From positions 1-42,553 of IMG/VR virus record IMGVR_UViG_3300020162_002660: a stretch of 42,553 bases of DNA. The stretch is one strand, 5' to 3'. Of this stretch, positions 1 through 42,553 are shown in pieces. Source of the DNA: a virus. The stretch's first letter is position 1; every line of letters starts with the position of its first letter. Below the pieces are notes generated by a model that saw only the letters and a list, made by a program, of their open reading frames with translations, ran no database searches and was not told the DNA's origin. The position numbers and the translations under genes are program-made.

Positions 1-30
1 AAAAATGGAAAAAAATTGCTTTTTTAATAT

Positions 31-45
31 AATATATACATTATA
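31..45 (+). promoter_or_regulatory. late-type promoter box, distal copy
   Basis: AATATATACATTATA lies upstream of the tail tube gene. The same 15 bases recur 51 bases downstream, so the tube gene appears to have tandem late promoters. The box resembles those upstream of other virion genes here. Assignment to the gp55-type sigma factor is inference. Confidence 0.5.
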
Positions 46-79
46 GTTAGATCTGTTAAAAACAGAAGACGAAAAAATA

Positions 80-96
80 TTAATATATACATTATA
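80..96 (+). promoter_or_regulatory. late-type promoter box, proximal copy
   Basis: TTAATATATACATTATA is the second copy of the tandem box, with an A-rich leader of about 37 nt before the tail tube ATG. The leader has no Shine-Dalgarno site, as is usual in Bacteroidota. Confidence 0.55.
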
Positions 97-133
97 ATTG
101 CTTAGCAGTTACATAAAAAATAAATAAAAAAAT

Positions 134-757
134 ATGCCATTACCACATTATACGCAGATTTCCAATGTTGGCTCACCAGGTGGACCTGGAACGCTTCCAG
201 ATGAAGTAGTATACACTAACCTTTTTGAGATTACGTTTATTCTTCCTGTTATTTTACAGGCACAAAAAAGAGATCCTCTTTTATTGTTAGAGAATGCTAC
301 TAAAATAAGTTTAGCAAACTTAACAGAGTTTGAAATTGCAGCTAAAGAGCAAAGATTCAAATACTCTACAAGACAATTTCAAACAACTCCATCTAAAACC
401 AGTGGTACTTTACAGATACCTTTTCAGGTAAATGTAAATAACAACGGTTCTATGGAAGTTTGGAATACATTAAAAGCTTGGTATGATTTACTTTTTAACT
501 CACAAAATGGATCGCTTCACTATAAAAGTGATTTGATTGGAACTATTATTGTAAACCAACATGATAAAAAGGGTGTTGTATTGAGAAGAGTTACTTTTCA
601 AAACTGTCAAATATCAAAACTTGCAGGATATGAACTTGATTGGGCATCAAATGAGATCGTTCAAACAGTAAATGCCGACTTTTTATATGACTACTTTATC
701 GATGAATATATTGATTCTGGATTCTCTATTAATCCACCACTTATTTCTGGATATTAA
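134..757 (+). CDS. 19: tail tube protein (T4 gp19-like)
   Basis: A 207-residue protein resembling the T4 gp19 tail tube family, whose hexamers stack inside the contractile sheath to form the DNA conduit. The N-terminal part carries the TNLFEITF stretch. The C-terminal half, roughly residues 150-195, has the alternating pattern FQNCQISKLAGYELDW then VQTVNADFLYDYF, typical of the tube beta-barrel that ends in an extended Tyr/Phe-rich strand. Length is close to T4 gp19 (about 163) with modest extensions. It is preceded by tandem late-type boxes and followed by a strong terminator, so it is probably monocistronic and highly expressed. The sheath gene lies nearby on the opposite strand. Identification is by pattern recognition, not by search. 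Confidence 0.8.
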   Translation: MPLPHYTQISNVGSPGGPGTLPDEVVYTNLFEITFILPVILQAQKRDPLLLLENATKISLANLTEFEIAAKEQRFKYSTRQFQTTPSKTSGTLQIPFQVNVNNNGSMEVWNTLKAWYDLLFNSQNGSLHYKSDLIGTIIVNQHDKKGVVLRRVTFQNCQISKLAGYELDWASNEIVQTVNADFLYDYFIDEYIDSGFSINPPLISGY

Positions 758-761
758 TAAT

Positions 762-795
762 AAAAAAAATCACTTAATTTTAAGTGATTTTTTTT
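762..795 (+). terminator. intrinsic terminator after tail tube
   Basis: An AATCACTTA/TAAGTGATT hairpin is flanked by A and T runs, so it can act in both directions. It closes the tail tube transcript. Confidence 0.85.
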
Positions 796-801
796 ATATA
801 G

Positions 802-829
802 AAAAACCGCTAATTATTAGCGGTTTTTT
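802..829 (-). terminator. intrinsic terminator for the minus-strand baseplate genes
   Basis: An AAAAACCGCTAA/TTAGCGGTTTTT hairpin sits directly against the stop codon of the minus-strand gene ending at 831. Together with the preceding hairpin it insulates two convergent transcription units. Confidence 0.8.
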
Positions 830-830
830 A

Positions 831-1085
831 TTAGAATTTAGGCATACTCATATTACTTGTCATATTTGAAGCATTCTTCATCATTGAATTTGTATCGGGC
901 ATTCCTTTTTGTTGTTCTCCTTCGTCTTTCTTTCTTTGTTTTTCTTCATCTTCGGCAATTTCATTTACAATTTTTATATTCTCTTCAAATAACCAAAATG
1001 GCCATTCATCCATTGAGGCTTCTTGTGTATGAAAATGTTTTTGAAGCATTAATTTATTCTTTAATATATGCTTCAAAGGCATCAT
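831..1085 (-). CDS. small protein overlapping the gp26-like gene; candidate gp51/tail-chaperone partner
   Basis: An 84-residue reading from the ATGATG at 1085. The frame stays open upstream as far as an A8 tract at 1158-1165, with a GTG at 1148. It overlaps the end of the gp26-like gene by 32 nt in another frame. The protein has the short aromatic block DEWPFWLFEENIKI, then an acidic/lysine-rich segment and a Met/Asn-rich tail. In T4, gene 51 directly follows gene 26, so by position this may be a reduced gp51. The aromatic block in front of a charged tail also resembles the T part of G/GT-type tail assembly chaperones, which are usually made by ribosomal frameshifting. Independent initiation and frameshifting are both possible. 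Function is uncertain. Confidence 0.55.
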   Translation of the reverse strand: MMPLKHILKNKLMLQKHFHTQEASMDEWPFWLFEENIKIVNEIAEDEEKQRKKDEGEQQKGMPDTNSMMKNASNMTSNMSMPKF

Positions 1086-1992
1086 GAATAACGAAAATAC
1101 TTGAGGCTCCGTTGGGAAACTGCATATCTGTGTGGACCTCCTCACCACACGGACACATTTTTTTTAGTTCTTTTATTCCGAATGTCATCTTGCCCACTGC
1201 TGCATTCAAGAATTGAAATGAGATATCATCCATTTCTTCGAATTCTTTTACTTTGGATTTAATTCCTTCATATGTTATAGAACTTCTACCATTCATCATA
1301 AATGGAATTATTTTCAAAAATGCTAAATTAGGATTTCTTTTTTCATTGTTTTCCTTCATGATATACTCAGTAAATGCCTTTTGTAGACCAATGTTAGGTG
1401 GTGTTAACTCAAACGATTTACCATTAACGGTTTTAAAGTTATAAGATCCAGAATTTCTATTATAGAACTTTTCTAATTTTACATCTATGTCGTGGAATAC
1501 AAAGTTCTCTTTTCTAAGCTCGATTGCAACTTCATCACCGCAACCACATTTTGCATTTACTGATAATGAATTACCTGCTTGAAAAGTAAGTTCTCTAATA
1601 AGAAAAACTAAAAACAATCTATCTTGGTCTTTGATATCAAGATACGATCCTATTCTACCATCCGAATATTTAACTCTTACGCATGATTGTAGAATATCAT
1701 TCATTTTTTCTACTATATCATAAAAGTTATTGTCATCTACCATAGAGTATGCTTGAATTTCTTTTACTTGTGCTGGTCTTACCATAAAAAGAGTTCCTGT
1801 AGGATAGAATTGTCCACATGGTAATTCTCTAATATCAAAATTAAAGTATTGTAAATCGCTTACTTTTGTTCCTTCTACAACTGGTTTTTGTGTAGTATTG
1901 TCATTGAATACGTTCTGATTCTTACCTGCATCCAAATCGCTTAGATGTCTTTTTAGGTAGTCTTCTTCACTCATTTCTTGTTCTTTAGACAT
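1054..1992 (-). CDS. 26: baseplate hub assembly protein (T4 gp26-like)
   Basis: A 312-residue protein resembling the T4 baseplate gp26 family. The segment from about residue 55 to 160 has an ELPCGQFYPTGT motif followed by an alpha-helical region, as in that family. It carries two paired-cysteine motifs, C149-G-C151 and C280-P-C282, which together could bind one zinc. T4 gp26 is about 208 residues, so this version is longer at both ends. In T4, genes 25, 26 and 51 are clustered; here a gp51-sized ORF overlaps its 3' end, while gp25 lies 18 kb away. A late-type box about 22 nt upstream of the ATG probably drives it. Possible role: assembly of the hub or tape-measure complex. Alternative: a lambda gpG-like tail chaperone. 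Confidence 0.6.
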   Translation of the reverse strand: MSKEQEMSEEDYLKRHLSDLDAGKNQNVFNDNTTQKPVVEGTKVSDLQYFNFDIRELPCGQFYPTGTLFMVRPAQVKEIQAYSMVDDNNFYDIVEKMNDILQSCVRVKYSDGRIGSYLDIKDQDRLFLVFLIRELTFQAGNSLSVNAKCGCGDEVAIELRKENFVFHDIDVKLEKFYNRNSGSYNFKTVNGKSFELTPPNIGLQKAFTEYIMKENNEKRNPNLAFLKIIPFMMNGRSSITYEGIKSKVKEFEEMDDISFQFLNAAVGKMTFGIKELKKMCPCGEEVHTDMQFPNGASSIFVIHDAFEAYIKE

Positions 1993-2013
1993 AATATTAT
2001 TTGTTATTTTTTA

Positions 2014-2025
2014 GGATATATATTA
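2014..2025 (-). promoter_or_regulatory. late-type promoter box for the gp26-like gene
   Basis: Read on the minus strand, TAATATATATCC lies about 22 nt before the ATG at 1992. It is followed by an A-rich leader. Confidence 0.5.
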
Positions 2026-2078
2026 GATATATCTCTCTTCCTTATATCGACAAATATCTATAAAGTTTTTATAAATAA

Positions 2079-2108
2079 AAAAAACCTCAAATAAATTTGA
2101 GGTTTTTT
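2079..2108 (-). terminator. intrinsic terminator after the sheath gene
   Basis: A CCTCAAAT/ATTTGAGG hairpin has A and T runs on both sides. It lies just past the sheath stop codon and separates it from the gp26-like transcript. Confidence 0.85.
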
Positions 2109-2124
2109 GTTTATAAATTAATTC

Positions 2125-5100
2125 TTATTGGAATCCACCTGCATTGATAGCACCAGTTCTTAGAATGGTTACGTTATTCACGATAACTCCCATACCTTTG
2201 ATTGGTTCTACATATGTATCAAGTACACCAATTTGATTATCAATAACTTCATTAGTATTGTTTTCTTCATCCATTTTGTTGAAGTAGTTATATAAACCAT
2301 TTTTGCTCACATATGCTTCACAAATAACATCTGCTCTAAGTTTAATCTCAGATCTAATGTCTGGTGTATTATATCTCCATTGGAAGTCTAACAACATTCT
2401 TGATAATTCTCTTTCAAGTTCGATAAGTACTTCTCTAACGTGTATGTAAGAAAGTGCCGATTTATAAAGAACTTGTGCAGTATTTTCAGTTTCGATAACA
2501 TTTCCTCTATTTCTTTTGAAAACGATTGGGTTAATTTGTGCACCATTTAACCATTCGATATCTGATGGTGTGAAATCCATTTCTAATCCTGTGATATTTG
2601 TAATTCTACCATTAGTAACACCCGCTGCAATTGTCCAAGGTGTTATAGATGCAACATTTGATATATGTTTTCTCATATATGTTGTTGCAACATATGATGC
2701 TGGTGGCATATCTAATGGTCTTCCGTTATCATTTACTGATAAGTAAGGCATAAAGTAACCAACACATGTTGTACCAGCACCTTCTCCAAATGAGTAAAGG
2801 AATGCAGGTCCACTTTCAGGATCACCACCTTTTGCGATAAACTCAGTTTGAAGAACACCTTCAGAGTTTACGAATGTTGGTGAGCTTGAGTTTTTAAATG
2901 ACTTCATAGAAGGCATGTTTAAGAATCCAAACGCATCTAATCTTTCACCACAAATATCAACTAATTGTTGTTTAGATCTTTCAGTTAATCCTAATCCAAA
3001 TGAATCGATTAAGTATCTAAAGTCAATTGCTTCTTTATTAGTTATTGCCTTAAACAATGGTGTTCCTTTAGCAACAAGATTCAATAGAGCATTTTGTCTA
3101 GCTTCAGTACCATCAGGTAAAGATGCTTCTCTTACTCTAAATCCTTTTAAAGAGATTGCTTTATATGTTGTTGCATAGTTATCAACAGTTTTGTATCTCA
3201 TTGTTTGTAAATCTGTACCAAATGCAGTTACTTTGATTTTTGAATCACATGTAATTTCTACTAAATCTGGATTTCCAGCATATTGTCTTTTAGAAATAAT
3301 TCTTGTAAGTTTTCTAGGATATTGACCGATATGTAATGTAGTCTCATCATAGAACGCTTCTAAGAAATCACCTACTTTAACTTCTGTATATCTTGAACTG
3401 TTAACTAAAACTTTATTAGGAACTTGAACATATCCAGTAGGAACTTCAATTTCTAAAGATTGTTTATAGTTTGTAATTGCAGATGTTATTTCAAAAGTTC
3501 CTGCGGTGTTTACATCAACTTCTTCGTATGCTGTAAAAGTTTCGTCCATAAATGAAACATTTAAACTTTCTCCTTCAACATACATTTTAAGGTAATGTTT
3601 AGTATTGTAATCTTTTATTATAGAAACATTTTGAACTCTTTCGTATGAAGTTTCTTCATTTACTCTAAATACATAGTCAAATAAAAGACCAGAAGGATCT
3701 ATATTTGATTTTAAATCACTTGATACAATAGTAAATGTTCCTGTGTTTATAGAAGCTCCTTTTATAGAGATTACATCATAAGTTGAAAAATCTATTAATT
3801 CTGAAGATCTAAATCCAATATAATCATAACCTGCAAATGAAGATGTCATACCTACATTTATTCCAGCAGTTAATCCAAATACTGTTACTGCAGATTCTCC
3901 GTCAAAGAAGTAAACATCTGATATATATTCAGCGTCAACTACATAAGGTGTATCATTTGCTTTTTCTAATATAGATTGTGGTGTTTTGTTGGCATTGAAG
4001 AAATCTCCTGTGTTTACAACACCTTCATAATATCTTTTATATAATTTAGAATATTTAGCAACTACACCAAATTCAACACCATTTGCAACTTCTGCTTTAG
4101 TTTTTACACCTTTTGCCCCTAATATAAACTCATTATCTTCTGTGTAGAATACTAAGAAGCCATTTAATATATCAGAAATATCAGAAATGTCAACTGGAAG
4201 TTTAAGTTCAAAAGATTTATCTTGAGTTGAAGAAGTAACAATATTAGATATTGAAACATCTGCCAAACTTATTTTGTTTCCTTTGTTTCCGTCATGGCTT
4301 TTTAACATAACCATTTTTTCTTTATTTGGACTATCAATTAAATCAACAAGTCTGTTGAACATTTTAAATCTTCTATATTGTGCATATTCTTTAACACTTA
4401 AAGATGTGTCTGTATCTGTAAATGATACTTTTATTGATCCTGTTGCACCAACAACTGGTTCAACGTAATAATCGGCACCTGATGTATTTCCAAACACAAA
4501 GTTTTTGAATCCTCCACTTTGTATGTTTATGTTTTCCCAAACAGGACTTCCTGTTAAATTTTGACCTAAAACTCTAAATTTTACATATGCTAAAACTGTA
4601 TCAGAAGAAGCAACTGCTGGATTTTTTGAATTAGTACTATTTACTACTTTGAATTTACCTGTTGAGTCTATTACAAATGCAGAAGAATATGTTGCAGATG
4701 TTGTACTATATGGATAATTACTTGTAGATATAGAAAGAGTAACAGAATTTGAATCTAAAGTTACTTTTTTATCACCTACAACCATAAATGGTTCATAGTC
4801 ACTATTTACTAATGAATATGTTGCAACAATGGAATTTGTTCCAAAATATGGATTTGCCTCACCTAAAGTATCCAATTCGATATTATAGATATATCCTTCT
4901 GAGAAGTATGCAGTTCTTTCATCACCATTTGAAACCCATCCTTTAGTTTTAGGAGTTCCGTATGCGTGATTTGTTCCTTGAGAATTATAAGCCCAAGTAT
5001 TAGAACCACCCAATAATGCGGTTACGTTTCCTGGTAAATCTAATGGATTTGAAACGATTTCAATTTCTTCAGAAATTACATCTTGATAAGAAAGAAAATC

Positions 5101-6063
5101 AATATTAGTTTCATTTTTACCTGCAATTGTATGTCCAATTAAATCTAATTTTCCATTAAAAAAGTCTGTTTCAACTAAGTCGTTGTTAAATGCACAAAAT
5201 ATTCCTGTTCTATCTGTATCTCTGTTTACTACAGTTTCGATAAAAATATTTCTACCGTTTGAATCTCTAAAATATGGAATTAAAGAAAGTCCTTCGTAGT
5301 ATGCCAAAAGTGATATATTTCTATCATTAGCAAACTCTCTTACTTTTTCTTTTCTAAGTCCTGTTGCATTGAAGTATGCACTCCATTTAGAGTCTACTGC
5401 TAAAGATTTGTAATCAGACCAATCACCACTAACAATAACAACATCAACCATATAATCTGATGCATAATCATTAACACCAACATAAGGAGGCATTTTATCT
5501 TCAGAACCATACCATTCGATAAGACTTCTGTCGAATCCTGAAATAGCAGATTTAAAAACAAATACTGTTGCAAATTTATCTGATAAATTAGTTAAACTAA
5601 ATGCTCTATCAGAATATCCAATATTATTTTTAGTAAGGTTTATAAAAGACTCAGTGTCTCTTTTCCAAAAACCTGTAGTATCAAAAAATCTTCTATAAGG
5701 ACCTTCTCTCTCAATATCGTTTAAGTAGTCTGCCGAAGTAGATAATGATTTATATTCAATAACATCTAAGTTGTCATTGGTAAGTAATAGGTTTATTGCA
5801 TAAACCGGTGAAGTCTCTAACATTTTAGAAACAGTTCTGTGGAAGAATGAACCTTTTCTTTCCAATCCTCGATCCAATTGACCGAATATTATTTCTAAGT
5901 CATTTACGTTACTAACTCTTATCGGTGTATTAACAGGTCCTTTTTTGGAGACACCAATTACTAAGTTTGTAAGTCCTTCAACAACTGGAGAAGAGATAAC
6001 TGAGTTATCATATTCCTCTAGGAATATTCCAGGTCTTTTGTATTTTCCAATTTGAATTGCCAT
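2125..6063 (-). CDS. 18: tail sheath protein (T4 gp18-like), very long
   Basis: A 1312-residue protein with the gp18-type N-terminus: KRPGIFLEEYDNS, then the GLTNLVIGVSKKGPVNTP segment of the sheath fold. The C-terminal region from about residue 1000 has the conserved NALLNLVAKGTPLFKAITNKEAIDFRYL-type core (cited in part), and later a WNGAQINP-like loop and a helix ending in the C-terminal arm. T4 gp18 has 659 residues, so about 600 extra residues sit in the middle, rich in beta-strand and Ser/Thr patterns. These are probably surface domains on the sheath exterior. The gene has its own late-type box and terminator. The sheath contracts on adsorption and drives the tube through the envelope. 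Confidence 0.85.
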   Translation of the reverse strand: MAIQIGKYKRPGIFLEEYDNSVISSPVVEGLTNLVIGVSKKGPVNTPIRVSNVNDLEIIFGQLDRGLERKGSFFHRTVSKMLETSPVYAINLLLTNDNLDVIEYKSLSTSADYLNDIEREGPYRRFFDTTGFWKRDTESFINLTKNNIGYSDRAFSLTNLSDKFATVFVFKSAISGFDRSLIEWYGSEDKMPPYVGVNDYASDYMVDVVIVSGDWSDYKSLAVDSKWSAYFNATGLRKEKVREFANDRNISLLAYYEGLSLIPYFRDSNGRNIFIETVVNRDTDRTGIFCAFNNDLVETDFFNGKLDLIGHTIAGKNETNIDFLSYQDVISEEIEIVSNPLDLPGNVTALLGGSNTWAYNSQGTNHAYGTPKTKGWVSNGDERTAYFSEGYIYNIELDTLGEANPYFGTNSIVATYSLVNSDYEPFMVVGDKKVTLDSNSVTLSISTSNYPYSTTSATYSSAFVIDSTGKFKVVNSTNSKNPAVASSDTVLAYVKFRVLGQNLTGSPVWENINIQSGGFKNFVFGNTSGADYYVEPVVGATGSIKVSFTDTDTSLSVKEYAQYRRFKMFNRLVDLIDSPNKEKMVMLKSHDGNKGNKISLADVSISNIVTSSTQDKSFELKLPVDISDISDILNGFLVFYTEDNEFILGAKGVKTKAEVANGVEFGVVAKYSKLYKRYYEGVVNTGDFFNANKTPQSILEKANDTPYVVDAEYISDVYFFDGESAVTVFGLTAGINVGMTSSFAGYDYIGFRSSELIDFSTYDVISIKGASINTGTFTIVSSDLKSNIDPSGLLFDYVFRVNEETSYERVQNVSIIKDYNTKHYLKMYVEGESLNVSFMDETFTAYEEVDVNTAGTFEITSAITNYKQSLEIEVPTGYVQVPNKVLVNSSRYTEVKVGDFLEAFYDETTLHIGQYPRKLTRIISKRQYAGNPDLVEITCDSKIKVTAFGTDLQTMRYKTVDNYATTYKAISLKGFRVREASLPDGTEARQNALLNLVAKGTPLFKAITNKEAIDFRYLIDSFGLGLTERSKQQLVDICGERLDAFGFLNMPSMKSFKNSSSPTFVNSEGVLQTEFIAKGGDPESGPAFLYSFGEGAGTTCVGYFMPYLSVNDNGRPLDMPPASYVATTYMRKHISNVASITPWTIAAGVTNGRITNITGLEMDFTPSDIEWLNGAQINPIVFKRNRGNVIETENTAQVLYKSALSYIHVREVLIELERELSRMLLDFQWRYNTPDIRSEIKLRADVICEAYVSKNGLYNYFNKMDEENNTNEVIDNQIGVLDTYVEPIKGMGVIVNNVTILRTGAINAGGFQ

Positions 6064-6090
6064 ATTTTTTAGTTAATTTTTTTTATAGTT

Positions 6091-6106
6091 AAGGTATATA
6101 TAAAAT
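6091..6106 (-). promoter_or_regulatory. late-type promoter box for the sheath gene
   Basis: On the minus strand, TTTTATATATACCTT lies about 30 nt upstream of the sheath ATG. It is nearly identical to the box before the portal gene (TTTATATATACCTTAAAA). Confidence 0.6.
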
Positions 6107-6133
6107 GTAAAAAGCGATATTTTTCTATTTTTA

Positions 6134-6676
6134 CTAAATAGTAGCTATTTTTTTTGAAGAATCTTGCATTTCTCGTTTTATATCATCCATTCTCTTTTTA
6201 AGATCCTTTTCTGCAACTAAAAGTTCTTTTTTTAAATTCGATACTTCTTGATTTTTAACTTTTTGTGCATTTTTAATATCGTTTATTGTTTTAGATTTTG
6301 CAGTAGTATCTCCTTTATCTGTTGATATTTGTTTAAGATCTTCTTCATTTTTAAATAAATCATCGTTATACTTTAATAATTCGTCCTGAATATATTTTAT
6401 TCTAATTTGAATATTCATCATTCGTGTATATTCATCTATAAGTGTGTTTTCAGGAAACTTTTCTTTTATTTCATCGATTCTTTTGTTTAAAGCCTCATTA
6501 TCTTTATCACTTTTTATGTCCATAAATGCTTTGTCTAATTCGGCCTTGATTGTCGGGAATTCTTTTAAATTTTTTTCCAAATCATTTACCTCCTCTTTTG
6601 CCAATTTTAAATCTGGTTCATCTTTGGCATCTACTTCTATATTTTCAAAGTGTTTAAATTTTTTTAAGTATTTCAT
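6134..6676 (-). CDS. coiled-coil protein with capsid-targeting-like leader
   Basis: A 180-residue, highly charged protein predicted almost entirely alpha-helical and coiled-coil from about residue 20 to the end, with Lys/Glu/Asp/Leu heptads. It starts MKYLKKFKHFENIE, the leader shared with other proteins in this window and similar to the T4 capsid-targeting sequence MKTYQEFIAE. A Leu-x-Glu site (LKE) follows further in. It starts one base after the stop of the 1003-residue protein upstream, so the two are co-transcribed. A helical internal head or core protein is a reasonable guess. No enzymatic motif is visible. Confidence 0.7.
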   Translation of the reverse strand: MKYLKKFKHFENIEVDAKDEPDLKLAKEEVNDLEKNLKEFPTIKAELDKAFMDIKSDKDNEALNKRIDEIKEKFPENTLIDEYTRMMNIQIRIKYIQDELLKYNDDLFKNEEDLKQISTDKGDTTAKSKTINDIKNAQKVKNQEVSNLKKELLVAEKDLKKRMDDIKREMQDSSKKIATI

Positions 6677-6677
6677 C

Positions 6678-9600
6678 TTATTTGTTTTCTATTTTGGCAT
6701 TTGTGATATCATTCACCGTTGATATGTTTTCATATCCACCATATGTATTCATTGTTGTACTTACACCACTTTGTTTTACTTTTATTCTTTTTGAATCTTT
6801 TAGATCTACTATATGTTTGGCACCTACTACTGTATAAGAAATAGTATCTTCTAAAATATATTGTCTATTTGAAATGCTATTATTTACTTTATCAACGTCT
6901 GTTGCTCTGTCATGTTCGGTTTGTTTGGATATTGCACGTATATCAATTGATGTACTTAATGCGAACGCACCATCGTTTTTATAAAGTTTACTTAATGGAA
7001 TCGTTGTTGCTCTTATTGCATATGGATTCCCATTTAATTTTTCATCATTTATTCCGAAAGAAGAATCATCTACCTTTACTCCACCATTACTATTTTTTAT
7101 ATAGTTTTTCATATGAAATGAAGTTAATGAATAACTTAAATAAGCAATATCACCTTTTATGTCCTGTATATAGAAAAAATAGGTTCTTTCTACATTACTT
7201 CTTTTTTCTTTCAGTTTTAATGAAAAGAATGTGTTTTTTAAATTGTTTAAATCACCATCATAATCTAATGCGGTATTACTATTTAATGTTGTCAATTTTA
7301 TAGGGTTTATTTTACCTGCAACATCAGTTACTACATCTTTATCATCTCCATAATAAGTGTCTTTTCCTTCTGGATCTGCTTTATAGCCAAAGTATTTATC
7401 TAAGAATTTTGCTTGCGCACCTTGTTCTTTTCCAGATCCACCTTTGTATAGTTCATCACCATCTAGCATATCTGTCATAAACTTTCTAAGATTCATACCT
7501 GCCTTTTCTATATACTCATTACCAACTTTTATTCTTGTTCCAACATTGAATATACATTGGTATCTTTTATCCTTTTTAACATCATTAACACAATCTTCCC
7601 ATTGATTGAATATTGCATTATTTCTGTATGGTCCACCACCTTCACCAGCATTTGCAGGAGTTCCACCACCAAAACAATGATATTCCATAAAGGTTTTGTT
7701 TGAAACTTTTCCACCAGATCTTCCAGTTGGAATAACTTGAGTTGTGTGTAACTTATATGCTCTATTAAATACTTTCACAATCTCTAATACTGGATCCATT
7801 TCATTTATAACAACAGAGTCTTTTTTCTCAGCAAGTTTTTTATCTAAGTTTATTCTTATTTTTTCAAATTCAGTTTTTTCCAACATCCATCTTTTTAAAT
7901 CCATTTTCTTACCCCACCAATCTTGTATTCTGGTAACACTATTTGGATTTTTCCAACCAGATACTTCACCATCTTTTTCTTCTTTTTCTGGTTGATTTTC
8001 TTCTTTTTCTGGTTGATCCTGTACTTGACCTTGACCCTGTGTCTGTCCTTGACCCTGTGCCTGTCCTTGACCCTGTGCCTCATTCATAGATTCCTCTACC
8101 TTTTCGACTTCTGACATGAACTTTGTATATTCTTCTCCTTTTTTATCTTTGAAGACTAATTTTTTACCATCGATTCTTAATATATCTTGTGATATTGTAT
8201 TTCCTGTCTTATCACTTTTCCAAGATACTTTGTCTCCAACTTTCCATTTACTTTCAATTGCAAATACATTTTTCATGTATTTGTTGAAACCTTCAATGTT
8301 TTCGACAAGTTCATCCCAAACTTCTCCAATCGTTCCTGGGTATTGTGGGAAACTACCATCTGGTTTTGTCTTAGTCACCGAATATAACATAGATATTTTT
8401 TTACCCATATCTTCTGACTTTCCTAATATATCATCAATTCCTTCTGTTATTCCATTTTCGGATCTAACAAAACTGTATATTTTTGATATATTTGTTTTAT
8501 ATCTATTATATGTTAATCTTAATTTAGGATCTCCTTCTATCTGTTCAGGTGTAAGTTTTAAAAATCTATGAAAATCACTATCCTTTGATAAGATACTACC
8601 TTCTCCAGCTTGTGTGAAAATTTTATACACCTGACTCAAAGAATTCCATAGTTTCTCTGTTTCTGTATCTAATTTTCTTTCGTCTTTTCCACCGGTGATA
8701 AATTTAAATACCTTTCCTACGACCCCACCTACGGCTTTACCTATTCCTTCATTTATTCTTTTAAATTCATCATATTTTAATAAAGATACTGATGAATTCT
8801 GTTTAACCGTTTGTCCTATTTTACCACCACCACTAGCGGCTTTACCTTGTGCTTGAGCTTGTGCTTGAGCTTGTGCTTGAGCTTGAGTATCTTTTGTTGG
8901 TACAACTTGTTCTTGATCTTGAGCTTGAGTACCAGATGTTCCTGAAGTTCCTGTAACACTTGAAGTTCCTGTAACACTTGAAGTTCCTGCTGTGGATGTC
9001 GTTCTATTTTTATTGTATTCAATTCTTTCGGATTCAATTCCTTTGAATATTAATAACATGTTAAATAAATATTTGAAGTTACCAAATTGTGCTTCAGTTT
9101 CATTCATTATTTCTTCAGAGTTTTCTTCTTCTTCCTGTCCTTCTTCCTGTCCTTCTTCCTGTCCTTCTTCCTGTCCTTCTTCCTGTCCTTCTTCCTCAAA
9201 CTCATTTAAGAACTTAGACCATTCATTAAGTTGTCTTAATAATTCATTTTTATCTTCTAAATCTTCACTACTTTCGACTGCACTTATTGCAGTTTCTGTT
9301 AGACTTTTTAATTCATCCATAGAACTTCCCTTTTCAACTCCTTCTTGTAAGGCAATAAGATAAGTTGTTATAAGAGCTTTTGCATATAACTTTTTATCAT
9401 TCTCATCTAATTCGGCAACAGATGTATTTAATAAAAGTTCATCCATTGCGTCTCTAAGTCTTTGTTCAACTGCTTTTATTCTAATAAGATTTGCACCAAT
9501 TTTAGCCTTTCTTATTGCAGAATTTATCAATCTTCCTAATAAAGAATCACCCCAACCAATATCATTTGAAAATGGACCAGCATTGTCATTTTCCTCATTG

Positions 9601-9689
9601 ATAGACTCATTAGGTATATAGTTTTTCTTTATGTTTAAAATATTATTATAGTTTTTCAAAAACTCATCTCTCTTATTAAGATATTTCAT
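6678..9689 (-). CDS. large repeat-rich virion protein, possible internal head polyprotein
   Basis: A 1003-residue protein of unknown family. The N-terminus MKYLNKRDEFLKNY resembles the shared leader and is followed by INE at 30-32. A second leader-like segment, LLKYDEFKRINEG, occurs internally at residues 307-319. Low-complexity tracts separate the folded parts: about six GQEE repeats (165-190), SVTGTS repeats (240-257), a QA run (272-286) and GQ/AQ repeats (543-562). The C-terminal 400 residues look globular, with Gly-rich loops and many beta-strand patterns, and no recognised motif. Several (I/L)-x-E sites suggest cleavage by the prohead protease into several products. It is co-transcribed with the coiled-coil gene downstream. 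The leader suggests a head-internal, ejected protein. This is inference. Confidence 0.75.
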   Translation of the reverse strand: MKYLNKRDEFLKNYNNILNIKKNYIPNESINEENDNAGPFSNDIGWGDSLLGRLINSAIRKAKIGANLIRIKAVEQRLRDAMDELLLNTSVAELDENDKKLYAKALITTYLIALQEGVEKGSSMDELKSLTETAISAVESSEDLEDKNELLRQLNEWSKFLNEFEEEGQEEGQEEGQEEGQEEGQEEEENSEEIMNETEAQFGNFKYLFNMLLIFKGIESERIEYNKNRTTSTAGTSSVTGTSSVTGTSGTSGTQAQDQEQVVPTKDTQAQAQAQAQAQAQGKAASGGGKIGQTVKQNSSVSLLKYDEFKRINEGIGKAVGGVVGKVFKFITGGKDERKLDTETEKLWNSLSQVYKIFTQAGEGSILSKDSDFHRFLKLTPEQIEGDPKLRLTYNRYKTNISKIYSFVRSENGITEGIDDILGKSEDMGKKISMLYSVTKTKPDGSFPQYPGTIGEVWDELVENIEGFNKYMKNVFAIESKWKVGDKVSWKSDKTGNTISQDILRIDGKKLVFKDKKGEEYTKFMSEVEKVEESMNEAQGQGQAQGQGQTQGQGQVQDQPEKEENQPEKEEKDGEVSGWKNPNSVTRIQDWWGKKMDLKRWMLEKTEFEKIRINLDKKLAEKKDSVVINEMDPVLEIVKVFNRAYKLHTTQVIPTGRSGGKVSNKTFMEYHCFGGGTPANAGEGGGPYRNNAIFNQWEDCVNDVKKDKRYQCIFNVGTRIKVGNEYIEKAGMNLRKFMTDMLDGDELYKGGSGKEQGAQAKFLDKYFGYKADPEGKDTYYGDDKDVVTDVAGKINPIKLTTLNSNTALDYDGDLNNLKNTFFSLKLKEKRSNVERTYFFYIQDIKGDIAYLSYSLTSFHMKNYIKNSNGGVKVDDSSFGINDEKLNGNPYAIRATTIPLSKLYKNDGAFALSTSIDIRAISKQTEHDRATDVDKVNNSISNRQYILEDTISYTVVGAKHIVDLKDSKRIKVKQSGVSTTMNTYGGYENISTVNDITNAKIENK

Positions 9690-9708
9690 TTTAAAATTTT
9701 ATTTTTTT

Positions 9709-9718
9709 TATATATTAA
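9709..9718 (-). promoter_or_regulatory. late-type promoter box for the 1003-residue protein
   Basis: On the minus strand, TTAATATATA lies 19 nt before the ATG at 9689, with an A-rich leader between. Confidence 0.55.
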
Positions 9719-9737
9719 AAAAATAATACACATTTTG

Positions 9738-9769
9738 TTTGTTTAAACAATATAGTTTGCCTATATTTG
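9738..9769 (+). promoter_or_regulatory. Bacteroidota sigma-A type promoter
   Basis: TTTG at 9738-9741 and TATATTTG at 9762-9769 are separated by 20 nt. This matches the Bacteroidota housekeeping consensus of a -33 TTTG and a -7 TAnnTTTG. It lies 24 nt before the ATG at 9794, so this gene is probably transcribed early by host polymerase. It is the clearest such promoter in the window. Confidence 0.75.
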
Positions 9770-9793
9770 TAAAACAAACAAATAAATAAAACC

Positions 9794-10162
9794 ATGAAAG
9801 ATATAATCTGTGTAGACTTTACAATATTGAATGAAAATGAGTTAAAAAACTTAAGCGCTGAATATGGTTTTTCTTATGAAGGACTTGTAGATTTCAAAAA
9901 AAAGACTTATGCTAAAGTTTGGTTTACTAAAGAAGGGGTTTCTGTTGCATTTACGGTTATTGAAGATAATGCCTTTAAGATAAAAGACTTCAATAAAGTT
10001 AGAATGTTTAATGTTTTTTTAGAAGAGTTGTCATTGATTAAACCATATCAGGTGATTGCAGAACCAGTTGTCTTTGATGTGGATATCATCTTAGAAAAGA
10101 TATTTAAGTATGGTAAAGATTCGTTAACAATTGAAGAAAAGAACTTTTTAGATAATTTATAA
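9794..10162 (+). CDS. hypothetical protein, early-type promoter
   Basis: A 122-residue protein that I do not recognise as a whole. The last 25 residues, ILEKIFKYGKDSLTIEEKNF, resemble a short helical tail found at the end of several Bacteroidota proteins (for example after some rhomboid domains), in which a Gly sits before a SLT-EEK helix. The rest is mixed alpha/beta without catalytic motifs. Unlike most genes here it follows a host sigma-A-type promoter rather than a TATATA box, which suggests early expression. It is followed by a strong terminator and appears monocistronic. A host-takeover role is possible but unproven. Confidence 0.7.
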   Translation: MKDIICVDFTILNENELKNLSAEYGFSYEGLVDFKKKTYAKVWFTKEGVSVAFTVIEDNAFKIKDFNKVRMFNVFLEELSLIKPYQVIAEPVVFDVDIILEKIFKYGKDSLTIEEKNFLDNL

Positions 10163-10176
10163 TAATAAAACAAAAT

Positions 10177-10207
10177 AAAAGCCACCTATTATAGGTGGCT
10201 TTTTTTT
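10177..10207 (+). terminator. intrinsic terminator
   Basis: An AAAAGCCACCTAT/ATAGGTGGCTTTT hairpin followed by Ts. It ends the early gene before it. Confidence 0.9.
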
Positions 10208-10271
10208 ATTTTTTAAAATCTTAAAAAATCCGCCATTATTTGACATTATGTATTTTTAATACTTTAAAAGT

Positions 10272-10281
10272 AAATATATAA
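10272..10281 (+). promoter_or_regulatory. candidate late-type promoter box
   Basis: AAATATATAA lies about 22 nt before the ATG at 10304, followed by an A-rich leader. Confidence 0.4.
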
Positions 10282-10303
10282 CGTATAAAAAAAATCTCCA
10301 AAA

Positions 10304-10588
10304 ATGAGATATCTGGAATTAAAATACAATGGTAAAGTCTTTACCAATGAAAAAGAAATAAATAAAATATTACAATCTAATAAATTTTACTGGCTTATAG
10401 ATTCTGAGATTGAAAATTCAGTTCTTGAGCTAAAAAAAGATACTATAATTTGGCATAGTGGTGACTTCTATTCGGGAAATTGGTACTATGGTATATTTAA
10501 AGGAGGATCTTTTCATGGAACATGGGAAAATGGAATTTTTGAAAATGGAATTTTTGATGGTGATTGGAAAGATGGTATCAAATTATAG
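10304..10588 (+). CDS. small protein with MORN-like repeats
   Basis: A 94-residue protein. The C-terminal half is built of short Gly-Trp/Phe repeats: SGDFYSGNWYYGIFKGG, then SFHGTWENGIFENG, then IFDGDWKDG. This pattern fits MORN-type or related beta-hairpin repeats, with an aromatic residue and a Gly about every 5 or 10 residues. The N-terminus MRYLELKYNGKVF resembles the shared leader only in its first four residues and is probably not one. It is followed after 27 nt by another unknown gene. Possible function: a protein-binding or lipid-binding scaffold. No enzyme motif is seen. Confidence 0.65.
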   Translation: MRYLELKYNGKVFTNEKEINKILQSNKFYWLIDSEIENSVLELKKDTIIWHSGDFYSGNWYYGIFKGGSFHGTWENGIFENGIFDGDWKDGIKL

Positions 10589-10615
10589 TTGATCAAAAAA
10601 TAAAATAGAACAATT

Positions 10616-11071
10616 ATGAAAAGGAGAAAACTAGCTCTAAAGTCTGTAGGCAAGAACGATGTTTATAACAACGGAATTGTTAGAGTAACGAAAGAAGAAG
10701 GAACATACTTTTTCGAAATCGGAAACGAATTGACTAGTGACATTGCAGAAGCAGTTGCTTTATTAATGAGAAAATTGGATTGGAATGATGAATTATGGAA
10801 TTTACAATTAGATGATATAAATATTGATTTTATCACTCCAGAAAAATCACTATTTTGGCTTACAGGTGGTTATACCGAATGGAGAACATTAGAAAACTAT
10901 AATAAGCCTTGGTGTGATTGTTATTTGGATTTTCAAGAAGAATTTGGAATGTTAATCTTTAACATAATTAAAAGAAATAAAAAACTAAAAGATATAAGAA
11001 CCAACTATTATAAATATCTAAGTTTACCAACATTATATGATTTTGCATTAAGTAAAAACATGATAAAATAA
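10616..11071 (+). CDS. hypothetical protein
   Basis: A 151-residue acidic protein rich in Trp, Asp and Leu. A Trp-rich middle (WNDELWNLQLDD, then FWLTGGYTEWRT) is followed by a Cys pair (WCDCYLDF) and a basic helical C-terminus. I do not recognise the family. It lies 27 nt after the MORN-like gene and is probably in the same transcript, which ends at the hairpin at 11097-11127. The first Met is preceded by an A-rich segment (AATAGAACAATT). Confidence 0.6.
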   Translation: MKRRKLALKSVGKNDVYNNGIVRVTKEEGTYFFEIGNELTSDIAEAVALLMRKLDWNDELWNLQLDDINIDFITPEKSLFWLTGGYTEWRTLENYNKPWCDCYLDFQEEFGMLIFNIIKRNKKLKDIRTNYYKYLSLPTLYDFALSKNMIK

Positions 11072-11096
11072 AATAATTAAGTATTTAAAAATAAAT

Positions 11097-11127
11097 AAAA
11101 CCCATCAAATGATGGGTTTTATTTTTT
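11097..11127 (+). terminator. intrinsic terminator
   Basis: An AAAACCCATC/GATGGGTTTT hairpin with an AAAT loop, followed by ATTTTTT. The T run merges into the promoter box of the next gene. Confidence 0.85.
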
Positions 11128-11135
11128 AATATATA
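11126..11135 (+). promoter_or_regulatory. leaderless-type late promoter box (4-nt spacing)
   Basis: TTAATATATA, then TTAT, then the ATG at 11140. It is one of nine genes in the window with exactly 4 nt between this box and the start codon. Confidence 0.65.
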
Positions 11136-11139
11136 TTAT

Positions 11140-11373
11140 ATGGAATTAACAGAGATATGTAAAAATCCTTGGTGTAAGGCAACTTTTGTTTATTATGAAA
11201 ATGATATGATTGATATTGATGGTGTTAAAACACCACCTAATAACTGTTCCAAATGTAGAAGTTTTGATAATGAATTGAGTGGTGGAGTATCTTGGACTGA
11301 CAAAGAATATGAAGGTAGTAGATTTGATAATACGCCACACCAAATAAGATATAAAGTAACAAATTTTAAATAA
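11140..11373 (+). CDS. small cysteine-containing protein, possible zinc-binding
   Basis: A 77-residue protein with CKNPWCKATF near the N-terminus and CSKCRSF in the middle. These are two cysteine pairs of the kind that coordinate zinc in a ribbon. The rest is charged and without recognised motifs. The start is fixed by a TTAATATATA box 4 nt upstream. The stop overlaps the next start as TAATG, so the downstream HAD-like gene is translationally coupled. A nucleic-acid or protein-binding adaptor role is possible but not shown. Confidence 0.65.
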   Translation: MELTEICKNPWCKATFVYYENDMIDIDGVKTPPNNCSKCRSFDNELSGGVSWTDKEYEGSRFDNTPHQIRYKVTNFK

Positions 11374-12218
11374 TGAAAGCACATTTTTTTGACATAGAAA
11401 CAATTTTGGTTATGAGTAATAAAGTTTGGATAGTTGATAAAACAAATCCTAAAGTGCCTATTATTAAAATATCACAATCTGACTTTAATCTAATAAAAAG
11501 TGGAATCTATAAAAGTAGAGATAATTCAATATATTTTGGGGGTTCAACATATTGGTTACCTGATACATTAATGAATGATATTAAGATAAAATGTAAGAAT
11601 TTAAAGATAAATATTACAAATCTTATATTTTCTATGCAGGAATATATGAATCCTGAAGTTATAGATTCACTTGATTATGATATTAATGTTGAAAACATTC
11701 AACATCTTAAAAACACAACAGATGATATATATTTTATTTGTTCAAAGAATACTAAAAAAAATTACGAAAAGATAATTAAAAAAATTGAGGAAAAATTTGA
11801 AAAGATTGGTTTATCTATTAAAAAATATTATTTTATATCTGATACTTTCTATAATAGAGATTTAGATGAGGTTTCGCACAAAAAAGTAAGACTTCTTCTT
11901 CAACATCTCATTGGAATGAAAACTGACGGTGATAGATTTACTGAAGAAGAACTTCCGAAGTATGATTCTATTGAATTCTATGAAGATGATGAAAATACTA
12001 TTAGCCTTGCAATAGATTGTAACAAACTTCTACAACTTATAATTGATAATAGTGAGAATACTTTAAAGTCTAAAATAAAGGACTTTTTAAAATCTGAAAC
12101 AGTTCTTTATGTTAATTTTGTGAGTCCTAATAAAGTTAAAAGATTCTCTAAAACAAAAGTAGTAGTTGAATATCATAATCTTATAAAAACATTTGAAAAA
12201 TTCAACTGGAAAAAATAG
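11373..12218 (+). CDS. HAD-like phosphatase domain protein, divergent
   Basis: A 281-residue protein starting MKAHFFDIETILVMSNKVW. The FFDIETI segment is in the position of HAD motif I (DxDxT), though Asp3 is Glu here. A candidate motif II is YFICSKNT (about residue 110). A candidate motif III Lys lies in HKKVRLLLQHLIG (about 172). Motif IV may be FYEDDENT (about 205). The C-terminal third is unassigned. A HAD-type phosphatase or nucleic-acid end-processing enzyme fits, but the motif I change could mean reduced activity. It is translationally coupled to the small Cys protein. It ends exactly where the convergent terminase small subunit gene ends. Confidence 0.55.
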   Translation: MKAHFFDIETILVMSNKVWIVDKTNPKVPIIKISQSDFNLIKSGIYKSRDNSIYFGGSTYWLPDTLMNDIKIKCKNLKINITNLIFSMQEYMNPEVIDSLDYDINVENIQHLKNTTDDIYFICSKNTKKNYEKIIKKIEEKFEKIGLSIKKYYFISDTFYNRDLDEVSHKKVRLLLQHLIGMKTDGDRFTEEELPKYDSIEFYEDDENTISLAIDCNKLLQLIIDNSENTLKSKIKDFLKSETVLYVNFVSPNKVKRFSKTKVVVEYHNLIKTFEKFNWKK

Positions 12219-12842
12219 TTATTTATTTTTATCCTGTGCTTTGTTGAGCATTGCTTGTTTTATCATCTCGTTCAAATCACGGTTTGTTGTAATTACACCT
12301 TCAGAACTTTTTGATTCTACTTCTTCAGAAATTTGAGGTTCTTGTTCTATTTCTTCATATCCTAAATCTTTTCTTAGAGTCTTATAAAACTTTTCAAGCT
12401 CTGTTTTTTGTCCTGAAAGAAACTTTGCATTTTCTCTTATTTGTCCGACTGTTTGATTGACTACTTCATGCATTCTTGCAGAATTATCACCATTATCTAC
12501 CTGTCTCATTTGTGAAAGTAGGTTTTTTCTGGTCATTTTTGTTAAAAAGATTGCTTCTGCATATACCATTGCATCTTCTTTCATCTTACTTTTTATGTAA
12601 GGATGTTCTTTTAGTTTAGGAACGTCTCCAAGATATAAATCCACCAATGGTTCTAATACATCCATTGCTTGCTGACTAGCAACTGTAAGATCCGAATCAT
12701 AGTCATATATTTCAATTTCGCCTAAATCGGGTAAATCCTCTGGTCTAGCTAGGTGTTTGGAAAAATCAAAATCTCCATTTTCTGATTGTATCTCATCAAA
12801 CTCGTACTTTATTCTGTTTTTTTCGTTTTCTTCTTTAGACAT
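12219..12842 (-). CDS. 16: probable terminase small subunit (T4 gp16-like)
   Basis: A 207-residue, acidic, mostly helical protein. The N-terminal 60 residues are Asp/Glu-rich. Residues about 70-175 form long helices, including the YAEAIFLTKMTRKNLLSQMR segment, which resembles the central oligomerising coiled coil of T4 gp16 (164 residues). The C-terminus ends with a helix over residues 190-205. Position supports the call: it is next to, and divergent from, the large terminase. The small subunit recognises DNA and stimulates the gp17 motor ATPase. It is co-transcribed with the RHH gene, 2 nt apart. Sequence similarity to gp16 is weak, so this is mostly contextual. Confidence 0.5.
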   Translation of the reverse strand: MSKEENEKNRIKYEFDEIQSENGDFDFSKHLARPEDLPDLGEIEIYDYDSDLTVASQQAMDVLEPLVDLYLGDVPKLKEHPYIKSKMKEDAMVYAEAIFLTKMTRKNLLSQMRQVDNGDNSARMHEVVNQTVGQIRENAKFLSGQKTELEKFYKTLRKDLGYEEIEQEPQISEEVESKSSEGVITTNRDLNEMIKQAMLNKAQDKNK

Positions 12843-12844
12843 TT

Positions 12845-13027
12845 TTAAACATAATTATTTTTGGTAAGTTTGGCATCTTCTTTTTCTAAGAAACCTTTTA
12901 ATATTTTATCTATTAGTTTAGATTTATTTATAGAGTTCTCTTCGCAATACTGCTCGAACTCTTTATAGGTCTCTATATCAATAGAGAAACCCACTTTTAG
13001 CTTGTTGACACCTGATTTCCTTCCCAT
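12845..13027 (-). CDS. ribbon-helix-helix DNA-binding protein
   Basis: A 60-residue protein with a CopG/Arc-type RHH fold: basic N-terminus, strand KVGFSIDIETYKEF, helix EQYCEENSINKSKLIDKIL and a charged tail. Such proteins dimerise through the strand and bind DNA in the major groove. It lies upstream of the probable terminase small subunit, in the divergent region that also holds the large terminase promoter. It could autoregulate this locus. Its ATG is preceded at 4 nt by a TTTATATATA box on the minus strand. A second RHH gene is at 39655. Confidence 0.7.
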   Translation of the reverse strand: MGRKSGVNKLKVGFSIDIETYKEFEQYCEENSINKSKLIDKILKGFLEKEDAKLTKNNYV

Positions 13028-13031
13028 ATAG

Positions 13032-13041
13032 TATATATAAA
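13032..13041 (-). promoter_or_regulatory. leaderless-type late promoter box (4-nt spacing)
   Basis: On the minus strand, TTTATATATA, then CTAT, then the ATG of the RHH gene at 13027. Confidence 0.6.
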
Positions 13042-13073
13042 TAGAAAAAAGTGTATTTTTTCCACTTTTACTC

Positions 13074-13085
13074 TTTTATATATAC
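13074..13085 (+). promoter_or_regulatory. late-type promoter box for the large terminase
   Basis: TTTTATATATAC lies 20 nt upstream of the terminase ATG at 13106. It is back-to-back with the minus-strand box of the RHH gene. Confidence 0.5.
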
Positions 13086-13105
13086 AAAAATAAAAAATAC
13101 TATAT

Positions 13106-15259
13106 ATGGCTGTAAAAGCAAACGAAACCGAAAGGCAGATGATTTTTACCAGCAAAATTGTCGATGAGGCAACTGATAAAATAAACGACGGTATTGTTGT
13201 AAAAAGATATCAGAATCCTTGGATGAAAAGTGAGGTCGGTATCAGAAGAGCAGGTGTCTCATTTAGAATGACAACTGAAGAACAACATGAATATGTAAGA
13301 TGTGCATTAGATATACACTATTTTACTGAAAAGTATTGTAAGACAAAAAGAGAAGATGGATCTGTTGGTTCGATTACTCTTAGAGATTATCAAAAAGAGA
13401 TATTAGACAACTTTGTAAATAATAGATTTAATATACTTATGGCGTCTAGACAGGTTGGTAAGACCGTGTCTTCTGCAATTTTCATATTACATACAATATT
13501 ATTCAATAATGATAAAAACTGTATGATTGTTGCCAATAAAGGTGATACTGCAATTGAGATTGTTGATAAAGTAAAATCAATTTATACACTTCTTCCATTC
13601 TTTTTGAAACCAGGAGTAAAGACATGGAATCAAAAATCTCTTACGTTTGAGAACGGATGTAGAATAAAAACTTCTGCTAGATCTAAAACTCCTGCAATTG
13701 GTTTTACCATTGACGTTCTATACTTAGATGAGTTTGCGCATATTCCTTCAAATATTATTGAACCATATTATACTGCTGCATTCCCAACCGTTTCTGCAGT
13801 ACAAAACTCAAAAATTATTATTACTTCAACTCCTAATGGTATGAACTTATTTCATAGATTGTTGACTGATGCGGAAAGACCTGATGGTGATCCATTAAAG
13901 AATAACTATAAACCAATGAGAGTTTATTGGTATCAAGTACCGGGTCGTTTTGTCACCTATATAAGGTTAAATTCACATAAACTATATGAATATGGAGTTA
14001 CAAAAGATGATATATTTGAATTGGTTCAAAATACCTTTGGTGAGGTTACAAAAATAAAGATTGAATTTAATTTAGATCAACAAAAAGATGTTATACATGT
14101 ATTCAACAATGAAAATTGTACAGATGAACAAGTAAAATCATTAAATTTTTTAGATAAAAATGGATTTGAGACTTCGATATTAGCAATTTCTGAAATGACT
14201 ACTTGGAAAGATGAGGCAGTTAAAGATATTGGTGGGGAAGATGCTTTTAATCAAGAGTATGGGTTAAGATTTATTAACTCTAGTAAGTCTCTTTTAAATG
14301 AGGCCATAATAGATGAGTTGTTGAAGTCTAAAAAGAACTATGTTTATGAAGAGATTTTTGAATTTAAAAATAAACTTAGATTTCTTTATGAGGATCTTAA
14401 ATGGATTGATGATGATGAAACATATGTACCTCTTAAAAGAAGAGAATATAAATATGTTCTTTCTGTAGATATATCCGAAGGCTTGGGTCAAGATTATTCT
14501 ATTATTAATATATTCAAAATTTCTGAAAAACCGGTTGAATTAATAGAGATACAAAAACATAAATATAAATCTATAACGGATTTCTTTAGACTTGAACAAG
14601 TTGGTTTATATAGAAATAACTTTGTATCTGTTAAACAATTGGCAGAGCTACTATATTTAATAGTATTTGAATATTTAAATCCGGAAAATGTTAAAGTTGT
14701 TTTAGAGTTAAATAACTATGGTAATACTTTATTGGCGGAAATGCCACATGTTTTTGATGGTAATAATAACTATGGTTCGTCTGTATTTGTTAGATATAAA
14801 CATAGAATTGATTCCACTGAAGAGAGAGTTGGTTTAAAAGTTGGAGAAAATAAAAATATGATGGTAAAAGACTATCAAGATTTGATGTATAGTAGAGGAT
14901 TTCAAATAACTAATGAGGATAACATCAGAGAAATTACAACTTTTGTAAAACACGTTACAACCGCAGGGAATGTAAGATATGCTGCAGATGTTGGACATGA
15001 TGATACTGTAATGACTATTGTCAATGCTACTTCTATATTTTCCAAATCTGAGTTTAAAGAAATGGTTGAAGAATGGGGTAATAAAAATTCACCAAAAGAG
15101 TTCATGACTTATGTTAATGATTGTATGAGAAATATGGATTATGTACAGGGTGTCGACTATGGTCAGGTATTAAAAGTGCGTAGACAAATGATGTCTCGTA
15201 ATAATAAGGGAAATACCGGTACTAATATAAATGGAATAAATTGGTTTAATAAAAATTAA
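13106..15259 (+). CDS. 17: terminase large subunit (T4 gp17-like)
   Basis: A 717-residue DNA packaging motor. The N-terminal ATPase has Walker A ASRQVGKT at residues 113-120 and Walker B VLYLDEF at 204-210, followed by the coupling motif ITSTPNG. The C-terminal RNase H-like nuclease starts at about residue 450 with the first catalytic Asp in SVDISEG, followed by DYSIINIF and further acidic residues in the last third. Length is above T4 gp17 (610), mainly from an insertion around residues 290-420. It pumps DNA into the prohead at the portal and cuts concatemers. It is divergent from the probable small subunit and has its own late-type box and terminator. Confidence 0.93.
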   Translation: MAVKANETERQMIFTSKIVDEATDKINDGIVVKRYQNPWMKSEVGIRRAGVSFRMTTEEQHEYVRCALDIHYFTEKYCKTKREDGSVGSITLRDYQKEILDNFVNNRFNILMASRQVGKTVSSAIFILHTILFNNDKNCMIVANKGDTAIEIVDKVKSIYTLLPFFLKPGVKTWNQKSLTFENGCRIKTSARSKTPAIGFTIDVLYLDEFAHIPSNIIEPYYTAAFPTVSAVQNSKIIITSTPNGMNLFHRLLTDAERPDGDPLKNNYKPMRVYWYQVPGRFVTYIRLNSHKLYEYGVTKDDIFELVQNTFGEVTKIKIEFNLDQQKDVIHVFNNENCTDEQVKSLNFLDKNGFETSILAISEMTTWKDEAVKDIGGEDAFNQEYGLRFINSSKSLLNEAIIDELLKSKKNYVYEEIFEFKNKLRFLYEDLKWIDDDETYVPLKRREYKYVLSVDISEGLGQDYSIINIFKISEKPVELIEIQKHKYKSITDFFRLEQVGLYRNNFVSVKQLAELLYLIVFEYLNPENVKVVLELNNYGNTLLAEMPHVFDGNNNYGSSVFVRYKHRIDSTEERVGLKVGENKNMMVKDYQDLMYSRGFQITNEDNIREITTFVKHVTTAGNVRYAADVGHDDTVMTIVNATSIFSKSEFKEMVEEWGNKNSPKEFMTYVNDCMRNMDYVQGVDYGQVLKVRRQMMSRNNKGNTGTNINGINWFNKN

Positions 15260-15288
15260 AAAAACCACTCATAATGAGTGGTTTTTTT
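15258..15288. terminator. bidirectional intrinsic terminator
   Basis: An AAAAACCACTCAT/ATGAGTGGTTTTT hairpin lies between the convergent terminase and ClpS genes. It overlaps the ClpS stop codon region. Confidence 0.85.
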
Positions 15289-15565
15289 AATTTGCTTCCA
15301 TAGTTACTGAAAGTCCCGCCGTTTTTAGTTTTTCTTTCATTGTTGAGATTGTTTCATAATCTCCATATTTTACATCACACTTTCCATTAAAATGTACTAT
15401 ATGTGCACATTGACTTGCTTGATCCTCTTCATGATCACATATTTTCATAAGACATGTTATTACCCAATCAAATGAATTATAGTCATCATTATGTAGATCA
15501 AGTCGATAAGGTTTTGAAAGAATTTCTTCGACTTTCGATTCTACTTGTTCTTTAATTTTACCCAT
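15287..15565 (-). CDS. clpS: ClpS-like adaptor of the Clp protease
   Basis: A 92-residue protein matching ClpS along nearly its full length. After a short N-terminal extension comes YRLDLHNDDYNSFDWVI, with the Asn26-Asp27 pair that binds the alpha-amino group of N-degrons. Then come the hydrophobic helix VITCLMKIC, QASQCAHIVHFNGKC with the conserved His58 (equivalent to E. coli His66), and a C-terminal GLSVTME strand. ClpS hands proteins with Leu, Phe, Tyr or Trp at the N-terminus to ClpAP/ClpCP. The cysteine-rich form is like the Bacteroidota version, suggesting acquisition from a host. It is downstream of and co-transcribed with a HAD phosphatase. A phage ClpS could redirect host N-end-rule proteolysis. 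That role is inference. Confidence 0.85.
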   Translation of the reverse strand: MGKIKEQVESKVEEILSKPYRLDLHNDDYNSFDWVITCLMKICDHEEDQASQCAHIVHFNGKCDVKYGDYETISTMKEKLKTAGLSVTMEAN

Positions 15566-15591
15566 AGATTTTATCTTATTTTTTGTTTTTA

Positions 15592-16125
15592 TTATATACT
15601 CGAACCCTGAATAGTTGTTATTGTTTTGTTTACAACGTCTATTATTTCACTTTTTATATCCTGTTCTTTTGCCCATTCGACAAATTTAGGCAGATGTTCG
15701 GCTCTATCATCATAGAATTTTAATTCATTAACACCTAATTTTTTAATTACTCTCTCTAATAAATTGCATTTGAATATAAATGTATCACTTCCCCAGTTTA
15801 AATGTACTTCGTCAAATTGTATATTATTATCTCTTAAAATCTTTTCGACACCATCTCTCATACCTGGAACTTTGTCTAATCTCCCAGTTGCTAAAATAAC
15901 ATAAGCATCTGTATCAGCCACTGCTTCCAAATATCTTTGGTAAGTCCATTCATTTTTTGGTATGTCAAATATTTCGTCATCGATTGACTCTGGTTTACCC
16001 CACCAACCTCTATGTGGCCATTCTGTTCCAGTTTTTTCTTTCCAGATTGGTTTTCCTTCTTCAGGAAGAGGTGTGTGGAATAATGTATCATCAAAATCAA
16101 AACAGATAAGTCTTTTATATTGCAT
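15592..16125 (-). CDS. HAD-family phosphatase
   Basis: A 177-residue protein with HAD motif I FDFDDTLFHT at residues 8-17 (nucleophile Asp9, acid Asp11), motif II VILATGR (about 75-81), a Lys for motif III near residue 120-128, and motif IV KFYDDRAEHL (about 136-145). The large cap segment contains a Trp/Pro-rich loop. The DxDDT start and ATGR are typical of small phage HADs. Some are linked to RNA or nucleotide repair, so the substrate may be a nucleotide or nucleic-acid end. It is probably in an operon with clpS, 26 nt apart. Confidence 0.8.
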   Translation of the reverse strand: MQYKRLICFDFDDTLFHTPLPEEGKPIWKEKTGTEWPHRGWWGKPESIDDEIFDIPKNEWTYQRYLEAVADTDAYVILATGRLDKVPGMRDGVEKILRDNNIQFDEVHLNWGSDTFIFKCNLLERVIKKLGVNELKFYDDRAEHLPKFVEWAKEQDIKSEIIDVVNKTITTIQGSSI

Positions 16126-16199
16126 ATTTAGTTATTTTTATTTTATATACAAATATATATATAATATTTTGATATATAAACTAAATATTATAAAAAAAT

Positions 16200-16982
16200 A
16201 TGAAAATTTCTATTCAAAGAAATATATTACTTGCATTAACAATATTATTCTTGTTTTTATTTATTAGATCATGTAATGAAAGTGGTAGTCAGATAAATAC
16301 ACTTAAACAAAATGTATTCACACTAAAAGACTCTTTAAGAGTTTATAAAGATAAAGCTGGAAAATTAGTTTATGAAAAGGGTGCTCTTATTTCTGAAAAC
16401 AAAGATTTGGTAAAATTAAATGCTGATCTAGCAAATGAAGTTAAAAATTTAAAAGATAACCCATTAGTTGTCATTAAAACCGTTGTAAAAATAGTACATG
16501 ATACTACTTACATTGAAATAAAACCTACAAACCCTGGTAAATGGAATGGTAATACCTTTACAAAAAATTTTGAATGGGATTTAAGTAATAAGTATTCATC
16601 TGAAAATTATAGACTTATTGAAGGAAATTTTGATGTATATGTTGATAGTTCATTCAAACTATCTACTTCTAAAATGAAGATAATTAAAGATGAACTTAAT
16701 ATGAGTATGTCAACAGGATTGACTGAAAATAAAGATGGATTTCTTGAAATATTTGTTAAGAGTGATTATCCTGGATTTAAAGTTTCTAAATTAGATGGTG
16801 CTCTTATTGATCCTAAAAAATCAGAAGTTTTGAAAAAATACTTTGTGCCAAAAAGATGGGGATTAGGAATCTATGGTGGATATGGAATAAGTTTAAATCC
16901 TATTACGCTTTTACCTGCAAGTGGTATTCAAATAGGTGTTGGTGTTCAATATAATATACTTCAATGGAATTTTAAAAAGTGA
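16200..16982 (+). CDS. membrane-anchored protein with periplasmic coiled coil
   Basis: A 260-residue protein. Residues 8-23 are a hydrophobic segment ending in FIRSC, so it may be a signal anchor or a lipoprotein signal (weak lipobox, Cys at 25). Residues about 33-80 form a coiled coil, then a beta-rich middle, and the C-terminus KRWGLGIYGGYGISLNP...IGVGVQYNILQW (cited in part) looks like a beta-hairpin of an outer-membrane type. This layout resembles proteins seen in Bacteroides phage genomes near lysis genes. A role in lysis (spanin-like) or in the cell envelope is possible. It is not a typical Rz/Rz1 pair. I cannot assign the family with confidence. Confidence 0.55.
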   Translation: MKISIQRNILLALTILFLFLFIRSCNESGSQINTLKQNVFTLKDSLRVYKDKAGKLVYEKGALISENKDLVKLNADLANEVKNLKDNPLVVIKTVVKIVHDTTYIEIKPTNPGKWNGNTFTKNFEWDLSNKYSSENYRLIEGNFDVYVDSSFKLSTSKMKIIKDELNMSMSTGLTENKDGFLEIFVKSDYPGFKVSKLDGALIDPKKSEVLKKYFVPKRWGLGIYGGYGISLNPITLLPASGIQIGVGVQYNILQWNFKK

Positions 16983-17002
16983 AAAAAAACGATATTTTTT
17001 AC

Positions 17003-17012
17003 TTAATATATA
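17003..17012 (+). promoter_or_regulatory. late-type promoter box
   Basis: TTAATATATA followed by an A-rich leader of 26 nt, upstream of the gene at 17039. Confidence 0.5.
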
Positions 17013-17038
17013 ACTATATAAAAAATTAAACTAAAAAA

Positions 17039-17638
17039 ATGAAACATATCAGACAATTTGAAAGTTTTAGAATTCAAAAAAACCGAGAAGAAATAATCAG
17101 AGAATCTGTTCTTCAGGTTAATGACATATATAAGGTTAAAACTATGATTGATATTCCTCAATCTTTAATCAATTCTTATGTTAAGAAAGTAAAAGATACT
17201 ACTGGAAAAAATCTTCGTCAGTTTTTTGGTGATGTTGACATCGCTGAAGAGATTGTAAAATATATAACTATTAACAATACAGACGTAGAAAAAATTCCTG
17301 GAAACGCATTAATGGGTGGTGCACAAGGTCAGGGTCAGGCACAAGGTCAAGGACAAGTTCAGGTACAAACTGAAGGTGACGCTCAACCACAAGCACAAAC
17401 TCAGGCTCAGTCACAAGAACAAGCACAGCCACAGGGTCAAGCTCAAGAAGGACAAGGACAAGAAGCTCAAGAAGGAGAATTCGAAGAGCCACAAGCACAG
17501 GGACAAGGTCAGGCACAAGAAGGACAAGGTCAGGCACAGGAAGGACAAGGTCAGGCACAGGAAGGACAAGCTCAAGAAGGTGAAGAAGGTGAGGAAAAAG
17601 AAGAAGGTGAAGAAGGTGAAGAAGAACTTCCACTTTAA
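17039..17638 (+). CDS. leader-bearing protein with Gln/Gly-rich repeat tail
   Basis: A 199-residue protein in two parts. Residues 1-95 are a folded-looking domain that starts with the shared leader MKHIRQFESFRIQ and has an IRE site at 25-27. From about residue 95 the protein is a low-complexity tail of GQ, AQ, EG and QA repeats, ending acidic (EEGEEKEEGEEGE). The same type of Gln/Gly/Ala repeat is found in the 1003-residue protein. It may be an internal head protein with a flexible tail. It has its own promoter box and a terminator at 17665. Confidence 0.65.
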   Translation: MKHIRQFESFRIQKNREEIIRESVLQVNDIYKVKTMIDIPQSLINSYVKKVKDTTGKNLRQFFGDVDIAEEIVKYITINNTDVEKIPGNALMGGAQGQGQAQGQGQVQVQTEGDAQPQAQTQAQSQEQAQPQGQAQEGQGQEAQEGEFEEPQAQGQGQAQEGQGQAQEGQGQAQEGQAQEGEEGEEKEEGEEGEEELPL

Positions 17639-17664
17639 TAAAAATACTAGAATCTAGAAATTAT

Positions 17665-17693
17665 AAAACTCATCAGAAATGATGAGTTTTTTT
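17665..17693 (+). terminator. intrinsic terminator
   Basis: An AAAACTCATC/GATGAGTTTT hairpin with a 6-nt loop, followed by Ts. It is immediately followed by the next promoter box. Confidence 0.85.
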
Positions 17694-17695
17694 AT

Positions 17696-17705
17696 TTAAT
17701 ATATA
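17696..17705 (+). promoter_or_regulatory. leaderless-type late promoter box (4-nt spacing)
   Basis: TTAATATATA, then GTAT, then the ATG at 17710. Confidence 0.65.
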
Positions 17706-17709
17706 GTAT

Positions 17710-17937
17710 ATGAAATATATAAAATTATTTGAAGGTTTTAAAGAATTAGAGTTTATAAACACGGTAACCTATAAAGGATATGTTAAAAACAAATTTCAAC
17801 CAGGTGATGTTGATAAGCTTCTTGAATGGAGATTTAGACTTAAAAAGTTGAGAGATGATTCTATTGATCAATTTGATATAAGTAACTATGATAAAGAAAT
17901 AAAGGCTACTGACTTTATATTATCAAAACACTTTTAA
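17710..17937 (+). CDS. small leader-bearing protein
   Basis: A 75-residue protein starting MKYIKLFEGFKELEF, the clearest example of the shared capsid-targeting-like leader in this window. An LFE triplet (6-8) and nearby Glu residues could serve as protease sites. The rest is basic and helical, without motif. The start is fixed by the box 4 nt upstream. It is 17 nt before the peptidoglycan hydrolase gene and likely in one transcript with it. Small basic internal proteins (like T4 IPI-III) are a fitting comparison. Confidence 0.65.
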   Translation: MKYIKLFEGFKELEFINTVTYKGYVKNKFQPGDVDKLLEWRFRLKKLRDDSIDQFDISNYDKEIKATDFILSKHF

Positions 17938-17954
17938 AAAATAATTTAAAAAAA

Positions 17955-18473
17955 ATGTCGTATGAATGGTTAAAATCCGAATCTGGACCAAAGATTTTAG
18001 TTGAGGCAGTTAAATTAATTGGAACTAAAGAATCTGTTGGTAATGCAAATAACCCTCTTATTTTGGAATGGGCTAAAAAATTAGGTCTACAAAAAGTATA
18101 TACTAATGATTCTATTCCTTGGTGTGGTCTATTTATTGGATATGTTGTTAAAATGGCGGGTAAAGATGTTGTCAAAAATCCTCTATATGCTCTTAACTGG
18201 GCTACTTGGGGTAATCCTATTGATAAACCAGAACTTGGTGATATACTTACATTCAAAAGAGATGGTGGTGGTCACGTTGGTATCTATGTTGGTGAAGATA
18301 CGGATTTTTATCACGTATTAGGTGGTAATCAAGGTGATGCCGTTACCGTAAGTAGAATTGCTAAAACTCGATTATATAGAGCTAGAAGAACACAGTGGTC
18401 AATTGCACAACCAAAAAATGTACGTAGAGTTTTTCTTGAAGCTAAGGGTGAAATAACTACAAATGAGAAATAA
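17955..18473 (+). CDS. peptidoglycan hydrolase, CHAP/TIGR02594-like endolysin
   Basis: A 172-residue protein with the CHAP/NlpC-P60-like amidase pattern: IPWCGLFIGYVVK (nucleophile Cys56), the LNWATWG segment, then ELGDILTF, GGGHVGIYVGED (His near 112) and FYHVLGGNQGD. This is the layout of the TIGR02594 peptidoglycan hydrolase family. No signal peptide is seen, so release into the periplasm would need a holin, not identified here; the membrane-anchored protein at 16200 is nearby. It likely acts as the endolysin, or as a virion-linked muramyl peptidase. Confidence 0.85.
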   Translation: MSYEWLKSESGPKILVEAVKLIGTKESVGNANNPLILEWAKKLGLQKVYTNDSIPWCGLFIGYVVKMAGKDVVKNPLYALNWATWGNPIDKPELGDILTFKRDGGGHVGIYVGEDTDFYHVLGGNQGDAVTVSRIAKTRLYRARRTQWSIAQPKNVRRVFLEAKGEITTNEK

Positions 18474-18479
18474 TATATA
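18470..18479 (+). promoter_or_regulatory. leaderless-type late promoter box (4-nt spacing)
   Basis: ATAATATATA, then GTAA, then the ATG at 18484. It overlaps the stop codon of the hydrolase gene. Confidence 0.55.
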
Positions 18480-18483
18480 GTAA

Positions 18484-19134
18484 ATGAGATACCTAAAAAC
18501 CTTCGAAAGTCATAGTAGTAAAGACATTCTTATTGTAGTTGATGTTCAAAAATCATTCAAAGAGTTTTTTAATGAGGTTTATCTTCATGAGCTAAAAAAG
18601 TATTGTAATGAATTTAGTAAAGTATATCAAATTTGGGATAACCATGTAGACGGGAAGAATGTTGATAAAGATTATCTGTATGATGAAGATCCTGAAATTC
18701 CTATACATAAAGATCTTTATCATTTTCCTAATCAGGTAGACTTGATTGAGAAAAGATATAATTATGATGTTGATGCAGACTTTTATAAAAAAGTTCTTAC
18801 ACCAGAGACTTATAAAGAAGTGAGTGCAAAAGAAGATGCAAATGAACTAAAAAAAGGTGATTTCTTTCCAACAAACGAAGGGACATTAATAGTCTATGTT
18901 GGTAACAATCACAAATGGTATCATATGCCTAAAAAACTTCATGAACTTTTCACAGAAGTTGTTGAGGCACAAAATATCAATGAGGGTTTAAGTGAAGTAA
19001 ATGATGTTATACTTGTTGGTGGTGCCGATGGTGAATGTCTTACGGATGTCGAAACTGCGGCTGAGGCAATGGGTGTAAAATTAAGATTAAATCATAAATA
19101 TATCTATAGTGCTAGTCACTGTCCAATAAAATAA
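18484..19134 (+). CDS. isochorismatase-like cysteine hydrolase with capsid-targeting-like leader
   Basis: A 216-residue protein. The leader MRYLKTFESHSSK precedes a nicotinamidase/isochorismatase-like domain. The first catalytic Asp20 is in ILIVVDVQKSF, and the nucleophile Cys185 is in GGADGECLTDVETAAEAMG. A candidate for the third residue (Lys) lies in the middle section. Family members hydrolyse nicotinamide or related amides, so a role in NAD salvage is possible, but the substrate is unknown. If the leader is a capsid-targeting sequence, the enzyme would be delivered at infection. It is followed 10 nt later by a small basic protein. Confidence 0.75.
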   Translation: MRYLKTFESHSSKDILIVVDVQKSFKEFFNEVYLHELKKYCNEFSKVYQIWDNHVDGKNVDKDYLYDEDPEIPIHKDLYHFPNQVDLIEKRYNYDVDADFYKKVLTPETYKEVSAKEDANELKKGDFFPTNEGTLIVYVGNNHKWYHMPKKLHELFTEVVEAQNINEGLSEVNDVILVGGADGECLTDVETAAEAMGVKLRLNHKYIYSASHCPIK

Positions 19135-19144
19135 ATGTTCAAAT

Positions 19145-19351
19145 ATGCCTGCCAAATCAAAACAACAATTTAAATATGTTTACGCTATGCGTAGAAAGTA
19201 TGGTAGTAAGAAAAAAGCACCAAAAAACATGAAATGGGTATTTAATAAAGAATGGACTGATGTTAGTTTTAAAGATTTACCTAAGAAAATAAAGGAAAGA
19301 AGTATTTATAACTATGTTGATTTTTTGAATGAAACATATTTTAGATTTTAA
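19145..19351 (+). CDS. small basic phage protein
   Basis: A 68-residue, strongly basic protein starting MPAKSKQQFKYVYAMRRKYG, of a kind often seen in large phages (KSKxQF...M start, then a basic helix, then KEWTDVSFKDLPKK). Function is unknown. The C-terminal YVDFLNE recalls the leader consensus, but at the wrong end. It is in the same transcript as the cysteine hydrolase. Its 3' end overlaps the convergent gp25 gene by 4 nt. Confidence 0.6.
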   Translation: MPAKSKQQFKYVYAMRRKYGSKKKAPKNMKWVFNKEWTDVSFKDLPKKIKERSIYNYVDFLNETYFRF

Positions 19352-19725
19352 CCAACTACCAAATAAACATCTAAATCTCTAACTTGGAAAAAAACTTCCA
19401 TATACTCTTGAAACCTTTCTGGGTCCTCGAAGAACGTTACTTTTAGTGTATATTCAATATTATTTAATTCTGATATATATCTTGCAACTTGTCTTTTTAA
19501 ATCGCCTTCTATTGTTTCTGCCGATAATCTTGTCTCATGTAAATAGTATACTAAGTCACCTCCAAATTCTGTATCAAAAAAAACTTCTCCTTTATTTGTG
19601 AATAAAATCATTTCCCATTTTTGAACAATTACTCTTATCGCATCGTCTTCTATGAGTTCTGGGGATCTGAACCTAGGGTGTCCTGGGTATCCTAAATAAA
19701 AATCTGTAAAATTGAAGTTTGCCAT
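19348..19725 (-). CDS. 25: baseplate wedge protein (T4 gp25-like)
   Basis: A 125-residue protein of the gp25/lysozyme-like baseplate family. The core IRVIVQKWEMILFTNKGEVFFDTEFGGDL has the conserved pattern of a helix, then a strand with a GE-x4-P/D-like loop and the G-x-L end (cited in part); then helix 2, TIEGDLKRQVARYI, and terminal strands. T4 gp25 has 132 residues. It joins gp6/gp7/gp53 in the wedge and nucleates the sheath. Its ATG has a TTAATATATA box 4 nt upstream on the minus strand. Confidence 0.85.
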   Translation of the reverse strand: MANFNFTDFYLGYPGHPRFRSPELIEDDAIRVIVQKWEMILFTNKGEVFFDTEFGGDLVYYLHETRLSAETIEGDLKRQVARYISELNNIEYTLKVTFFEDPERFQEYMEVFFQVRDLDVYLVVG

Positions 19726-19729
19726 AAGT

Positions 19730-19739
19730 TATATATTAA
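19730..19739 (-). promoter_or_regulatory. leaderless-type late promoter box (4-nt spacing)
   Basis: On the minus strand, TTAATATATA, then ACTT, then the ATG of the gp25-like gene at 19725. Confidence 0.65.
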
Positions 19740-19753
19740 CTTATGGCTATCCT

Positions 19754-20713
19754 TTATTTCAAAATATCTCTGAACTTTCCTATTATGGTCATGCCTAATA
19801 CAATTGGATCTGTATTTGTTTCTAATTTGTTTGTATAATCCGCAATAACATAGTTGCATTCAAATAACTTATCGATGTTTTTTCTATTTTCAATAGACCA
19901 ATCAATAAATGGTTTGCCCAATAATTTAATCATTGAATCTATTTTCTCTTGTCCAAAATTTGTCATTAGAAAATGATAAACACTTTCATAATCTCCGTTT
20001 TCATATAAGAAATTAAATAAATCTATTTTTATTTTATTTGAGATATTACTGACTCCATTATTTATATCACCTGTTTCTAAAAAATCTTGTACTTCTACAA
20101 GAATACTTCTGAAGTCAGGAAACTTTTTATTTATAATACCACCTAAATTTTCTTTTGATATTTCTTTTTCTTCTTTAGGTAAGACTGTATTTTGTATTCT
20201 TTTATAAAACTCTGTTTTTAAATATCTTTCCTCCTCTACATCAATACAATCAAAGTTTATTGTTTTTATTCTGGATTTTAATCCATCCGAAATCTTATTA
20301 ATATGATTTGTGGTAATTATAAACCTTACACTATTATTATATTTCTCAATAAATGCCTTAAATGCATCTTGGAATTGTGGAGAAACTCTTTCAAACTCAT
20401 CTAGGAATACATATTTTATGTCCGAATTTGATTCAAACATTGGAGTGAATTTACAAAAATTTTGTATTTCTTCTCTAAGAACCTCAATAGAAGTATCTAA
20501 AGAACAATTTAATTCTAAAAAAGGAGTTTCTTTACTATATTTTCCAATAAGTATTCTTGCTAGACTGGTTTTTCCTGTTCCGTAGTGTCCATAAAATATA
20601 TAGTGTTGATTGACACCATTTTCGAATTGTTTTTTAATTCGAGGAAGAAGAATAATATCTTCTAAATTTTTAGGTCTCCATTTTTCCCAAAGTAATAGTT
20701 TTTTTACTGACAT
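19754..20713 (-). CDS. 44: sliding clamp loader large subunit (T4 gp44-like)
   Basis: A 319-residue AAA+ ATPase of the RFC/gp44 type. It opens with LLLWEKWRPKNLEDI. Walker A is YGHYGTGKTS (41-50), Walker B is KYVFLDEFERV, and the sensor is FIITTNHINKI, followed by the SR-like segment GLKSRIKTINF. The C-terminal collar domain (about 240-319) is helical. It opens the clamp and loads it at primer ends; it also helps late transcription in T4 through gp45. The small subunit gp62 and clamp gp45 are not in this window. Divergent from the gp15 gene. Confidence 0.9.
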   Translation of the reverse strand: MSVKKLLLWEKWRPKNLEDIILLPRIKKQFENGVNQHYIFYGHYGTGKTSLARILIGKYSKETPFLELNCSLDTSIEVLREEIQNFCKFTPMFESNSDIKYVFLDEFERVSPQFQDAFKAFIEKYNNSVRFIITTNHINKISDGLKSRIKTINFDCIDVEEERYLKTEFYKRIQNTVLPKEEKEISKENLGGIINKKFPDFRSILVEVQDFLETGDINNGVSNISNKIKIDLFNFLYENGDYESVYHFLMTNFGQEKIDSMIKLLGKPFIDWSIENRKNIDKLFECNYVIADYTNKLETNTDPIVLGMTIIGKFRDILK

Positions 20714-20761
20714 ATTATATTTTTTATAAATGATATATGATGGAATAGAAAGAAAGTTTAT

Positions 20762-20771
20762 TTAATATATA
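20762..20771 (+). promoter_or_regulatory. leaderless-type late promoter box (4-nt spacing)
   Basis: TTAATATATA, then TTGA, then the ATG at 20776. Confidence 0.65.
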
Positions 20772-20775
20772 TTGA

Positions 20776-22026
20776 ATGATTGGTGATAGTTTTAATTTTG
20801 AAGATGTTTTTTTTAGAGATTTGACAGTTTGTGTTTTAGATACTTTAGAGGGGCAAATAAAATGGATAAACAGATTTACATCGGGTGATGTATTTGTTCA
20901 AGTTCCTATATACTACTCTCTTACAGGTGATGAAAGATTCTTATTAGATTCCTTTTCAGATGATATAGTATCTGAAAATAGATTTATTGAGTTAAATACT
21001 GATTTGATTCCAAGAGGTCATTTGACTATGACGGGTTTTAATATAAAATCTGATGAGTTTGCCAATCCTAACGTTTGGCTTAGAATGGTTGTTGAAAACG
21101 AATTTGAGATAAGAAAAGTTTTAGGTAAAGTTAGAGCAGTTCCAATAGTAGTCAATTATGATTTGGAAATCACTCTTTCGAGTGAAATAGATACTTTTAA
21201 ATGTAGTCAGGCAATATTGGATACGTTATGGATTTATAGATTTATGTATTTTGAACATAACTTTATGAATATAGATGCTATTCTTTTGATGCCGGATTCA
21301 AATAGTATTGAAATGAGTAGAGAAAAAAATCTTACAAGTGATAACAATATTAAACTAAAGTGTTCTTTTACGGTTGAGACATATTATCCAGCATTTAGAA
21401 GAGATCGAATCATTGACGATGGTTATTCAAGAGAGTATGGATCTGGTATGAATGATAGTAATGGGTTCACAATGACCGGTGGTGTTTCTAACTATTTTGA
21501 TAATGGTAGTAATGTAGGTTTTGAAGATGTTAATATTAATGCTTCTGTAAATAGAAATGCTGGTGAAAATACTAACGAAAGTGCTGGTGGAAATACCACC
21601 TTTGCAAGTACTTTTGCAAGTACTTTTGCAAATACTAATAACGGTGGTAGTGTAAATGTTAATAAAACAAACACCGGAACTATAAATAGCAATGAAAGTT
21701 TTGGACAAAATAATAATAGTGGTCGACATGGTGCACCTGCATGGGTAGAAGGTCCTTTTAATCCAAATAATCCACTAACTCCTTATGGTCAAACAGGAAG
21801 TTTTTATAATACTGGTGCAAATTCAAATGCTTCGGATGTATATGGAACTTATGCCAAAGATCGAGTGGTGGTTCCTAAAAGATCCAGATGGTTTAATAAT
21901 ATTCTAAAAGCACGAGAAAGAGCAAGTAATATTTCAGGTAGTAATAAAATAAACAATAAACCTGGATCTCCGGAAAAAAGTGGAGATGATGTTTTCATGG
22001 GAAAATTTCAGAAAAAGAATAAGTAG
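20776..22026 (+). CDS. 15: tail terminator / sheath stabiliser (T4 gp15-like) with Asn-rich tail
   Basis: A 416-residue protein. The first 215 residues follow the T4 gp15 plan: NFEDVFFRDL near the start, then SGDVFVQVPIYYS, LIPRGHLTMTGF, VVNYDLEITLSSEIDTF, an ILLMPDS strand and FTVETYYPAF at the end of the domain. T4 gp15 has 272 residues. It caps the tail tube and sheath and joins the tail to the neck. Beyond residue 215 is an Asn/Gly/Ser-rich extension with TFAST repeats (about 275-290), then a basic end. The extension is unusual and may be exposed. Start is set by the box 4 nt upstream. Confidence 0.75.
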   Translation: MIGDSFNFEDVFFRDLTVCVLDTLEGQIKWINRFTSGDVFVQVPIYYSLTGDERFLLDSFSDDIVSENRFIELNTDLIPRGHLTMTGFNIKSDEFANPNVWLRMVVENEFEIRKVLGKVRAVPIVVNYDLEITLSSEIDTFKCSQAILDTLWIYRFMYFEHNFMNIDAILLMPDSNSIEMSREKNLTSDNNIKLKCSFTVETYYPAFRRDRIIDDGYSREYGSGMNDSNGFTMTGGVSNYFDNGSNVGFEDVNINASVNRNAGENTNESAGGNTTFASTFASTFANTNNGGSVNVNKTNTGTINSNESFGQNNNSGRHGAPAWVEGPFNPNNPLTPYGQTGSFYNTGANSNASDVYGTYAKDRVVVPKRSRWFNNILKARERASNISGSNKINNKPGSPEKSGDDVFMGKFQKKNK

Positions 22027-22107
22027 AATATAACTAAAAACAATGATATATAACATAACATCAAGAACACTAAATCAATAAAAATAGAAAAAAATGACTT
22101 TTTGTAG

Positions 22108-22117
22108 TTAATATATA
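22108..22117 (+). promoter_or_regulatory. late-type promoter box
   Basis: TTAATATATA followed by CTCTATAAC and an A-rich leader; the ATG is 30 nt downstream. The box is close in sequence to that before the protease gene. Confidence 0.6.
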
Positions 22118-22147
22118 CTCTATAACATAAAAAAAATATCAAAAAAT

Positions 22148-23431
22148 ATGAAGAATCTTAAACTTGAATTATTTAACTTTAAAAAAAATCTATCTCTAGA
22201 TCAAGAGGAGATTTCTGTAATAGTTGAGGGACATATGAACGCATGTAACGAAGCTTCTGAGAAAGCTATCGTTCAATCATTGAATGAAAGACTAAAACCT
22301 TATACATATGATAAAAGCGTTAAAACTCTTTTAGAGGGTTTAAATGATGATATGGTTAGTCATGAATTATTATATGAACTAAAGAACCTATATAATGTTC
22401 TTAACACTAAGAATAATGGTGAACTTTATAGACAACCTATCAATGTACTTTTACAAACTATTAATCTTGAAACTGATCAAGATAGAATGTCTAAAGTTTT
22501 AAATGAACTTGCAGTGTATGACTGGGTTCCAGAAATTAAATTATTTGTACACAATTTAACAAAATCACCTGAACAAAGAACAAATTTACTTAGTGGTGGT
22601 AAAGGTGAATCTATCTTTACAATTGTGGAATCTGTAGAAGATGGACATATCGCTTTAGTTAGAGATTCTTGGTTTCTTTTGAGTGAAAATTTAATTGAAA
22701 AAACATTGGTTGAAAACCACGTAAAAGATGAAGAAACATTAAAATCTTTAAGAATGCTTGAGACTGCAATGAAGTATGCATCAGTTACTGAGGATAGAGT
22801 TAATTTCAGAATTTCTGAATATTTAACAATTGGTTTGTCTGTTGCAAAAAAAGGAAAAGTATTCATTAATGATGATGAAATGAACGAAGAGACTACATTA
22901 GAAAGTTTATTTAATTCTCCAATTATTCCAATTGTAAATAAAAACTTTTATCCAATCTTATTAGAAGTTTCTAAAAATCTTGATAAATTTGTTGAGTTAG
23001 ACGTAGTTAAAAGAGTAAATAACTTAATAAATCCTTATTTAGAGTGTTTTGCATTCAACTATAAAAACGCTACTTTCTTATACAGATGTGATGAAAGATA
23101 TGGTAATTCATTTTTCAAATACGAATCTGCATTAGAGTTAGTAAATGAAGTAAGAAATGAACTTAACTATGATCTTACTTATTTCTTTGAAAACAAATTA
23201 GGTAAAGAATTGGTTGTTAAAAGAAAGTTAGAAGATAAAGAAAGAGAAATTACTCTTAAATTAGAAGATGTTAACTTTAACATTGAAAAACTTAAAGGTT
23301 CTATGAAAATGATTGGAGAATCAGAAGTTTTAACAACTGCACTTAGTAATTTAGAAAAAAGAAAATCTTTTTTAGATTCTGAATTATTTGGTGTTAAAGA
23401 ACTTCAGTACAATGAAAGATTAAAATTATAA
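22148..23431 (+). CDS. abundant-type protein with leader, function unknown
   Basis: A 427-residue protein that I do not recognise. It starts MKNLKLELFNFKKNLS, similar to the shared leader. The sequence is helical and charged with a predicted coiled coil near residues 365-400 (KRKLEDKEREITLKLEDVN). The preference for smooth, A/T-ending codons is like that of the capsid gene, and it has a strong-looking late box and its own terminator, so high expression is likely. A virion structural protein is the simplest guess. Confidence 0.65.
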   Translation: MKNLKLELFNFKKNLSLDQEEISVIVEGHMNACNEASEKAIVQSLNERLKPYTYDKSVKTLLEGLNDDMVSHELLYELKNLYNVLNTKNNGELYRQPINVLLQTINLETDQDRMSKVLNELAVYDWVPEIKLFVHNLTKSPEQRTNLLSGGKGESIFTIVESVEDGHIALVRDSWFLLSENLIEKTLVENHVKDEETLKSLRMLETAMKYASVTEDRVNFRISEYLTIGLSVAKKGKVFINDDEMNEETTLESLFNSPIIPIVNKNFYPILLEVSKNLDKFVELDVVKRVNNLINPYLECFAFNYKNATFLYRCDERYGNSFFKYESALELVNEVRNELNYDLTYFFENKLGKELVVKRKLEDKEREITLKLEDVNFNIEKLKGSMKMIGESEVLTTALSNLEKRKSFLDSELFGVKELQYNERLKL

Positions 23432-23448
23432 TACTTTTAAGTATTTTT

Positions 23449-23473
23449 AAAATCCCCTTTATGGGGATTTTTT
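23449..23473 (+). terminator. intrinsic terminator
   Basis: An AAAATCCCC/GGGGATTTT hairpin followed by a T run, after the gene ending at 23431. Confidence 0.85.
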
Positions 23474-23528
23474 GTTTTATAAACTTTTTAATTTGTGATT
23501 CATATAACATGAAAGCATAAAAATCCTT

Positions 23529-23921
23529 ATGGATAAAAAAAATAAATGCTTATTAATGTACTTAAATAATAGAGAATTATATATAGAATTAGTGGTAAGT
23601 AAGGCACAAGGAAGACTTACAAGACCTGCACAAAAAATGCTAGAGCTTTTGGCAAAGAAAACAATCAAAAAAATGAGATACTGGTCGAACGACGACAAAA
23701 TGGACTGTTACCAAAGTGGACTTCTATATGTATTTCAAAACTGGTATAACTTCAATGAGGAAAAGTCAGTAAACGCTTTCGCATATTTCACCGAAATATT
23801 TAAAAGAGGAATAGCCAAAGGATATAACGACCTTTATAAAAAGAAAGGTGATAACGAACATCAAATAAGACTTATTTCTATAGAAGGATCTAATGACGGA
23901 ATGGGTCTACACTCTTTATAG
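23529..23921 (+). CDS. 55: late sigma factor (T4 gp55-like)
   Basis: A 130-residue sigma-70-like protein. It starts near YLNNRELYIELV, as T4 gp55 has YVNNKELL. The middle has YQSGLLYVFQNWYNFNEEKSVNAFAYFTEIF, like the region 2 helix of gp55 ([25 protein letters not shown] in T4; both cited in part). T4 gp55 is 185 residues, so this one is shorter at the C-terminus. gp55 directs host core polymerase to TATAAATA-type late promoters. The TATATA boxes before so many virion genes here would be its targets. Confidence 0.8.
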   Translation: MDKKNKCLLMYLNNRELYIELVVSKAQGRLTRPAQKMLELLAKKTIKKMRYWSNDDKMDCYQSGLLYVFQNWYNFNEEKSVNAFAYFTEIFKRGIAKGYNDLYKKKGDNEHQIRLISIEGSNDGMGLHSL

Positions 23922-24065
23922 ATGATATCAACCAAAAAAATATTTACATACGACATAGTCCCACCTCCAGGATTTGGAATGGCGACTATGTCTTTAAATA
24001 TAAATCCTTCAAAAAGGATTTTGAGAAGACATAAAATCAAGAAGGTATTTCTACAATCTTTATAG
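23922..24065 (+). CDS. possible small protein after gp55
   Basis: A 47-codon frame starts at the base after the gp55 stop (TAGATG). The product starts MISTKKIFTYDIVPPPGFG and ends with a basic helix (KRILRRHKIKKV). Its end overlaps the convergent minus-strand gene by 29 nt. In T4-like phages gp33 and other small co-activators work with gp55, but nothing here proves that link. It may be an accidental frame. Confidence 0.35.
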   Translation: MISTKKIFTYDIVPPPGFGMATMSLNINPSKRILRRHKIKKVFLQSL

Positions 24066-24237
24066 TTATCTCTACCTCTACGTTTTTATCTTTGAACTCT
24101 GCCAATTTGGCATCAACAAAGTCTGATGGGTTATAAAGACTAACATGGTTTTTACCAATAGTTTTTTCAATACCAAAATTATCTTTAGCTTCGAATACTC
24201 TACCCTGATATTTGTTTGTGTTGTTAGATGAAGTCAT
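24037..24237 (-). CDS. small hypothetical protein
   Basis: A 66-residue protein, beta-rich, with the pattern KYQGRVFEAKDNFG and a C-terminal strand VEVEITIKIVEI. No family recognised. A TATAAATA-like box lies upstream on the minus strand (about 24250-24260). It is divergent from the cyclase gene. Confidence 0.55.
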   Translation of the reverse strand: MTSSNNTNKYQGRVFEAKDNFGIEKTIGKNHVSLYNPSDFVDAKLAEFKDKNVEVEITIKIVEIPS

Positions 24238-24289
24238 ATTTTCTATTATTTATACTGCTAATATAATAACTTTTTATCATATACACAAA

Positions 24290-24299
24290 TTTATATATA
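24290..24299 (+). promoter_or_regulatory. leaderless-type late promoter box (4-nt spacing)
   Basis: TTTATATATA, then GAAT, then the ATG of the cyclase gene at 24304. Confidence 0.6.
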
Positions 24300-24303
24300 G
24301 AAT

Positions 24304-24960
24304 ATGAAAATAATAAACAAATTCAATATTTTTGAAGCAATCAATAATAATGATAGTTCTACAAAAAGATCTAATAGACTTCTTACTGATGCACAAAGAA
24401 ATTATGAAGAAAATCAAAGTGAGGATAATAGTGGTCCGTCACCTGCAATGCTTTTTACAGATGTTGTTGGATCTTCCAAAATGTGGTCTGATGATCCAAA
24501 GACTATGGATACACAATTAGATAAACATTTTAAATTAATGGATGGACTTGCTCGTAAAAGAGGTGGATTTGTTGTTAAAACAATTGGTGATGCATTCATG
24601 ATTTATTTCCCAAAAAGTAAAAATTCACTTGAAAATGCAGTAGAATTTGCAGTAGAAGTAACTAAACAAGAAGAACTTCCTCTTAGAATAGGAATATGTT
24701 CTGGTAAGATGACTGCTAAAAAATGTAGAATACAAAATGTAGAACTTTTAGACTTTTTTGGTGATGTTGTAAATACTGCCTCAAGAATGGAGTCTAAAGT
24801 CTCTGAAGAGGGTGGGATTGCATTTACATCGGTAGATGATATTAGCGAACAGGTTAAATCTTTATCTAAAAAATATAGATTAAGTAAAATAAGTGGTTCT
24901 GGAATTCCTGATTTAAAAGGTGTTAAGATTGAATATGCTTATAGATTAAAAGTAACTTAA
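24304..24960 (+). CDS. class III nucleotidyl cyclase with capsid-targeting-like leader
   Basis: A 218-residue protein with a single class III adenylyl/guanylyl cyclase domain from about residue 48. Metal-binding Asp53 is in LFTDVVGSS and Asp96 in VKTIGDAF. Lys92 and Asp150 are in the positions that select adenine. Asn157 and Arg161, in FFGDVVNTASRME, are the transition-state residues. All key residues are present, so it is likely active, and more likely on ATP than GTP. There is no sensor or membrane domain. The N-terminus MKIINKFNIFEAINN resembles the capsid-targeting leader, with an IFE site at 9-11. It has its own promoter box. Effects on host cyclic nucleotide signalling or on nucleotide-based defence are possible. 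Confidence 0.88.
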   Translation: MKIINKFNIFEAINNNDSSTKRSNRLLTDAQRNYEENQSEDNSGPSPAMLFTDVVGSSKMWSDDPKTMDTQLDKHFKLMDGLARKRGGFVVKTIGDAFMIYFPKSKNSLENAVEFAVEVTKQEELPLRIGICSGKMTAKKCRIQNVELLDFFGDVVNTASRMESKVSEEGGIAFTSVDDISEQVKSLSKKYRLSKISGSGIPDLKGVKIEYAYRLKVT

Positions 24961-25000
24961 AAAGTTACTCAATATAGTTTATATTCAATTAAACTTTTGT

Positions 25001-25008
25001 TATATTTG
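25001..25008 (+). promoter_or_regulatory. possible Bacteroidota sigma-A -7 element
   Basis: TATATTTG matches TAnnTTTG and lies 32 nt before the ATG at 25041. A -33 TTTG is not clear at the right distance, so this is tentative. Confidence 0.4.
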
Positions 25009-25040
25009 TTTATAGAATCTATAAGTTATTTTTAAATGTT

Positions 25041-25343
25041 ATGAACAAAGTTATTTTACAGATTTGGGAAGAAGCAGGAAGAGGTTATGGAACTAGACCT
25101 GATGGATGTTCAATGCACATTGATTTAAAAGAAAGAGAAAACTATATTCAGTCTATTTACAATAGTAGAGATTCTGATACATCTATACCAGATGAATATG
25201 ATAGGATTGTTGGAGAAGGTATTGAAGCCTTTATAGAAGATGGTCTCTTTGAAATTGTACAAAGAGATAAATCTATTCGACTAACACAATATCAGATGAA
25301 TAATCTTATGGGTATGGAAGAAATTACAGTAAATGATATATGA
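25041..25343 (+). CDS. hypothetical protein
   Basis: A 100-residue acidic protein, MNKVILQIWEEAGRGYGTRPDG at its start (cited in part), with an Asp/Glu-rich middle and a helical C-terminus. No family recognised. The last bases overlap the next start as ATGA, so the membrane protein downstream is translationally coupled. A possible host-type promoter upstream suggests early or middle expression. Confidence 0.6.
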   Translation: MNKVILQIWEEAGRGYGTRPDGCSMHIDLKERENYIQSIYNSRDSDTSIPDEYDRIVGEGIEAFIEDGLFEIVQRDKSIRLTQYQMNNLMGMEEITVNDI

Positions 25344-25684
25344 TTACAGGATTTTATTTGATGCTATTTGCATTTATTTTTTCGGAAATTTACCATTTTT
25401 TTAATAAAAAAAGACTCGATTTAATTTTTAAAAATAAAAATATTGAAACAATTAAAAAGATTGATATTCTTTTTTACATAACAAAATTGTTATCAATATT
25501 TTGGCCAATTGTAGGTCTTTTTTCGGGTTTAAATAATCTTTTCTTATTTATTATATTTATAAATATTTTAAAATTTGTTATTTATCATATAAATGATAAT
25601 CTATATAAAAAATATATTAATATTCTACCCTGGATAAATGTGTTGGTTTATTTAACAATTCTTTTTTATAAGTTTATACACTAA
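25340..25684 (+). CDS. small membrane protein
   Basis: A 114-residue protein with three or four hydrophobic segments, at about residues 1-16, 50-68, 70-82 and 95-112, separated by Lys-rich loops. No family recognised. It overlaps the preceding gene by 4 nt. It could be an inner-membrane protein acting in superinfection exclusion or as a holin, but there is no direct evidence. Its 3' end overlaps the convergent gp4 gene by 11 nt. Confidence 0.6.
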   Translation: MITGFYLMLFAFIFSEIYHFFNKKRLDLIFKNKNIETIKKIDILFYITKLLSIFWPIVGLFSGLNNLFLFIIFINILKFVIYHINDNLYKKYINILPWINVLVYLTILFYKFIH

Positions 25685-26201
25685 AACTTTTTAAATTTTC
25701 TTCTGTTATTATAATAAATGAAAATCCTTTTTTATTACACCAATTTATCATAGTTTCCCATTTTTGTTTATTTTTGTAAGCCATTTTTAAGTCATATTCA
25801 AAACTTTTAAGTTTTTTCATTCCTTTTTCAGGTACTTCTAATTTTCCTTCAGTTAATGCTATAACCATTTTATATTCTTTCATAGGTTTTACTTCAACAA
25901 CAACTTCTTTTAAAACACCATCTGCACCTCTCATTCTATAAAAGAAATCTGGGTAGTATCTATGTGCCTTTATTCTTGAATCACCATTTTCAAAGTGTGT
26001 CATTTGATAAGGAATTTCTAAACATTCTGCACCCCATTGAAATATTTCTTCTTTTAAATCTAACCATATCATTATTTTTTTCTCCCAAGAACTTCTGTAA
26101 TATACACCACCTTGTGAATTTAACTTCAATACTTTATCTTTATTTGTTGGTATAAAGTTTCCTCCATGGTATTTACTATTATTTGGTTTAGAGTTTATCA
26201 T
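25674..26201 (-). CDS. 4: head completion nuclease (T4 gp4-like)
   Basis: A 175-residue protein resembling T4 gp4 (150 residues). It has VYYRSSWEKKIMIWLD (T4: TYRSNWEKFFFEWLD), then QWGAECLEIPYQ, then RYYPDFFYRMR and VVVEVKPMKEY, which hold the D...E-x-K residues of a TnsA/restriction-type nuclease core. The final helix ends near the FIIITEENL segment, as in T4 (FRILTEDGL). gp4 acts late in head completion, probably trimming or protecting the packaged DNA end before tail joining. Confidence 0.85.
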   Translation of the reverse strand: MINSKPNNSKYHGGNFIPTNKDKVLKLNSQGGVYYRSSWEKKIMIWLDLKEEIFQWGAECLEIPYQMTHFENGDSRIKAHRYYPDFFYRMRGADGVLKEVVVEVKPMKEYKMVIALTEGKLEVPEKGMKKLKSFEYDLKMAYKNKQKWETMINWCNKKGFSFIIITEENLKSFSV

Positions 26202-26219
26202 GTTTTTACTTTCTTTTTA

Positions 26220-26231
26220 TTTATATATAAA
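26220..26231. promoter_or_regulatory. palindromic late box shared by two divergent genes
   Basis: TTTATATATAAA is a perfect palindrome placed 18 nt from the gp4 ATG (minus) and 17 nt from the ATG at 26249 (plus). It may serve as the -10 box for both directions. Confidence 0.45.
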
Positions 26232-26248
26232 ACAAAAAATCTTTCATT

Positions 26249-26947
26249 ATGAGTACTCCTTTAGTAGATCGTGTTAATTTAAATTTATTGGTTTATGGAA
26301 ATGGAATTGAAGAGAATTTTAGAAACAATTCTATGTTTTTTGCCGAAAAATATTCAAAGAGTGATAAAATGGTCACTGCTCAGGCGGTTCAGGATATACA
26401 AATCGGTGGATTTTACTTCTTTCACTATTTAGACGATTCTGATTGGATGAGATACTCGCCAGTTTTTGTTGTAGAGCAAAAGATAATCGGTAATAAAATT
26501 ATTTTAATGGCAGTAAATTTAAACTTTATTCCATTGGAAGTTAGAGTTATGATATTTGATCCCTATATTTTAGAAGAGTATTTTGAACAAGACACACTTT
26601 TAAAGGTTGATTATGAAGGTATGTATAATGAACTTATTGGTTATGGTTTTGAATACTCACTAATGGAATATAATGCAATACAAATAAAAAGAGTACATAA
26701 GATACACACTGAGATGCTTCCAAGATTTTTTTATGCACAACATCCAAACGCGGTATATGATCCAAAGAAATTGATGGAGATCTGGAATAAAAAAATCGAA
26801 ACCAGATCACAGAGAAATCAAGAAATGATGAAGTCTATGATAAGTGAATTTTATGAGATAAATAAAGATATATCAGAAAAGTATAAAGTTATGAAGGGTC
26901 ATATAAATCGTATTCAAAAAAATCTTAAAAAGTATGGCGGTAAATAA
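26249..26947 (+). CDS. probable virion or assembly protein, unknown
   Basis: A 232-residue protein. The middle has GGFYFFHYLDDSDWMRYSPVF and then a strand-rich LMAVNLNFIPLEVRVMIFD segment; the C-terminal 60 residues are a long basic helix. A pattern of an aromatic-rich strand followed by an N-L-x-x-IP-x-x-VR motif is familiar from T4-like virion proteins, but I cannot name it. It lies between head completion gp4 and the portal, so it is likely a structural or assembly gene. Confidence 0.6.
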   Translation: MSTPLVDRVNLNLLVYGNGIEENFRNNSMFFAEKYSKSDKMVTAQAVQDIQIGGFYFFHYLDDSDWMRYSPVFVVEQKIIGNKIILMAVNLNFIPLEVRVMIFDPYILEEYFEQDTLLKVDYEGMYNELIGYGFEYSLMEYNAIQIKRVHKIHTEMLPRFFYAQHPNAVYDPKKLMEIWNKKIETRSQRNQEMMKSMISEFYEINKDISEKYKVMKGHINRIQKNLKKYGGK

Positions 26948-26955
26948 AAATTAAC

Positions 26956-26963
26956 TATCTTTG
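26956..26963 (+). promoter_or_regulatory. possible Bacteroidota sigma-A -7 element
   Basis: TATCTTTG matches TAnnTTTG and lies 30 nt before the ATG at 26994. No good -33 TTTG is seen. Confidence 0.35.
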
Positions 26964-26993
26964 TATAGTAAATAATATTTAAAAATCTTCCAT

Positions 26994-27440
26994 ATGAATT
27001 ATTCAACTTATATTTCTGCTGCAGAGAAATTATCTTCCTTTGGTCAAAAACAAAAAGCATTAAATCTTATTGAACATGCTAATAATCAGGAAAGAAAAAA
27101 AATAAATGAATTAAAATTCAATATATTAGTTGGTGAGGTTAGACCATTCAAAGACGCCAAATTTCATTCCGCACAGATATTGAGGGGTGGTGACGCAAAT
27201 ACAATAATGTGTATCTTTCAATCTGGTGTAAATACACATATAATCAATGCAAAAATAAAACCAGGTGGTGAAATAAGATGGTCTGACGGGAATCTATTTT
27301 TAGATAGACAATCTGTTAAATCTTATGAAAGATTGATAGACTATTTAACTAATTATCAGAATGATGTTCAGAAATTATTAAATGAGATTGAAATTGGTAA
27401 AAAAGACTTAAAAGTTGTAAATCGTAGTTTTTATATTTAA
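26994..27440 (+). CDS. hypothetical protein
   Basis: A 148-residue protein. The N-terminal 40 residues are helical (YISAAEKLSSFGQKQKALNLI) and the rest is beta-rich with a Gly-containing middle (ILRGGDANTIMCIF). No motif recognised. It is followed by a strong terminator just before the portal gene. Confidence 0.6.
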   Translation: MNYSTYISAAEKLSSFGQKQKALNLIEHANNQERKKINELKFNILVGEVRPFKDAKFHSAQILRGGDANTIMCIFQSGVNTHIINAKIKPGGEIRWSDGNLFLDRQSVKSYERLIDYLTNYQNDVQKLLNEIEIGKKDLKVVNRSFYI

Positions 27441-27466
27441 AAATAATTAAAAAATATCTGACTAAG

Positions 27467-27492
27467 AGGGTAGTAAACACTACCCTTTTTTT
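27467..27492 (+). terminator. intrinsic terminator upstream of portal
   Basis: An AGGGTAGT/ACTACCCT hairpin with an AAAC loop, followed by a T run. Confidence 0.88.
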
Positions 27493-27520
27493 GTGTTCCA
27501 AAAAAAGAGACACATGATAT

Positions 27521-27531
27521 TTTATATATAC
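27521..27531 (+). promoter_or_regulatory. late-type promoter box for the portal gene
   Basis: TTTATATATAC followed by CTTAAAA. The true portal ATG is then at 27553, 21 nt downstream. Met codons further upstream would fall before or inside the promoter. Confidence 0.6.
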
Positions 27532-27552
27532 CTTAAAATTTTAACAATTTTA

Positions 27553-29277
27553 ATGGCATCGTATAACTATAATAATGAGAGAGAAGGACAGGGTATGGGA
27601 TTTGTGAATTCCGCGGTTGAAAATAAAGGACTTTTCAGTAGAATACTTAGAACTCTTTCAAACTACGGAATGAACTATGACGATATGATAATTCGAAACC
27701 AAGTAGGTATTGGTATAAACGAAGATCCATATGCAGCTAAAGGAAATTCTATGTATGATTTCTTCTCACAAAGAGCAGTTGCTTCTGTTTTAAGTAGAAA
27801 ATCTATTCCTTATTTAGATAAGGCTTATGCAGATAAAAGAAGAATTCTAAGAGAGTATTCTATAAAGGATGAAATCAGAGATATGGTTAGTGCTGTAGCA
27901 GATGAATGTATAGTTTATAACGATGATAGAGATTTTTGTTCACCTCGTGCAATTTCTAATGATTACTCTCAGGAGGTAAAAGATAAGTATCAGGAGTATT
28001 TTGAAAAAATTTATAGTAAATATGGATTTTCGGATAGTATCACCGCATGGAATATGATAAAAGATTTTCTTGTGGATGGTTATGTTGCAGTAGAGATTGT
28101 TTACGATGATAAAAAGAAGAATATTATTGCTTTTAATAGACTTAGACCAGAAACTCTTGTTCCTGCATATGAACCAAATGTTGGACATTTATGGATTCAG
28201 TTTCCTGAAGATCCACAATTAAGAAGAATATTTTTAGATTCACAAATTGTTTTTGTATCATATTCTACGCAAAATGATTATTCAGAAACTTCTTATGTTG
28301 AGGGACTTATAAAACCTTATAACCAATTAAAAATACTTGAACAAACAAGAATAATGTTTAACGTAATTAATGCAACAATATATCAAAAATTCACTATTCC
28401 TATTAAAGGTCTTTCTAGACAAAGGGCTGAAGAACAAATAGGTCAGCTAATACATGATTATTCTGAAGAGGTTGAATGGGATGATACATTAGGTACACTT
28501 ACTTTAAATGGTGCCAAACACTTACCTTATAATAAACAAATATGGTTCCCTGAAGGTGACGCGGGTACTCCTAATATGGAACTTGTTTCTCCACAAGGAC
28601 ATGATTTGAATGAAGAATCTATGTTAAAATGGTTTCATCAGGCATTAAAAAGAGCATCTAAAATTCCATTGACGAGATTTGAAGCAGAAGGTGGAGGTGG
28701 TAACTTAATATCAGATGCTGCAGAAATGACAAGAGATGAGATAAAGTTTCATAACTTTATAAGTAGATTGAGAGCAAATTTTAAAGAGATTATAGTTAAA
28801 CCACTTAAGCTACAAATGCTTATAGAATTTCCTGAGTTAAAAGAGGATGAGATTCTTATGAATCAAATGGATATAATCTTCTATACAAATCAAATATTTG
28901 AGGAATGGAAGAAAATAAACAATCTATCTAAAAAAGCAGAGGCACTTGGAACTCTTACTGCGGTAATGAATGGTGAAAAACCTTACTTCCATATTGAATG
29001 GTTAATGGATAATGTATTCAAACTTACACCAGAAGAAAAGGCAGAAAATCAAAAATATTGGGCAAAAGATGCCGCGGGTGCTGGTGGTGGTCCAGAAGGT
29101 GCCGGTGGTGTTGAAGGTGGTGCACCTGCACAGGGTGGTGAAATGGGTGGTGAAGTTCCTGCACAAGGTGGTGCACAAGCGGCCGGTGAAGTTCCTGCAC
29201 AAGGTGGTGGTCAGGCTGCACCAGAAGCTCCGGCAGCACAAGGTGGGGCTGAAGGAGGTGCTGAATTTGAATTTTAA
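27553..29277 (+). CDS. 20: portal protein (T4 gp20-like)
   Basis: A 574-residue portal. The start MASYNYNNEREGQG is chosen because of the promoter box upstream. The N-terminal third has the VADECIVYND segment common to this family; the middle has the WFPEGDAGTPNMELVSPQG motif and the long helix, AAEMTRDEIKFHNFISRLR (cited in part), as in gp20. T4 gp20 has 524 residues. The last 60 residues are a Gly/Ala/Gln/Glu-rich repeat tail. The portal forms the dodecameric ring at the packaging vertex, docks the terminase and later joins the neck. The next gene on the strand starts after the terminator at 29293. Confidence 0.92.
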   Translation: MASYNYNNEREGQGMGFVNSAVENKGLFSRILRTLSNYGMNYDDMIIRNQVGIGINEDPYAAKGNSMYDFFSQRAVASVLSRKSIPYLDKAYADKRRILREYSIKDEIRDMVSAVADECIVYNDDRDFCSPRAISNDYSQEVKDKYQEYFEKIYSKYGFSDSITAWNMIKDFLVDGYVAVEIVYDDKKKNIIAFNRLRPETLVPAYEPNVGHLWIQFPEDPQLRRIFLDSQIVFVSYSTQNDYSETSYVEGLIKPYNQLKILEQTRIMFNVINATIYQKFTIPIKGLSRQRAEEQIGQLIHDYSEEVEWDDTLGTLTLNGAKHLPYNKQIWFPEGDAGTPNMELVSPQGHDLNEESMLKWFHQALKRASKIPLTRFEAEGGGGNLISDAAEMTRDEIKFHNFISRLRANFKEIIVKPLKLQMLIEFPELKEDEILMNQMDIIFYTNQIFEEWKKINNLSKKAEALGTLTAVMNGEKPYFHIEWLMDNVFKLTPEEKAENQKYWAKDAAGAGGGPEGAGGVEGGAPAQGGEMGGEVPAQGGAQAAGEVPAQGGGQAAPEAPAAQGGAEGGAEFEF

Positions 29278-29292
29278 AAATTTATTATAAAT

Positions 29293-29323
29293 AAAAAAGT
29301 CACTCAAATGAGTGACTTTTTTT
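29293..29323. terminator. bidirectional intrinsic terminator
   Basis: An AAAAGTCACTC/GAGTGACTTTT hairpin lies between the convergent portal and minus-strand gene. Confidence 0.87.
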
Positions 29324-29783
29324 ATGCAGCGGTTTCATATGTGTCGACATAAAAATAGACTACTTTGTTGTCTATTATATGCGGTCTTAAATCAATATCC
29401 ATTGAATTTTCCATACGCTCTTTTACTACTTTACCCATAGGAGTTTCCAATAATCTACATCTTAGAGTTAGCTTTTCTACTTTGTTTTCTTTTAGAATGA
29501 AAGACATTCCTTTTATTACAAGAGTGCTTAGTTGTAAAGAAACTTCATTACCAAAATTTCCAAGTTGTGCAGTCAAAGATATCGATTCTATGTCAAATTG
29601 TATTCTTTTACCTGATTCTAAAATATTTGTTAGTCTAATATCTCTTTTGAATGAAGTCCATTCTTTATATCTAGATATCAAATCTTCGAATTGATCCAAA
29701 GTATTGTTTTGTAACAATACTTCGTAATCAAAATCTTCTATATTATCTTCGGTATTAGACCAATCTTTGAATAACTGTCCCAT
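29322..29783 (-). CDS. hypothetical protein coupled to RNase R
   Basis: A 153-residue protein. The first 50 residues are acidic and aromatic (LFKDWSNTEDN), and the remainder is strand-rich. No family recognised. Its ATG overlaps the RNase R stop (TAATG), so it is translated by coupling from that gene. The pairing could mean a linked role in RNA handling, or simple operon proximity. Confidence 0.6.
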   Translation of the reverse strand: MGQLFKDWSNTEDNIEDFDYEVLLQNNTLDQFEDLISRYKEWTSFKRDIRLTNILESGKRIQFDIESISLTAQLGNFGNEVSLQLSTLVIKGMSFILKENKVEKLTLRCRLLETPMGKVVKERMENSMDIDLRPHIIDNKVVYFYVDTYETAA

Positions 29784-31666
29784 TAGAACCTTAAAAAGTT
29801 TATTTGTTTTTTTTCTAAATCTACTGATTTTACAACAGCTTTGATAGGATCTCCTAATCGAATTTGATCTCCAAACTCATTATATGCTAAGTATTTATCA
29901 GTATCTGCAATCCATTTACCATTAAGAGTTTCCAATCTTATCAAACCTTCACATTTGTTTTCGGTAATTTCTACATAGATTCCTCTATCCATAACACCGG
30001 TTACTATTCCGTCAAATACTTGTCCTATTCTTTCTTGTAGATATTCTGCTTGTTTGTATTTAATAGAATCTCTTTGTGCCTTTGCTGCAATAAGTTCTCT
30101 ACTTGAACACCATTTTGCATTTTCTTCTATCTTTACAGGATTGCCTTGTTTACCATTAGTTAGTTTGTCAAATAATATTCTATGTGTTATTAAATCAGGA
30201 TATCTTCTAATTGGTGAAGTAAAGTGTGAATAGTGTGTAAATCCTAATCCATAGTGTCCTATGTTTTTGATTGTATACACTGCCTTTGACATACATCTCG
30301 TTACAAGTGTTTCAATCATATTTTCTTCCGGACTTCCTTTAATTTCTTTTAAAAGTTGATTTAGATTATTTTTTAAAATATCTCCCTCATCATCTAATTC
30401 TAGTCTATATCCAAAATTAGTACAAACACTTTGAAGTGCTGCTAATTTTTCACCATTTGGTTTATCATGTACTCTATATACATTATGCCACTGATCTTTT
30501 GCTAAAAGTTTTGCAACAGATTTGTTGGCCAAAAGCATATATTCTTCAATAAGTTTGTTTGCGTCTTTTTGTTCTTTGAAATAAACACCAATTGGTTTTT
30601 TATCATCTTCTGCTAATTTGAATTTAACTTCAATTCCACCCATTTCAATAGATCCGTTTTTTATTCTGGCCTTTCTTATTTTTTTAGCAAGAGTATCTAA
30701 CTGACGAATTTCTTTATGATAGTCACCATCCAATCCTTCGATTATCTCCTGTGCTTCTTCATATGCAAATCTTCTATCAGAGTGTATAACTGTTTTACCG
30801 TGCCATGTGTCTTTTATCTTACCATCTTTGTCTAATGTGAATATTGTTGAAAATGCCAATCTATCTACGTTTGGTTTAAGTGAACATATTCCATTTGAAA
30901 GTCTTTCTGGTAGCATTGGTACACATCTATCTACTAAATATACAGAAGTTGCTCTTTTAAATGCTTCTTTATCCAACTCGGTTCCAAATTTTACATAATG
31001 TGCAACATCTGCTATGTGAACACCTACTTGAATATTGTTTGGATCTCTCATATCTATTGATATCGCGTCATCAAAATCCTTTGCATCAACTGGATCAATA
31101 GTTATGGTAGTTACACCACGCATATCTTTTCTTGATTTAATCTCTTTTTCAGAAATTGTTTCTGGTACAAGTTCTGCTTCATTTAAAACTTCTTGCGGAA
31201 AATCTACTGGCAATCCATATTCATACATTATTGCATTCATCTCTGTATTGTTTTCCCCAACAAAACCTAATATTTTAGTTATTATTCCTCGTGGAGACTT
31301 TTTACCAAGATCCCAATCTAAAAACTCTACTAATACTTTTTGTCCATTTTCTACATCTGATTTACCTTTTATATAAAAGTCTACCACCATCTTAGGACTA
31401 TCCGGTATTACAAATACCGTATCATTTTTTACTTGTGCAGTACCTACAAACTCGGATTTGAATCTAGATGTTACTTCTAAAACTTTACCCTCTAACTTTT
31501 TTTGACCTTGGAATATTTCAACACGGGCAATATCTAAATGAAGTGCGTTTGCTGTTTTCTTTTTGTGTATAAAGACTTCCTTTCCTTCTATCTTTATGTT
31601 TGCATTTCCTGATGTTGAGAATTCTATCTGTGTTTCAAATATATCTCCTTCTTTAATTTTACTCAT
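29783..31666 (-). CDS. rnr: RNase R-like 3'-5' exoribonuclease
   Basis: A 627-residue RNase II/R-type enzyme. A start at MSKIKEGD (31666) is preferred over an in-frame Met 36 nt upstream, which would overlap the previous gene more. An N-terminal cold-shock/OB region comes first (about 1-150). The catalytic RNB domain follows with DPVDAKDFDDAIS (about 191-203, four acidic metal ligands), then VHIADVAHYV, then the HYSHFTSPIRRYPDL motif (about 470). A C-terminal S1 domain starts at about 550 (FDGIVTGVMDRGIYVEI). It lacks the long N-terminal helix-turn-helix of E. coli RNase R. RNase R is the nuclease that degrades nonstop mRNA with tmRNA. A phage copy is unusual. Confidence 0.9.
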   Translation of the reverse strand: MSKIKEGDIFETQIEFSTSGNANIKIEGKEVFIHKKKTANALHLDIARVEIFQGQKKLEGKVLEVTSRFKSEFVGTAQVKNDTVFVIPDSPKMVVDFYIKGKSDVENGQKVLVEFLDWDLGKKSPRGIITKILGFVGENNTEMNAIMYEYGLPVDFPQEVLNEAELVPETISEKEIKSRKDMRGVTTITIDPVDAKDFDDAISIDMRDPNNIQVGVHIADVAHYVKFGTELDKEAFKRATSVYLVDRCVPMLPERLSNGICSLKPNVDRLAFSTIFTLDKDGKIKDTWHGKTVIHSDRRFAYEEAQEIIEGLDGDYHKEIRQLDTLAKKIRKARIKNGSIEMGGIEVKFKLAEDDKKPIGVYFKEQKDANKLIEEYMLLANKSVAKLLAKDQWHNVYRVHDKPNGEKLAALQSVCTNFGYRLELDDEGDILKNNLNQLLKEIKGSPEENMIETLVTRCMSKAVYTIKNIGHYGLGFTHYSHFTSPIRRYPDLITHRILFDKLTNGKQGNPVKIEENAKWCSSRELIAAKAQRDSIKYKQAEYLQERIGQVFDGIVTGVMDRGIYVEITENKCEGLIRLETLNGKWIADTDKYLAYNEFGDQIRLGDPIKAVVKSVDLEKKQINFLRF

Positions 31667-32051
31667 TTGATTTGTTCTTTTTTGATATATTGTCAACTCC
31701 ATATTTTTCTACTAGAGTTTTTTTCATTTTTGACAATACTTTTTTATTTTGAATTGGGTAATCCACTCCAAAGTTTTTTCTAAGAGTTTCCTTTCTTTTT
31801 ACTTCAGAGCATTTTCTACAAGAATAATCTCCCCAATTTTTATTATCGTATTTTAGATAGTTTTTATAGATTACTTCTTTTTCCAAACCACAACCATCAC
31901 ACTTACATTTGATTTTATAATGTGATCCATTTGGTAGAAGCTCTACCGGTATAGTTATTGTTTCGCCTATTAAAATATCATATCCTAAGTCCTCATAGTA
32001 TTGATAATTGGACTCATTTATTTTAATTTCAATTTCTCTTGTAAGTATCAT
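31659..32051 (-). pseudogene. truncated homing-endonuclease-like protein
   Basis: A 130-residue frame. It opens with ESNYQYYEDLGYDILIG, then two CxxC pairs (CKCDGCG, CRKC), then a repeat of the NUMOD/DNA-binding type: LRKNFGVDYPIQNKKVLSKM followed by LVEKYGVDNISKKN. Free-standing homing endonucleases of this kind are usually much longer, with a nuclease domain after this block. Here the frame ends just 8 nt into the RNase R gene, so the catalytic half is missing. It may be a decayed element that entered between the scaffold and RNase R genes, or a smaller DNA-binding protein that is still made. Confidence 0.6.
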
Positions 32052-32071
32052 TATGTTATTCTATGTGATTG

Positions 32072-32085
32072 TAAAAAATCCACCT
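32072..32085 (+). repeat. short repeat TAAAAAATCCACCT, copy 1
   Basis: A 14-base sequence in the otherwise gene-free stretch before the protease gene. It recurs at 32151-32164 and, with two extra bases, at 34357-34372. Its role is unknown; it may be a regulatory or processing site. Confidence 0.5.
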
Positions 32086-32150
32086 ACCTATTCTATAAAA
32101 AAACATGATTTAGTTTAGTTTTTCAATTAATTTTTTTTTAACAAAGACTA

Positions 32151-32164
32151 TAAAAAATCCACCT
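32151..32164 (+). repeat. short repeat TAAAAAATCCACCT, copy 2
   Basis: The same 14 bases as at 32072, about 25 nt before the promoter box of the protease gene. Confidence 0.5.
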
Positions 32165-32187
32165 TTGAAATTTCTACGAATTCGTGG

Positions 32188-32198
32188 TTTATATATAC
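32188..32198 (+). promoter_or_regulatory. late-type promoter box for the protease-scaffold gene
   Basis: TTTATATATAC followed by TCTAATAAAA; 33 nt before the ATG at 32232. Confidence 0.6.
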
Positions 32199-32231
32199 TC
32201 TAATAAAATACAAAAAAAAACAAACTATTTC

Positions 32232-34352
32232 ATGAAACCAGTTCTAATTGTAGAAAATTCAACGAACTCTCTTGTAAGAGAAAGTTCAAGCACTGGTAAG
32301 AAGGATTATATTTTAGGTGGTACTTTCACTGAGTTCGATGTAAAGAACAGAAATGAGAGAGTATATACTGCAAATAGATTCCTTCCTGCTTTAGAGGAGA
32401 TGAATGAAAGAATGAACAACCTTGGAATTGTCTATGGTGAATTTGACCATCCAGACGTTTTCGATACTTCACTTTCAAGAGCTTCTCACGTAATTACAAA
32501 AGCTAATTACGTAAAAGAATCAAACTTGGTGGAAGGTGAAATCAGATTATTAAGTACTTATTGGGGAAAAGAGGCAAAATCGTTAGTTGACGATGGTTGT
32601 CCTATTTTCGTTTCATCAAGAGCTGCCGGTATTACCGAATCTGACGGAACTGTATCATTAAAAAAACTATTTACTTACGACATCGTTGCTGACCCAGGTT
32701 TTGCATCGGCGAAAATGAGTGTAAAGGTTCTTAATGAGTCACTTGGTTATGACAACCCAAAATCTAACTTTAGGATATATGATTTATCCAATGAGTCAAA
32801 AACGGAAGAGTTATTTAATATGAACAACAACGAATTTGTTACTAAACAACAACTAACTGACTACTCTCAGTATTTGGTTAAAGAGTTGGCATCAACTAAG
32901 AGAGAAGTTAAGAGTGCCATTACTAAAGGGAATATGAACCCTAAAAAACTTGAGCAATTGCTTGAGTATTACGATGAATTGAACAACACTAATTCACAAG
33001 TAGCTAAATATTTAGATTACTTAGCTGAGAAAGTTCAAATTATGGTAAATGAAAACAAATCTTTAAAAGAAACTACAGAAAAATTAATCAAACATAACGA
33101 TTATTTAGCTGAAAATCTTGAAAAGGCTGTAAACTATTCTGAATACTTAGCGGAAAACTTAGATAAGAACATTGCTTATTCTGAATATGTTGCTGAAAAC
33201 TTAGATAAAAACATCGCTTACTCTGAGTACGTTGCTGAAAATCTTGACAAAAACATTTCTTACACAGAATATGTTGCTGAAAACTTAGATAAAAACATCG
33301 CTTACTCTGAATACTTAGCAGAAAACTTAGATAAAAACATCGCTTACTCTGAATACATTGCTGAAAACTTAGATAAATCTATTGCTTACGGTGAGTATAT
33401 CGCAGAACACGTTGATAACTCTATTGCTTACTCTGAATACTTAGCAGAACACGTTGAAGGTAACATTGCTTATTCTGAATACATTGCTGAACATTTAGAT
33501 GATAACATTGCTTATTCTGAATACATTGCTGAAAACTTAGACAAAACTATTTCTTACGCAGGATTAATTACTGAGAAATTAAATGGTGGTAAATTAAATG
33601 AATCAGAAGGTGCTTTCCCATCATTGAATGCACATGGTTTTGAATCTCATGACGAAGAGGAAGAAGAGGCAGAAGAAGCTTATAATTCTGAAGAAAAAGA
33701 GGAAAAAGAAGTTAATGGTATTGCCGAGGTTGCACCAGAAAACGCATACGCACACGAAAATAACGAAGATAACGAAGGTGAAGAAGAAGAAGAAGAATGT
33801 GGACCAAATAACTATGAGGTAAACGGAAATTCTGCAACTGAATTATCTGAATCTATTGATAAATTAATCGAAGAAGCTAAAAAACGTAAAGTTTCTGAGA
33901 CATCTGATTTGAATTTCTTAAAATTCTTATCTAAATCACAAGTTGATAGCTATTATGCTTTAACAAACGAAGAACAAGAGACAGTAAAATTACACATAAA
34001 CGAAAGTAATTACTTCACACAAAAAGAAGTATTGTCTTTAATCTCTGAAGCATTATCAACTAAAAACGAAACTCTTGAAGAAAGAGTAATCAGATTAATG
34101 CCTGAAAATACAAAGGCTATCTGGGATCAGTTAAATGAATCTGCAAAAAAATCTATCATTTCACAAGCTAGATTATATCCTGCAGAAGTTTTAATGACTG
34201 AAGGTCAAGTTGAACATTTTTGGGCAACTAGAAACCTAAAAAAGAATGAATCTGTATCTAAAAAACTTGTTTCTCACGAAGCTCTTATCCAAGAAGATAA
34301 GTTGTCTGATAATGATGTAACAGCTATTATGGAAAGATTCAAAAACGTATAA
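32232..34352 (+). CDS. 21: prohead protease fused to scaffold (T4 gp21/gp22-like)
   Basis: A 706-residue protein. Start is MKPVLIVENSTNS at 32232, downstream of the promoter box; earlier in-frame Met would lie within it. Residues 1-180 match the gp21 serine protease: FTEFDVKNRNERVY, then GEFDHPD with His73, then IFVSSRAAG with Ser128/129, then FTYDIVADPGF. Residues about 290-455 hold eleven tandem 14-residue repeats (type SEYVAENLDKNIAY). After an acidic stretch, the C-terminus is helical. The repeats look like a coiled-coil scaffold core. T4 has separate gp21 and gp22; here they seem fused, so the scaffold would carry its own protease. The protease cuts after Glu in (I/L)-x-E. Confidence 0.85.
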   Translation: MKPVLIVENSTNSLVRESSSTGKKDYILGGTFTEFDVKNRNERVYTANRFLPALEEMNERMNNLGIVYGEFDHPDVFDTSLSRASHVITKANYVKESNLVEGEIRLLSTYWGKEAKSLVDDGCPIFVSSRAAGITESDGTVSLKKLFTYDIVADPGFASAKMSVKVLNESLGYDNPKSNFRIYDLSNESKTEELFNMNNNEFVTKQQLTDYSQYLVKELASTKREVKSAITKGNMNPKKLEQLLEYYDELNNTNSQVAKYLDYLAEKVQIMVNENKSLKETTEKLIKHNDYLAENLEKAVNYSEYLAENLDKNIAYSEYVAENLDKNIAYSEYVAENLDKNISYTEYVAENLDKNIAYSEYLAENLDKNIAYSEYIAENLDKSIAYGEYIAEHVDNSIAYSEYLAEHVEGNIAYSEYIAEHLDDNIAYSEYIAENLDKTISYAGLITEKLNGGKLNESEGAFPSLNAHGFESHDEEEEEAEEAYNSEEKEEKEVNGIAEVAPENAYAHENNEDNEGEEEEEECGPNNYEVNGNSATELSESIDKLIEEAKKRKVSETSDLNFLKFLSKSQVDSYYALTNEEQETVKLHINESNYFTQKEVLSLISEALSTKNETLEERVIRLMPENTKAIWDQLNESAKKSIISQARLYPAEVLMTEGQVEHFWATRNLKKNESVSKKLVSHEALIQEDKLSDNDVTAIMERFKNV
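33097..33585 (+). repeat. tandem 42-bp coding repeat in the scaffold
   Basis: Eleven copies of a 14-codon unit whose consensus is SEYVAENLDKNIAY, degenerating toward both ends. The nucleotide copies differ at wobble sites, so the repeat is kept at protein level. Confidence 0.9.
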
Positions 34353-34356
34353 TCTA

Positions 34357-34372
34357 TAAAAAATCCACACCT
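34357..34372 (+). repeat. short repeat TAAAAAATCCACACCT, copy 3
   Basis: A variant of the 14-base repeat found twice before the protease gene. Here it lies directly after the protease stop and before the capsid promoter box. Confidence 0.45.
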
Positions 34373-34394
34373 GTAAAAATAAGGTTTTTGGACG

Positions 34395-34403
34395 ATATAT
34401 ATA
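34395..34403 (+). promoter_or_regulatory. late-type promoter box for the major capsid gene
   Basis: ATATATATA followed by GAATATT and an A-rich leader of about 33 nt. Confidence 0.55.
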
Positions 34404-34436
34404 GAATATTAAAAAAATAAAAAATAAAAACAAATT

Positions 34437-36173
34437 ATGTCACACATTAGAATAGACAAAGCGAAAGCTACAAAGAAATGGGCACCAGTTTTAGAAAACA
34501 TGGGTGTTATTGGTGATAGAGTTGAATGGATGGCGGAATACGCTGAGTTTCACTCAATCAACGAAAATGCATACGTAAACGCATCTAACGTTGCGGGTAT
34601 GGGTAACGTATTGGCTGCACAACCAGGAACATACGCAGGACAAACTAACGGTTTAGCTGCAGGTTCATTAACTGGATCAGGTGATGTAGGTCAAAACTTA
34701 TTACCAGTTGCAATGAAAATTGCTGCTCAAACAATTGGTTTAGACTTAGTTGCTGTTAAACCAACTCCAGGTCCGAAAATCGATTTACTTTATATTGATT
34801 TCCAATATGATGATACTAGATTAGGTGATTCTGACGAAAGACCACAAATCTTCAAATTAAACTTAGCTGCTACTAAATTAGCTGAGGTTTCTGCTGCAAT
34901 CAGAGTTGAGCTTGCAAATACGGCTGGTGGTACAAAACCTGCAATCAGTGAAGTAACTGGTGGATTAAATGGTGGTAGATTGTTCGCGACTATCGCAACT
35001 TCTTCTACATCTGCCTTTACTACAGCAGGTACTTTCTCTAAAACTGATATTTCTAACAAAGAAAACATCGTTGAGTTCTTAGGATTCTCTAGAATCGATG
35101 GTTTCCCAATCTTTAGAGCATACAGACAAGCAAACACTGCACACACTGCTGTTGATTCTGCTACTGCTAACTGGTCATTTGATCAAACTAGAAACACTTT
35201 CACACCTATCGCTTCTATGCAAAGCCAAATTAAATATGTTGGTAACGTTGCTGCAACAGGTACAGTTGAATTAGTATCTGCTTTAGAAGATCATATCCCA
35301 GGTTTCTCAACAAACTTTGGAGCTGTTCCTGCTAACGCTGCAAGTGGTGCTTACCCAATGTCAAGAAAAGAAGATGATGATACTTATGCTGGTGTTATCG
35401 GACCAAAAATCTCTTCTAAAACTATCGCAGTTGGTACTATCGAAGTATCTTCAGCTTTAAGAAGAACAGAAATCGAAGACATTAAAGCTAACACAGGTAT
35501 GGATATCGTTCAAAAAATGGAATCTATCCTTGTTAACGAATTGTCTCAAACAATTTCTAAACAAATCGTTGCTAAAATCTTTGAAATGGGTTCATTAAAC
35601 AGAACTTCTGCTCCATTGGCAACAGGAAAAACTCAAGTTACTGCTACTGCTTCTACAATCTTCGACTTAGATACTTCTTATGTTGGTGCAATGAATGGTG
35701 GTGAAACTACACACGCTGTACAAAGAAAATTGATCACTAAAATTGCTCACGCTTCTAACTACATCGCAACAGAAGGTCGTGTAGGACCTGCTCAATACCT
35801 TGTAACAAACGGAGGTTTAGCTGCAGCTTTACAAGACATCGCTGGATATACTATCAACCCAGTTAAATCTAAATTAAACGGACAAGGTCAATTATACCCT
35901 GTAGGTTCTATCGGAGATATCGCTATCTATGTTGATCCATACATGAAATATAATGACAACAGAATCGTTTTAGGAAGAAAAAACAACCCAGATCAACCAG
36001 GTATCATTTTCGTACCTTATTTGATGGCACAATCTATCTCAGTTATTTCTGAAGCTACTTTTGCTCCAAGAATGTTACTAAGATCTAGATATGCAGTTGC
36101 TGAAGTTGGATGGTTCCCACAAAAACAATTTATGACTTTAGTTGTAACTGATAACGCTCAGTTCTTAAACTAA
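34437..36173 (+). CDS. 23: major capsid protein (T4 gp23-like)
   Basis: A 578-residue HK97-fold capsid protein (T4 gp23: 521). The N-terminal arm KKWAPVLENMG resembles the gp23 start (LLNKWKPLLEG in T4). An INE site at residues 41-43 followed by NAYVNAS is in the place of the T4 cleavage site (LTE-AE), so the mature chain probably starts near Asn44. Late features include YLVTNGGLAAALQD, AIYVDPYMKYNDNR and ISEATFAPRM. The gene has a strong-looking late box, smooth codon use and a terminator at 36191, consistent with very high expression. It follows the protease-scaffold gene as in T4. Confidence 0.93.
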   Translation: MSHIRIDKAKATKKWAPVLENMGVIGDRVEWMAEYAEFHSINENAYVNASNVAGMGNVLAAQPGTYAGQTNGLAAGSLTGSGDVGQNLLPVAMKIAAQTIGLDLVAVKPTPGPKIDLLYIDFQYDDTRLGDSDERPQIFKLNLAATKLAEVSAAIRVELANTAGGTKPAISEVTGGLNGGRLFATIATSSTSAFTTAGTFSKTDISNKENIVEFLGFSRIDGFPIFRAYRQANTAHTAVDSATANWSFDQTRNTFTPIASMQSQIKYVGNVAATGTVELVSALEDHIPGFSTNFGAVPANAASGAYPMSRKEDDDTYAGVIGPKISSKTIAVGTIEVSSALRRTEIEDIKANTGMDIVQKMESILVNELSQTISKQIVAKIFEMGSLNRTSAPLATGKTQVTATASTIFDLDTSYVGAMNGGETTHAVQRKLITKIAHASNYIATEGRVGPAQYLVTNGGLAAALQDIAGYTINPVKSKLNGQGQLYPVGSIGDIAIYVDPYMKYNDNRIVLGRKNNPDQPGIIFVPYLMAQSISVISEATFAPRMLLRSRYAVAEVGWFPQKQFMTLVVTDNAQFLN

Positions 36174-36190
36174 TATCTAAAGATAATAAG

Positions 36191-36218
36191 AAAGCCACTC
36201 ATAAGAGTGGCTTTTTTT
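36191..36218 (+). terminator. intrinsic terminator after the major capsid gene
   Basis: An AAAGCCACTC/GAGTGGCTTT hairpin with an ATAA loop, followed by Ts. Confidence 0.88.
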
Positions 36219-36229
36219 GTTTTTAATTT

Positions 36230-36239
36230 TTAATATATA
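36230..36239 (+). promoter_or_regulatory. leaderless-type late promoter box (4-nt spacing)
   Basis: TTAATATATA, then ATCT, then the ATG at 36244. It follows the capsid terminator by 11 nt. Confidence 0.65.
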
Positions 36240-36243
36240 ATCT

Positions 36244-36642
36244 ATGAGAAATCTAAAAAAATTCAATAATTTTTTAAAAGAAGGAAAAAAAGATAAATTT
36301 CCGGATATTAAAAAGTCTGATATAGATGGGTTCGTAGTTTATTTAGGTAGAGATGCCAAATCAAACGACCATCTTACTTTTAATGTTGCAGATGAAGAAG
36401 ATATATGGATGCATGTAAAAGGAGTTCCTGGTAGTCACGTAGTTATTAGAGTTAGAGAAAATCTACCTACCGAAACTATTATTAAAAAGGCTGCAGAATT
36501 GGCAAAAAAGAATAGTAAAGCAAAAGACAAAGAACATGCAACCGTTGTCTATTGTCAAAGAAAGTTTGTCAAAAAGGATCCAGGTATGAATGATGGACAA
36601 GTTAAAGTCGATTATGTAAATGCACACGATATTAATATATAA
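36244..36642 (+). CDS. stand-alone NFACT-R domain protein with leader
   Basis: A 132-residue protein that is almost all one NFACT-R (DUF814) domain, the C-terminal domain of RqcH/NEMF. Visible blocks are FVVYLGRDAKSNDHLTF, then DIWMHVKGVPGSHVVIR, then a helix of AAELAKKNSK and a last strand ATVVYCQRKFVKK. In RqcH this domain contacts the obstructed large ribosomal subunit and tRNA in C-terminal tailing. The N-terminal leader MRNLKKFNNFLKEGKK has an LKE site at 11-13, suggesting packaging and cleavage. No NFACT-N or coiled-coil arm is present, so it could compete with or modify host rescue. It is first of a three-gene set with a peptidase, just upstream of the tmRNA. Confidence 0.85.
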   Translation: MRNLKKFNNFLKEGKKDKFPDIKKSDIDGFVVYLGRDAKSNDHLTFNVADEEDIWMHVKGVPGSHVVIRVRENLPTETIIKKAAELAKKNSKAKDKEHATVVYCQRKFVKKDPGMNDGQVKVDYVNAHDINI

Positions 36643-36659
36643 ACAAAATTATAAAAAAT

Positions 36660-38027
36660 ATGGCAGAACAAAAATTACCTAAAGTAGAGTTTTCAAAAGA
36701 ACTTAAAGATATTTTAGAAAAGTTAGAAAAACAAGGAAGTTATGTAGCATTTGAGCTTATGTGGATGATTGAACCAGACGCAGAATACTTCAATGGATTG
36801 AAAATAAAAAAAGTAGATGTTTCTAAAGTAGATTGGTGCTTTAACGTAACTCTTGAAAATGGAAATAAAAACGATATGAAGATTGGAAAGTTTATCAGAT
36901 ATTTCTTTCAAAATGTTATAAATGAATATGAAATAACAAAGTTCTCCAAACTATATAATAGTATTAAAGGTGGTAAACCACATGATGATGGAAATCCTAT
37001 TTCTGTGGAAAAGTTTGTATATAGTCCTAAAGATCCAAGAAAGACTTTCTTATCACTTGTAACAAAGACATATCCACACGGTAATGAAGATGAGGTTCTT
37101 CAATTCTTACCAGAATTGAAAAAAGATGTGGTTGGTAATTATTATACCATAATAGGTGGCCATACAGAAACTATGTTTACATGTCACTTAGATACCGCAG
37201 ATAGAACACAAATGACAACTAATCTTTTCTCTATTAAAGAAGGCGAAGATGAAATCATTGTTACCGATGGTAGTTCTGTATTAGGTGCAGATGATAAATC
37301 AGGAACAACCGTTATGCTTTATATGATGGCACATAACATACCAGGTTTATATTATTTCTTCATTGGAGAAGAAAGAGGTGGTATTGGATCGCACGCACTT
37401 GCAGATATTTATGAAAGTGTAGATTATTTAAAAAATGTTAAAAGATGTGTTTCTTTTGATAGAAGAAACTATCACTCTATAATAACTTCTCAAATGGGTA
37501 CAGATTGTTGTTCTCCTGAGTTTGCAGAAGCTTTATGTGACGCCTATACTGCAAATGGATTAAGTATGAAACCAGATAATACTGGTATTTATACGGATTC
37601 TGCGTCATTTCTTGATGATATTCCGGAATGTACAAATGTATCTGTTGGATATTTCAACGAACATACCGGAAAAGAAAGACAAAATATGACTTTCCTTACT
37701 AAATTATGTGAGGCTTCTATTAAGATAGACTGGAAATCACTTCCAACTAAAAGATCTTTAGAAGAACAGATTTCTTATAAGAAGCAATCTTTAGAAGCAA
37801 AAGCCAAGCATAAAGATTTTCTTGAGGATGTAAAAAAATCTATTAATTCTTTAGATAGACTTATTTCCGTTGATGGTGGAGTAACTTATATGTGTCTTGA
37901 TTTAGAAGGATCTGATATAAGCACAATACACGATTCATTGGTATCTCTTTCAATGATATTGAAGAAGCATGGAATTGATCAAGAAGTAGTCTTTGATGAG
38001 ACATATCTAAAAATAGCACTTAAATAA
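36660..38027 (+). CDS. M20/M28/M42-type metallopeptidase
   Basis: A 455-residue protein. The C-terminal two-thirds are a zinc peptidase: FTCHLDTAD (metal His), VLGADDKSG (bridging Asp), FFIGEERGG (catalytic and metal Glu), CVSFDRRNYH (metal Asp) and GYFNEHTGKE (last metal His). This order is typical for co-catalytic dizinc aminopeptidases. The N-terminal 110 residues are of unknown kind. The C-terminus after about 370 is helical. It lies 17 nt after the NFACT-R gene and one base before the next, so all three are co-transcribed. It might trim peptides released by Clp proteases or tags; this is inference. Confidence 0.82.
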   Translation: MAEQKLPKVEFSKELKDILEKLEKQGSYVAFELMWMIEPDAEYFNGLKIKKVDVSKVDWCFNVTLENGNKNDMKIGKFIRYFFQNVINEYEITKFSKLYNSIKGGKPHDDGNPISVEKFVYSPKDPRKTFLSLVTKTYPHGNEDEVLQFLPELKKDVVGNYYTIIGGHTETMFTCHLDTADRTQMTTNLFSIKEGEDEIIVTDGSSVLGADDKSGTTVMLYMMAHNIPGLYYFFIGEERGGIGSHALADIYESVDYLKNVKRCVSFDRRNYHSIITSQMGTDCCSPEFAEALCDAYTANGLSMKPDNTGIYTDSASFLDDIPECTNVSVGYFNEHTGKERQNMTFLTKLCEASIKIDWKSLPTKRSLEEQISYKKQSLEAKAKHKDFLEDVKKSINSLDRLISVDGGVTYMCLDLEGSDISTIHDSLVSLSMILKKHGIDQEVVFDETYLKIALK

Positions 38028-38028
38028 G

Positions 38029-38442
38029 ATGGGACTAAAAAAATATAACAATTATCTTAAAGAAGATAAATATGACGATGATGATTTCTTTGGCGAATAT
38101 GGTTCGCAAAATGATGATGAAGGTCAGGATGATGCACAGGGTGATGACGATATGGAACACCTTCTTTATCTATTGAGAACTTTTTTGAAAGACTCTGGAA
38201 TAAACAATGTTAGTTTAAAGAATTCGGATTCTAGTATAAAATTGGAAATAGTTCTTAAAACTAAAGAAAAATTATCAGATGTTATAAAAACATTTGCAGT
38301 TTTGAAAAAACTTTCAAACGATATAATGGCAGATTATGATGCAGAGTTTGATATCTGGGAAACTAAAAAGGGAGATCCTTTATTAATAGTCGATTATTAT
38401 TCACCGGAATATGATGATGATGAAGATGGGGCGCCTTTTTAA
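38029..38442 (+). CDS. small acidic protein with leader
   Basis: A 137-residue, acidic protein. The start MGLKKYNNYLKEDK is a leader variant with an LKE site at 10-12, followed by an Asp-rich stretch and an alpha/beta C-terminal part (residues 45-125). No family recognised. It starts one base after the peptidase stop, so it is translationally linked to it. Likely the last gene of the NFACT-R, peptidase transcript, just before the tmRNA. Confidence 0.65.
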   Translation: MGLKKYNNYLKEDKYDDDDFFGEYGSQNDDEGQDDAQGDDDMEHLLYLLRTFLKDSGINNVSLKNSDSSIKLEIVLKTKEKLSDVIKTFAVLKKLSNDIMADYDAEFDIWETKKGDPLLIVDYYSPEYDDDEDGAPF

Positions 38443-38483
38443 AAATAAAAACTAAACTTTTTAGGTATTTAGAATATTATATA

Positions 38484-38491
38484 TATCTTTG
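38484..38491 (+). promoter_or_regulatory. possible Bacteroidota sigma-A promoter of the tmRNA
   Basis: TATCTTTG (TAnnTTTG) ends 27 nt before the mature 5' end of the tmRNA, leaving a short leader that RNase P would remove. A TATATATA run overlaps it, so late transcription is also possible. The -33 element is weak. Confidence 0.5.
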
Positions 38492-38517
38492 TTAAAAGAA
38501 ATAACAATTACAACTAT

Positions 38518-38879
38518 GGGGATGTCATAGATTCGCCTAGCAGATTGGTGGTAGTTATGCAAGTATCGGGTTGTCTAGTGTCCGATTTATAAATTAAGAG
38601 GCAACGTCGTAAATGGCAAAACAAATGAAGTAGGAACTCGTGAAGACTTAGTAGCGGCCCTAAAAGCAATTGGAGCTAACACTCCAGAATTAGTTTAATA
38701 AGAGAACTAATCAAAAAAAATTCTCCGACTGTCTCGCGCAGGTTAAATGCGAAAACCTTTTTGTATGTTTAAGGCTAAAAAACTAAATATTTTGTAAGTT
38801 TAGAAAAACTTACTAAGCTTGTAAAGATTAGTTATTAACAACTGAGTAGTACATGGGGAGCATTGCCCCATCATCTCCA
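38518..38879 (+). ncRNA. ssrA: transfer-messenger RNA (tmRNA) with non-canonical 27-codon tag
   Basis: The acceptor stem is GGGGATG (38518-38524) with CATCTCC (38872-38878), then discriminator A and CTA. The third pair is G-U, the alanyl-tRNA synthetase identity element. A T-arm-like stem TGGGG/CCCCA (38854-38870) has the loop AGCATTG, unlike the usual TTCRA loop. The 5' half has the conserved ATGCAAGTATCGGG block. The resume codon is probably GGC at 38615, in the context GTAAATGGC seen in Bacteroidota tmRNAs, which start GE-TNYALAA. Here the tag starts GKTNEV, runs 27 codons, ends NTPELV and stops at TAATAA (38696-38701). It lacks the ALAA degron. Pseudoknot-like segments follow. Terminator at 38885. 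Confidence 0.9.
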
Positions 38880-38884
38880 CTAAC

Positions 38885-38918
38885 AATCTCATTATCATTT
38901 GATAATGAGATTTTTTTT
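38885..38918. terminator. strong terminator after tmRNA, shared with convergent HNH gene
   Basis: A 13-bp AATCTCATTATCA/TGATAATGAGATT hairpin with a TT loop and a run of eight Ts. The stop codon of the minus-strand HNH gene lies inside the stem. Confidence 0.9.
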
Positions 38919-39599
38919 ATCAAACATATTTATCTTACTACATAGTGGTTGTAAGTTTTTATAGTGATTTAATCTTATTATATCTTCTTCTGTTTTTGCA
39001 GAAGATATTGGTATAATATGATCGATTTGCCAAGTTTTTTCATACTCACCGTTATATAAACCGTGATTTTCCCAATTCATCCAGTTCTCAAACTTAGACT
39101 CTAAATGATTTTTAAAATCATCAAATGAACAACCCAATATATCTTCAGTTTTTGATCTTTTATCGAATCCACCTTTCTTAATACTATTGGATACTAACAC
39201 TCTTATTGCACATTTCAATTTAAAAAGAGAATCTATTTTTTTTCTATTCTTTAGATAATTACAGTGTGATTTTATTACTTTATCCTTATTATCTTGATAG
39301 TATTTTTTGTTCTTCTTTCTATATCTATCTACGTTTTTAGCATATCTTTCTCTATTTTTTTCGGATATTCTTATTTTATTTTCTTCAATTTCTCTATATA
39401 TTTTATTTTTTTTATTTCTAATTTCTTTATTATTGTCTCTATATTTCTTTTCCAATACCTTATACTTATCTATGTTATTTTCTCTATATAATTTTATACA
39501 AATTTTACACTCATTTTTAAAACCGTCTTTAATTCTATTACTTTTATGAAATTCGCTAAATTCCTTTTCTTCTCCACATTTTTTACATATCTTTACCAT
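38895..39599 (-). CDS. HNH homing endonuclease
   Basis: A 234-residue protein. The N-terminus has a zinc finger of four cysteines: CKKCGEE then CKIC. A very basic helix (about 40-125) with many Lys/Asn/Tyr follows. The HNH nuclease is at the C-terminus: WQIDHIIPIS with the catalytic His pair, then NHYKNLQPLCSKIN with the HNH Asn and metal-binding residues. The layout fits free-standing homing endonucleases common in T4-like phages. It lies directly beside the tmRNA, so the tmRNA site may be, or may have been, its target region. Confidence 0.85.
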   Translation of the reverse strand: MVKICKKCGEEKEFSEFHKSNRIKDGFKNECKICIKLYRENNIDKYKVLEKKYRDNNKEIRNKKNKIYREIEENKIRISEKNRERYAKNVDRYRKKNKKYYQDNKDKVIKSHCNYLKNRKKIDSLFKLKCAIRVLVSNSIKKGGFDKRSKTEDILGCSFDDFKNHLESKFENWMNWENHGLYNGEYEKTWQIDHIIPISSAKTEEDIIRLNHYKNLQPLCSKINMFDKKNLIIK

Positions 39600-39654
39600 A
39601 ACAAATCATTTATTTTTTCATATATAGTATATATAAAAAAATATCTTTCTCCTT

Positions 39655-39822
39655 ATGGAAAAATATAAAGAAACTAATCAAAAATCGAAGAAAAACTATA
39701 ATTCTGATAAAACTTTTATTCAGATATCAAAGGAGCTACATCAAAGAGTTAAGAAACATTGTGAAGAAAATAACCTTAAAGTAAAAGATTTTTTAGAAAA
39801 AGTAATAATAGAGAATATATAA
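39655..39822 (+). CDS. small ribbon-helix-helix protein
   Basis: A 55-residue protein, with a Lys/Asn-rich N-terminus, then strand TFIQISKEL and helices HQRVKKHCEENNLKVKDFLEKV. This is the RHH arrangement also seen in the protein at 12845, including the shared CEEN segment. It is likely a DNA-binding regulator. A TATATA-rich stretch lies upstream (39620-39634). Confidence 0.65.
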   Translation: MEKYKETNQKSKKNYNSDKTFIQISKELHQRVKKHCEENNLKVKDFLEKVIIENI

Positions 39823-39877
39823 TACTATGAAAAAATTATTGGACCGATTGTAAGTACATAAAAAATAACTTACACTC

Positions 39878-40177
39878 ATGAACAAACATCACAACAAACA
39901 CTGGTTAAGAGAAAAAGAATATCGTTCTCTAAAGAATCTCTATTACTCGGATTTTTATTGCACCAGAACCTCGACCGAAGCGGAAATAGAAGAAAGGCTA
40001 TACTCGAAATTCTGGAACGAGTTTCGCGGACATTACCATACCGCCCCAAAGCACTATAGAAAGACTCTCAACAGAATACAGAGATCTAAATCAAAACAGA
40101 CACTTTTTAGAGAGCTTAATGGATATGATGTATCCTACGAAGACAATTACAAAGACTGTAGTTGGTGGTATTGGTAA
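39878..40177 (+). CDS. hypothetical basic aromatic protein
   Basis: A 99-residue basic protein with many Arg, Tyr, His and Trp residues (SLKNLYYSDFYCTRTSTEAE at the start of its middle; end CSWWYW). No family recognised. The G+C content is higher than in its neighbours (codons such as CGA, CGG, GCC occur more often), which may mark recent transfer. It is upstream of the NADAR gene. Confidence 0.55.
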   Translation: MNKHHNKHWLREKEYRSLKNLYYSDFYCTRTSTEAEIEERLYSKFWNEFRGHYHTAPKHYRKTLNRIQRSKSKQTLFRELNGYDVSYEDNYKDCSWWYW

Positions 40178-40192
40178 ACTAATATCTTTTTT

Positions 40193-40202
40193 TTAATATA
40201 AT
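40193..40202 (+). promoter_or_regulatory. leaderless-type late promoter box (4-nt spacing)
   Basis: TTAATATAAT, then TATT, then the ATG at 40207. This is the weakest match to the consensus but has the same spacing. Confidence 0.5.
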
Positions 40203-40206
40203 TATT

Positions 40207-40731
40207 ATGATAATAGATAAATTTGAAGGTCGTTGGAGATTTTTATCCAACTTTCATCCGTGTGAAGTAGAACATCAAGGTATAGTATATCCTTCTGTCG
40301 AACATTATTATGTTGCAATGAAGTGTAACAACGAGCAGATGATAAACGGCAAGCACTATACCATAGGTGATTTCAGAGAAATGATAGCAAGAATTCCAAG
40401 TGCCGCGATTGTTAAGTCAATTGGTAGAAAAATGCAAGTCAGAAAAGACTGGGATGATAAAAAAATAGACTTTATGCTTTATGGTGTAAGAGAAAAGTTT
40501 AAAGATCCTGGTCTAAAAGAACTTTTGTTGAGCACAGAAGATTTCTCATTGGTTGAAGGAAATGACTGGAATGATAGATTTTGGGGTGTTTCTCAGGGAA
40601 AAGGACTAAATCATTTAGGAAGAATATTGATGAGAGTTAGAAAAGAGATAATCGAAAGTGAAAACGATGTTGTTGTTGGTTCTAGACCAAACTCTCTTGA
40701 CGAATTCTTCAAACAAACTGGACAAAACTAA
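40207..40731 (+). CDS. NADAR domain protein (YbiA/DUF1768-like)
   Basis: A 174-residue NADAR protein. Visible motifs are the SNFHPCEVEHQGIVYPSVEH stretch (SNF and S-x-EHY), then IGRKMQVRKDWDDKK (GR-x-x-x-R-x-DW), and at the end NDRFWGVSQGKGLNHLGR (WG-x-x-G-x-G-x-N-x-LG). This family hydrolyses ADP-ribose bonds and riboflavin intermediates; some members remove ADP-ribose from guanine in DNA and act as antitoxins to DarT-like enzymes. A phage member may protect its DNA or NAD from such defence. It is first in a set with a DNA adenine methylase and a capsid-like protein. Confidence 0.88.
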   Translation: MIIDKFEGRWRFLSNFHPCEVEHQGIVYPSVEHYYVAMKCNNEQMINGKHYTIGDFREMIARIPSAAIVKSIGRKMQVRKDWDDKKIDFMLYGVREKFKDPGLKELLLSTEDFSLVEGNDWNDRFWGVSQGKGLNHLGRILMRVRKEIIESENDVVVGSRPNSLDEFFKQTGQN

Positions 40732-40754
40732 TATAAAAACAAATAAATAAATAT

Positions 40755-41684
40755 ATGTCGGTAATAAGCTACTTCGGGGGTAAGGCAAACTTCCAATCAT
40801 TCATCACGCCAAAAATACCAAAAGATTGTAAAACTTACATCGAACCATTTTCAGGTTCTTTTGCAATCTATATGGATTCAGACTTAGAGTTTGAAAATGT
40901 TATCTTCAATGATAGAAACAGACACCAAGCCAATCTTATGAGATGTTGTGCTTCTCCAGAAGAGTTTTTGGTTGAGTTAAAAACACTTTTAGCACCGGGT
41001 GGCGAGTTACATACAACAGAAACAGAAGTTGATAAGAAATGGGATTTCTTTAAGGCAATCTATCACAAATATGTTAAGAATGATTTCTTAGATAATATGG
41101 ATTTTGAGATTGGTGATTTCAAAGTAGGTGCAATCTATGCATTTCTTATAACATCTTCTTTCTCCAGTGTTTATCCAAGAGGTGGTGGATTCACAGGATA
41201 TAAGAAAAAGAAAGACAAATTAAATCTTTCTATTTTAATCAACAAGCTTGAGAAAAACAAATACACTAAAAGACTTCAAAATATTACCGAGTTTAACAAT
41301 TCTGATTTTGAAGAAGTAATTAGAAGACATGATTCAGAAGATACTTATATCTATTTAGACCCACCATATGCTCGTTTTAACGACGTTAAAAATGATGATG
41401 ACGGTAGACGTTTATTTTGGTACGGATGTGATACAGAGAATACTTTTGGAGTTGCTTCTCACAGAAGATTGTTAGAGTTATTAAAGACTACTAAATCAAG
41501 ATGGTCTTTATCTTACTACTACTTTCCTTTATTAGAAGAAATCTTACCAAAAGACAAATACATTTGGACTTCTAAAGAATTTCATAGACCATCTGCTGTT
41601 ATTAAAACTGAAGGTGTTGAGAAAGAAAAAGGTATTGAGCTTTTAATTATGAACTATGATCCTGAAACAGGAGAAAGAGTATGA
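40755..41684 (+). CDS. dam: DNA adenine methyltransferase (Dam/D12 class)
   Basis: A 309-residue D12-class N6-adenine methylase. The N-terminal SAM site is VISYFGGKANF with the FxGxK pattern, followed by YIEPFSGSFA. The catalytic motif is IYLDPPYARF (DPPY, about residue 200). The region between, with two helical parts, is the target-recognition domain. It modifies adenine in a short site (not predictable here), which protects the phage DNA from host restriction or marks it for packaging or repair. The stop overlaps the next start as ATGA, so the capsid-like protein is translationally coupled. Confidence 0.92.
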   Translation: MSVISYFGGKANFQSFITPKIPKDCKTYIEPFSGSFAIYMDSDLEFENVIFNDRNRHQANLMRCCASPEEFLVELKTLLAPGGELHTTETEVDKKWDFFKAIYHKYVKNDFLDNMDFEIGDFKVGAIYAFLITSSFSSVYPRGGGFTGYKKKKDKLNLSILINKLEKNKYTKRLQNITEFNNSDFEEVIRRHDSEDTYIYLDPPYARFNDVKNDDDGRRLFWYGCDTENTFGVASHRRLLELLKTTKSRWSLSYYYFPLLEEILPKDKYIWTSKEFHRPSAVIKTEGVEKEKGIELLIMNYDPETGERV

Positions 41685-42430
41685 GTTTTTGGTTTGGTAT
41701 GTTAGCAATGGACGATAGAGAGATTATTGATTTGATAAATTCCGGAAAGGTCGAAATGTTCGACTATTCTGGTTTTTTTAAAAATAACATACATCTTCGT
41801 TGCTTTGAGACTAAAACAATTTCAACAAACTTTCCTATACATCTACCATCAAATAATATAGATGTTTGGTCAGAATGGATAAGCATTATAAAACAAGACT
41901 TTAGAAGGTCTATACATTCTATGTCGATTAAAAAGATACTCGATTCTGAAAATCTATCACCACTTGATTATAGAGGAATCTCCGATAGAGATTATTCTAT
42001 TGATTTGGTTCATGAAATAGCAAAAAGACCATATAAAAATGTGTTGGTTTCACCAAAGATTGCAGCATTGATACAAGATACTTCATTTTTCATACCGGAT
42101 ATGAATAAAGATAGAGGATCTTTTTCAAGTTGCTATAGAATAGGAACGATATTCTCTCATAGAGACATCTATGTAGATCCTTTTCTAAAATGGGATGACA
42201 TGAGAGTTTGTTTATTTAATGATGTTTTTGTGAACATAGAAGGAGTTCGAGCAGATATTAGGTCTGAAGCAACTTTTAATCCAAAGATAATGATGGAGTT
42301 TGGATTCGACTTCAATTGCGGTACTTCTGAAGTTCTTTATTTACAAGACGATGAATATCCCAATCTCGACCCGGTCGCGACTGCAATACTCAGAGATAGA
42401 AAAATAAACGGAATATTAGATGAGAATTAG
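41681..42430 (+). CDS. protein resembling the C-terminal part of the major capsid protein
   Basis: A 249-residue protein. The segment from about residue 130 aligns with the end of the window's own gp23-like protein. KNVLVSPKIAALIQD parallels QYLVTNGGLAAALQD; YRIGTIFSHRDIYVDPFLKW parallels YPVGSIGDIAIYVDPYMKY; DDMRV parallels NDNRI; and RSEATFNPKIM parallels ISEATFAPRM. The N-terminal 120 residues differ and hold no leader or cleavage site. It may be a vertex-like or minor capsid protein, or a decoy. It is coupled to dam, not to structural genes. Confidence 0.75.
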   Translation: MSFWFGMLAMDDREIIDLINSGKVEMFDYSGFFKNNIHLRCFETKTISTNFPIHLPSNNIDVWSEWISIIKQDFRRSIHSMSIKKILDSENLSPLDYRGISDRDYSIDLVHEIAKRPYKNVLVSPKIAALIQDTSFFIPDMNKDRGSFSSCYRIGTIFSHRDIYVDPFLKWDDMRVCLFNDVFVNIEGVRADIRSEATFNPKIMMEFGFDFNCGTSEVLYLQDDEYPNLDPVATAILRDRKINGILDEN

Positions 42431-42553
42431 AGAAGCAGACTTTCAGATTTTTAAGAAAGAAAGTAAGAAAGAACTTCAAGCAGATATTGAAGGAGTAACT
42501 CGATTGGAAAGGTTGGTGTTGGTTGATCAAAAGACTGGCAAAGATTGGGAAGT
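42420..42553 (+). CDS. partial hypothetical protein (3' end off the window)
   Basis: An open frame starts at ATG 42420, overlapping the previous stop by 11 nt, and runs off the end of the window. The visible part, MRIREADFQIFKKESKKELQ onward, is basic and helical. Too short to assign. It appears to be the next gene of the NADAR-dam operon. Confidence 0.6.
   Translation, partial: MRIREADFQIFKKESKKELQADIEGVTRLERLVLVDQKTGKDWE

Follow-up and report, generated by a model that had tools for sequence, protein, structure and literature searches.

Huge phages have already been reported to carry both tmRNA and its partner protein SmpB, in the survey by Al-Shayeb et al. 2020 (PMC7162821). More generally, published tmRNA tags span 8-35 residues, the binding of SmpB requires contacts between the D-loop and the T-loop (PMC3968760), and in E. 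coli the frame in which the tag is read is set by U85 and A86 (PMC2481249). RNase R degrades non-stop mRNA together with tmRNA-SmpB, and NFACT-R is a part of RqcH (PMC8012679). An ALAA-type end to the tag and a T-arm with a 5-bp stem and a TTCRANT loop are usual features of tmRNAs rather than defining ones. The tag of mycobacteriophage Bxz1 is probably long, with an LV end.

The stretch analysed here, referred to as the window, is the 42,553-base virus record IMGVR_UViG_3300020162_002660, a 42.5 kb fragment of its genome that codes for T4-like structural proteins, including the major head protein, the tail sheath and the terminase. Other genes of the window include one at 24304-24960 for an adenylate/guanylate cyclase catalytic domain (PF00211, E 3.7e-21), which is unusual in a phage and might point to nucleotide signalling, and one at 40207-40731 for a NADAR-domain protein (PF08719) that is possibly a counter-defence related to NAD or ADP-ribose. 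The proteins encoded at 17039-17638 and 6678-9689 carry long Q/G-E/A low-complexity repeats (GQGQ, QAQAQA).

The tmRNA gene of the window and its relatives

An earlier note on this DNA had proposed a phage-encoded tmRNA at 38518-38882 and had suggested ARAGORN or Infernal as a check, which gave a divided answer. No tmRNA was found in the window by ARAGORN or by Rfam at gathering thresholds, but an Infernal search with RF00023 at an E-value threshold returned an end-to-end match (model 1-374) with exactly these ends on the plus strand. The match scored 35.7 bits (E 1.2e-12), below the gathering score of 47, which is a search threshold and not a biological feature. Because the single-sequence fold of the RNA was not significant (z -0.92), the matter had to be decided by comparison with relatives.

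Copies that are 68-69% identical were found by blastn in two phage genomes that lack annotation, 635 and 642 kb long (LR745206 and LR756502, phages that probably come from the 2020 survey); RF00023 run over whole huge-phage records reported mostly tRNAs and left the full tmRNA of these two genomes unreported, though blastn finds both. In IMG/VR, relatives traced by the capsid gene, together with an exact-match DNA pattern, led to 125 further loci, some of which are overlapping stretches of the same contigs. An HMM search gave about 110 matches, 101 of them near full length and 62 distinct. A tmRNA, at least a partial one, is present in 61 of the 80 capsid-gene relatives, and most of the remaining records stop short of its position; the sole cases among the 80 with no tmRNA in the 6.8-10 kb downstream of the capsid gene are L077, L080 and L081. 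The parts of the gene and its flanks are as follows.

38484-38491, plus strand: -7 element TATCTTTG (TAnnTTTG) of the Bacteroidota type, likely the tmRNA promoter (enrichment among relatives)
38518-38882, plus strand: tmRNA gene, ending ACTA with the CCA not encoded (RF00023 match, 62 distinct full-length relatives, covariation)
38518-38524, plus strand: acceptor stem, 5' strand GGGGATG, 7 bp with 38872-38878; G3-U70 is 38520-38876
38535-38564, plus strand: helix H2, 5' strand, pairing with 38817-38852 (alifold and pair counts)
38565-38605, plus strand: PK1, stems 38565-69/38582-86 (100% of cells paired) and 38570-76/38599-605 (78%)
38615-38695, plus strand: tag frame of 27 codons, GKTNEVGTREDLVAALKAIGANTPELV, resume codon GGC (Rfam alignment, 39 tags, U-5 A-4)
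38696-38701, plus strand: double stop TAATAA (sequence)
38729-38752, plus strand: PK3, stem 2 with 100% of cells paired and double changes at 4/4 pairs
38794-38816, plus strand: PK4, stem 1 with double changes at 5/5 pairs
38853-38871, plus strand: remodelled T-arm, 6-bp stem ATGGGG/CCCCAT and loop AGCATTG, without TTC (covariation)
38872-38878, plus strand: acceptor stem, 3' strand CATCTCC (Rfam alignment, covariation)
38885-38920, plus strand: intrinsic terminator, 12-bp stem and T tract

Covariation was measured on an alignment (A2) of 41 sequences with less than 95% identity. Across 63 pairs in the acceptor stem, H2, PK1, PK3, PK4 and the T-arm, 94.6% of cells are paired and double changes occur at 39 of the 63. 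None of 500 shuffles reached any of the five measures, and slid structures paired in just 32-47%; the structure was derived from the same alignment, which favours it, but the excess is far beyond what this can explain. Acceptor pairs 5 and 6 switch among A-U, G-C, U-A and C-G while G3-U70 is fixed in 41/41; the seven-pair acceptor stem with this pair is as first described from the window. In H2, the 23 counted pairs have 95-100% of cells paired, with double changes at 14. A PK2/H5 element, discerned by eye in the window only, lies outside the 63-pair count, and four relatives (L060, L016, L116 and L024) have an apparent T-rich insertion of 1-2 nt between the acceptor stem and the D-region. The negative ARAGORN result and the score below the Rfam cut-off might suggest a decayed remnant or a chance match of a host tmRNA, but the low scores accompany a change of the T-arm that is common to the whole family, and the 62 distinct conserved copies with their compensatory changes refute such a reading and leave it a negligible probability. 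Judged by the sequences compared, the tmRNA of the window is real, and its acceptor stem, H2, PK1, PK3, PK4 and T-arm are under covariation.

The TAnnTTTG element occurs at most 75 nt upstream of the tmRNA in 27 of the 41 relatives, as compared to 4.9% of background windows; no match to a -33 promoter element was found upstream of the tmRNA of the window. Terminator-like hairpins follow the tmRNAs of the relatives and differ in sequence from that of the window. Directly behind the terminator of the window, on the strand opposite to the tmRNA, lies an ORF (38895-39599) without a Pfam match that has 83% DNA identity over 60 nt to Flavobacterium phage genes annotated as HNH endonuclease.

The tag and its reading frame

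RF00023 aligns its resume codon with the GGC at 38615-38617, and U-5 A-4, the equivalent of E. coli U85 A86, lie exactly upstream of this GGC or its equivalent in 43 of 43 sequences. The Bacteroidota-like resume context described in the earlier note is borne out in the GGC frame, and so are the 27 codons, the TAATAA that follows them and the missing ALAA end. The same note had named resumption in the GCA frame, with the short tag AKQMK, as a result that would speak against it; the model sets GGC instead, and the AKQMK frame lies at the wrong distance from U-5 A-4 and is not conserved (ET* in 6 of 43 relatives).

The 39 distinct tags of the family have 27 or 29 codons, which are in-frame lengths, with no stops within the frame, and the 29-codon form reads roughly G(K/N)(T/V)NEVGTREDLVAALQNNMxxVE(D/E)LxxV. 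Codons 1-16 are conserved as G-x-x-N-E-V-G-T-R-E-D-L-V-A-A-L; their pN/pS is 0.54 in the tag frame, while the two others give 0.80 and 1.41, and purifying selection on the tag is estimated from these values to be weak. The C-terminal residue is V in 23/39 and A in 16/39, with AA in none, and an ALAA-type end is absent from the whole family. The sampled tags of Flavobacteriales have 9 residues and end in ALAA in 30 of 30, so the phage label is about three times as long as the bacterial one. Its length alone is not unprecedented, given the published range, and the tag of phage G (AKLNITNNELQVA, without ALAA) is a precedent for phage tags that lack this end.

What the altered end means for the fate of tagged proteins can be read in more than one way. 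The RNA could serve for rescue only, freeing ribosomes with a tag that is no degron, so that its products persist and are spared proteolysis or escape host ClpXP. The lack of any AA or ALAA end in a family whose Flavobacteriales counterparts uniformly have ALAA would fit, but the tags are held to V or A at their C-terminus, a ClpP and a ClpC-type unfoldase are encoded by the phages themselves (see below), and the phage G tag ends in QVA; we regard rescue alone as unlikely. Since all 39 tags end in V or A and that of phage G in QVA, an altered degron is no less probable than the absence of one. The earlier interpretation was thus sound as to the phage tmRNA, its resume context and the 27-codon tag without ALAA, but went too far in stating that the degron is lacking; the product stability, other protease or virion sorting that it raised would be tentative readings.

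Alternatively, the tag might bind a specific phage partner, for virion sorting, localisation or signalling, with degradation being secondary. Codons 1-16 are conserved more strongly than would seem necessary for a generic degron, although they may be constrained by the structure of the RNA itself. The idea that the tag mimics the C-terminus of a phage protein found no match when the ORFs of the window and of five relatives were searched (best E 2.1), and the idea that it forms an amphipathic helix failed as well, the hydrophobic moment not being above that of shuffles, which together make a partner-binding role improbable.

The tRNA-like domain, its probable protein partners and the proteases

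The T-arm of the phage family is present and covaries (double changes at 5 of 6 pairs, 98% of cells paired) but is built differently from that of bacteria. Most of the 41 sequences have a 6-bp stem and loops of the GGCAGTA type, with a TTC loop in 0/41; other stem or loop lengths occur in L057, L066, L070, L078, L082 and L095. In bacterial controls from the FCB group, a 5-bp T-stem with a TTCRANT loop was found in 27 of 27. The D-motif GG(N)TTGAC is also absent from the phage tmRNAs. ARAGORN likewise found no tmRNA in the five relatives on which it was run, and it is likely that the low ARAGORN and Rfam scores are due to this family-wide remodelling of the T-arm and D-region. A T-loop without U54, U55 and A58 on a T-stem one pair longer may impair binding by EF-Tu or by host SmpB. 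As the D-loop/T-loop contacts are needed for SmpB, the SmpB of the phages may have changed along with the RNA; 5/5 phage SmpB proteins depart from the usual residues at five conserved positions, which may be related to the rebuilt elbow. An EF-Tu of phage origin that would accommodate the longer acceptor-T helix was sought and not found.

Partner genes were sought in the four genomes that carry the tmRNA and are 385 kb or longer, the genome of the window being represented by its 42.5 kb fragment. SmpB, as predicted from PF01668, is encoded by every one of the four, at full length (E about 1e-50) and with an intact, invariant C-terminal KGKK-DKR tail. The gene lies 90-210 kb away from the tmRNA and not in one operon with it; in all four (L128-L131) it sits, 130-210 kb from the tmRNA, in a conserved cluster beside a thioredoxin gene and genes of unknown function. 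The nearest cellular SmpB proteins (about 45-53% identity) are those of Neomarinimicrobiota, Ignavibacteria and Bacteroidota, and this kinship, the promoter type and the start of the tag suggest that the host probably belongs to the Bacteroidota or a neighbouring group. ClpP is encoded in three of the four genomes, in two or three copies each, and in one 249 kb fragment; in two large genomes one copy is no more than about 3 kb away from smpB. All four genomes also encode a double AAA+ protein of the ClpC type, which has a VGF loop and leaves no space for an N-domain (four sequences read, three scanned with Pfam).

The tmRNA is usually flanked by genes for two further proteins, which in the window are:

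29783-31702, minus strand: RNase R-like exoribonuclease (CSD-RNB-S1), full length, without a K-rich tail (PF00773, E 1.4e-110)
36244-36642, plus strand: stand-alone NFACT-R domain protein (PF05670, E 7.5e-17)

The nuclease is kept in 16 of 20 relatives. In E. coli, a K-rich C-terminal tail recruits RNase R to tmRNA-SmpB. The NFACT-R gene, between the capsid gene and the tmRNA, is kept in 15 of 20; the RqcH core to which this domain of RqcH/NEMF is usually attached is absent from the ORF. None of these protein genes, nor the remodelled elbow or the conservation of the family, had figured in the earlier note.

A remodelled elbow could also belong to a decoy that soaks up host SmpB or obstructs the tmRNA of the host, in the manner of the RNA of mycobacteriophage DS6A, which consists of the TLD only; a TLD-only phage RNA has been reported to inhibit tmRNA (PMC4131195, PMC11915505). 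The family retains a full mRNA-like domain with a tag frame kept under selection, however, and its phages bring their own SmpB, so that a decoy seems very improbable.

We favour, at a probability of roughly 0.6, a functional phage trans-translation system with a rewritten tag that is probably still degradative. On the RNA side, the sequences give a full-length tmRNA with the alanine identity pair, a promoter-like element, a terminator and a conserved long tag frame. During infection the tmRNA would be charged with alanine by host AlaRS, bound through its rebuilt elbow by phage SmpB, and delivered to stalled ribosomes by host EF-Tu. Translation of the tag would free the ribosomes and leave products ending in Ala plus 27 residues (...TPELV). 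Most likely the tag has remained a degron, though one whose nonpolar V/A end has drifted from ALAA, the signal for host ClpXP; it would be degraded by phage or host Clp, and the phage ClpC-type unfoldase and ClpP may be what reads it. Phage RNase R would remove the non-stop mRNA, and the benefit would be that ribosomes and phage translation are kept running through a long infection. Against a functional system it can be said that the altered T-arm may hinder binding by EF-Tu or host SmpB, that smpB is far from the tmRNA, that selection on the tag is weak, that the roles of Clp and RNase R might be unrelated ones, and that three relatives have no tmRNA downstream of the capsid gene.

With partner protein and protease parts in the same viruses, the phages may run a private copy of the quality-control pathway. 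In its strict form, the rebuilt-elbow tmRNA would be read mainly by phage SmpB and the tag by the N-domain-less ClpC-type protein and ClpP of the phage, not by host ClpXP; we offer this as a tentative possibility. If true, phage ribosome rescue and protein disposal would be separate from those of the host.

Comparison with known systems

Within the open literature that was searched, an ARAGORN-invisible tmRNA family with a 6-bp, non-TTC T-arm appears to be new, as do a conserved 27-29 codon tag ending in V or A and the association with RNase R, NFACT-R and ClpC/ClpP. The 2020 survey of huge phages (PMC7162821) assigned its tmRNAs with ARAGORN, which misses the family of the window, and the tmRNA passages of its main text do not take up the anatomy of tag and TLD. 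Since the usual finder is blind to this family, counts of phage tmRNAs are probably too low. A natural tmRNA whose T-arm is non-canonical and whose T-loop lacks the UU offers a test of which elbow contacts are needed by SmpB, EF-Tu and AlaRS, and its tag can be regarded as an experiment on degron specificity that nature has run for a long time.

Like the one-piece tmRNAs of Flavobacteriales (RF00023), the phage RNAs have a G3-U70 acceptor stem, H2, the same PK layout, U-5 A-4, a GGC-type resume codon and a tag that starts with G, and in both the CCA is often not encoded. They are set apart from these by 27-29 codons ending in V/A rather than nine ending in ALAA, by the longer T-stem with its GGCAGTA-type loop, by a D-region without GG(N)TTGAC and by being hidden from ARAGORN. 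The tmRNA of Bacillus phage G is likewise that of a huge phage and likewise runs to its stop without ALAA, but its tag has 13 residues, and it is found by ARAGORN and lies above the Rfam cut-off. Methylophage Melnitz (PMC9004378) is an aquatic phage too, and its ssrA gene is complete; the gene is of the permuted, two-piece alphaproteobacterial form, unlike the one-piece tmRNA of the window.
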